A stretch of DNA of 36,151 bases from IMG/VR virus record IMGVR_UViG_3300030450_003083, positions 1 through 36,151 of that record. One strand, given 5' to 3'. A program made the position numbers and the translations under genes. The notes under the pieces were generated by a model, which saw only the letters and a list, made by a program, of their open reading frames with translations, made no database searches and was not told where the DNA came from. Source of the DNA: a virus. The stretch's first letter is position 1; each line of letters begins with the position of its first letter. This document shows positions 1 to 36,151 of the stretch, piece by piece.

Positions 1-251
1 TGACTTTTCTGTTCACAGATAAAAGAACCGCAAACCGTTCTAATCATTGTGCGTGGCGTTTTGTACCCAGGGTGACTTACTTGGCTTTTTTTAAGAATCT
101 GGCAAATATAACCGTCATCTGTATAAACCCAATCACCTTCATTTCCTTTACGCCAACTGGATAACACCTCATCATCATTACCGAATGCTTTATATTCCTG
201 CAAATCGTCAAATAAATAGTGAGGCGTACCCTTAATTGACTTGAAATCCAT
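1..251 (-). CDS. Partial phage protein, N-terminal 83 residues, function unknown
   Basis: The reading frame is open from the ATG at 251 down to the window edge, so the C-terminus is missing. The visible part begins MDFKSIKGTPHYLFDDL and has a compact, Trp/Tyr-rich centre (GDWVYTDDGYICQIL) followed by IRTVCGSFIC. This looks like a folded N-terminal domain rather than a random frame. The start lies 3 bases after the stop of the preceding leftward gene, with only a weak ribosome binding site, so translation is probably coupled. It may be an early gene of the packaging/head part of the late operon, but no family can be named from this fragment. Confidence 0.75.
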   Translation of the reverse strand, partial: MDFKSIKGTPHYLFDDLQEYKAFGNDDEVLSSWRKGNEGDWVYTDDGYICQILKKSQVSHPGYKTPRTMIRTVCGSFICEQKS

Positions 252-254
252 TAT

Positions 255-488
255 TTAGTCTCTACCGCCACCTTGTGGTAGTTCTGGAGGTGTTGGATAA
301 GCTTTCATTTTCTTCTTGCCTTTTCTTTTCCTTCTTCTAACTTCACCTGCCCAAACTTTATCTTGAACACTTCTTTTATGTTTTTCTCTTGCTTCTTTGT
401 TTTTTTCACCTACTGATTTTTCTTTAACTTTTCCACCCTTTTTAAATTGTGGTGCGCTATTTGCGCCTTTATCATTTACCCAGCCCAT
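255..488 (-). CDS. Small, very basic protein, function unknown
   Basis: This 77-residue protein has a good ribosome binding site (AAAGGAG, 5 bases before the ATG). It is dominated by lysine and arginine, notably RRRKRKGKKKMK at about residues 51-62, and ends in a proline/glycine tail (PPELPQGGGRD). Low hydrophobicity and high charge suggest a disordered nucleic-acid-binding or virion-associated protein; that role is inference only. It is the first gene of the leftward group that continues off the left edge, and a candidate promoter lies just upstream at 547-576. Confidence 0.65.
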   Translation of the reverse strand: MGWVNDKGANSAPQFKKGGKVKEKSVGEKNKEAREKHKRSVQDKVWAGEVRRRKRKGKKKMKAYPTPPELPQGGGRD

Positions 489-546
489 TTTTACTCCTTT
501 TAATAATTATTTGATTTAAATCACATCCGAAATATACAAAAAAAAA

Positions 547-576
547 TTTATAAAAAAAAATAGCACCTACAAACAA
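547..576 (-). promoter_or_regulatory. Candidate sigma70-type promoter, leftward
   Basis: On the minus strand TTGTTT (576-571) is followed after 18 bases by TATAAA (552-547), about 60 bases upstream of the ATG at 488. The -10 matches 5 of 6 consensus positions and the -35 matches 3 of 6. In such AT-rich DNA chance matches are common, so the call rests mainly on position: a terminator lies upstream and a leftward gene group starts downstream. Confidence 0.35.
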
Positions 577-614
577 AACACTTGCATAATTCAAAAATTT
601 GATTATATTTATAT

Positions 615-661
615 TATAGAGATATATTATAGAGATATACTATAGAGATACACCATAGAGA
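615..661. repeat. 13-bp tandem direct repeat, 3 full copies plus a partial fourth
   Basis: TATAGAGATATAT, TATAGAGATATAC and TATAGAGATACAC follow each other without gaps, then a diverged CATAGAGA. The TAGAGA core recurs at 617, 630, 643 and 656, an exact 13-base period. The period is not a multiple that would preserve a coding frame, and no gene overlaps it. Iteron-like binding sites for a replication or regulatory protein are one reading. Similarity of ACTATAGAGA to the core of T7/SP6-type promoters is a weaker alternative; no phage RNA polymerase is seen here. Confidence 0.7.
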
Positions 662-873
662 AAAGAAAAAGTAAAATAAAAAGAAAAGTGCTATAATTAA
701 GGGGTAATTTCAAAAAATAGGGTTAGAATGTGTGTGGGTATTTCTTTGTGCGTTGCCCCCCCGTCAAGTTACCTCGTGGGGTTCCGATTTTGGTTGAATT
801 TTGGTTCATATTATAATTCTACTTTAATTTTCATTTATTTAATAGAGAAGTTTAAAAGTTAATACAAATAAAA

Positions 874-896
874 AACGGGGCTAATATAACCCCGTT
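874..896 (-). terminator. Rho-independent terminator of the leftward three-gene operon
   Basis: Read leftward, AACGGGG (896-890) and CCCCGTT (880-874) form a 7-bp GC-rich stem with a 9-base loop, followed immediately by a T-rich tract (TTTTTATTTG). It sits about 40 bases beyond the stop codon of the last gene of the operon (936). This is a textbook intrinsic terminator and separates that operon from the leftward genes starting at 488. Confidence 0.85.
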
Positions 897-935
897 CTCT
901 ACTTACTACACTATTGACCACACACCACTGGCTAC

Positions 936-1133
936 TTAATCATCTTTAATACTACATGCATGAATAAACTTTGCACCATCAAACAAGTGATTATCTTTGT
1001 GTAGTTCATTCATTAAATCAGCAATTAAACTAATCTTATTTATTTTATTATGTGGTAACATCTCATCATTATTTATTATTGTATTCTTTCTTATTACTCT
1101 TGCTAACATTATATAATACTTTCTACTCAACAT
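936..1133 (-). CDS. Small phage protein, function unknown
   Basis: A 65-residue protein starting MLSRKYYIMLARVI. The ATG at 1133 is preferred because GGGGGT lies 6-7 bases upstream; a longer GTG start at 1139 is possible. The C-terminal part (FDGAKFIHACSIKDD) resembles a recurring ending in small phage proteins, where a short helical domain ends in a pattern like F-x-x-x-x-F-x-x-A-C. The function of such proteins is unknown to me. It is the last gene of a three-gene leftward operon, overlaps the preceding gene by 11 bases, and is followed by an intrinsic terminator. Confidence 0.7.
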   Translation of the reverse strand: MLSRKYYIMLARVIRKNTIINNDEMLPHNKINKISLIADLMNELHKDNHLFDGAKFIHACSIKDD

Positions 1134-1302
1134 TTGCACCCCCTTTATTACTTAAGTTATTATTATTATCTTTACTATTCATTTCTTCTAAAACCTCACC
1201 TAATGCTTGTATAAACAAGTCCTCAATTCGTCTAGGTGTTATTATTTTATTGGCTATTAATTCGCCATTAATACCAAATTTACTAGCTTTTTTATTACTC
1301 AT
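1123..1302 (-). CDS. Small hypothetical protein
   Basis: A 59-residue protein beginning MSNKKASKFGINGELI. The ATG at 1302 has AAGGGGGT a few bases upstream, so it is preferred over the in-frame ATG at 1317. The middle (PRRIEDLFIQALGEVLEEM) should form an amphipathic helix, and the tail is rich in Asn and Gly. There is no recognisable family. Overlaps of 8 bases with the gene before and 11 with the gene after show tight operon structure. Confidence 0.6.
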   Translation of the reverse strand: MSNKKASKFGINGELIANKIITPRRIEDLFIQALGEVLEEMNSKDNNNNLSNKGGANVE

Positions 1303-1747
1303 TATTACCCCCTTCATTATTTTCTATTAATCTATCTAAGTCACTTTTTATTTGATAATTTTTAGCCTCTATGTCGTCCAAACATTCAATAATTCTGGAA
1401 TCACATTTTGTTTGAATATCGCACCTTTCATTTAATTTATCAATACTATCAGCCATTTTTTCAAAATGCTCCATATATTTTGTATTTCTCTCAGCATTTA
1501 ATAAATTGATTTTTTCTAGCGTTTTAATTTTATTTTCTAAAGCTTCAATTTTTTTATTATCTTCAAGCCAGGCGTCATGCCCCAACCTTTCTAGCTTATC
1601 AAAATAATTAAATTTCTCATTAATTGCATCAAGGTGGAATTGTCCAGTCCTATTGGCTTTTTGTTCCAATTCTTTCATATTGGTTTCTAATGCTTCAATT
1701 TTTTCCGCCATATTATTAATAACTCTTTCCATTGTTTTTTTATCCAT
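1295..1747 (-). CDS. Coiled-coil protein, function unknown
   Basis: The 150-residue product is almost entirely helical and charged, with heptad-like segments such as INNMAEKIEALETNMKEL near the N-terminus and KKIEALENKIKTLEKIN in the middle. The ATG at 1747 is chosen because GAGGG lies 8 bases upstream; an ATG at 1762 is also in frame. It is the first gene of the leftward three-gene operon and faces the divergent rightward operon across a 175-base AT-rich gap. A scaffold or protein-protein interaction role is likely from the coiled coil, but nothing more specific is visible. Confidence 0.7.
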   Translation of the reverse strand: MDKKTMERVINNMAEKIEALETNMKELEQKANRTGQFHLDAINEKFNYFDKLERLGHDAWLEDNKKIEALENKIKTLEKINLLNAERNTKYMEHFEKMADSIDKLNERCDIQTKCDSRIIECLDDIEAKNYQIKSDLDRLIENNEGGNNE

Positions 1748-1832
1748 TGTTTTAACCCTCATTTTATTTGTTTACATATCTTACACGCCTAAATTTACAA
1801 CAAGTTCCACAATATTTAATAATATTTATTTA

Positions 1833-1872
1833 TATTTATTATTGTTTATTATTATTTACTATTGTTTATTAT
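1833..1872. repeat. Low-complexity AT repeat in the divergent control region
   Basis: ATTGTTTATTAT occurs at 1841 and again at 1861, a 20-base period, embedded in TATTTATT-type sequence. The 18 bases at 1833-1850 are the exact reverse complement of 5784-5801, inside the promoter region of the ribbon-helix-helix gene. The shared block could be a regulator site at two promoters, or simply reflect low complexity. Confidence 0.5.
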
Positions 1873-1884
1873 ATTTATTATACT
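1855..1884 (+). promoter_or_regulatory. Candidate promoter of the rightward early operon
   Basis: TTTACT (1855-1860), an 18-base spacer and TATACT (1879-1884) fit a sigma70-type promoter about 40 bases upstream of the first rightward gene. The -10 matches 5 of 6 and the -35 4 of 6 positions. The surrounding DNA is nearly pure A/T, which raises the chance of a false match, but a promoter is needed somewhere in this divergent gap. Confidence 0.4.
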
Positions 1885-1922
1885 TAAATTAAATTAATGG
1901 ATAATTAACTACGGAGGGAAAA

Positions 1923-2237
1923 ATGGAAAAGACAAAAAAGTATTACACAGAGGATTTAATAGAGGGTGCGATAGAAGATTTACAAGAAGAAATAAAAAAA
2001 GACTACACAGAAAACTATGATGATTTAATTTCAGAGATAGCCGACAACAACATACCAATTTATACTTACGATTTACTACAATATGCGAGTAACAATTTTG
2101 ACCTAATTGAGCCGAATGATTTATGTTTAGATAGTGCAAGAGTTACCGAAACGATTACAGCAAATATTTATGAGGTTTTAACAGAAGCCTTATATGAATA
2201 CATAAACGAACAAAACGAGGGAGATAACAATGGCTAA
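1923..2237 (+). CDS. Acidic hypothetical protein, first gene of rightward operon
   Basis: A 104-residue acidic helical protein beginning MEKTKKYYTEDLIEGAIED. The ribosome binding site CGGAGGG is one of the strongest in the window, as expected for the first gene of an early operon. No domain is recognised. Its small size, acidity and early position suit a host-takeover or DNA-mimic-like protein, but this is only a guess. The last 8 bases overlap the next gene. Confidence 0.75.
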   Translation: MEKTKKYYTEDLIEGAIEDLQEEIKKDYTENYDDLISEIADNNIPIYTYDLLQYASNNFDLIEPNDLCLDSARVTETITANIYEVLTEALYEYINEQNEGDNNG

Positions 2238-2541
2238 AAGTAAAGACAGAGAAAAATGTTCATGGACAAAAGGACATCAACAACCAACAAATGATTCATA
2301 TCAGGAAGATTTAAAGAATTGGTGGTTAGAACGTGCTTGTAGTGGAGAATGTAATGATATTGATGATTTGTCAAATATAATATCAAGGCTCAGAGATTAT
2401 GTGGAAGGCTATAATGAAGATTATAATGTTTATGGTTTTCCAGCTGATTTAACTGATGATAATAGGTTATTTATAGTTGCACAGGTGTTGTGGAAAATAC
2501 AGGAGGGTATATTTAAAAATGAAGCTAATTTCAAAAAATAA
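2230..2541 (+). CDS. Hypothetical protein
   Basis: The 103-residue product starts MAKSKDREKCSWTKGHQQ and has a Trp-containing helix (LKNWWLERAC) and an acidic central part (YNEDYNVYGFPADLTDDN). There is a GAGG-type ribosome binding site inside the end of the upstream gene, which it overlaps by 8 bases. No family is recognised. It is part of the block of small early genes. Confidence 0.7.
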   Translation: MAKSKDREKCSWTKGHQQPTNDSYQEDLKNWWLERACSGECNDIDDLSNIISRLRDYVEGYNEDYNVYGFPADLTDDNRLFIVAQVLWKIQEGIFKNEANFKK

Positions 2542-2558
2542 ACAGAAGGAGAATAACA

Positions 2559-2729
2559 ATGAGTAAAATAAACCTAAAAACAGCAACACTTGATGAAATC
2601 AGAGAAGAATGTGAAAAAGTATGTGGAACACCATTTGGACACAATATGATTGGAATAATGTGTAATGTGGTGGATGAAAGATTTGGGAAGGAGGAAGCAC
2701 AAGAGCTATTTGATGACTACCAAATATAA
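2559..2729 (+). CDS. Small hypothetical protein directly upstream of the ribozyme
   Basis: A 56-residue protein beginning MSKINLKTATLDEIREEC and ending QELFDDYQI, preceded by AGAAGGAG. It contains a small helical region and two cysteines (about residues 18 and 22). No family is recognised. Its TAA stop ends at 2729 and the first base of the hammerhead ribozyme is 2730, so the ribozyme forms the whole 3' boundary of this message. Confidence 0.65.
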   Translation: MSKINLKTATLDEIREECEKVCGTPFGHNMIGIMCNVVDERFGKEEAQELFDDYQI

Positions 2730-2786
2730 GTCTTACTGATGAGCTTTAAATAAGCGAAACAGCCTTGTAATGAGGCTGTCTAAGAC
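2730..2786 (+). ncRNA. Type I hammerhead self-cleaving ribozyme
   Basis: All core parts are present in order. Stem I is GTCTTA (2730-2735) pairing with TAAGAC (2781-2786), 6 bp. CTGATGA is at 2736-2742. Stem II is GCTT (2743-2746) with AAGC (2752-2755) around the loop TAAAT. GAAA is at 2756-2759. Stem III is CAGCCT (2760-2765) with AGGCTG (2773-2778) around a 7-base loop, then TC at 2779-2780. The last A of GAAA pairs with the U of UC, as in the hammerhead consensus. Cleavage is predicted after C2780. Stem I is the open stem, so this is type I. It fills the gap between two genes: a stop codon precedes it and AAAGGAG follows at once. Cleavage would leave a 19-base leader on the downstream message. 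Confidence 0.93.
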
Positions 2787-2799
2787 AAAGGAGAATGAA

Positions 2800-3036
2800 A
2801 TGGATAAACATGATATAGATAAATTAGTGAGATGGGCAGTTGATAGTGATTTAAGGAAATTTTCAGAAGACGCTTATGGAGTAACGGGAACAGCATTTGA
2901 TGTTGCAAGTGAAGGAGATTATTTAAGAGATAAATTTAAGCAAATGCAAAGCAATTTCATTATGTGGATAAGTGGATTAGATAGTAGAAATAAAGCAAGA
3001 TTATCAGAGAATATAAATAATCATAAAGGAGAATAA
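2800..3036 (+). CDS. Hypothetical protein downstream of the ribozyme
   Basis: A 78-residue protein starting MDKHDIDKLVRWAVDSD. The ATG at 2800 is chosen because AAAGGAG lies at the right distance. A longer in-frame start at 2770 falls inside loop III of the ribozyme and would force translation through the ribozyme, so it is unlikely. The protein is charged and probably helical, with a hydrophobic patch (NFIMWISGL). No family is recognised. Confidence 0.7.
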   Translation: MDKHDIDKLVRWAVDSDLRKFSEDAYGVTGTAFDVASEGDYLRDKFKQMQSNFIMWISGLDSRNKARLSENINNHKGE

Positions 3037-3037
3037 A

Positions 3038-3532
3038 ATGGGAATGGACGTACATGGATTAAATCCAATAGAGAACAAAAAGAAAAGCGATTTTCCAATA
3101 CTTGTAAAGGTAGATAAATTGGAGAAAGATGAAAAATGGAAAGAAAGAAGGGAATTGATAGAACAATCAGATAATTATTGGAAAGAAAGAGATGAATATG
3201 AAAATGCAAATAAAGGCATATATTTCCGCAATAATTGTTGGTGGTGGAGACCACTATGGGATTTCTGTTATAATGTTGCTCCTGAGCTAATATCAGAGGA
3301 TTTATGGGAAAGTGGACATCATAATGATGGAGCTGGACTTAATGGTGAAGACGCTAAACTACTTGGAGAAAAATTATTGAAAGCAGTCAGTGATGGATTT
3401 GCTGAGAAGTTTAAAGAACACCATGAAGACCAAGAAAAAGATATTGAAGACTATAAATATCCATTTGATATTGAGAATGTTGTAGATTTTGCTGAATTTT
3501 GCATTGAAAGTGGAGGGTTTGAGATATGTTAA
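3038..3532 (+). CDS. Conserved phage/bacterial protein of MGMDV...WWWRPLWD type, unknown function
   Basis: The 164-residue protein starts MGMDVHGLNPIENKK and has the block YFRNNCWWWRPLWDFC at about residues 62-77, then SGHHNDGAGL (about 91-100). These blocks recur in a widespread family found in phage and bacterial genomes with no established function, as far as I know. The Trp-rich core and the His/Asp/Asn cluster could bind a ligand or metal. AAAGGAG sits just upstream. It overlaps the next gene by 7 bases. Confidence 0.8.
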   Translation: MGMDVHGLNPIENKKKSDFPILVKVDKLEKDEKWKERRELIEQSDNYWKERDEYENANKGIYFRNNCWWWRPLWDFCYNVAPELISEDLWESGHHNDGAGLNGEDAKLLGEKLLKAVSDGFAEKFKEHHEDQEKDIEDYKYPFDIENVVDFAEFCIESGGFEIC

Positions 3533-3738
3533 AAGACACAGAAAAAAGGGAGAAGGAATTAATGTTAGAACAAATAACTAAAGAAAAAGTCAGAGAATGG
3601 CTTGGAACAGACAATCAGCTAGAAGAAGCTATTGAAGTTATATATGAGATAGCAATTGGACAATATTCAGCAGATTTATTAAAGAAAGATATAATGCTGT
3701 ATTATTATGGTAATTGGGAATATAAGGAGGGTAAATAA
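3526..3738 (+). CDS. Small acidic hypothetical protein
   Basis: A 70-residue helical protein. Two starts are possible: ATG 3526 after GGAGG, or ATG 3562 (MLEQITKEKVREWLG) after AAGGA. The shorter form keeps the clearly folded part (REWLGTDNQLEEAIEVIYEI). No family is recognised. The stop codon overlaps the ATG of the following gene by one base, which suggests translational coupling. Confidence 0.65.
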   Translation: MLKDTEKREKELMLEQITKEKVREWLGTDNQLEEAIEVIYEIAIGQYSADLLKKDIMLYYYGNWEYKEGK

Positions 3739-3941
3739 TGAAAGAAGAAATAGTAAAAAAGGGCAATGATTTTTATGTCAAGAAGGAAAAAAGATATTAT
3801 GCAGATATCAAAATAACATGGGGAGTTAGTTTTAATGCAAGAAATAAAGAAGAAGCAATACAATACCTTAAAGAGCAATACAAAGATGATTATGGTATAG
3901 ATTTGCATGATGACGAAATAATAAAACTGGAGGAGGAATAA
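3738..3941 (+). CDS. Small hypothetical protein, possibly DpnD/PcfM-like
   Basis: A 67-residue protein with the pattern of a beta strand (YYADIKITWGVSFNARN), then a helix (KEEAIQYLKEQYKDDYG) and an acidic end. This beta-alpha layout, with Ala-x-Asn/Lys-x-Glu-Glu-Ala after the strand, resembles small DpnD/PcfM-type proteins, whose role is poorly defined; the match is tentative. AAGGAGG lies upstream, and the gene overlaps both neighbours by one base. Confidence 0.65.
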   Translation: MKEEIVKKGNDFYVKKEKRYYADIKITWGVSFNARNKEEAIQYLKEQYKDDYGIDLHDDEIIKLEEE

Positions 3942-4093
3942 TGAAAGTAAACAATAAATACTTCTGTGATGACTGCGAAAAAGAAATGAATGAGGTTAAT
4001 AAATATGGATTGCACGACTTATGTGATAAATGTGAAATGAGTTATAATAATGAAAGGAGGAATAATGGGAATAATAAAAGACAAGGCAATTGA
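3941..4093 (+). CDS. Small zinc-ribbon-like protein
   Basis: A 50-residue protein with two CxxC pairs, Cys9/Cys12 (FCDDC) and Cys28/Cys31 (LCDKC), spaced as in a zinc ribbon or treble-clef knuckle. It starts at an ATG directly after AGGAGGAATA and overlaps the previous gene by one base. The C-terminal 15 residues (Asn/Arg-rich) are encoded where the next gene's ribosome binding site and start lie, so they are probably an unstructured tail. Zinc binding is inferred from the cysteine spacing; a nucleic-acid or protein-binding role would follow. Confidence 0.6.
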   Translation: MKVNNKYFCDDCEKEMNEVNKYGLHDLCDKCEMSYNNERRNNGNNKRQGN

Positions 4094-4259
4094 CTTTCTA
4101 AATAGTGGAGGCTATGACCTGGACTATGATGAATGGAACTTGCCTAAATTGGACGATATGGACGTTATTCTTGAAAATAATGTTCATGTATGGGAATATA
4201 GAGGAGTAACAGAAGAAGAATGGTATGGTATTGACCAAACAGAAGGGAGGACAGATTGA
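4065..4259 (+). CDS. Small acidic hypothetical protein
   Basis: A 64-residue protein beginning MGIIKDKAIDFLNSGGYDL, then strongly acidic with Trp (YDEWNLPKLDDMDVILE, VHVWEYRGVTEEEWYG). The ATG at 4065 follows AAAGGAGG at ideal spacing, so the longer frame from 4050 is not used. It overlaps the zinc-ribbon-like gene by 29 bases in another frame. No family is recognised. Confidence 0.65.
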   Translation: MGIIKDKAIDFLNSGGYDLDYDEWNLPKLDDMDVILENNVHVWEYRGVTEEEWYGIDQTEGRTD

Positions 4260-4330
4260 TTGATACAATGATTGTAGTAACAGCGTTAATAGCTTTACTA
4301 TTCGTTATAGAAAAAATATTTAAAATATGA
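4256..4330 (+). CDS. Candidate 24-residue single-pass membrane peptide, TTG start
   Basis: Starting at TTG 4256, 6 bases after AGGGAGG, the frame reads MIDTMIVVTALIALLFVIEKIFKI and stops at 4328-4330. Nearly the whole peptide is one hydrophobic helix with a basic end. An ATG at 4268 would give a 20-residue form. The TTGA overlap with the preceding stop supports coupled translation. It sits next to two other genes with N-terminal membrane anchors. Such tiny phage membrane peptides can affect lysis or host membrane proteins; the function here is unknown. Confidence 0.45.
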   Translation: MIDTMIVVTALIALLFVIEKIFKI

Positions 4331-4349
4331 TAAACAAAAAGGAGACAAA

Positions 4350-4625
4350 ATGAAAAAGACAAACCCAGTCTGGTATGTTGTAATAGCACTAACAATATGG
4401 TGCATAACAAACTCAGTTGCTAGAAACAACTTTGTTGCAACACTATCAGATGTACAAACACAACAACAAGTGATGCTTCAAGAAGTTGCTCACTTAATGG
4501 ATAGACTACAAACTCTGGAAGAAATTGAACCAGAAGTTATTGTAAAAGAAATCATTAAGGAAGTTAAAGTTGAAGTACCTGTTGAAGTTAAAGGTATACT
4601 GGAAGGAGATGGAAATGTCAAGTAA
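4350..4625 (+). CDS. Membrane-anchored coiled-coil protein
   Basis: A 91-residue protein with an N-terminal transmembrane segment (residues about 6-25, VWYVVIALTIWCITNSV) followed by a helical region rich in Gln and Glu and a Val/Glu/Lys-rich tail. AAGGAG precedes the ATG. The membrane segment is clearly related to that of the next gene: both contain LTIWC, then NSV, then NN, so the two arose by duplication. Topology probably places the C-terminal part in the periplasm or cytoplasm as a coiled-coil stalk. It overlaps the next gene by 11 bases. Confidence 0.75.
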   Translation: MKKTNPVWYVVIALTIWCITNSVARNNFVATLSDVQTQQQVMLQEVAHLMDRLQTLEEIEPEVIVKEIIKEVKVEVPVEVKGILEGDGNVK

Positions 4626-5094
4626 ACAAGCAATGTGGTCTGTTATGGCTATGTTAACAATATGGTGTACCTGGAACTCTGTTAAAGTTAATAACATGAT
4701 TGAGGACCATAAAAACATAAACAAAATAGTAAACAATCTTGTTACTGAATATCAAGAAGAAGAAAAAGTAGAAACAAGTTGGAAAGAATCTTTTGATGAT
4801 GCCTTTGCTAATGCAAGAGCAGAACAAGGGAAAGATGGTATCTTCATGTGGAATGGAGAATACTATACAACGAATTACTACGAAGAATCTTACTCACAAG
4901 CAGAATATAATGTTAATGGGTGGGTTTTAAACTCTGATGATATTGACGACTATTGCAAATCAAACTATCATGATGAATGTGGTATTTGTGATGGTAATGG
5001 TGCAACAAGATGGTATGCAGACAGAGACGGAGATGGATTAGGGGATTCTACAACATTTACTAGCAGTTGTGGAGAGCCTTTAGCATCTAAATAA
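4615..5094 (+). CDS. Membrane-anchored protein with MopE-like calcium-binding C-terminus
   Basis: The 159-residue protein starts at ATG 4615 after GGAAGGAG. Residues about 5-24 form a membrane segment or signal anchor (MWSVMAMLTIWCTWNSV) paralogous to that of the upstream gene. The C-terminal region (about 115-155) has CGICDGNG, WYADRDGDGLGDS and a closing SSCGEP. This matches the W-Y-x-D-x-D-G-D-G-x-G-D calcium-binding repeat seen in MopE and thrombospondin type 3-like extracellular proteins. Paired cysteines suggest disulfides outside the cytoplasm. It is likely displayed in the periplasm or at the cell surface of the infected cell; what it contacts is unknown. Confidence 0.75.
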   Translation: MSSKQAMWSVMAMLTIWCTWNSVKVNNMIEDHKNINKIVNNLVTEYQEEEKVETSWKESFDDAFANARAEQGKDGIFMWNGEYYTTNYYEESYSQAEYNVNGWVLNSDDIDDYCKSNYHDECGICDGNGATRWYADRDGDGLGDSTTFTSSCGEPLASK

Positions 5095-5101
5095 TAATAA
5101 C

Positions 5102-5173
5102 ATAGAGAGTCAGCGATTGGTCACGCACAAGGGAATATATCGCATAAAACAGGTAGAGCTGATGGCTCTCTAT
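5102..5173 (+). repeat. Large imperfect inverted repeat, candidate structured RNA upstream of HNH gene
   Basis: ATAGAGAG (5102-5109) pairs perfectly with CTCTCTAT (5166-5173), and TCAGC (5110-5114) with GCTGA (5158-5162), leaving only a 3-base bulge TGG. The 43-base loop contains ATCGC (5139-5143), which could instead pair with GCGAT (5113-5117). It lies wholly in the gap between two genes, ending 16 bases before the HNH gene start. It matches no riboswitch or ribozyme I can name. Confidence 0.55.
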
Positions 5174-5188
5174 AAAACAGGGAGAAAC

Positions 5189-5590
5189 ATGAAAGAAAAA
5201 CATGAGTATTATAAAGATTACGAAGACTACAATCAAAGAAGAAGGGAATTACATAGACTTGACCCAAGAATTAGATTAAGAGGAGGAGCTAGAGCTAGAG
5301 CTATTGAAAACGGACTAGAATTTAATTTAAAAACATACAAAGATTTACCAAAAATGCCCAAATATTGTCCTATTTTAAAAACTCCATTCAAAGTAGGAGC
5401 TTTAAAAGGGTCAAATGGAGGTGGAACAGACAATAGCCCAAGTTTAGATAGAATAGATAATAATAAAGGATATATAAAAGGCAATGTTCAAATTATATCA
5501 AGAAAAGCAAATCAAATGAAAAATAATGCAAATTTTGAAGAAATAGAAATGTTGTATAAATATATGAAAAAAATAAAGGAGAAAAAATAA
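5189..5590 (+). CDS. HNH-type endonuclease, possibly homing
   Basis: A 133-residue protein. The ATG at 5189 follows AGGGAG; a longer frame from 5117 would run through the inverted repeat and is rejected. The N-terminal half is basic and Arg-rich (YNQRRRELHRLDPRIRLRG). The C-terminal part has SLDRIDNNKGYIKGNVQIIS (residues about 85-104) then KANQMKNNA, the SLDRID...GY...GNV...AN...K pattern of phage HNH/His-Me finger endonucleases. A free-standing homing nuclease or a DNA-processing nuclease is likely. The structured leader upstream and the odd placement among unrelated small genes fit a mobile insertion. Confidence 0.8.
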   Translation: MKEKHEYYKDYEDYNQRRRELHRLDPRIRLRGGARARAIENGLEFNLKTYKDLPKMPKYCPILKTPFKVGALKGSNGGGTDNSPSLDRIDNNKGYIKGNVQIISRKANQMKNNANFEEIEMLYKYMKKIKEKK

Positions 5591-5742
5591 TGGCTATACA
5601 TATCAAAGATATAAATGAAGCAGTGAGAATCATAAGAGATACAAGAAAAGTTATAACAAAATTAGATACCATTGTAAGCGTATCTGAGCTACAAAGATTA
5701 TCGGCAAGAATTGATAGATTTTTGCAAGATATAGAGGAGTGA
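5590..5742 (+). CDS. Small helical protein
   Basis: A 50-residue protein (starts MAIHIKDINEAVRIIRDTRK, ends RFLQDIEE) beginning at an ATG that shares one base with the stop of the HNH gene (TAATG) and preceded by AAAGGAG. The composition suggests two amphipathic helices. No family is recognised. It is the last gene before a new promoter at 5780. Confidence 0.6.
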   Translation: MAIHIKDINEAVRIIRDTRKVITKLDTIVSVSELQRLSARIDRFLQDIEE

Positions 5743-5779
5743 GAATTTATTGAGACATCAAAATAATTCAATAAAGTTC

Positions 5780-5808
5780 TTGCAATAAACAATAATAAAT
5801 AATAATAT
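5780..5808 (+). promoter_or_regulatory. Strong sigma70-type promoter for the recombination/replication genes
   Basis: TTGCAA (5780-5785), a 17-base spacer and TAATAT (5803-5808) form a near-consensus promoter. It lies in the only sizeable gap (5743-5843) of this part of the operon, 35 bases before the regulator gene at 5844. Transcription would start near 5815, within the inverted repeat described next. The spacer contains the 18-base block found inverted at 1833-1850. Confidence 0.65.
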
Positions 5809-5811
5809 AGA

Positions 5812-5829
5812 TGTGTGGATATACACACA
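5812..5829. promoter_or_regulatory. Inverted repeat, likely operator of the RHH regulator
   Basis: TGTGTG (5812-5817), a 6-base spacer and CACACA (5824-5829) form a perfect 6-bp inverted repeat overlapping the expected transcription start of the promoter at 5780-5808. The next gene encodes a ribbon-helix-helix protein. RHH proteins bind such short symmetric or repeated sites and often repress their own promoter. Autoregulation is inferred from position. Confidence 0.55.
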
Positions 5830-5843
5830 GAAAGGGAAACAAT

Positions 5844-6038
5844 ATGACGGAGATAGAATCAGATTATTCTGTAGAGGAAAATTCAAAGAAAAAACTCACA
5901 ACTTACCAATTAAAAGTAGACAAAGAAACATGGAAGAAATTCAAAGGAACATCTTATCTTTTAGGATTTGATTCTGTAAATGATTGTTTAAAACATTTGA
6001 TTGATGAATGTGTAAATAGAGCAAATAACGGTGAATAA
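5844..6038 (+). CDS. Ribbon-helix-helix transcriptional regulator
   Basis: A 64-residue protein. The ATG at 5844 has AAAGGGA upstream; the in-frame ATG at 5811 lies in the operator and is rejected. Residues about 18-55 fit the Arc/CopG fold: a short strand (TTYQLKVD), helix 1 (KETWKKFKGTSYLLG) and helix 2 (SVNDCLKHLIDECV). The dimeric strand would enter the DNA major groove. A strong promoter and a TGTGTG-N6-CACACA inverted repeat lie immediately upstream, so it probably represses its own operon, which contains the recombination and replication genes. Confidence 0.75.
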   Translation: MTEIESDYSVEENSKKKLTTYQLKVDKETWKKFKGTSYLLGFDSVNDCLKHLIDECVNRANNGE

Positions 6039-6795
6039 TAGCCCAATAGACATAGAGGGTATCTATAATGATTATCTGGACAAAAAACAGGAAGAAAATC
6101 GCTTAAATAGGTATTCTGGTAAAGAAAATTGGTATCATGCAAGTGGTGCTGGTGGTTGTTCAAGAAAATTATACTTTGAATCAGTAGAGCAAGTTGAACC
6201 ATCTAATCCAATTGACGTTAAAACAAAAAGACTTTTAAGATTGGGTAATGTTGTCCACGATGATTTTGAAAAAGCTCTTACGCACTATAATAGAGATAAT
6301 AGTAATAGAGATATCTCTAGTGATAAAGAAAAAGAAAATAAAGAAAAAGAAATTAAGTTTCACACTGAACAGGAGATAACCATAGACGAGCTAAATGTTA
6401 GAGGTTTTTATGATATTGTTGTTGAGTGTGGAGAAGTTTATCTATATGACCTTAAAACCTGTGGAGGATATTCATGGAAAATGAAGTTTGGAAGAAAACC
6501 TTCTTTTAATCCTTCAATTCACTATGAATTGCAGTTAGGGACATATGGGTATGCCTTGAGAGAACAGTTTGGTAGGCTTGATGGAATGTTTTTGTATTAT
6601 TATAATAAGGATAACTCCATGATGAGGGTAGTGTCGGTACCTCTCACATACATTTCAAGAGCCTACTTATACTGGAAGAATGTAAACGATGAACATAAAC
6701 AAGGATTACCTCCGTTTAGGAAGGGTGTTTCACCTGTTCAAGATTGGCAATGTAATTATTGTCAATTCCTAGACCATTGTAATCCGCCAAGATAG
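6031..6795 (+). CDS. Cas4/RecB-like PD-(D/E)XK exonuclease with four-cysteine Fe-S site
   Basis: The 254-residue protein has a nuclease core: His76 (LGNVVHDDF), Asp128 (RGFYDIV), the D-L-K motif at 140-142 (YDLKTCGG) and Gln168 (YELQLGTYGYAL). This is the motif order of Cas4/RecB-family nucleases. Cys43 (GGCSRKLYF) and Cys241/Cys244/Cys250 (CNYCQFLDHC) match the four cysteines that hold a 4Fe-4S cluster in Cas4 and AddB. It probably resects DNA ends to make single strands for the annealing protein encoded next. The start is GTG at 6031, overlapping the regulator gene by 8 bases with a weak ribosome binding site. No cas1/cas2 or repeats are present, so it is a phage recombination enzyme, not a CRISPR component. 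Confidence 0.88.
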   Translation: MNNSPIDIEGIYNDYLDKKQEENRLNRYSGKENWYHASGAGGCSRKLYFESVEQVEPSNPIDVKTKRLLRLGNVVHDDFEKALTHYNRDNSNRDISSDKEKENKEKEIKFHTEQEITIDELNVRGFYDIVVECGEVYLYDLKTCGGYSWKMKFGRKPSFNPSIHYELQLGTYGYALREQFGRLDGMFLYYYNKDNSMMRVVSVPLTYISRAYLYWKNVNDEHKQGLPPFRKGVSPVQDWQCNYCQFLDHCNPPR

Positions 6796-6803
6796 GAGTG
6801 AAT

Positions 6804-7376
6804 ATGAGTAAAACAACACAAAGCACATTCATGAAGCTCTTTAAAACTGACGTAAGTAGTTATGTAGAAAAAAAAGGAAACTATAATTACTTATCTTGGT
6901 GTTTTGCAGTACAGGAACTTAAACGTGCCTGTCCAGATGCAAGATGGGGAGTAACAAAAGCAGAGAATGGGGAACCATTCCATAAAACAGAATGTGGTTA
7001 TTTTGTTGAAGTATGGGTAGAAGTTGATGGTATTTCACTATCACAGATACATCCTGTGCTTGACAATAGAAACCAACCAATAGAGAAACCAAATGCGTTT
7101 CAAATGAATACAAGTCTACAACGAGCATTAGCTAAAGCAATTGCATTACATGGCTTAGGATTATACATCTATGCGGGTGAGGATTTACCTGAGCCAGATG
7201 CACTTACGCCTAAAGAAGAAGAAAAGCTATATGATTATGCTAAACCTTTAGGTAAAGAGCTTATTAAGGACTTAAAAAACAAAGTTGCTAGCATGGATAT
7301 TAATGCTAACAATTATGAAGCCTGTATGGAGAAAATAGAAAACATGCTAAAAGACAAAACAAAAGGAGAAAAATAA
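6804..7376 (+). CDS. Single-strand annealing recombinase, Sak3/DUF1071 family
   Basis: A 190-residue protein. The ATG at 6804 after AGGAG is preferred to the GTG at 6798. The N-terminal two thirds carry the DUF1071 signature: YNYLSWCFAVQELKRACPDA near the start, GYFVEVWVEVDGI in the middle, then PVLDNRNQPI and LQRALAKAIALHGLGLYIYA. Phage Sak3 proteins of this family anneal complementary single strands. The C-terminal tail (about 125-190) is charged and helical. It sits between a resection nuclease and an SSB-like protein, a standard phage recombination cassette. The stop overlaps the next start by one base. Confidence 0.85.
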   Translation: MSKTTQSTFMKLFKTDVSSYVEKKGNYNYLSWCFAVQELKRACPDARWGVTKAENGEPFHKTECGYFVEVWVEVDGISLSQIHPVLDNRNQPIEKPNAFQMNTSLQRALAKAIALHGLGLYIYAGEDLPEPDALTPKEEEKLYDYAKPLGKELIKDLKNKVASMDINANNYEACMEKIENMLKDKTKGEK

Positions 7377-8011
7377 TGGCAGAAGTAAACGACATGTTCG
7401 ATAGTGTTACTAAGGAACAAAGTTTTTTCGTTCCAGGTAAGAAAAAGAAAAAAGAATGGACAGCCTTTGCTAAGGGTGTTTATTTAGGTCACATTATAAA
7501 ATGTGATTCAAAGATAGTAGATGTTAAAAAAGGTGAGTATAAAGCTAGACTTTACACATACACTTTTGAGGTAGCAGAAGATAATAAGAGATTGGAATTT
7601 GAATTTAGAAACATTTCTGGTGAAAAGGAAAAAACTATGGGTGATGCCTATATTGGATGCAAATTCTTAGGAAAAGTATGGAGGTTCTTAGAACCAGGCG
7701 AAAAAGATACTTTTAAATCTTATTCAGAAGGTAATGCTGGATATCTAAGGTTTTGTGAAACCATAGGTCTTAAATGTCCAATTGAAGTAAGAAACATAAA
7801 CGGAGAAGATGTTGAAATTCAATTATTACCTGAACTTTCTCCATCAGATATGCTTGGCAAAGCCTGTAAAGCTCAGGTTGACAAAGGTAGACCTTGGACA
7901 AACAAGGATGGCGAAAGAAAACAATACTGGGATGCTAAGTATGTTATGAAATGGGATAGTGGTGAAGACAAAGTTATAAGTGAGGCTGATAGTGATGAAA
8001 TTCCATTCTAG
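7376..8011 (+). CDS. Single-stranded DNA-binding-like protein with acidic DEIPF tip
   Basis: The 211-residue protein has a beta-rich body (YTYTFEVAEDNKRLEFEF, then a Trp/Phe/Leu-containing central part). It ends in DSDEIPF, the acidic aromatic tail with which bacterial SSBs recruit partner proteins. The overall layout also fits DUF669-type phage proteins found beside annealing proteins; I cannot separate the two by eye. The role is probably to coat single-stranded DNA made by the nuclease and to load the annealing protein or helicase. It is translationally coupled to the Sak3-like gene (TAATG). Confidence 0.75.
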   Translation: MAEVNDMFDSVTKEQSFFVPGKKKKKEWTAFAKGVYLGHIIKCDSKIVDVKKGEYKARLYTYTFEVAEDNKRLEFEFRNISGEKEKTMGDAYIGCKFLGKVWRFLEPGEKDTFKSYSEGNAGYLRFCETIGLKCPIEVRNINGEDVEIQLLPELSPSDMLGKACKAQVDKGRPWTNKDGERKQYWDAKYVMKWDSGEDKVISEADSDEIPF

Positions 8012-8138
8012 GAGAAAGATAAACAGAGCAAAGAGAGTGTTTATAAATGTTATGTATAAACTAGGGATTCCTGTTAAAGACATAAAAAGAATGGTAGGTG
8101 TATCAAGAGCCACTGTTTATAGACATATCAATAGATAA
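7995..8138 (+). CDS. Minimal helix-turn-helix protein, resolvase-type HTH
   Basis: A 47-residue protein whose start (ATG 7995) overlaps the end of the SSB-like gene by 17 bases, with GAGG 9-10 bases upstream. The N-terminus is basic (FHSRRKINRAKRVF). Residues about 24-47 (GIPVKDIKRMVGVSRATVYR, then HINR) match the C-terminal HTH of Hin/resolvase-type recombinases: helix, turn at GVS, and recognition helix ATVYRHI. No catalytic domain is present, so it is a stand-alone DNA-binding peptide, possibly a regulator or a relic. Confidence 0.65.
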   Translation: MKFHSRRKINRAKRVFINVMYKLGIPVKDIKRMVGVSRATVYRHINR

Positions 8139-8147
8139 ATCTAAAAA

Positions 8148-8204
8148 GGGGGGAGATGTCCACAATGCCTTATACGTCTCCCTCCTCTCCCTCAAGCAAG
8201 GAGG
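8148..8204 (+). promoter_or_regulatory. Stem-loop with competing anti-Shine-Dalgarno pairing, candidate translational switch
   Basis: GGGGGGAGATGT (8148-8159) pairs with ACGTCTCCCTCC (8174-8185) over 12 bp with two GU wobbles, around a 14-base loop. CCTCCT at 8181-8186, mostly in the 3' arm, can instead pair perfectly with AGGAGG at 8199-8204, the ribosome binding site of the gene starting at 8209. The two pairings exclude each other, so stem formation would free the site. There is no T tract, so it is not a terminator. Confidence 0.55.
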
Positions 8205-8208
8205 TTAT

Positions 8209-8373
8209 ATGGAGAAAAGAAATTGGGGCAAAGCAATTACTAAATATTGCCCAAAAAATAAAGTTTGCTGGTCAGTATCAAAAACAAATAAATTAGTTAT
8301 ATATAAAGACCTACCAACATATGGTCTTGAAAGAGAAGAAATACCTAAACAATTAAAACAAGGAGGAGTATAA
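8209..8373 (+). CDS. Small basic hypothetical protein
   Basis: A 54-residue protein starting MEKRNWGKAITKYCPKNK. The ATG at 8209 follows AAGGAGG, so the longer frame from 8098, which would cross the stem-loop, is not used. The product is basic with two cysteines (CPKNKVC) and a beta-like middle (NKLVIYKDLP). No family is recognised. It overlaps the next start by one base and may be controlled by the stem-loop in its leader. Confidence 0.65.
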   Translation: MEKRNWGKAITKYCPKNKVCWSVSKTNKLVIYKDLPTYGLEREEIPKQLKQGGV

Positions 8374-8654
8374 TGGGAAGAGCAATAGACATGGAAAAAG
8401 ATATAGATATGTTAAAAAGAGAAGTTGAGAGACTTGAAAACATATTAAGAGGTGTCTGTGTAACTGTAGATAAAATGGAAGATAAAACAACAAAAACAAC
8501 ACACATCGACCTAGTTGATGATGTAAAAAAGGAGGATAATAGTGGGGAAGAAAAAGCCAACAATAAAGGAAGTAGCAGGTCAAGTGGAAATGATAACTCA
8601 GGAAATGGGAATAGCAAGAGCAAGAATAATAAATCTGGAAAATCTTCTAGTTAA
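8373..8654 (+). CDS. Coiled-coil protein with low-complexity Ser/Asn/Gly tail
   Basis: A 93-residue protein with AAGGAGG upstream. Residues about 5-35 form a short coiled coil (IDMLKREVERLENILRG). From about residue 57 it becomes a Ser/Asn/Gly/Lys low-complexity tail (SSRSSGNDNSGNGNSKSKN). The last 113 bases overlap the next gene in another frame, so the odd tail composition is forced by the overlap. The function is unknown; oligomerisation is likely through the coiled coil. Confidence 0.6.
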   Translation: MGRAIDMEKDIDMLKREVERLENILRGVCVTVDKMEDKTTKTTHIDLVDDVKKEDNSGEEKANNKGSSRSSGNDNSGNGNSKSKNNKSGKSSS

Positions 8655-8787
8655 GTATTTCGAGTATAATAAACATGATGAAAAATTCAAAGAATATCTC
8701 GATAAAGAAGCTGAAAAATATGCTAAAGACGGAGCTGGCGATAGTGTTCGTGACGACAAACAACAAGAAGTTCTTGAGTCTAAATGA
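8542..8787 (+). CDS. Small helical protein, GTG start, overlapping two neighbours
   Basis: An 81-residue protein starting at GTG 8542, 6-7 bases after AAAGGAGG, the strongest ribosome binding site in this stretch. It is helical and charged (VAGQVEMITQEMGIARARII, then YNKHDEKFKEYLDKEAEKY). It overlaps the preceding gene by 113 bases and the following frame by up to 113 bases. The sequence looks like a typical amphipathic phage protein and not like a shadow frame. No family is recognised. Confidence 0.6.
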   Translation: MGKKKPTIKEVAGQVEMITQEMGIARARIINLENLLVKYFEYNKHDEKFKEYLDKEAEKYAKDGAGDSVRDDKQQEVLESK

Positions 8788-9085
8788 AGCACTTGAATGC
8801 GAACTTGAACTAGAAAAAAAAAGACTAATAATAAAAAAAAAGGAAAAGCTGATAATGAAAATATATGAACTATTATCAAAGATACTCACTGACAATGAAT
8901 GGGGTATATTCTTTAAGGGAGAGCCTATTGAAGGGTTTCCTACCCAGGATGGTATGAGAGTGTATAGAGTAAATGAGGTATCAGCAGACAAGCTGTTTGA
9001 TGCCATAGAAAATGAATCAAGGCTAATGGAGAATAAATGTCAAACAACAAACGAGCAAGGGGAAGAACAGACAAAGAACAAGTAA
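8675..9085 (+). CDS. Hypothetical protein, start uncertain
   Basis: The frame is open for 136 residues, but the first ATG (8675) has no ribosome binding site and overlaps the preceding gene. Later starts at ATG 8720, TTG 8774 or ATG 8855 are possible. The Glu/Lys/Leu-rich part from about residue 36 (NEALECELELEKKRLIIKKK) looks like a coiled coil, so a start before 8780 is favoured. The C-terminal half has a compact segment (TDNEWGIFFKGEPIEGFPTQ, then MRVYRVNEVSADKLF) that appears folded. No family is recognised. It overlaps the next gene by 49 bases. Confidence 0.55.
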   Translation: MMKNSKNISIKKLKNMLKTELAIVFVTTNNKKFLSLNEALECELELEKKRLIIKKKEKLIMKIYELLSKILTDNEWGIFFKGEPIEGFPTQDGMRVYRVNEVSADKLFDAIENESRLMENKCQTTNEQGEEQTKNK

Positions 9086-9219
9086 TAGATTGGCTTAAAG
9101 CTGATTTACAATATTACAAAAATCATATTGGAGAAGTAACTGACTATGGAACACCTATAGATAAGAAACTTATCACAGCTGTTGAAAATAGAATAAAAGA
9201 ACTTACCAATAAGTTTTAA
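9037..9219 (+). CDS. Small basic helical protein
   Basis: A 60-residue protein (MSNNKRARGRTDKEQVIDWL...) with GGAG 6 bases before the ATG. The N-terminus is basic and the rest is two amphipathic helices joined by a short linker (GEVTDYGTPIDKK). It lies directly upstream of the helicase gene, so a helicase accessory or loader role is conceivable, but no similarity supports it. Confidence 0.6.
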   Translation: MSNNKRARGRTDKEQVIDWLKADLQYYKNHIGEVTDYGTPIDKKLITAVENRIKELTNKF

Positions 9220-9235
9220 ACAAAAGGGGAGAAAT

Positions 9236-10570
9236 ATGCAAACGTTACCATACGATGAGGCAGCAGAGAATGGAGTATTAGGCTCTGTTATTACAAATGA
9301 AGGCGAATATGAGATAGTATCTAAATATTTTACTGATACAGAGGTATTTTATCAGAAGAAAGCTGGACTTCTGTGGAAGAAAATTAAAATGATGGTACGC
9401 AACAAGGAAAAGATAGACACTCTTTCTGTAAGCATGGCTGTTAATAAAAAAGACATGCAAAGAGGTTTAACTAAACACTATGTTGTTACCTGTACAAGTG
9501 GTTCATGTTCAAAGGGAATGACGGAATATCATGCGAGAACTTTGTATGATAAATACCTAATGCGAAAAATTATTATTAAAGCTGATGAAATTAAAACCAA
9601 AGCTGAGGATAATACTCACGACATATATAAAACTATATCTGAGACACATTCCATTTTAAGCGAGATTTTAAATACTAGACCTACAATAGCTTCGGATATT
9701 GATGATATAATAGCTGATACTGTAGATAGTATTAAAAATAAAACAACAAAACTAATAAAAACTGGCTACCCTCAGCTTGATAAGTTTTCTGGAGGTTTAA
9801 CAAGGGGGGAAATTACAATTATAGGAGGGAGACCAGGGCATGGAAAAACTACTGTGATGATTAATATGTTAGCTAATGTACTTGAGGCTGGATATAAGGC
9901 TATTTTCTTTAGTAGAGAGTTACCTAACGCAGAATTATTAAAAAAGATTATATGTTTAGAGTCACAGCAATTATCTTATAGTAAAGTAAGGAAAAATGTT
10001 TTTGAAGAGCAGGATTTAGCTTTTGTTAATTCAACAATTGCACAAATTAAAGGTAAATATGCAAAGGACAAGTTTTTAATGTTTGATAATGTTAAAGATT
10101 TTGCAGCGTCATCTAGTGAGGTTAAGAAGTTTAAACCTGATATTATATTTGATGATTATATACAGCTTATTGCATGTGATAGTAGACAAGACCAAAGAAG
10201 ATTGCAAATAGAACAACTTGTCAATGATTATAAATGGTTAGCAAAAGAAACTGATGCTGTTGTTGTTCTTGCGTCTCAATTAAATAGAATGATTGAAAGA
10301 GCTGGTACTAGAGGTAAGGCTTTAATGCCACAATTATCTGATTTAGCAGAGAGTGGAGCAATAGAACAAGTAGCTGAGAATGTATTCTTTTCATATTATG
10401 ATTATAAAGTAAGAGGAGAAGCTGGAAAAGGAAGGAATATATTAACCATAGATGCAGGCAAAGTAAGATATGGGGATAGTGGCAATGTAGATTTAGGATA
10501 TGATGGAGATAAATGTAAAATTCACAATTCAATACAGGAGATGATAGATGACACCTTACCGTTCAAATAA
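9236..10570 (+). CDS. dnaB: Replicative DNA helicase, DnaB/gp41 type
   Basis: The 444-residue protein has the DnaB layout: an N-terminal helical domain (about 1-110, beginning with the LPYDEAAENGVLGSVI motif), a linker and a RecA-like C-terminal ATPase. Walker A is GGRPGHGKTT (197-206). Walker B is DIIFDD (302-307). The SQLNR motif (347-351) and MPQLSDLAESGAIEQVAENV (about 364-383) are typical of the family. It unwinds the fork 5' to 3' as a hexameric ring. No primase domain is fused and no primase gene is seen here. The ribosome binding site is GGGGAG. The resolvase gene starts inside its last 23 bases. Confidence 0.95.
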   Translation: MQTLPYDEAAENGVLGSVITNEGEYEIVSKYFTDTEVFYQKKAGLLWKKIKMMVRNKEKIDTLSVSMAVNKKDMQRGLTKHYVVTCTSGSCSKGMTEYHARTLYDKYLMRKIIIKADEIKTKAEDNTHDIYKTISETHSILSEILNTRPTIASDIDDIIADTVDSIKNKTTKLIKTGYPQLDKFSGGLTRGEITIIGGRPGHGKTTVMINMLANVLEAGYKAIFFSRELPNAELLKKIICLESQQLSYSKVRKNVFEEQDLAFVNSTIAQIKGKYAKDKFLMFDNVKDFAASSSEVKKFKPDIIFDDYIQLIACDSRQDQRRLQIEQLVNDYKWLAKETDAVVVLASQLNRMIERAGTRGKALMPQLSDLAESGAIEQVAENVFFSYYDYKVRGEAGKGRNILTIDAGKVRYGDSGNVDLGYDGDKCKIHNSIQEMIDDTLPFK

Positions 10571-11036
10571 AAGATATATAGGTATAGACCCAGGTAAAAA
10601 TGGAGGAATAATGGTTATAGATGAATCAGGAGAAGCAACTGCATACAAGTGTCCTGAGAAAGTATTTGATATGGCTGTATTATTTAGATTATTAATGTCT
10701 CATACAGCTCCAGATAATATTTGTCTATTAATGGAAAGAGTTTGGGCAAGACCTGGTAATGCTGTAAGGGCTGCATTTACTTATGGGGTTAATTATGGAC
10801 AATGGCTTGGTATAGCTTCATCTCATGAGGTTAAAATGTATACAACATTGCCTAATGATTGGATTAAATGGATTGGATGTCCAAAAGGATTACCTGTAAA
10901 AGAAAGAAAGCATTGGCTTAGAGATAAAGCAAAAGAATTATATCCTGATTTAAAAAAGGTAACACTTGCTACTGCGGATGCTATATTAATAACACACTAT
11001 GCTAAAGAGGAGTATTTCAATGAAAAAAAACTATAA
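10548..11036 (+). CDS. RuvC-like Holliday junction resolvase
   Basis: The 162-residue protein has an RNase H-like fold: the first acidic motif YIGIDPGKNGG (Asp14), Glu63 in LLMERVWARPG, and the C-terminal TLATADAILITHYA with Asp144 and His150. This matches the RuvC/poxvirus A22-type resolvase family, which cuts four-way junctions with two metal ions. It would resolve replication and recombination branches before packaging. The gene overlaps dnaB by 23 bases and the next gene by 17. Confidence 0.88.
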   Translation: MTPYRSNKRYIGIDPGKNGGIMVIDESGEATAYKCPEKVFDMAVLFRLLMSHTAPDNICLLMERVWARPGNAVRAAFTYGVNYGQWLGIASSHEVKMYTTLPNDWIKWIGCPKGLPVKERKHWLRDKAKELYPDLKKVTLATADAILITHYAKEEYFNEKKL

Positions 11037-11217
11037 ATATAAATGTTTCGTTAGGTCAACATCAAACGTCATAACAAAAAAAGATATGTATCAAATAAGC
11101 TTACCCCCACATGTTTGGAAGAAAATGGGATGGAAGATTAATGAGAATGTCAATTTATATTTAATAAGAGATGAGGATACAAAGCGTATTATTATAAAAA
11201 AAGATGAACATCAATAA
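11020..11217 (+). CDS. AbrB/SpoVT-like DNA-binding protein
   Basis: A 65-residue protein. The ATG at 11020 follows GAGGAG. The region YQISLPPHVWKKMGWKINEN (about residues 30-49) followed by VNLYLI has the AbrB/SpoVT pattern: strand, L-P-x-x-x-x-x-x-x-G-W/L-K, then strands. The fold is a swapped hairpin dimer that binds DNA, often as a regulator or antitoxin. No toxin gene is adjacent, so a regulator of phage or host transcription is more likely. The long overlap with the resolvase gene suggests coupled translation. Confidence 0.65.
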   Translation: MKKNYKYKCFVRSTSNVITKKDMYQISLPPHVWKKMGWKINENVNLYLIRDEDTKRIIIKKDEHQ

Positions 11218-11293
11218 AAAAATAACATTACTTATACTTTTATGGATACTTGATAAACTGATAATGTTGATAATGTTTGTATTTTTTAGATGA
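11204..11293 (+). CDS. Candidate 29-residue membrane peptide
   Basis: The frame reads MNINKKITLLILLWILDKLI, continues MLIMFVFFR and stops at 11291-11293. It starts inside the end of the AbrB-like gene and its stop overlaps the next ATG (ATGA), so it bridges an otherwise empty 72-base gap exactly. It is almost entirely hydrophobic with basic ends, a typical single transmembrane helix. No clear ribosome binding site is seen, so expression would rely on coupling. Confidence 0.35.
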   Translation: MNINKKITLLILLWILDKLIMLIMFVFFR

Positions 11294-11745
11294 TAACAAT
11301 GAAAGATTTGATGGACAAACTTGGTCCATTATTAATAGAAACAAAGGAGGGATGGATGCCAGTAACAGAGGGGTACTGTAAAGGGTTTGACCTTGATTTA
11401 AAATTCGGAAAAATGGGAGAAGAATTTGTATCTGATGTATTAGAGGGAAACTCAAAAATAGAAGTAAAAACAGAAAGAGATATTTGGAAAACAACAGGCA
11501 ATATTGCTATAGAAATAAGGTGTGATGGTAAACCTTCAGGCTTATCAACCACTGAATCAACCGTATGGATACATTTATTGGCTTATAAAGGGGTCATAGA
11601 GGGCGGATTTTTATTTAAAGTAGAACAACTAAAGGAAAAGATAAAAAAACTCCATAAAAGCGGTGATATAAAAATGGTAATGGGAGGCGATAATAATGTA
11701 AGTCAGATGGTATTATTACCAATTGATAGTTTATTTAAAGAGTAA
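11290..11745 (+). CDS. PD-(D/E)XK-type nuclease-like protein
   Basis: A 151-residue protein with GKMGEEFVSDVL (Glu44/Glu45) and then KIEVKTE with the E-x-K pair Glu58/Lys60. This is the core of a PD-(D/E)XK nuclease, followed by a conserved-looking ERDIWKTTGNIAIEIRCDGK strand region and TVWIHLLAY. The catalytic acidic residue before E-x-K is likely in the LDLKFGKMGEE stretch. It may be a small resolvase/endonuclease or a phage version of a restriction-type fold. The start is ATG 11290 or 11299, both with weak ribosome binding sites. It is the last rightward gene; its 3' end overlaps the leftward giant gene by 15 bases. Confidence 0.7.
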   Translation: MITMKDLMDKLGPLLIETKEGWMPVTEGYCKGFDLDLKFGKMGEEFVSDVLEGNSKIEVKTERDIWKTTGNIAIEIRCDGKPSGLSTTESTVWIHLLAYKGVIEGGFLFKVEQLKEKIKKLHKSGDIKMVMGGDNNVSQMVLLPIDSLFKE

Positions 11746-14700
11746 ATCGCTAATTGAGATATTATAGTATTTTAAATCCTTTTTTAAATTTGCAGATTTT
11801 ATATATTCTTTAAGAGATTTCCCTAAAAGATTTACCCTATAGGCATATTGGCTATTTAATTTTTCTAGTCCTGATGAAAGTTTTTTATCTCCTCTGTTAA
11901 GCCATTGTAAAAACATATCTGCTTTTTTTACTTGATTTTTATAGGCTTTGGTGCCTTTTTTGGCTGTAACAAAAGCTTTGTTTGGGTTTAAATTAGTAAG
12001 GGATGTTTTCATTGATTTTACAGCATATTTTATGGCATCTGCTTCAGACTTTATAGGCGTCCCATCTTCTGTAATTTTAGTATAATAATAATCGTTCGCT
12101 TTAGCAAATAAACACATCATATACCATTTACCAAGAGAGTTTCCAGAAGAGTCTTTAGTAAATCCTGAATCAAAAATATTCTTAAATGCTATCATGTATT
12201 TACTATCTTGGAATGTTAAATCAACCTTACTTAGCCCTATAACCTCATCTCTATTGCCATACTCTTCGTGCATATCTTTATATAACTTTCTATATCTTTT
12301 AGCTTGACTTGGGTAAGAATTTGGAGATAATAATCCTTGTTTAAGCAGTTTATTCGTATTATTAATCAGTCCAGAAGAAGCTGTAAGAAAATCTTCCGCC
12401 CCTTGTCCCATAAATTTCTCACCTTTAGCAACAGACATTACTGAACCCCACATTACGCTTGCTGTTGAAAGTAAAGATGGATACATGCTTGTTCCTATAT
12501 AGTCTTTTCCTGCTCCAAATGGACTTAAAAAATCTGACATTATACCTAAAAACTCACCTTTCCATAATGCTGTTTTTATAACATTTGATTCTGTTGAATT
12601 TTCTTTTGGAGGAGATTGTCCTAAAACTTTATCATAAAAGGTTAATAGTGCTTCTCCTGAAAAATAAGCTCCAAGACCAAACATTATAGGCTGTAACATA
12701 GAACCATTTTGAATCGCAATTTTCATATTTCTTGTAGTATTAGCAGTTGCTGCATAAGCCATTCTTTTGTATAACAGCGCAGATTGAGCTACATCCCCAG
12801 CGGCCCAGTCTGGCATGAATATATTTATTGCAGCTCCTTGAGTATTTATATGAGCATAAGTGTTCATCTTTTGATAAAGTGCATCAAGAGCTCTTTTGTC
12901 TTTAAATGCAGCCTTTGCGTCATAGCCCTTCACACCTTCCATCCCATATTTTTTTAATAAAAGAATCTCTGCGTCACTTAACTTATAAAAAGATTTTAAT
13001 TTATTAACTGCAGCATTGTAACTTCTTGACCCTTCTTTGCTAAATTTTATTTTTCTAGCTAAATGCATTTGGTCTCTTCTGCTAGCTAATACGGAGACGT
13101 ATCTATTTAAATTTTCAGAAGGCTTCATAAGACCTAATTTAAAGAATTTATCTCCAACAGTATGTATGCCTCCAGCTAAACCTTTCATTTCAAAATGTCT
13201 CATACCTATTTCTGTAGCGCCAGTAGCTCTTACTAAAGCTCTATTGTCTTTATGTATTGCATGTACAAAACCCATAAAAACATCTCTAAACCTAAATGCT
13301 AATAAACTTTGAGAAGTTCCAATAAGAAAGTTTTTAAGACCAGATGTTGGAAATGATAATTGAAATTTAGCTGCTAAAGATGTTGTATGTTTTAATATCC
13401 TTATTCCATTAGGATAATCACTTGCTGCTTTATCTATTTTTAGGTGGTCTTTAATTCTTTTATGCGTCCAATCAGCTAACGCTGGGTCCTTCATTTTAAG
13501 TTCTCCTAATAATTGTTTTGCTCCTGGTCTGTTAAAACCTTTAAGTTTTACAAATTCAGGGAAAAATTCAACATTCGCAAGAAACTTTGATTGATTAATA
13601 GCATAATCTTTTGTTGTTAAATCAAATTTGGTTTCATATACATCTACCATTTTATTGTCAAGTTTAATTTTTTCAGGTAGCTTTACATGTCTTTCCTTTA
13701 AAAAGGACGGTGAATATTTACCTGGATTAAATTCAAATAATTCATATATTTCCCCATGTGCCATTGCAACTGCATCATCATGAAGTTCAGCCATCTTCTT
13801 TTCCATCTGTTCTTTTTTAGGATTCTTTATTTTCTTTTCATCAAAATATCTTTTAGCCATTTTTTTTGCAACACCTTCAACTTGGTCTTCAACAAGCTTT
13901 TCAAAGTGTCTACCATTAGGGTCATAATATTTTTTAAATTCTTTTGTCAGTCTTCTTTGAACATATACATTGTTTGTTTCATTAATCCAATTTATATTTT
14001 TATCATTTATAAATTTCTCAAACTCTGCTTTATTTAATACTTGTCTTAATGCTCCATCTTCACCTATAAAAGCTTCTTTATATTCTTTCATAAGTTTTCT
14101 ATGCTCTTTTAAAAATAATCCTTCTTTAGTATTTTTTGGTTGCCAGGTTTTTGTGTCTAGGGCTGCATTAATAAATCTTTTTTCAGCACGTGTAAGATAT
14201 CCTTTGTCAAGCCTTTCAAAGTATCTTTGCTTATCAAATAAATAAGCCATATCTTTAATTTTGTTCCATTTTGTATTTCCAGTTGTTGAAGACCAAAAAA
14301 CAGACCTCATTTCAGTTTCAAATCTTGTAAAATTTCCTATATATTTAAGTTCTGCAGATGTATGGCTGAATAATTTATCAGCTAAAGTTTTTAATCCAAC
14401 TGACTCTAAAACAGCAGTAACAGGCATTGCCCATTTTGCTTTTGATATTCTTTGAAATCTATCCGCAACTTTTTTATTAAGTCTTCCTTCAGCTACTTGT
14501 CTGTCAATCCAAGTTGTTGTTGAATTTTTAACATCATCCATTGTATTTACAATTTCAATAAAGTCTTTTAGTTGCTGATTAGTGGCTTTATAAATACTCC
14601 CATCTTTAACCTGTAAATTATTTAATAATGCTTTTCTGTCTGCTTCTGTAATGTTTTTAACAAGTCTTAATTTCTCAGCATCTTTAAAGTTCTTCCACCA

Positions 14701-17700
14701 CTTACTTTTTCCTGGAATAGCTCTCAAAACAGCAGGTTCCATTGAATTTATAGTTGCAACAAGTTGCTGCATTTCGGTTACGGGAGTATCCTTTTTTAGT
14801 TTAAAATTTTCACCCAATCCTGAAAGTTCAGCAACATGTCTTACGATTTCCTTGCCCTTAGAATCTGTAAATTCATTCTCTTTGAGTAAACTTTTAATTA
14901 CCTTTTTTGTATAACCATATGCTTCTTTTTCAGTCATCCCTTGCATTTTGTATTTAACTTCACCTTTAGCAAATTTAACGCCTTCAGTAGAAAATCCTTT
15001 TTGAACTCTTTTTGATAATACTCTTGCAATATCATTAAAGTTACCTACCCCAAATGCAACCTTAACTCTTGATACTAATTGTTTAACAAATTGATTTACT
15101 TTACCTAAAATTCCTTTTTGAAATTCCATACGAGATGCTTTTCCTCCAACAATATCAGCAAGAAACTCTTCAACATCTCTATCTAGGTTTTTCTTTTTCC
15201 AGTCTTTATACTCTTTAGTATTAATTGCAAGTTTCTCTCCACGTGAAATAAGTTTTTCTAGTTTTTTATTATTTGTTAATCTTGCAAATGCTTTTAATCT
15301 ATGTAGATTTTCATGAAAAAAATCAGAAGGCTGCCATACCCCTTTTTGAAGTTTTATAATTCCTTCTGCAAATTCACCAAAAACTCCTTCAGATAAACCT
15401 TCCCTTTTAAGCTGTTCTTTTGTGAGATTGTTCTTTTTCATCTGGGTTTTGATGAATTTATCTCTAGCTACTTTATCTGCTTTTTCTTTATATATTATTT
15501 CTGATAATTCTCTTGCAGCTTTTCTTTGTTTTGTTCCTTCAGTAAGATATTGTTTCGCTGAAATTTCAGTCTCTTTTACAGATTTTTCCCCTTTAAATTT
15601 TGTTTTAAATACTCTTCCGTATTCTCTTCCAGCCCCCATAGGAGAAGGAACACCTTCAATTCTTAATTCTACTTTTGTACCACTTTTATCAGATAACAAT
15701 TTAACAAATGCATTAAAACCTTTAGCTGATTCAAAAGGAAAAATTTTATCATTAGGTCCCTTTTTATTCTTTTTAGCATAATTATATAATTTTTGCGCTA
15801 ACTTTTTGTCTGTCAATACATCTATTTTTGTAGCCGCACCTTTTTGTTTTGTTCTTTCAAATCTAATTTCACCTGTTGGCTTTCCATTATCATCAAGAAG
15901 TATATCTTTAACTTTAAGCTTAGCTATTTCAGTAGGTCTTGTTTCTCCTAATCTAGCTGTTTTTATAGCAAGTTCTGCACCTTCCTTTGTGATTGTTTTA
16001 GCTTTTCCATCTTTTAGTATTCTTCCTTCAGGATTTTTCTTTGTAGGTTTACCACGTCTTTCGGCAATATATTCAATAACTTTATCTGCTTTAGTTTTAA
16101 CATAATTAATCCATTTATTAAAACCTTTTTCACCGCCCTGTATTGTTATTTTTTCAACACTTCTAACATTAAACTTTTTGACTTTTTCTACTATATTGCT
16201 ACCTACAACTTTATCTAATTCTCCAAATGTAAATAATTCTCCTATAGAATCTCTTATATAGTCAGCATCTCTCTTAAACTTTCTTATTTGGGCATCTGAA
16301 TATTTTTTAGATAATTGTAAATTTGATTTGTCATATACTTTTGCACCAACTCTATTTTGTATATACTCTTTTGCAAGATTTACAAGTTCATCAGGAGTAA
16401 GCTCATTTAAATTTCGTTTATATTTTTTCTCAACATATTTAGCAAGCTTATTTACTTCTTTTGCTCCTCTTGTATGCTTTCTTGTTTCAGGTAATCTATC
16501 TAATATATATGTTAATATATTTTTATTTACATCAGATATTCCTAATAATTCTTTGCTACCTTTAACACCTTTTTCTAATAGCTTTTCTTTTATTACAATA
16601 TTTTCAATTTGAGGATATGTTGCTCCACCTTTAAGTTTCCCTACAATAACATCTGCTTGAGATTCTGTTGTTAATTTCTTTTGTTCAAATATTGTTTTTT
16701 CTTGATTAAATATATCTTCAATTACTTGCTCTTTATTTTTAACTTTCTTTTTAGGAGTAAGCTCATATTCAACACCAAGCCTTTTAGCTTCTTCAATTAT
16801 TTTTTTATCTTTCCATTTTCGTGCCTCTTGTCTTGTTTTTCCACCAATTCTTGTTCTTAAAACAGGAGTATTTGGAGTTCCTGGACTTCCTCCATTCACA
16901 CCATCAGTAGATGTTGTCCAATTTCCCCCCATATAATCATTAGCCCATTCTCTATTTATCTCGGTAGCAGACTTAAACTGTTCTAATTGTTTCCTAAATG
17001 TTAAAAGTTCAGTTTTAGTTGGTTCAACACCAAATTGGTCTTTATAATGTTCTTTTAATTTACCCTCATCGGCTAAAGCTGCTTCAATTATTCCGTTTTT
17101 AACAAGTGCATATTCGTTTGCAAGTTCAAAATATCTTCCAAGTTCTACATATTCCTTACTTCCTTCAACTCTTGTTTTCTTTAAATATTCAGGGTCTTGA
17201 GTAAGTCTATTCATATTTTGAATAAAATCAATATCTTTTGTAATTGTTTCAATGTCTTTTTTTGTTTTAGATTCTTCTATTTTAAGCTTTACAGTTGCAT
17301 CTCTTATATCTTTTATAATTACATCACCTACATTTTCATTAACATTTTTTAAAACTTCAGAAACCTTTTTATTATTACTAGAACTAAGCTTAATCTCATT
17401 TGTAATTAATTTTTTAGCATCAATATAAGGGTCCTCAGTAAAGCCTCCAATAGCTCTCATTGCACCAACAATAAGAGTATTAGTACCTAGAGATGCCCAC
17501 CATTCTTTTGAGCCTAATTTAGGGGCTTCTTCATCTCCAAGCATAGAAGGAAGTGATGTAAATAAAGCAGCTTCTGTCCCAACCCTTGAAATAGGATGTG
17601 TTGCTGCTAATGTTAGTTTTTGGGCCATAGCGCCCTCTTTCATATAAGCTTGAGCATATCCATATAATGGACCCATAAGTCCTTGAGTTACACCACCTGC

Positions 17701-18501
17701 AATAGCAAACATTGGTAAAGCATGTAAAAATTCATCAGAAGCTACTTTTAAGGCATCTTTTATATTAACAACTCCATCTTCGTTTTCAGTCCTTTGTCTT
17801 GCTGTTTCATGAAACAATGCATGGGCAGCTGAAAAAGAACCACCGCCAATACCTAAACTAAGAGCTCCTTCAAGAACATTAATCCCAGCTGAACCCATTA
17901 ACGGATATTTTTTAGCAGCACTACCAAGTAACCCATTTTGTAAGAATTTTTTACCAGCTCCACGACCAAAGACCAATGACTTTCCTCCAGCAGAAGCTAA
18001 TTTTCCTAAGCTTCCTGTAGAGACCATTACACCAGCATCAAGAGGAGACAACATGCCAACAGCAAATTGTCCAGCCTGAGCATACCATGAAGGGTCATAT
18101 CCTGGGTTTTCTGTCCATTTATCTTTTCCATGAACTGTTTTATAAAGCATACCAGCCATTGAATCATTGTATGCTCTTTTAAAAAAGTCTGCACTAATTA
18201 AGCCTCCTAAAGCTCCCTCTGTTTGCCATTTATCAGGAACAATATCTCCAGTTAACCACCAGCTATCTACCCAGCTAGGGTCTGTTTGCTCTCCATCTAA
18301 TCCATTAGATTTTTCAACTTCTGGTGCTAATTGGCTTTGGTCTGTTTTTAGCGCTTCTTCGTAAGTAGGTAGGTTTAAATCGGGATGTCTTTCTTTAACT
18401 AATCCTATAACTTCTTCGTCAGATTTCCCTCTATATAAAGATGGATATCTTTTTTTCCAATAATCTGTAAATTCTGGTATGTTCGTAATCTGAGTAGACA
18501 T
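11731..18501 (-). CDS. Giant polyvalent internal virion protein with recombinase-like and HExxH metallopeptidase-like domains
   Basis: A 2256-residue protein. Residues about 125-330 are Gly-rich and hydrophobic, as in injected virion proteins. Residues about 835-990 resemble a tyrosine recombinase catalytic domain: TRPTEIAKLKVKDI (Arg855), a Lys in ERTKQK (885 or 887), VELR (Arg947) and GEKSVKETEISAKQYL (Tyr985). The usual HxxR histidine is replaced by Val, so catalysis is doubtful. FFHENLHRLKAF carries HENLH (1063-1067), with Glu1111/1112 in DVEEFLADIV as likely third ligand, a zinc metallopeptidase pattern. Residues about 1700-1950 (SGLKNFLIGTSQSLLAFRF, NTQGAAINIFMPDW) fit the LPD38-type domain of large polyvalent proteins. 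It is probably ejected with the DNA into the cell. There is no clear ribosome binding site; translation is likely coupled to the upstream gene, 5 bases away. Confidence 0.85.
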   Translation of the reverse strand: MSTQITNIPEFTDYWKKRYPSLYRGKSDEEVIGLVKERHPDLNLPTYEEALKTDQSQLAPEVEKSNGLDGEQTDPSWVDSWWLTGDIVPDKWQTEGALGGLISADFFKRAYNDSMAGMLYKTVHGKDKWTENPGYDPSWYAQAGQFAVGMLSPLDAGVMVSTGSLGKLASAGGKSLVFGRGAGKKFLQNGLLGSAAKKYPLMGSAGINVLEGALSLGIGGGSFSAAHALFHETARQRTENEDGVVNIKDALKVASDEFLHALPMFAIAGGVTQGLMGPLYGYAQAYMKEGAMAQKLTLAATHPISRVGTEAALFTSLPSMLGDEEAPKLGSKEWWASLGTNTLIVGAMRAIGGFTEDPYIDAKKLITNEIKLSSSNNKKVSEVLKNVNENVGDVIIKDIRDATVKLKIEESKTKKDIETITKDIDFIQNMNRLTQDPEYLKKTRVEGSKEYVELGRYFELANEYALVKNGIIEAALADEGKLKEHYKDQFGVEPTKTELLTFRKQLEQFKSATEINREWANDYMGGNWTTSTDGVNGGSPGTPNTPVLRTRIGGKTRQEARKWKDKKIIEEAKRLGVEYELTPKKKVKNKEQVIEDIFNQEKTIFEQKKLTTESQADVIVGKLKGGATYPQIENIVIKEKLLEKGVKGSKELLGISDVNKNILTYILDRLPETRKHTRGAKEVNKLAKYVEKKYKRNLNELTPDELVNLAKEYIQNRVGAKVYDKSNLQLSKKYSDAQIRKFKRDADYIRDSIGELFTFGELDKVVGSNIVEKVKKFNVRSVEKITIQGGEKGFNKWINYVKTKADKVIEYIAERRGKPTKKNPEGRILKDGKAKTITKEGAELAIKTARLGETRPTEIAKLKVKDILLDDNGKPTGEIRFERTKQKGAATKIDVLTDKKLAQKLYNYAKKNKKGPNDKIFPFESAKGFNAFVKLLSDKSGTKVELRIEGVPSPMGAGREYGRVFKTKFKGEKSVKETEISAKQYLTEGTKQRKAARELSEIIYKEKADKVARDKFIKTQMKKNNLTKEQLKREGLSEGVFGEFAEGIIKLQKGVWQPSDFFHENLHRLKAFARLTNNKKLEKLISRGEKLAINTKEYKDWKKKNLDRDVEEFLADIVGGKASRMEFQKGILGKVNQFVKQLVSRVKVAFGVGNFNDIARVLSKRVQKGFSTEGVKFAKGEVKYKMQGMTEKEAYGYTKKVIKSLLKENEFTDSKGKEIVRHVAELSGLGENFKLKKDTPVTEMQQLVATINSMEPAVLRAIPGKSKWWKNFKDAEKLRLVKNITEADRKALLNNLQVKDGSIYKATNQQLKDFIEIVNTMDDVKNSTTTWIDRQVAEGRLNKKVADRFQRISKAKWAMPVTAVLESVGLKTLADKLFSHTSAELKYIGNFTRFETEMRSVFWSSTTGNTKWNKIKDMAYLFDKQRYFERLDKGYLTRAEKRFINAALDTKTWQPKNTKEGLFLKEHRKLMKEYKEAFIGEDGALRQVLNKAEFEKFINDKNINWINETNNVYVQRRLTKEFKKYYDPNGRHFEKLVEDQVEGVAKKMAKRYFDEKKIKNPKKEQMEKKMAELHDDAVAMAHGEIYELFEFNPGKYSPSFLKERHVKLPEKIKLDNKMVDVYETKFDLTTKDYAINQSKFLANVEFFPEFVKLKGFNRPGAKQLLGELKMKDPALADWTHKRIKDHLKIDKAASDYPNGIRILKHTTSLAAKFQLSFPTSGLKNFLIGTSQSLLAFRFRDVFMGFVHAIHKDNRALVRATGATEIGMRHFEMKGLAGGIHTVGDKFFKLGLMKPSENLNRYVSVLASRRDQMHLARKIKFSKEGSRSYNAAVNKLKSFYKLSDAEILLLKKYGMEGVKGYDAKAAFKDKRALDALYQKMNTYAHINTQGAAINIFMPDWAAGDVAQSALLYKRMAYAATANTTRNMKIAIQNGSMLQPIMFGLGAYFSGEALLTFYDKVLGQSPPKENSTESNVIKTALWKGEFLGIMSDFLSPFGAGKDYIGTSMYPSLLSTASVMWGSVMSVAKGEKFMGQGAEDFLTASSGLINNTNKLLKQGLLSPNSYPSQAKRYRKLYKDMHEEYGNRDEVIGLSKVDLTFQDSKYMIAFKNIFDSGFTKDSSGNSLGKWYMMCLFAKANDYYYTKITEDGTPIKSEADAIKYAVKSMKTSLTNLNPNKAFVTAKKGTKAYKNQVKKADMFLQWLNRGDKKLSSGLEKLNSQYAYRVNLLGKSLKEYIKSANLKKDLKYYNISISDLLFK

Positions 18502-18506
18502 ATATT

Positions 18507-20537
18507 TTATTTAGAATATATACTCGCTATAATATCATCAAACTGTTGAGTCGTTGATGTTTTAAATTTATTTTTTATTTTTGCCTGACTATAAACTTCA
18601 TCTCCAGGCTCTAAATATTCTAATGGTTCTGATGTTTCTTCTCTTGGATATTGTAGTTCAAGATAAAAATACATCGCTGCTTCTAATTTATTTGCGAAAT
18701 TATCTATATCTTCTTGCTTTAATCCATTTTTATTTTTTTTAATTCTTGCAGACATATCTTTTGCAAATTTCATTAATTCATCAACTACTTTTCCCGCATC
18801 TGAACGTTTATCTTCTCCTTGTTTTTCATTCCTATAATCGAAATTTTTTATAAACTCTTCACTTACAATAGTATCTAAATAATTATTAATTGCATCTCGA
18901 CCAACATCAGAAGAAAAATCTTTTATAAAATTTCTATCTGTCATACCCATTTTTTTGCCTGCTTCTGACATAAAAAATGCGTATTTTCTATCATCTGAAA
19001 ATTGAGTAGCTCCTTCAGAATCTTTTTCAGTAAAACTATTCATAAGTAGGTCTCCTGATTGACCTTCTCCAAGCATATACATCTTTTCTTCAACTTCAGC
19101 TTGTGTTGAAACTTCTATTTGTTTTGTAGTTCTTTGAGAAGGAGGTATAAACGTAAAAGCTCCTGAAATACTTTTATCAAATTCTCCTTTTTTAACACCT
19201 ATTTCATCTGCATATTTATTTTCACTGACAGAATATAAGTCTAATATTTCCTGATAATTTTTACCATATTTTTCAGCTAAATCATTTATAATCTTAGTAG
19301 TAGGAGCTCCTGTATTTTTAGCACTAAAGATAGTGTCAAATATATCTTTATTCATATCATCTGCAGCTTGTAGCCTTTTTACATCTTCTCCTGCTCTGGT
19401 ATCAGGTTTATCAGTATCATCCTTCTTAATATAAGGAGATGTAGCTGTAACAGTAACATCATCAGTAGTAGTAACAGTAGGTGTGATAGTTCCATCGCTA
19501 GTAGGAGTTGTATTTCCTGTTAAATTAGCTGGATTTGCAACTATAGTCCCAGGAATATTGCCATCAGTTGTTTCACCTCTCCAAGGATATGAAGTTATAT
19601 CCATATAATGATTACCTGTTAAGACATTAAACTGATTGTTATATTTTTCTGCAGCAATTATAGCATCATTTTTTCTATCTGTAACCCATCCTGGGTCAAG
19701 CAACATATTTCCACTTAATGTTGTTTCACCAGTATTAACAGCATTAGTTATTAGTTGCATTGTAGCGTCATCAACATCTAAGTCATCAAGAGGTGTTTTA
19801 CTTGCAATTTGCTGTTCAAGTGAAGCCCATGTATAATAAGATTTAAGTCCATTATTAAATTGTTTACTTGTGGTATCTACATAAGTATTAAAGTCTATTT
19901 CAAATTCTTTAGGATTACCCATTAAAATTTTATATTGCAAATCATCATATATCATTTGAGATGTTTCATCCATAGTACCATCAGGATTATATACCAAAAA
20001 TTCTCCTTCATTTTCTGCGAATACAGCGAGTTTATTTTGAAGCATTCCAATTCTTTGTGCTACTGCATTTTTTATAGATGTTGCATTATATATTCCATCA
20101 CCTTTATATTGGAATTTATGAGTTTCTCCTTGTCCAATTCCATCAATAATACCTTGAAGTTTAGCTATTTCCTTGTTCGTGTCTTGCCAACTATAACCCA
20201 TAATATCATTATATAAGGCATCACTATCACCTAAATTTCCATCCAAGTAACCTCTTCCTTCTGTATATGCATGATTAGCAATATTAAAAGCACTACTTTT
20301 ATCTTGCCAATTTATTTGTAGTTCATCATCTCCTGAACGAACAGCTTCCTGATTATAATTTTTTATATTAGGAAGAATATTATTTAATCCTTCTAATGTT
20401 GTAATTTGATTATAATTCTGAGCGTAATGTATACCTTCATTAATAGTGTTTTGAGATGTATCTCCTATATGACTTATTATATTTAACAAATCTGAAAGTG
20501 AGGTTAATCCCAAATCTGGGGACTTGTAATCAGCCAT
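18507..20537 (-). CDS. Virion protein, probably internal/ejected, function unknown
   Basis: A 676-residue protein with AGGAG before the ATG. It is mainly helical and polar, with a Thr/Asp/Pro-rich linker (about residues 340-380, including TPTSDGTITPTVTTTDDVTV) that separates an N-terminal from a C-terminal helical half. There is no signal peptide or membrane segment. It lies just upstream of the giant polyvalent protein and downstream of two Gly-rich small virion proteins, the position of internal core or ejection proteins in podovirus-like phages. No enzymatic motif was seen. Confidence 0.75.
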   Translation of the reverse strand: MADYKSPDLGLTSLSDLLNIISHIGDTSQNTINEGIHYAQNYNQITTLEGLNNILPNIKNYNQEAVRSGDDELQINWQDKSSAFNIANHAYTEGRGYLDGNLGDSDALYNDIMGYSWQDTNKEIAKLQGIIDGIGQGETHKFQYKGDGIYNATSIKNAVAQRIGMLQNKLAVFAENEGEFLVYNPDGTMDETSQMIYDDLQYKILMGNPKEFEIDFNTYVDTTSKQFNNGLKSYYTWASLEQQIASKTPLDDLDVDDATMQLITNAVNTGETTLSGNMLLDPGWVTDRKNDAIIAAEKYNNQFNVLTGNHYMDITSYPWRGETTDGNIPGTIVANPANLTGNTTPTSDGTITPTVTTTDDVTVTATSPYIKKDDTDKPDTRAGEDVKRLQAADDMNKDIFDTIFSAKNTGAPTTKIINDLAEKYGKNYQEILDLYSVSENKYADEIGVKKGEFDKSISGAFTFIPPSQRTTKQIEVSTQAEVEEKMYMLGEGQSGDLLMNSFTEKDSEGATQFSDDRKYAFFMSEAGKKMGMTDRNFIKDFSSDVGRDAINNYLDTIVSEEFIKNFDYRNEKQGEDKRSDAGKVVDELMKFAKDMSARIKKNKNGLKQEDIDNFANKLEAAMYFYLELQYPREETSEPLEYLEPGDEVYSQAKIKNKFKTSTTQQFDDIIASIYSK

Positions 20538-20551
20538 TAAATCTCCTTATT

Positions 20552-21019
20552 TTATACGTTTCCGTATCTTATACCTTGAGCTGTTTGTTTCCAGCTATTG
20601 ATTAAATCTATAATATTTTGTTCTGAACTCCCCATTGAAGACCTAACATCTGATAATACATCTGTCATCCCTTGTCCATATACATCTTTAACTCCAGTTT
20701 GATAATCTCTTGCCTGACCACTTCCAGCAAATCCACCCATAGCCTGTCTTCCTTTTAATCCTTCAATGCCAGAAGTTAATCCTTGAAGTAATGGTGTTTG
20801 TTTTGCTTGGATTAAAGGAGAATATGTTTTCCCATATGTACCTTGCATCATTCCAGGAGAAATACCTTGGAATAAAGTTGAAGGTAACATAGACTTATCA
20901 ATCCCATATTTTGTTGCAAGCCCTGAAGCAATTGATTCAGGTCCAAGTGAAGATAGTCCTCCGTAAGATGTTCCTCCCATTCCTACGCTTGATAATAATT
21001 GTTCTATATAATTTTTCAT
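20552..21019 (-). CDS. Small Gly/Ser/Met-rich virion protein
   Basis: A 155-residue protein with AAGGA before the ATG. It is rich in Gly, Ser, Met and Gln (SSVGMGGTSYGGLSSLG near the start, QAMGGFAGSGQARDYQTGV in the middle) and ends with an amphipathic helix (EQNIIDLINSWKQTAQGIRY). Such flexible, Gly-rich proteins beside large internal proteins are commonly ejected or form the inner core; this role is inferred from position. Confidence 0.7.
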   Translation of the reverse strand: MKNYIEQLLSSVGMGGTSYGGLSSLGPESIASGLATKYGIDKSMLPSTLFQGISPGMMQGTYGKTYSPLIQAKQTPLLQGLTSGIEGLKGRQAMGGFAGSGQARDYQTGVKDVYGQGMTDVLSDVRSSMGSSEQNIIDLINSWKQTAQGIRYGNV

Positions 21020-21035
21020 TTTATTCCTTGGTTAA

Positions 21036-21749
21036 TTAATAATTTAAAAATTGCAATAATGGAGATAATCTCTGAGCAGCTTCTTTAGACCCTGCTCCTC
21101 CTTTAAATAAGCTTTGTAGTAAATTTCCTTCACCAAATAAAGCTCCTTGTCCTGCACCTGTAAAATCTAAACCACCTGAAAACATACCCATGCCTCCTTC
21201 TGCACCTTTTAAAGCTTTCATTTCATCTGCACCACCAGACAGCAAATAGGTTCCTACTCCTGACATAAGTGCGCTTTTAAATATATCACTATCACTAGCT
21301 AAAGACTTTTTCATTTTATCAAGCTCAGTTTCATATTTTCCAGTAAAATCTTTTGTTGTTTTACCAAGCCATGATTTTGCATATTTAGATGGCATTTTAG
21401 CTGCTTCTCTTGCTTTTGCAATTCTTTTTTCTTGTTTTCTTCTCTTGTAACCTGAACCAAGAAGACTTGTAAGTCCGCTAGTAAGAGCTCCTGCTAAGGG
21501 ATTCATAAAAGAAGCGCCTGCACTCAATCCTTGTAAAAGTCCTCCTATTTGTTTTTCTTCTTTACCTTGACTACCAAGTATATCATCTATCAGTTTTGAC
21601 TTATCCCTCATCATATCTTCAGCCACTTCAGTTTCTTGCCCCATAAATTTACGGGTTGCAAACTTATCAGCTGTTTGTATATTGCCTGACATTCTTTTTG
21701 CTTGGTTAAGGCTATTGATTATATTTGATAACTCATAAGGATTTGCCAT
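21036..21749 (-). CDS. Internal virion-like protein with hydrophobic Gly/Ala segments
   Basis: A 237-residue protein with AGGAG before the ATG. Residues about 67-97 (IGGLLQGLSAGASFMNPLAG then ALTSGLTSLLG) form a glycine-zipper-like hydrophobic stretch, followed by a very basic segment (YKRRKQEKRIAKAREAAK). A second Gly/Leu-rich stretch is near 160-210. Glycine zippers can insert into membranes, which fits a protein injected to form part of a DNA channel. No family name can be assigned. Confidence 0.7.
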   Translation of the reverse strand: MANPYELSNIINSLNQAKRMSGNIQTADKFATRKFMGQETEVAEDMMRDKSKLIDDILGSQGKEEKQIGGLLQGLSAGASFMNPLAGALTSGLTSLLGSGYKRRKQEKRIAKAREAAKMPSKYAKSWLGKTTKDFTGKYETELDKMKKSLASDSDIFKSALMSGVGTYLLSGGADEMKALKGAEGGMGMFSGGLDFTGAGQGALFGEGNLLQSLFKGGAGSKEAAQRLSPLLQFLNY

Positions 21750-21817
21750 ATCTTGCTCCTATTTCTCTCTAATTCTTCTCTTAAATATATTAATATTTTT
21801 TCTCATTTACAAATCTA

Positions 21818-23641
21818 CTATTCTTCACTAACAATAGTTGCAGGCAATGCTATTACTTTAAAGGTTATTGGTTGAGTATTTAACGAACCACCTCTATCAA
21901 CCCCATGATAAAGATATGAACTTGCTACTGAAGCATCTCCTGCAATCCAATATTGATATGATGTTCCTGCTGTTAATCCTTGTACTACGAAAGGTAAATA
22001 TAAAGAAACATAATCTGTTTCATCAGGTTTTACACCTAAACTATCATAAGTCTGTATTGCAGCTACCTCATTATATGTAGCATTATCAGATAATGAAAAC
22101 ATTACTTCCCTTGAAGAACCATATAGCATAGCAGAAAAAATAATTTCCACTTTACCACTTGGAGGAGCAACAAAAGACACATTTAGTTTATTCCCTTGAG
22201 CAGTTTCCAATACTGTCATAGTTGTATCTATTGCTATGGAATCATTTCCTATACTTCCTGTTGCATTTCTAAAAACACTATAACCAAGTATCATTCCTGC
22301 ATAAGCACTATTTGCAGAACTAAATTCAGTAACTGTTGCCCCGCTTACTGTTCCTGCTACCCAATTAGTTGCAGCTAAACTTATTTTATCATTAGCTTCA
22401 TCTAAAGATAACATTTTATCTGTGCCTACATAAATATCTAATACATCATCTGATGACTCACTTATATAAGTATGAGTACCGCCATCAAAATACAATCCGT
22501 CAGTTGCCTTTATAATTGTTTTTTGACTAGCAGGGTCTAATGTTAAATCACCATTAGGAGTGAATGTTAAATGCCCTGCTGTACCATCAGCATCTGTAGT
22601 AGTTAAGCTTGTTACACCATTGCCACCAACTGTGATTCTGAAAAAATTTGTACCATCATAAAAAAAATTATATCTATTGTTTGCTAAATCAAAACCTATT
22701 TTTGTAGCAAGTCCATCCTCAAATGTTACATTTCCTCCATCAGCATTTAACTCAATATTTCCATCTACATCTAAAGTTAAATTTGCAGCACTTGCATTAG
22801 CATCAACAGTTTCTAAGGTTAAATCTCCATTTGTTCCTACAGTGAACTTTGCATAATCAACTGCATTATCATTATCATATAAATACATAATACCCGTTGA
22901 AGGAGTGAGCTTTAAATCTCCATCAGGTTGTAATATTAAATGTCCAGTAGTTCCATCATCATCAAAAGTTGTTATCTTAGTCTCTCCATTTAAAGAAACT
23001 GAAATAGCTGCATAATTATCTGAATCATAACTTAATTTTAATAATTCTGTTTGTGCTGACGTTTGCCAATTATCATCATAATCTGAATTATATTTAATCT
23101 CAAGAGTTGAGCCATCGTATAATAATGTAGGTTCAGAATCCATTATCCCAATTTCTTGCCCAGTTGTTAATAATTGATTTTCAGGAGTACTACTTATGCT
23201 ATCATGAGAATCATTTTCAGAATAATACCAAGTTCCACCATTAGCTTCACAAGATTGCTTACTAGAGTATTGTCCTAATGAACAATATGCTGCCTTGTAG
23301 TTGACCTTCACTAAATCAAGGTCATTTAATATATTATCGCCAGTTCTATATTTAATGCTATTATCTTTTAATACAACAAACTTATCTGTATTAATACCAG
23401 CATTTTCTATTCTTTTTAATGTTAATTTGTCGGATTGTAAATCTTTTATATAAGCAGTATCGATTTTACTTAATGGCTGCATAGTTGTTTGTGCATACCA
23501 TAAGCCTGCTGCTTTAACACAAAAAAACACGCCCTTTCCACGCATTTTTACAATAACAGTATCGCCATCCTGCCCATATGTTTTTGTGGGGAAATACCCT
23601 ATTATTTTAGGTTTTTCTGCTTTTCTATATTGAGCTGCCAT
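21818..23641 (-). CDS. Tail fibre/spike-like protein with beta repeats
   Basis: A 607-residue protein. The N-terminal part is globular with a small Cys/Trp region (YCSLGQYSSKQSCEANGGTW, about residues 119-138). The middle has repeated units such as DDDGTTGHLILQPDGDLKLT and DADGTAGHLTFTPNGDLTLD, typical of fibre shafts built as trimeric beta structures. The C-terminal 150 residues form a beta-sandwich-like domain (PPSGKVEIIFSAMLYGSS, GTSYQYWIAGD) that probably contacts the host. Its ATG overlaps the stop of the giant tail gene by one base. It is likely a receptor-binding protein; the start is clear but the receptor is unknown. Confidence 0.8.
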   Translation of the reverse strand: MAAQYRKAEKPKIIGYFPTKTYGQDGDTVIVKMRGKGVFFCVKAAGLWYAQTTMQPLSKIDTAYIKDLQSDKLTLKRIENAGINTDKFVVLKDNSIKYRTGDNILNDLDLVKVNYKAAYCSLGQYSSKQSCEANGGTWYYSENDSHDSISSTPENQLLTTGQEIGIMDSEPTLLYDGSTLEIKYNSDYDDNWQTSAQTELLKLSYDSDNYAAISVSLNGETKITTFDDDGTTGHLILQPDGDLKLTPSTGIMYLYDNDNAVDYAKFTVGTNGDLTLETVDANASAANLTLDVDGNIELNADGGNVTFEDGLATKIGFDLANNRYNFFYDGTNFFRITVGGNGVTSLTTTDADGTAGHLTFTPNGDLTLDPASQKTIIKATDGLYFDGGTHTYISESSDDVLDIYVGTDKMLSLDEANDKISLAATNWVAGTVSGATVTEFSSANSAYAGMILGYSVFRNATGSIGNDSIAIDTTMTVLETAQGNKLNVSFVAPPSGKVEIIFSAMLYGSSREVMFSLSDNATYNEVAAIQTYDSLGVKPDETDYVSLYLPFVVQGLTAGTSYQYWIAGDASVASSYLYHGVDRGGSLNTQPITFKVIALPATIVSEE

Positions 23642-26600
23642 TACTTAACGTTTTTAGTTCTATAAACAATAGTATAATCATTAATTTCAAAATCATCAGC
23701 AATATTTGTTCCTCCTCCTTCAAATTTAATAGCAAAAGAATATATATTATTAATTGAACTTGAAGGTTTTAATTCTGCTGTAATCCATCCTGTACTAGAA
23801 GCACCATCACTTAATCCATTTGTTGTTGAATAATTTGTACTATCATTTGAAAATTCTGTAAATGTTTCTGACCCATTTGTTGCATAGTATACTTTTATAT
23901 TTGAATGTGCAGCAGAACCATCATTAGTTGATTTGAAAGTTACATATACTTTATATATTTTCTTTCTTACTCCTGGTGAACCAAAATCAAAATCTTTTGT
24001 TCTTAAAATAAAGTTATCACCAAGACCATCACTATTGCTTGATGTAGTTGAATCATCTGTCCATTTATATATAGCATTAATGCCATCAAAAGTATCGCTT
24101 GGAGCATCAACAGCATAATAAACAATATCTCCATCTTTATTATTAGTAAAGTTTGAAAGATATCCTTGGCTTACTATACTTGCAGTTTCAGGTGTTGCTG
24201 TTAATTTCTTAGATAAGAATGTCCATCCTTGAGATTGAAAATCATATTGAAATCCCTCACAGACAGATGTACCAACTAATTCACTTGTATCTCCTCCTGG
24301 GGTAGCAGGGCCAGTATTTCTTGCTATGATAAGTTTTTTTGTTGATTTTACATATCCTATTGCAGGAATATCAGTTCCTACTATTGTCCAAAAATTGTTT
24401 GTTGAACCAAGAGGATTTGATTGAAAACTTTCTGTTCCAACTTTATTATCAATAAGATTACTTACTTTCTTACCATCATATAAAAAACATCCACTTGCAT
24501 TGACCCATGCAATACCATAAGGAGTTTCTGTTATCTGACATTGTTTATTAACCCCTACATTAGAGAATGTATCTTCTAAATATTCATAATCTCCTGATAC
24601 ATTAATTGCAAATACCTTCCTTTTCTTAAATTGCAATATTCTATCTTTATAATATGCAAGACCAGTTATTTCATCACCATCATGTATTGCTACATCAATA
24701 TAATTACTTGCTGGAAATATATTATATTTACCCACAGGAGTTTTTAACATTCTATCACCATATGTTTTGCCATTTTGTTTAATATTTCCTACATATAATC
24801 TATTGTTAACATGTATCCCTACTTTATAATTACAAGTTAATGTTGGTAAAATTTCAGCATCTTTTTGTTTAACTAATGTCTCAGATTCATAGCTATCAAC
24901 TTCGTTGAATGTAGTTAAATCACTAGAATGTATTGTCCAACGATAAGCGCTGCTTTCACTTCCTTCACTATAATGATAAGGGGTTCCTGAAGTGGATGAT
25001 TTTGCTTCAAGGGTTTCTGTGCTAATAGATGCTTGAAGATACCATGTGTCCTCAGAAGTATCTTTCATATATATTTTAACCTCTTTAATAAGGGTATTAT
25101 TTATTAAATCTTGTCCTACTAAAATATCCATAACAGGCAATTGTCCAGTTAATATTAAATCTACATCTCCTATAAAACCCTCAGATACCTCTAAAGGAGA
25201 TTCTTCACCAAATAAATTTACAGTAGAAGTTGCTAGAGAAAATACTCTTAAAGCCCATCCGATTCCTTCTACAGTTTCCACTTGTCCAGTTTCATCGTTT
25301 ACCTCTTGTTCGGCTGAGTCTATAAAATCTAAATTTACATGTATTGAGTTTAGGTCAGTATTACTAGCTTCGGCATCAACTTCAAATTCTAATGGATAAA
25401 ATTTAGCATTAAAACTACTACCACTTGGATTATAAGCATCAAGTAAATATCCAAATTGTTGCTCTCTACCAGGCATAGCTGCACCTGAATAGCCTCCATT
25501 TGCCCTTGGATTTACACCACAAAAAGCTAAAAAATCATCTGTATTAGTAGTACTTGGATTAGTAATCTCTAGTTTTATAACTAAATTAGTAAGATTAGTT
25601 ACTCCAGAACCTTCGGGAATATTCCACGTATACCATGCCCATTGCTTATGATACCATCCAAATTTAACTCCATTACTCCACTGCATGTCACCACCACCCC
25701 ATTCTTCATCATAACTTAACGTAACCTCATCTACCGTATTGCCATCTCCATGTTGAGCAAAAGTTCGACTATTGTGAGGGCGAGTAATCCATGTACATTC
25801 AGGAATTGAAACTAAAGTGCCATTTGCATTATCCGTAAATAATGTTTTTATAGAATTAACATCGGATAAATTAGCATATGTTTTATAAAGCCTAGCTCTA
25901 ACTCTAGGCATATATCTATTTTTTAAGGGATATTCTGCTGTAACATTACCATTAACACTATTCCTTAAAATATTAACTCCTGTCATAAATGCATATATTC
26001 TAACTTTAACTTGCTTTAACTCTAAAGGATTATTTATTGCGTCTTCATATCCACCAGCTATTAATTCTGAAGTCATAGTTGCTTTTCCTGAGCCTAAATC
26101 ATTCCCTGATATAGGAAGATATACAGGATTATTTACAGTGTGCCATGTTCCTGCGCCATATTTGTCATTTGTACCATTACCTTCACTCTGACCGTATGAA
26201 TATTGACTAGAACCTCCTGTTCCTGCATTTTTATTATGTTTAGAAGCTGAACCGCCAGGGAATCGAAGTTTTGAATCGTTCCCACTAAAACTACTGCTAT
26301 CTATTTCACTATTAAGATTAGATAAATTTTCTGTTGAAAAAACAGTCCTTCCTGAATCACTTATTTCGTTCCAATGATAGCCTTGTCCTGTTCCAGGATA
26401 TCCCATTGGCCAAACTGATTTTACTGGAATCATTTGAGCTGTAATATAAAGGCCATCAACATAATCAGTGGTAGCAGCTTGCCAATAATCAAAATATTTA
26501 TAATGCCATGTTTTCCAACCAGAACCATAATAAGTACTAGGAGTAACAGTATCTGAAGCATAATATTGAAGTCCTTGAACTTGGTCATGGTATTTAGGGA

Positions 26601-29600
26601 CCATTGCATGGTCTTCCCATAAATCTTTATGTATATCCGCAAGAGGAATTGTTTTTTCCCCATGACTAACTGTTTCTGAGCCTAAATTACTTGTTGTACA
26701 TGCATCAATAAACTTAATAACATTATTTGTAGTTTTAAAACCCTTTTCATGAGTATGTCCAGATGTTCTATCAATATAAAAATGATAAAATAATTCACTG
26801 GTATTATTAAGATTAGCATCTGATATTTGTAACATTCCATTTACATAAATATAAAAAGGGTCAGCGTTTGTATATCCAAAACTTAAAAAATCAGTATCCC
26901 AATGTCCATATTCCTCATAGTAAGCATATATTTTAGAATTAGAAGAGGTATTGTCATTTAAAAGTAAAATATTTTTATCTAAACTTTCTCCTCCAGCTAT
27001 ATCGGCAATTAAATTTATTTTAGAAAATCCTACAGACTGGTTTTGAGAATATCTGGAATGGTGCGTTGTAGCTGTAGCGCTTCCAGTAGTATATCCAAAT
27101 TTTCCTCCATATAACCTAATAACCCAATCTGATTTTTCCTTATATTCAGAGGGTACTGTAAAATTAAGTTTATATATTATTGGACCAGTTATATAACTAT
27201 ATCCAGAATTTCCTTTTCTATAATCTGGATTGTCCCAATCAAATCCATCATCATATCTTACTGGTAGATGTCCTGTATTTTGTTGATTAACCATAGTTAC
27301 TAAATCAGGAAAAGCTTTTTTAACACTAACAGCACTAATACCAACTGTATTACCAGAGTAAATGTCAGCTGGAGCAAATTTAAATCTTACTCTAACAGAA
27401 TCTGTTTCTGTTTCTAATGGTGGAACGAAAAATTTTACATATTCAAAAACAAATCTATTTCCTCCTACAGTCGTTGTCTCTTGATTTACATGGCTATAAT
27501 AACATTGAGTTCTATTCATTCTTTGTGATTCAGGTTCAGCTTCGTTCCATCGGTTTAAATAACCATTACCCCCAGTATCTGTTACTTGCCAACTATTAGT
27601 CAAAGAAACTTCTCTTTCTTTGTCCTTTATATCATATTTAAGTTGACCCATAGTGTTGTCATGAACTGTTGTTGCAAATTTAAAATATAAATGATAATGA
27701 CAATTTCCGTCTAATTCTATATCCTGATAAAGATAGTCTGTACCATCTAATTGTTGACCTGTAAGTAATAATAAAACATTGCCTCCATCTGGGCCTCCAT
27801 CTGATTTTTCTATACCTGGATAAGATTCAAGAGTTTTAGATGTCGCTGTTCCACTTAACATATCATTTGTTTCCATTAAAGTATTTTTTAATAAAATCGG
27901 GATTATTTTACCTCCTTTAATTTTCCAACCATCTAATGTGTGTAGTTCAGCATTATCATCTAAATCTACTTCAATCCTCTCCATAGCTATATGTGTAGTA
28001 TCCGTCACTTCTGTACATAAACCAACAGGTAAGCCTGTTGATGTTGTGAAAATATTATTTAAAGAATTTGCATCTGTTGCATTTTCAGTTTGGACTACAA
28101 CTGTTCTACCGCTAGTACTAGCAGATACAGCCCCATTAACATGCATACTTGTATCTGTTATATCAGTAAAATCTCCATTATCAATCTTATTTGTGAATGG
28201 AGATAATTCATTACCTTCAACTGGCTCATCACTTTCTACCCATAGATTATCATCCATTAATACACCTGCTTTAGTTCCATCTCCAGCAGTTGGAGAATAT
28301 ATTAATGCACCTGGCAATATATCTGCATTTGCTCCATTTGCAACAAACATTTGCCATGGGTTTAATATAAGCATCTCAAATTCTAATGTATATGATGTTC
28401 CTGGATATAGACGTTGCGCAGGTATTTCTAAATAACCTAAATCTCCAGATGTGTTAGCAGTAGTAACTTCAACAGAAGATGATAAAAACCTAGAAGCACC
28501 AGGAGTAGGCAACTTATGAACCCTTGCAACATCTGTATTTAAGGCTTTATTTGAAACTAATCTTGAGCCATATGCATCATTTATTCCATTAATATTCCAA
28601 TTAGAAGCACCATCTGATTTAATATTATGTATAACATATCCTGAAGAAGAATTTGGAATTGACGTAAATGTACCAGCTCCATCAGTAGAAGGGTCACCTG
28701 CGTCTGATTTTATGTAAAAATAATTTGTTTCAACCCAAAGAACTTCAAATGTTTTACTATATTCTGCATCTACTTCTGATATTGTTACATATTCGCCTAC
28801 ATTTAAACTATGACCAGTAGATGCACATTTTGCTATTTGATTACTGCCTGAATCATGTTCTCCTCCTCCCCAATATTGTTGAAATGGTTGAAAAATATCA
28901 ATCGAAATTGTTGGATTATATAGAGTAGTAGGTGTAGGTAACATTCGGATTTGCCTATCAATATTTGCTCCAGATGTTTCATCTGTAATTTTAACTATTG
29001 TGAGCTCTGTTCCATCACTTGCACTTCCATCGCTAACTGCTGCAGCTGTAAAACTTGCAGCATAAGTATCGCTAATATCATCAATATCATTAATGACTGA
29101 AACAATTGATGCTGCAACTTGCGCAGCTGTTTTATTTTTTTTATTAATCTGTGCATATCCATGAGGACCATAAGTTTCAAAATTAGTAACTACTGAATTA
29201 TTAACTGCTTCTGCATCAGATAATGAGCTAATCATTCTAGTAGAAACGGTAGAGTTTTTAAACCGTATAAGAATAAATTGTGAAACACCAGCAGAAGTTT
29301 GTGTTTCTAAAAAAAGGTGGTCTTGTTCAAGAGGTTCACTGCCATCTGTTCCAAAATTATAAACTCTCAATAAAGCAACAGCTTTTATATCTATACCTGT
29401 TCCATCAATTGAAGCAATACTTCCTGACGAATCAGAAAGACCAAATGCTCCTCCAAGTGTTGCTATTTTTGTAGTTCCATCATAATCAGTTATTTTCCTT
29501 GTCTGTCCTTTACCTGCCCCATCAATAACACTTATAAGCATATTATTATAATAATCGTCAGTCTCATGACTTGTTGCTGAAATCTTTGTAGGTGAAGTTG

Positions 29601-30315
29601 CTAATTTCATTGCAAGATTTGTTTGTTTAACACTTATATCATCAATATTAAAAGTGCAAGTACCTGAAGATACAGCACTAATTTCAAACCTAGTAATAGT
29701 TGAATAAGCTTTAAAATAAATAGTATGAGTACCATTTGTCTTTGGAAGAGTTATATCTTCATCGGCAAAATAACCACTACCACCTTTAAGTTTTAAAGAA
29801 GTTAAAGTTCCTCCTGGTGTTCCGCTTATAGTAAAAACAAGTACATGCATTGAAGTTACTGTTGGGGTATGACTAAAGCTTGTTTGATAAATTGTACCAG
29901 CTCCAGATGAATGTGTATAAGAAGCATCTGTTGAATCTATTGCAAAATCACCAGTTCTTGTCCAGTTAGACGAAAAATCTCCAGTATTATTTAATACCTC
30001 AGTAGCATCTGCTTCATTATAACAATTAGTAGTTCCTTCTTCATGTGAAATACTAAAATTTCCTGAGTCTACTAAAGTGTTTGGCATAAAATCATACCCA
30101 AACGAAAACAAACCACCCCCAGGAATAAAATTTGTATTTGTGTGAGGATGGTTTATTATATGCTTTGTTCCAGCCCCTGTATATCTAATAACTCCATATT
30201 TATCTAATGAAGCATTCCAATTCTGAGCAAATTGATTTTCTTGAATATCTCTTGCATCAGAATAGCAATTAAGTCCACCAGTAAAATCAGTTATATTGAG
30301 CTGCTGTTTGGGCAT
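23641..30315 (-). CDS. Giant tail protein, nozzle/tubular-like ends with large carbohydrate-binding-like insert
   Basis: A 2224-residue protein. The N-terminus (LNITDFTGGLNCYSDARDIQ) and the C-terminal region after about residue 1730 (GDRMLKTPVGKYNIFP, DGDEITGLAYYKDRILQFKK, TPYGIAWVNASGCFLYDGKK) resemble the beta-propeller-type tail nozzle/tubular proteins of short-tailed phages. Between them lie some 1600 residues of beta-sandwich-like modules with the look of carbohydrate-binding or jelly-roll domains (for example SSGTCTFNIDDISVKQ near residue 220). It probably sits at the tail tip, and the insert may bind or sort surface glycans. It starts at an ATG sharing one base with the preceding stop. 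Confidence 0.8.
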   Translation of the reverse strand: MPKQQLNITDFTGGLNCYSDARDIQENQFAQNWNASLDKYGVIRYTGAGTKHIINHPHTNTNFIPGGGLFSFGYDFMPNTLVDSGNFSISHEEGTTNCYNEADATEVLNNTGDFSSNWTRTGDFAIDSTDASYTHSSGAGTIYQTSFSHTPTVTSMHVLVFTISGTPGGTLTSLKLKGGSGYFADEDITLPKTNGTHTIYFKAYSTITRFEISAVSSGTCTFNIDDISVKQTNLAMKLATSPTKISATSHETDDYYNNMLISVIDGAGKGQTRKITDYDGTTKIATLGGAFGLSDSSGSIASIDGTGIDIKAVALLRVYNFGTDGSEPLEQDHLFLETQTSAGVSQFILIRFKNSTVSTRMISSLSDAEAVNNSVVTNFETYGPHGYAQINKKNKTAAQVAASIVSVINDIDDISDTYAASFTAAAVSDGSASDGTELTIVKITDETSGANIDRQIRMLPTPTTLYNPTISIDIFQPFQQYWGGGEHDSGSNQIAKCASTGHSLNVGEYVTISEVDAEYSKTFEVLWVETNYFYIKSDAGDPSTDGAGTFTSIPNSSSGYVIHNIKSDGASNWNINGINDAYGSRLVSNKALNTDVARVHKLPTPGASRFLSSSVEVTTANTSGDLGYLEIPAQRLYPGTSYTLEFEMLILNPWQMFVANGANADILPGALIYSPTAGDGTKAGVLMDDNLWVESDEPVEGNELSPFTNKIDNGDFTDITDTSMHVNGAVSASTSGRTVVVQTENATDANSLNNIFTTSTGLPVGLCTEVTDTTHIAMERIEVDLDDNAELHTLDGWKIKGGKIIPILLKNTLMETNDMLSGTATSKTLESYPGIEKSDGGPDGGNVLLLLTGQQLDGTDYLYQDIELDGNCHYHLYFKFATTVHDNTMGQLKYDIKDKEREVSLTNSWQVTDTGGNGYLNRWNEAEPESQRMNRTQCYYSHVNQETTTVGGNRFVFEYVKFFVPPLETETDSVRVRFKFAPADIYSGNTVGISAVSVKKAFPDLVTMVNQQNTGHLPVRYDDGFDWDNPDYRKGNSGYSYITGPIIYKLNFTVPSEYKEKSDWVIRLYGGKFGYTTGSATATTHHSRYSQNQSVGFSKINLIADIAGGESLDKNILLLNDNTSSNSKIYAYYEEYGHWDTDFLSFGYTNADPFYIYVNGMLQISDANLNNTSELFYHFYIDRTSGHTHEKGFKTTNNVIKFIDACTTSNLGSETVSHGEKTIPLADIHKDLWEDHAMVPKYHDQVQGLQYYASDTVTPSTYYGSGWKTWHYKYFDYWQAATTDYVDGLYITAQMIPVKSVWPMGYPGTGQGYHWNEISDSGRTVFSTENLSNLNSEIDSSSFSGNDSKLRFPGGSASKHNKNAGTGGSSQYSYGQSEGNGTNDKYGAGTWHTVNNPVYLPISGNDLGSGKATMTSELIAGGYEDAINNPLELKQVKVRIYAFMTGVNILRNSVNGNVTAEYPLKNRYMPRVRARLYKTYANLSDVNSIKTLFTDNANGTLVSIPECTWITRPHNSRTFAQHGDGNTVDEVTLSYDEEWGGGDMQWSNGVKFGWYHKQWAWYTWNIPEGSGVTNLTNLVIKLEITNPSTTNTDDFLAFCGVNPRANGGYSGAAMPGREQQFGYLLDAYNPSGSSFNAKFYPLEFEVDAEASNTDLNSIHVNLDFIDSAEQEVNDETGQVETVEGIGWALRVFSLATSTVNLFGEESPLEVSEGFIGDVDLILTGQLPVMDILVGQDLINNTLIKEVKIYMKDTSEDTWYLQASISTETLEAKSSTSGTPYHYSEGSESSAYRWTIHSSDLTTFNEVDSYESETLVKQKDAEILPTLTCNYKVGIHVNNRLYVGNIKQNGKTYGDRMLKTPVGKYNIFPASNYIDVAIHDGDEITGLAYYKDRILQFKKRKVFAINVSGDYEYLEDTFSNVGVNKQCQITETPYGIAWVNASGCFLYDGKKVSNLIDNKVGTESFQSNPLGSTNNFWTIVGTDIPAIGYVKSTKKLIIARNTGPATPGGDTSELVGTSVCEGFQYDFQSQGWTFLSKKLTATPETASIVSQGYLSNFTNNKDGDIVYYAVDAPSDTFDGINAIYKWTDDSTTSSNSDGLGDNFILRTKDFDFGSPGVRKKIYKVYVTFKSTNDGSAAHSNIKVYYATNGSETFTEFSNDSTNYSTTNGLSDGASSTGWITAELKPSSSINNIYSFAIKFEGGGTNIADDFEINDYTIVYRTKNVK

Positions 30316-30461
30316 TAGTTACCTTTCATTTTATCTACTACAGGCTTTATAATCATATCCCAAACTACATCATCTTTTTTAGAAGGTGATAATTTTACCG
30401 CTTTCTCAACAACATATAAAGCAAGTAAACACCATTCCCAGTTTGCTAATAACATTTGCAT
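30315..30461 (-). CDS. Small protein with one membrane-like helix, possible holin-type
   Basis: A 48-residue protein (MQMLLANWEWCLLALYVVEK, then AVKLSPSKKDDVVWDMIIKP and a short basic end). AAAGGAG lies upstream. Residues about 3-22 are hydrophobic enough to insert in a membrane, and the rest is amphipathic and charged. Its stop shares a base with the giant tail gene. The size and a single membrane helix fit a holin-like or membrane-associated virion component, but no endolysin is adjacent, so lysis is only one possibility. Confidence 0.6.
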   Translation of the reverse strand: MQMLLANWEWCLLALYVVEKAVKLSPSKKDDVVWDMIIKPVVDKMKGN

Positions 30462-30476
30462 GTTTTTCTCCTTTTT

Positions 30477-30710
30477 TTAGAATTTTAGTTTCTTAAACTT
30501 CTTTAAACTGCTTTTTACTATAGCTAAGTCTTTTTCTATATCTTCTATAGATTTACCATATTTATTAGCAGATTTCTTTAAAGACTTTACCTGCTTATCT
30601 AGTTCGTTAGGCTGTTCTACATATTCTTGTATCTTGTCTAACTTAAACTGCTTCATAAGTTGTTTCATTACAACTTCCATAACCTTCTTAACGATTAATC
30701 CTTGTATCAT
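30477..30710 (-). CDS. Small amphipathic helical protein
   Basis: A 77-residue protein starting MIQGLIVKKVMEVVMKQLMK with GAGG upstream. The N-terminal 25 residues form a Met/Val/Lys amphipathic helix and the rest is a Lys-rich coiled-coil-like stretch (LDKQVKSLKKSANKYGKSIE, then a Lys/Phe-rich end). The basic surface suggests membrane-surface or nucleic-acid contact. It sits in the same cluster as the small membrane protein. No family is recognised. Confidence 0.6.
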   Translation of the reverse strand: MIQGLIVKKVMEVVMKQLMKQFKLDKIQEYVEQPNELDKQVKSLKKSANKYGKSIEDIEKDLAIVKSSLKKFKKLKF

Positions 30711-30722
30711 AATATCCTCTTA

Positions 30723-31226
30723 TTATGCAACATCATCTAATATTGCTGCGACTATACATTGAACATTTCCTCCACCAACTGTTTGGTCTGGGTCTGCAGA
30801 TATTGCATGTAAATCTCCAACTGTTGTATTTGGCATTTTTGCAAACCATGAATGTCCAGAACTTATTTCAATAGCATTAGTTGAACCATGTGCTACAGTT
30901 GACCCATCTTGAACCAACATCACACTTTCATCGGTACTTGTGCTACCGTCTGTTGTTCCTGTATTCTTTATAAATAAAAACTTTACTTTATCTGAAGTTG
31001 TTATATCAGCATTAGCAGTTCCTGTTGCAACACCTGCACTTGCAGCTAAAAATTTACCTGTTATTAAATCAACACTCCCTGTATTATGAGGAACATTAAT
31101 AATTCCATAAAACCATCTATCATTTGCATCTGCAGGAGCATATGAGAATGTTAAATCTTTTAATGTTGCTTGTATCTCATCAGGTAATAATACCGCTTTA
31201 ATTGTCATTGTTGCATCATCAGCCAT
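30723..31226 (-). CDS. Beta-rich virion protein
   Basis: A 167-residue protein, Ala/Thr/Asp-rich with alternating beta pattern (VKFLFIKNTGTTDGS, ESVMLVQDGSTVAHGS, GHSWFAKMPNTTVGDLHAIS). This composition is typical of small decoration or head-tail proteins with a beta-sandwich fold. The layout echoes the 33301-33780 gene product, so the two may be distant relatives. AAGGAAA lies upstream of the ATG. No membrane segment. Confidence 0.65.
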   Translation of the reverse strand: MADDATMTIKAVLLPDEIQATLKDLTFSYAPADANDRWFYGIINVPHNTGSVDLITGKFLAASAGVATGTANADITTSDKVKFLFIKNTGTTDGSTSTDESVMLVQDGSTVAHGSTNAIEISSGHSWFAKMPNTTVGDLHAISADPDQTVGGGNVQCIVAAILDDVA

Positions 31227-31582
31227 TAAAATTTCCTTCCTATATTAAATTTAATACCTTTATTTTTCCCAAGATTAAGACCTAAGTTTGCTTGCCAATT
31301 ATTTTCGTTTCCAAATCTTCCTCCTATGTCAATACGAGGATTTATATCTTGATGGCGATTAAAATACATTTTCTCTGTCAACTTATTAACAAGTTCATCA
31401 GCTAAATTATGACGAACTCTAACATTCTTATTTTCACCAAATCTATAATTCCCCTTTAAAATTGGTATTTCTTTTAAAGTCTTTCTTAAAGATGATAAAT
31501 CTTCAATAGAGCCAACAGTAGAAGCTGCTTTTTCTTTCCCAGTTAATTGTAATAAGATTTGCAGTTTTTCAAGTTCGTTCAT
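31226..31582 (-). CDS. Hypothetical protein with beta-hairpin C-terminus ending in Phe
   Basis: A 118-residue protein. The N-terminal half is helical (MNELEKLQILLQLTGKEK). The C-terminal 40 residues alternate in a strand pattern (RIDIGGRFGNENNWQANLGL, NLGKNKGIKFNIGRKF) and end in Phe, as in outer-membrane barrel strands. Without a signal peptide, and with only a few strands, it could be a virion protein that inserts into or contacts the outer membrane. It overlaps both neighbours by one base. Confidence 0.6.
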   Translation of the reverse strand: MNELEKLQILLQLTGKEKAASTVGSIEDLSSLRKTLKEIPILKGNYRFGENKNVRVRHNLADELVNKLTEKMYFNRHQDINPRIDIGGRFGNENNWQANLGLNLGKNKGIKFNIGRKF

Positions 31583-32643
31583 TAAAATCTCCAGTTAAAT
31601 CCTGTTGATATATTATACTCTTCTCTTCCATAATAACTTTGGTAAATACCCTCAATAAAAACCCCAATATGCTCACTTAGGTTAGTGCCTATTTGCAATC
31701 CAACGTCATATTGAACGTCATCTCCTTCATAAGCTTTATCTGTCAAACCAACAGAGTAAGGAAATGCGTTAACCCATATATGGGAGTAATACTTATCACC
31801 CCCAAGTAAAACATCAAGACCAACTACTATGGAAGCTTCTGCTTGCCATTCTTTTTCTTTATTATCTTCATTGTATTGATGTACTACATGAGGATAATGA
31901 TAATCATAAAATTCTTCATCGCTTCCTGCTATATAATTACCTTCAGGGTCTTCCCAGTAATAATTAGTACCTTCGTAATAATATATCCAATAACCTTCAT
32001 ATGTATATTCATCAACTTCAATCCATACATAATATCCATCTATTTCGCCATTCTCATTTAAATCATGGTCAGGAATTTTAAAATCAGTATAACCATAATC
32101 ATATGCTAATTCAAACCAATAACCTTCATAATCCAATATTGCGGGATGTCCATAAACTGGATGTCCTTTTACAGATGCTCCAGTTGTAAATATTACTTTT
32201 CCTAAATTAAGTCTATATCTTGCGTCATAATCAGCAAATTCTAAATCTCTACTTTCTTTCTTTAAATATTTGAATTTTGTAACAAAATGATTATTTGACC
32301 ATTTAATCCAATGTTCTTGGTCTAGGTACTCATAACCCTGGTTTCGTACAGAACTCGCTGAAAAAAGGTACTCTACGCCATTTACAGCACCAATTATAGC
32401 TTTATCACTTAAAGATTTCTCGTTTCCTTTGTAAAATTTATTTCTTGATTGATAGTCATATAATGCAATCTTTCTTATTCCAAAATTATATTTATAGTCA
32501 TCTTCCGCATTAACATTACCGTTTACATAGGGTGTGCTAATATTAGCAGACGCATAAGTAGTTGCATTAGTAAAAAAACCACCAAAGAGTAAACTGCAAG
32601 ACGCAGCCACATAAACAAGATAGTTTTTAAATCGTCCATTCAT
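31582..32643 (-). CDS. Secreted outer-membrane beta-barrel-like protein
   Basis: A 353-residue protein with a clear signal peptide (residues about 1-33: basic MNGRFKNYL, hydrophobic YVAASCSLLFGGFF, cleavage near YASA). The mature part has many alternating Tyr/Trp-rich strands (WEDPEGNYIA, GYWIYYYEGTNYYW) and ends NISTGFNWRF. A terminal Phe after a strand is the recognition signal for the BAM outer-membrane assembly machinery. DHDLNENGEIDG (about residue 190) fits an EF-hand-like calcium loop. GGAGG lies upstream. A phage-encoded outer-membrane protein could block re-infection (Lom-like) or change the surface; being in the late operon, it may be made late. Confidence 0.75.
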   Translation of the reverse strand: MNGRFKNYLVYVAASCSLLFGGFFTNATTYASANISTPYVNGNVNAEDDYKYNFGIRKIALYDYQSRNKFYKGNEKSLSDKAIIGAVNGVEYLFSASSVRNQGYEYLDQEHWIKWSNNHFVTKFKYLKKESRDLEFADYDARYRLNLGKVIFTTGASVKGHPVYGHPAILDYEGYWFELAYDYGYTDFKIPDHDLNENGEIDGYYVWIEVDEYTYEGYWIYYYEGTNYYWEDPEGNYIAGSDEEFYDYHYPHVVHQYNEDNKEKEWQAEASIVVGLDVLLGGDKYYSHIWVNAFPYSVGLTDKAYEGDDVQYDVGLQIGTNLSEHIGVFIEGIYQSYYGREEYNISTGFNWRF

Positions 32644-33299
32644 TAGAACCTTCCTCCCCCTTTTTTCTCTACTTTAGAGAGTCTCTCTTCAAATCCATCT
32701 AGTTGTGTTTTTAATCCATCTAATTTTGTCTCAATACCTGATAAATCAACATCTGGAATATCAATCTTTTTATTCTTCAATTTGTTTAATTCACCTTTAA
32801 TATAATCTAAATCTGTTGCTAGAGGAGTTAATTGAGATGATAATGTTTTAATCTCAGTAAATGTTTCTTTAAACTCATTTAATTGATAGGTAATAAGTTT
32901 TAAATCTCCATTAGACTCAATATTATCTACCTTATCTTTTAGATGTGTAAATTCTAATCTACTTGGGCTATTTGCTGATTTAAGCTCATCTATAGAACCC
33001 ATAATACTGAAATATGTTGCACATGCAGAAACCAATATAGCCCCCATTGTTGCTATAAATTTTAAATCAAATGTAAACTTACTACCTTCGCCTATCTCAG
33101 TTGCCATCGTTTTTACTTCTCCTCCTTGATTTTTTTGAACAGCTTTTATTGCTTGATTAAGTTCTGTTCTATTTATAAACCCTAAATCTAAACAACATTT
33201 ACCAAATTTATTGCCAGATACCTCATGCTCAAGTTCAGCTTTCTCACGCTGCTTTTGAGTGATTTTATTAGACTTTAATAAATAATCACCAATATTCAT
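32643..33299 (-). CDS. MshEN-like domain, membrane helix and coiled coil protein
   Basis: A 218-residue protein. Residues 1-52 (MNIGDYLLKSNKITQKQREK then NKFGKCCLDLGFINRTELNQ) match the MshEN/GspE N-terminal pattern: IG-x-x-L, IT-x-x-Q, G-x-x-L-G, G-x-I. Some of these domains bind cyclic di-GMP. Residues about 77-102 (LKFIATMGAILVSACATYFS) are a membrane helix. The remainder is a long coiled coil (IETKLDGLKTQLDGFEERLS), probably trimeric or dimeric. There is no ribosome binding site; it is 1 base from the upstream stop. The domain combination is unusual; its role could be in membrane signalling, lysis or virion attachment. Confidence 0.7.
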   Translation of the reverse strand: MNIGDYLLKSNKITQKQREKAELEHEVSGNKFGKCCLDLGFINRTELNQAIKAVQKNQGGEVKTMATEIGEGSKFTFDLKFIATMGAILVSACATYFSIMGSIDELKSANSPSRLEFTHLKDKVDNIESNGDLKLITYQLNEFKETFTEIKTLSSQLTPLATDLDYIKGELNKLKNKKIDIPDVDLSGIETKLDGLKTQLDGFEERLSKVEKKGGGRF

Positions 33300-33300
33300 T

Positions 33301-33780
33301 TTATGTAGATGCTGCTATTACTTCTAATCGTACTTCATTAGAACTTGGGTCAATTAATATACTTTCCAAGTCATGTAAAGTCGTTTGAACACTTCCATCC
33401 GCATCATAAGCAGCTATAGAATCGTGAGATGTTCCCATAACAAAGCTTTCTCCTGCTGCAAGTAATATTGTTGCTGTTTCATTTACTGCACTAGCTCCAC
33501 TTCCACTTTCAGTTACATCTATTTGCAGATTAAGGTTTACTGAATTACTTCCGTCAAGATTAGTTACTCTTATATATTTAACATTTTGAACATCCATAGA
33601 GGAATCTGTAACATCTACAGTTACTCCAGTTCTTAATATAGTAGTATCTACATCTGCTGGACATGTTATTATTCTTTTATATATATTATTGATTCCTGAT
33701 ATTGAAAATACATTAGTATTGCCAAAATCCTGACCATTCAATGTAATACTTTCTGTATGTGTGACTATTAAGTTTGCCAT
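33301..33780 (-). CDS. Beta-rich structural protein
   Basis: A 159-residue protein with AAGGAG before the ATG. It is Thr/Val/Asp/Ser-rich with alternating strands (KYIRVTNLDGSNSVNLNLQI, ATILLAAGESFVMGTSHDSI). The fold pattern is that of small phage head/tail decoration or head-tail connector proteins with a beta-sandwich. No cysteine, membrane segment or enzyme motif is present. It is part of the late operon between the phosphoesterase and the MshEN-like gene. Confidence 0.65.
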   Translation of the reverse strand: MANLIVTHTESITLNGQDFGNTNVFSISGINNIYKRIITCPADVDTTILRTGVTVDVTDSSMDVQNVKYIRVTNLDGSNSVNLNLQIDVTESGSGASAVNETATILLAAGESFVMGTSHDSIAAYDADGSVQTTLHDLESILIDPSSNEVRLEVIAAST

Positions 33781-33788
33781 CTTTCTCC

Positions 33789-34571
33789 TTATTTACCTTC
33801 TATCAACTTGCCCCATAATGAGGTTTGTCCTTTAATTATTTCTACAACTTCTACTTTATAATTACCGCCTTTAAACCAGTCGATAATTGCAAAAGCATGA
33901 TTCCAGTTAGTTAATCTTCCACTCAACCAATCTTCGTCTGCTTCTATATCTTTTAAACATCCTAAGCTCCAAGCACTTATAGTTCCACCTGCAGTTGTTT
34001 TGGTGAATCTTTGCAAGTCATGTGTATGTCCATACATAATACTTTCACCATACATATCTAAGTGTTTAAAAGCATGATATTTAGGAACATATTTACCATG
34101 CGTAAAGTTAAGCTTACCTTTCTTTAATAATTTCTTTCTATTATAAGGATGGTATTTATAACCTCTCTCTTTTAACCTTAACGCATTATAGGTTGTATAT
34201 TCCTTTAAATATGGGTATCTGACTACAAATTTATCAAGCCATACTTCATGATTGCCTTGAACAAAGTGCCTTTCTTTGCAATTAACCTTATCTAACGATT
34301 TATCTATAATATCCATTCCTGCGTTCACATCAGAAACATCTTTATCTAATAATGGAATCAAATCTTCCATTGGCTTTGCACTTCTTCCTTTCCAATAGTG
34401 AGAACTAAAATGTTCCCATTCCCCAGTATCACCTAAATCAATATAAGTATCAGGTTTTACAAGTTCTATTGCTTGACATACTACGCTTATTGCTTTTTCA
34501 TCGTGTATAGGAAAGTGCTTATCTGGTGTTACTATTGCTCTTTCTATTACACCTTTGCTTTTTTTAGCCAT
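33789..34571 (-). CDS. Calcineurin-like metallophosphoesterase
   Basis: A 260-residue protein with all metal-binding motifs of the family in order: PDKHFP (Asp17, His19), YIDLGDTGEWEH (Asp48), VQGNHEVW (Asn107-His108), NFTHGKY (His159) and YGHTHDLQRF (GHTH 182-185). The enzyme would use two metal ions to hydrolyse phosphoesters; the substrate could be a nucleotide, DNA end or small signalling molecule. It is odd among virion genes. AGGGG lies upstream. Confidence in the family is high; the substrate is unknown. Confidence 0.9.
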   Translation of the reverse strand: MAKKSKGVIERAIVTPDKHFPIHDEKAISVVCQAIELVKPDTYIDLGDTGEWEHFSSHYWKGRSAKPMEDLIPLLDKDVSDVNAGMDIIDKSLDKVNCKERHFVQGNHEVWLDKFVVRYPYLKEYTTYNALRLKERGYKYHPYNRKKLLKKGKLNFTHGKYVPKYHAFKHLDMYGESIMYGHTHDLQRFTKTTAGGTISAWSLGCLKDIEADEDWLSGRLTNWNHAFAIIDWFKGGNYKVEVVEIIKGQTSLWGKLIEGK

Positions 34572-34592
34572 TAATACCCCTATTTCAAAAAA

Positions 34593-34730
34593 CTATTTTT
34601 TCTTATCTTTTTTTTCTTCTTTATTTTCGTCAATCATTGATTGTAATAACTCAATTGCTCCTTGACATTTAACAAAAACCTCTTTAGCTTGCTCCTGCTG
34701 CTTTTTAAGATTCTCTAATTTTTCTTTCAT
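34593..34730 (-). CDS. Small coiled-coil protein
   Basis: A 45-residue protein (MKEKLENLKKQQEQAKEVFV..., Lys-rich end). The ATG at 34730 is 5 bases after AAGGATG; an earlier ATG at 34736 overlaps the ribosome binding site and is less likely. It is a single helix with heptad-like Leu/Ile spacing and one Cys. No family is recognised. It fills the gap between the fibre gene and the phosphoesterase gene. Confidence 0.6.
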   Translation of the reverse strand: MKEKLENLKKQQEQAKEVFVKCQGAIELLQSMIDENKEEKKDKKK

Positions 34731-34754
34731 ATTCATCCTTATTCCCCTATTTTA

Positions 34755-36101
34755 TTAATCTATTGCAAATTCAGCTGTACCAGTTATTTCACCTCCCATT
34801 ACCTGCCAATTAGTTCCATCAAATATAAGCATAACTCCTCTTGATGCTGTATTAGATGTTAATGTGCTTCCAGCTGCAAAATTAGCAGGAGTTACCACTA
34901 AATCAACAGAATTACTTCTTGTTTTATGTATTATAATTTTAATCTGTCCAGGGTTAGCATTTCCATCTGCTAAACTTACATGAGATGAATTAGTTGCAGT
35001 TGTTACAAACGAAACAACTTTTGATAGACTTAATGCTGTAGGACTTCCAGACCCATTACCAGCTGCGACAGTTTCAGCTCCCCATAACATAGCTTGAGTT
35101 GTAATTCCACCAGACACAGTCGCATTTCCTGTCACTGATAAATTATCATTAATGGTTGTTTCAGATGTAGTATGTCCAATTGACACTGTACCTCCTGAAG
35201 TTGCTGTATTAATTGCAACACCATTAGAAGTATTAGTATTATCTATTGTACAAGTTGTGGTAGCATTAATATCAACAATAACAGAAGTTAAATCAATTTC
35301 AGCACCACCTGCTATACTAAGAACACCTGAAGCATCAGCAGAAATATTTTCACCTCCAGCAGCATCATAAAAAGAAAGCTTAGTGCCATTCCCAACAAGT
35401 ATAAGTTCATCAGCACTTTCATCCCATAATAATTTCTTTCCACTTGTTGCACCAAAAAACGTAACATCATAACCAGTATCATCAACTCCTACGGTCAATG
35501 TATTGTTTAATTGAGAAGTATTAGTTACAGTTAAGGTAGAGTCAAGAGTTAAAGCATTTGTAATATTACCACCAGATATAGTTAAATCACCTGCAATTGT
35601 CATATTACCACTTTCAGTTAAAGAAAGTTTAGTTGCACCACCAACTGTCGCTGTTCCAGCATCAAATTTCAATGTATCACTATCATCATCATCAAAACAT
35701 ATAGACCATTCTGGATTTCCTATGCCTATATGATTATATAATACAAGACCTGCATCACCAGTTGCTCCTCTTACATATAGTTTAGAACTACCTGTAGAAG
35801 TAGCAAATGAATAAATTCCAGCTCCTGTGAATAATAATTGTCCATCTGTAGTATTTGCAACAGCCTCTCCATTCCCAAATGTTAAATTGTTTCCACTAAC
35901 TGTTAAATCTCCTGCGATTGTAACATTATCACTTGTATCTAAAATAATAGTTGAACCACCATCAGAAGCTTTTATTATATTAGAACTTAACTGAATAGTA
36001 TCAGCAGTTAATGTTCCCGTTGTTAAAGCATCAGTCGAAGTAGCAGTTGCTCCTGCTTTTGTATTCCCTTGTGTTGACCATGTTGTTGATGTTGATGACA
36101 T
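34755..36101 (-). CDS. Tail fibre-like protein with repeated beta units
   Basis: A 448-residue protein built of repeats of the type VTIAGDLTVSG, MTIAGDLTISGG and similar Asp/Asn-Leu-Thr units (about residues 60-180, and again to about 330). These are typical of trimeric beta-helical fibre shafts. The C-terminal 120 residues (SSHVSLADGNANPGQIKIII, GVMLIFDGTNWQVMGG) form a beta domain found at the ends of many phage fibres. The ATG follows TAGGAG. It shares short motifs (IIKASDG/IIKATDG, DNVTIAGDL) with the 21818-23641 fibre, so the two may have a common origin. Confidence 0.8.
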   Translation of the reverse strand: MSSTSTTWSTQGNTKAGATATSTDALTTGTLTADTIQLSSNIIKASDGGSTIILDTSDNVTIAGDLTVSGNNLTFGNGEAVANTTDGQLLFTGAGIYSFATSTGSSKLYVRGATGDAGLVLYNHIGIGNPEWSICFDDDDSDTLKFDAGTATVGGATKLSLTESGNMTIAGDLTISGGNITNALTLDSTLTVTNTSQLNNTLTVGVDDTGYDVTFFGATSGKKLLWDESADELILVGNGTKLSFYDAAGGENISADASGVLSIAGGAEIDLTSVIVDINATTTCTIDNTNTSNGVAINTATSGGTVSIGHTTSETTINDNLSVTGNATVSGGITTQAMLWGAETVAAGNGSGSPTALSLSKVVSFVTTATNSSHVSLADGNANPGQIKIIIHKTRSNSVDLVVTPANFAAGSTLTSNTASRGVMLIFDGTNWQVMGGEITGTAEFAID

Positions 36102-36109
36102 TTATTCTC

Positions 36110-36151
36110 CTATAATCTAGGCACTGATAAATGCCTAACTCCTGTTTTTCT
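36110..36151 (-). CDS. C-terminal end of an upstream leftward gene, partial
   Basis: Only 13 codons are visible, reading RKTGVRHLSVPRL then TAG at 36110-36112, in the frame that ends just before the TAGGAG ribosome binding site of the fibre gene. The spacing is what an operon would give, but the fragment is too short for identification. It does not join in frame to the gene that runs off position 1. Confidence 0.45.
   Translation of the reverse strand, partial: RKTGVRHLSVPRL

Follow-up and report, generated by a model that had tools for sequence, protein, structure and literature searches.

The window, by which we mean the whole 36,151-nucleotide stretch of viral DNA analysed here, carries a plus-strand block of genes, and the gap between two of them, genes C and D, is filled by a short sequence (positions 2730 to 2786) that reads directly as a complete type I hammerhead ribozyme with an intact core. 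The genes and the parts of the element are the following:

1923-2237, plus strand: gene A, which opens the putative operon and encodes an Ocr-like antirestriction protein mimicking DNA (Pfam PF08684, E = 2.7e-6, 28.2 bits against a cut-off of 25).
2559-2729, plus strand: gene C, 56 aa, last gene 5' of the ribozyme, its stop abutting stem I (sequence, open reading frames).
2729, plus strand: A2.7, which flanks stem I on its 5' side and is the last base of the gene C TAA, a predicted tertiary-contact position (A in 118/118 phage hammerheads among the matches listed, with this position unconstrained).
2730-2735, plus strand: stem I 5' strand GUCUUA, 6 bp with 2781-2786 (3/6 pairs compensatory in the lineage).
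2736-2742, plus strand: catalytic core CUGAUGA (sequence, R1 alignment).
2743-2755, plus strand: stem II GCUU/AAGC with pentaloop UAAAU (2/4 pairs compensatory in the lineage; first loop II base U in 243/243 copies listed).
2756-2758, plus strand: core GAA, after which A15.1 pairs with U16.1 (sequence, R1 alignment).
2759-2779, plus strand: stem III, 8 bp, with loop GUAAU (fold; 3/7 counted pairs compensatory in the lineage).
2780, plus strand: C17, with predicted cleavage at 2780/2781 (hammerhead numbering; H17 is C in 106/126 and A in 20/126 copies listed).
2781-2786, plus strand: stem I 3' strand UAAGAC, with which the downstream mRNA is predicted to begin, bearing a 5'-OH (sequence).
2787, plus strand: A1.7, which flanks stem I on its 3' side and is predicted to contact a U of loop II (A in 240/243 distinct main-class copies listed; coupling with loop class).
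2787-2793, plus strand: AAAGGAG, ribosome-binding site of gene D, abutting stem I (sequence).
2800-3036, plus strand: gene D, 78 aa, first gene 3' of the ribozyme (relatives in viral contigs; no Pfam match).

The element thus occupies the entire space between the gene C stop codon (TAA, 2727-2729) and the AAAGGAG of gene D (2787-2793), and a predicted cut after C17 would leave a leader of 19 nt before the gene D ATG at 2800. The initial annotation of this DNA had given the same extent, with the stop ending at 2729 and AAAGGAG from 2787, the same cleavage position (2780/2781), a 19-base leader and an intercistronic location, and in all of these it agreed with the sequence. It had also placed the element in an early operon, which the match of gene A to Pfam ocr (E = 2.7e-6) renders plausible. 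This family is that of the T7 early antirestriction DNA mimic. The plus-strand block further encodes an exonuclease, a single-strand annealing protein, a DnaB helicase and a Holliday-junction resolvase, and with the Ocr-like gene A this gene content makes an early or replication block a plausible assignment by analogy. A promoter scan of the window gave matches no more frequent than in shuffled sequence, and therefore no promoter or transcript boundary was assigned. No relative of the gene D protein was found among named phages, and no tRNA was found in the window.

Elsewhere in the window, four tandem 13-bp repeats (TATACTATAGAGA, positions 610-661), possibly an operator or origin, lie in a non-coding stretch before divergent gene blocks, and a terminator-like hairpin with a GC-rich stem followed by a T-run is present on the minus strand at 864-906. 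The minus strand also encodes two giant proteins of 2256 and 2224 aa (11731-18501 and 23641-30315) with no Pfam match. A second structured intergenic RNA (5095-5180, plus strand; fold z = -4.46) precedes the open reading frame ending at 5590; it is 90-93% conserved over about 87 nt in four loci (L009, L401, L016 and L010), its consensus resembles a three-way junction with two compensatory pairs, and it matched no Rfam family.

The hammerhead sequence is GTCTTA-CTGATGA-GCTT-TAAAT-AAGC-GAA-ACAGCCTT-GTAAT-GAGGCTGT-C-TAAGAC as DNA and GUCUUA CUGAUGA GCUU UAAAU AAGC GAA ACAGCCUU GUAAU GAGGCUGU C UAAGAC as RNA. Both the sequence and the alignment to a covariance model of phage hammerheads (R1, described below) contained the hammerhead core, CUGANGA ... 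GAAA ... UH with A15.1-U16.1. Stems I, II and III comprise 6, 4 and 8 bp, with stem I open-ended and stems II and III closed by loops, as indicated by the predicted fold and by covariation in both lineage and class. The 8 bp of stem III are seven Watson-Crick pairs and one closing U-G, a count that includes A15.1-U16.1; the lengths of 6 and 4 bp initially given for stems I and II were correct, and the 6 bp given for stem III has to be extended. The minimum free energy structure of 2725-2795 was the hammerhead itself (-18.3 kcal/mol, z = -2.75). The core pattern, expected 0.03 times by chance in the window, is present once.

At gathering cut-offs, Rfam 15 gave no match anywhere in the window, so that the proposed check against the Rfam hammerhead models was negative at this level and yielded only a sub-threshold score. 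The type I hammerhead model RF00163 scored the element at 25.6 bits (E = 3e-4 in 301 bases), below its gathering cut-off of 34 bits, which is a curator's threshold and not a biochemical definition; across the whole 36.6-kb IMG/VR virus record, of which the window makes up almost everything, the element was its only match. The RAGATH-1 model RF03152 likewise remained below threshold, with 31.3 against 56.3 bits. We therefore turn to R1, a covariance model built from 59 phage hammerheads with the window's own lineage left out. R1 recovered the element with 62.9 bits and E = 4e-15 as its sole match in the window; an insignificant covariance search had been named beforehand as refuting the ribozyme, and together with the complete core and the fold this significant match confirms the type I identity. 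The Rfam gathering cut-offs also reported no ribozyme in the loci of lineage relatives or in the corresponding regions of cultured phages carrying one, and in 20 other carrier loci the only ribozymes they returned were a twister-P3 and a type II hammerhead, neither belonging to the subclass described below. As other members of the subclass fall below Rfam reporting as well, the miss by RF00163 reflects the reach of the model along with the sequence. The silence of the curated cut-offs is what a chance resemblance to a hammerhead would lead one to expect; the E value from an independent model and the covariation in relatives refute this reading at the sequence level, and we regard its probability as practically negligible.

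To place the element within its lineage, relatives were retrieved via the DnaB-like helicase, gene D and gene A. The window has no close relative among named phages, and its own element used as a nucleotide query against them gave only an 18-nt chance match. The ribozyme was present in L003/L004 (identical over 57 nt), L010, L014, L153, L389 (the record of L012), L407 and L412, and it was missing from most other lineage loci. It occurred in 7/20 loci carrying a gene A relative, indicating that the element is dispensable. Five distinct versions from the lineage were compared; each of them kept all 17 pairs, and 8/17 had changed on both sides, giving a covariation score of 0.482, compared with 0.221 for shuffled and 0.025-0.094 for slid controls. 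Where gene order was read, the ribozyme followed gene A by one to three genes. The gene on its 3' side varied: gene D in the window and in L003/L004, Z14 in L010, L153 and L409/L389, Y14 in L014, and other genes in L407 and L412; L016 has genes A, Z14 and D side by side with no ribozyme. Since the downstream neighbour differs among relatives, the ribozyme is not bound to the C-D gene pair. Within the lineage it is conserved by structure, tied to no single pair of genes and dispensable.

To describe the wider class, viral contigs were scanned for the core with a U-A-N-N-U loop and unconstrained flanks (scan 1; at least 120 stretches). Among the matches listed, 121/127 distinct ones had a fully paired stem II and 119/127 were complete type I hammerheads, whereas the same pattern in cellular genomes gave a paired stem II in 10/117 and a hammerhead in only 5/117. 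Stem I was 6 bp in 125/126 of the copies listed, and the bases immediately 5' and 3' of it were A in 118/118 matches listed in each case. In a second scan the 5' A was fixed and the loop left free; in the copies listed from both scans, loop II followed U-N-A-N-U (U1 in 243/243, A3 in 221/243, U5 in 225/243), and A1.7 was found in 240/243 distinct main-class copies. Altogether more than 240 distinct copies of the subclass were recovered, most of which lie between genes of the same orientation. Judged by its sequence, the window element is a member of this compact phage subclass with a 6-bp stem I, A1.7 and A2.7, a 4-bp stem II and a 5-nt U-initial loop. In the 59 class sequences, 14/16 pairs had changed on both sides (score 0.860 vs 0.166 shuffled); these sequences had passed a structure filter, which removed little given the high unfiltered match rates (119/127 complete). 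Two further loci, L191 and L203, hold type I hammerheads in which stem II bears an extra hairpin (28-nt loop) and the A/A flanks are kept.

The joint conservation of core, A flanks and loop U bears on another reading, namely that the element is an ordinary RNA structure, a 3' stabiliser or terminator, whose catalysis is irrelevant. Stem III is indeed a stable hairpin, and a terminator-like match lies over it on the minus strand; however, the transcribed strand has no T-run, and a plain hairpin would need none of the features that are conserved together. We therefore consider this reading very improbable.

The flanking bases and the loop also hint indirectly at a tertiary contact. In described hammerheads a U seven nucleotides after the cleavage site pairs trans-Hoogsteen with an A of loop II (PMC9217987). 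Among extra copies in fetched loci that matched neither scan pattern exactly, seven had a loop II that was not U-initial and ended in A (GUAA twice, AUAA twice, AGAA, GGAA and AGAGUAA), and all of them carried U1.7, which suggests that in this minority U1.7 and the A-ending loop form a coupled contact. Among the same extra copies, a U-initial loop II mostly went with A/A flanks. From this coupling, in which the minority numbers are small, the main phage class looks like the known U1.7-A contact with the two bases exchanged. The L212 copies (5-bp stem I, A/T flanks) and L260 fit the pattern poorly.

The position of the copies relative to genes was assessed with open reading frames of at least 50 aa, requiring a stop on the same strand at -20 to +21 nt relative to the 5' end, together with an ATG that follows the cleavage site by 10-45 nt. 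This arrangement was found for 91/120 copies listed, compared with 2.5% of random places and 2/120 on the other strand. In the copies listed, the upstream stops fell at offset 0-1 (n = 31), at a TAA ending stem I (n = 21), at the TGA of CUGA (n = 13) or at a TAA in loop II (n = 21), and always 5' of the cleavage site, so that the upstream message would keep its stop. A Shine-Dalgarno-like site with a start within 60 nt past the cut was present for 135/257 copies vs 12% of random places. In the window as in the class, the ribozyme lies on the sense strand between co-directional phage genes.

As termination on the upstream gene necessarily brings the ribosome over stem I, these stop positions raise the variant of a translation-gated switch, in which the terminating ribosome covers stem I and the core and cutting takes place chiefly while the upstream gene is translated slowly or not at all. 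The gene C stop abutting stem I, and the class stops at or inside the ribozyme and always before the cut, would suit such a switch. Yet the conserved core and loop provide stops in two frames, so that any upstream frame ends there, and compact packing accounts for the stop positions without gating. Gating is compatible with cleavage between the genes, which we favour, and is worth considering; we hold it to be unlikely.

Two or more copies were found in 64/194 other loci, in all 64 on one strand, with a median spacing of 587 nt, and copies within multi-copy loci differed in sequence in 162/163 pairs. Twister-P3 and a type II hammerhead were seen alongside type I copies (L075:174-241 and L105:1587-1663), indicating mixed ribozyme sets per phage. 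Several ribozymes per operon are common, not obligatory, and the window element is a single copy in its 36.6-kb record. The genes next to class copies are diverse and mostly of unknown function. Antirestriction genes recur in places: gene A of the window is Ocr-like, the gene upstream of the L002 ribozyme encodes ArdC, and in phage Jormungand ArdA genes lie about 1.3 kb upstream of the ribozyme. A general antirestriction link was considered and dropped; ArdC matched only 3/125 immediate upstream and 2/107 downstream neighbours of class copies, and there is thus no strong general enrichment.

Such a distribution, patchy in close relatives with different neighbours each time, with several diverged copies per phage and diverse neighbour genes, could also arise if an active hammerhead spread through gene gaps neutrally or by selection on the element itself, conferring no benefit through mRNA processing. 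The compensatory changes that keep the fold in the lineage speak against this, as do the strict sense orientation and tight stop-to-start fit, which selection for cutting of mRNA would be expected to yield, and the surroundings of the window element showed neither a mobility gene nor a target duplication. Spread of this kind is in our view quite unlikely.

With consensus subclass members as queries, complete ribozymes were also found in six named, cultured phages and confirmed by R1 (E 4e-13 to 1e-11): HTVC019P, HTVC131P, HTVC142P and Jormungand (Pelagibacter, Autographiviridae), OLIVR1 (Agrobacterium, Schitoviridae) and elemoB (Flavobacterium).

The E value of 4e-15, the covariation, the placement, the one-strand arrays and the phage precedent make processing of mRNA the best explanation. 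We consider it likely that the window element is an active type I hammerhead that cuts a putative polycistronic message of the plus strand in the gap separating gene C from gene D; the cleavage itself, the 5'-OH end and the effect on expression we infer from sequence. The RNA would cleave itself during transcription at 2780/2781. The upstream piece, with genes A to C, would retain its stop codon and end behind the hairpins of stems II and III, and the downstream piece would begin with 5'-OH-UAAGACAAAGGAG, its 19-nt A-rich leader containing the gene D ribosome-binding site. The likely benefit would be that the two gene blocks decay and are translated independently of each other, the first three genes and the rest thereby possibly meeting separate fates. 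A 5'-OH is expected to resist RNase E decay stimulated by a 5'-monophosphate, and the new end would accordingly be a poor substrate for that pathway. Cleavage would also strip folded RNA abutting the gene D ribosome-binding site. Unmasking of this site through base accessibility was rejected: predicted accessibility was about the same before and after cleavage (0.84 vs 0.80), and any unmasking would therefore have to be steric.

An 8-bp alternative pairing is predicted between 2733-2740 (stem I and core strand) and 2823-2830 (start of gene D). In a thermodynamic fold that omits the tertiary contact, the probability of stem I was 0.71 with RNA to 2815, 0.16 to 2830 and about 0 beyond; low values are common in the class (median 0.13 at -80/+50). 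It is possible that this pairing competes with the ribozyme if cleavage is slow.

Across hundreds of phage sequences, the class probably consists of cutters between co-transcribed genes that divide long messages into shorter ones. The fuller proposal is a distinct, largely unannotated subclass with A1.7/A2.7 docking on a U-initial pentaloop, acting as a standard intercistronic mRNA cutter across unrelated phages, with upstream reading frames ending at the ribozyme or within it and the next start about 20-40 nt past the cut; this we put forward tentatively, at slightly less than even confidence. The purpose of phage hammerheads has been open since 2010-2011, and De la Pena et al. (2017; PMC6155905) still list the role of prokaryotic hammerheads as such. 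The window offers a clean single-copy example with relatives lacking the ribozyme, and the six cultured phages are systems in which 5'-OH ends and ribozyme-dead variants can be examined. The covariance signature finds copies below the standard database threshold, and the placement rule is statistical; if it holds, many phage operon annotations should include ribozyme-defined mRNA ends. In the openly available literature searched, we found no description of the subclass signature, the apparent contact swap or the placement rule.

Among known RNAs, RF00163 shares with the window element the common core, three stems, an open-ended stem I and an NUH cleavage site; it differs in that stem I of the window is just a 6-bp helix flanked by A and loop II is UNANU, where the RF00163 consensus is CAAAUA. 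RAGATH-1 (RF03152) gave a full-length sub-threshold alignment with a similar stem I (UCUUA/UAAGA), but the upstream helix of that model has no supported counterpart in the window. Full-length hammerheads with U1.7 (PMC9217987) have a contact that would be expected at the same place in the window element, 7 nt past the cleavage site; the window has the reverse arrangement, A1.7 and a U-initial loop II. The HDV-like theta ribozymes of gut phages (PMC10879173) are also self-cleaving RNAs of phage genomes with a proposed role in RNA processing; they form a different class linked to tRNA-based recoding, and the window holds no tRNA. A parallel comes from Perreault et al. (2011; PMC3088659), who proposed that clustered hammerheads of phages and prophages break up long transcripts into mRNAs spanning an operon or a gene; three arrays were shown to cleave in vitro, and one triple array did so in E. 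coli. The phage context is shared: those ribozymes lie between genes, often several per operon and near antirestriction genes, including arrays flanking ardA in Agrobacterium, and the window has a single copy near an Ocr-like gene. The initial description of an intercistronic processing role as poorly described was hence only partly fair. Such processing by phage hammerheads was already proposed in 2011, and the window element adds a member to the known phage hammerheads.
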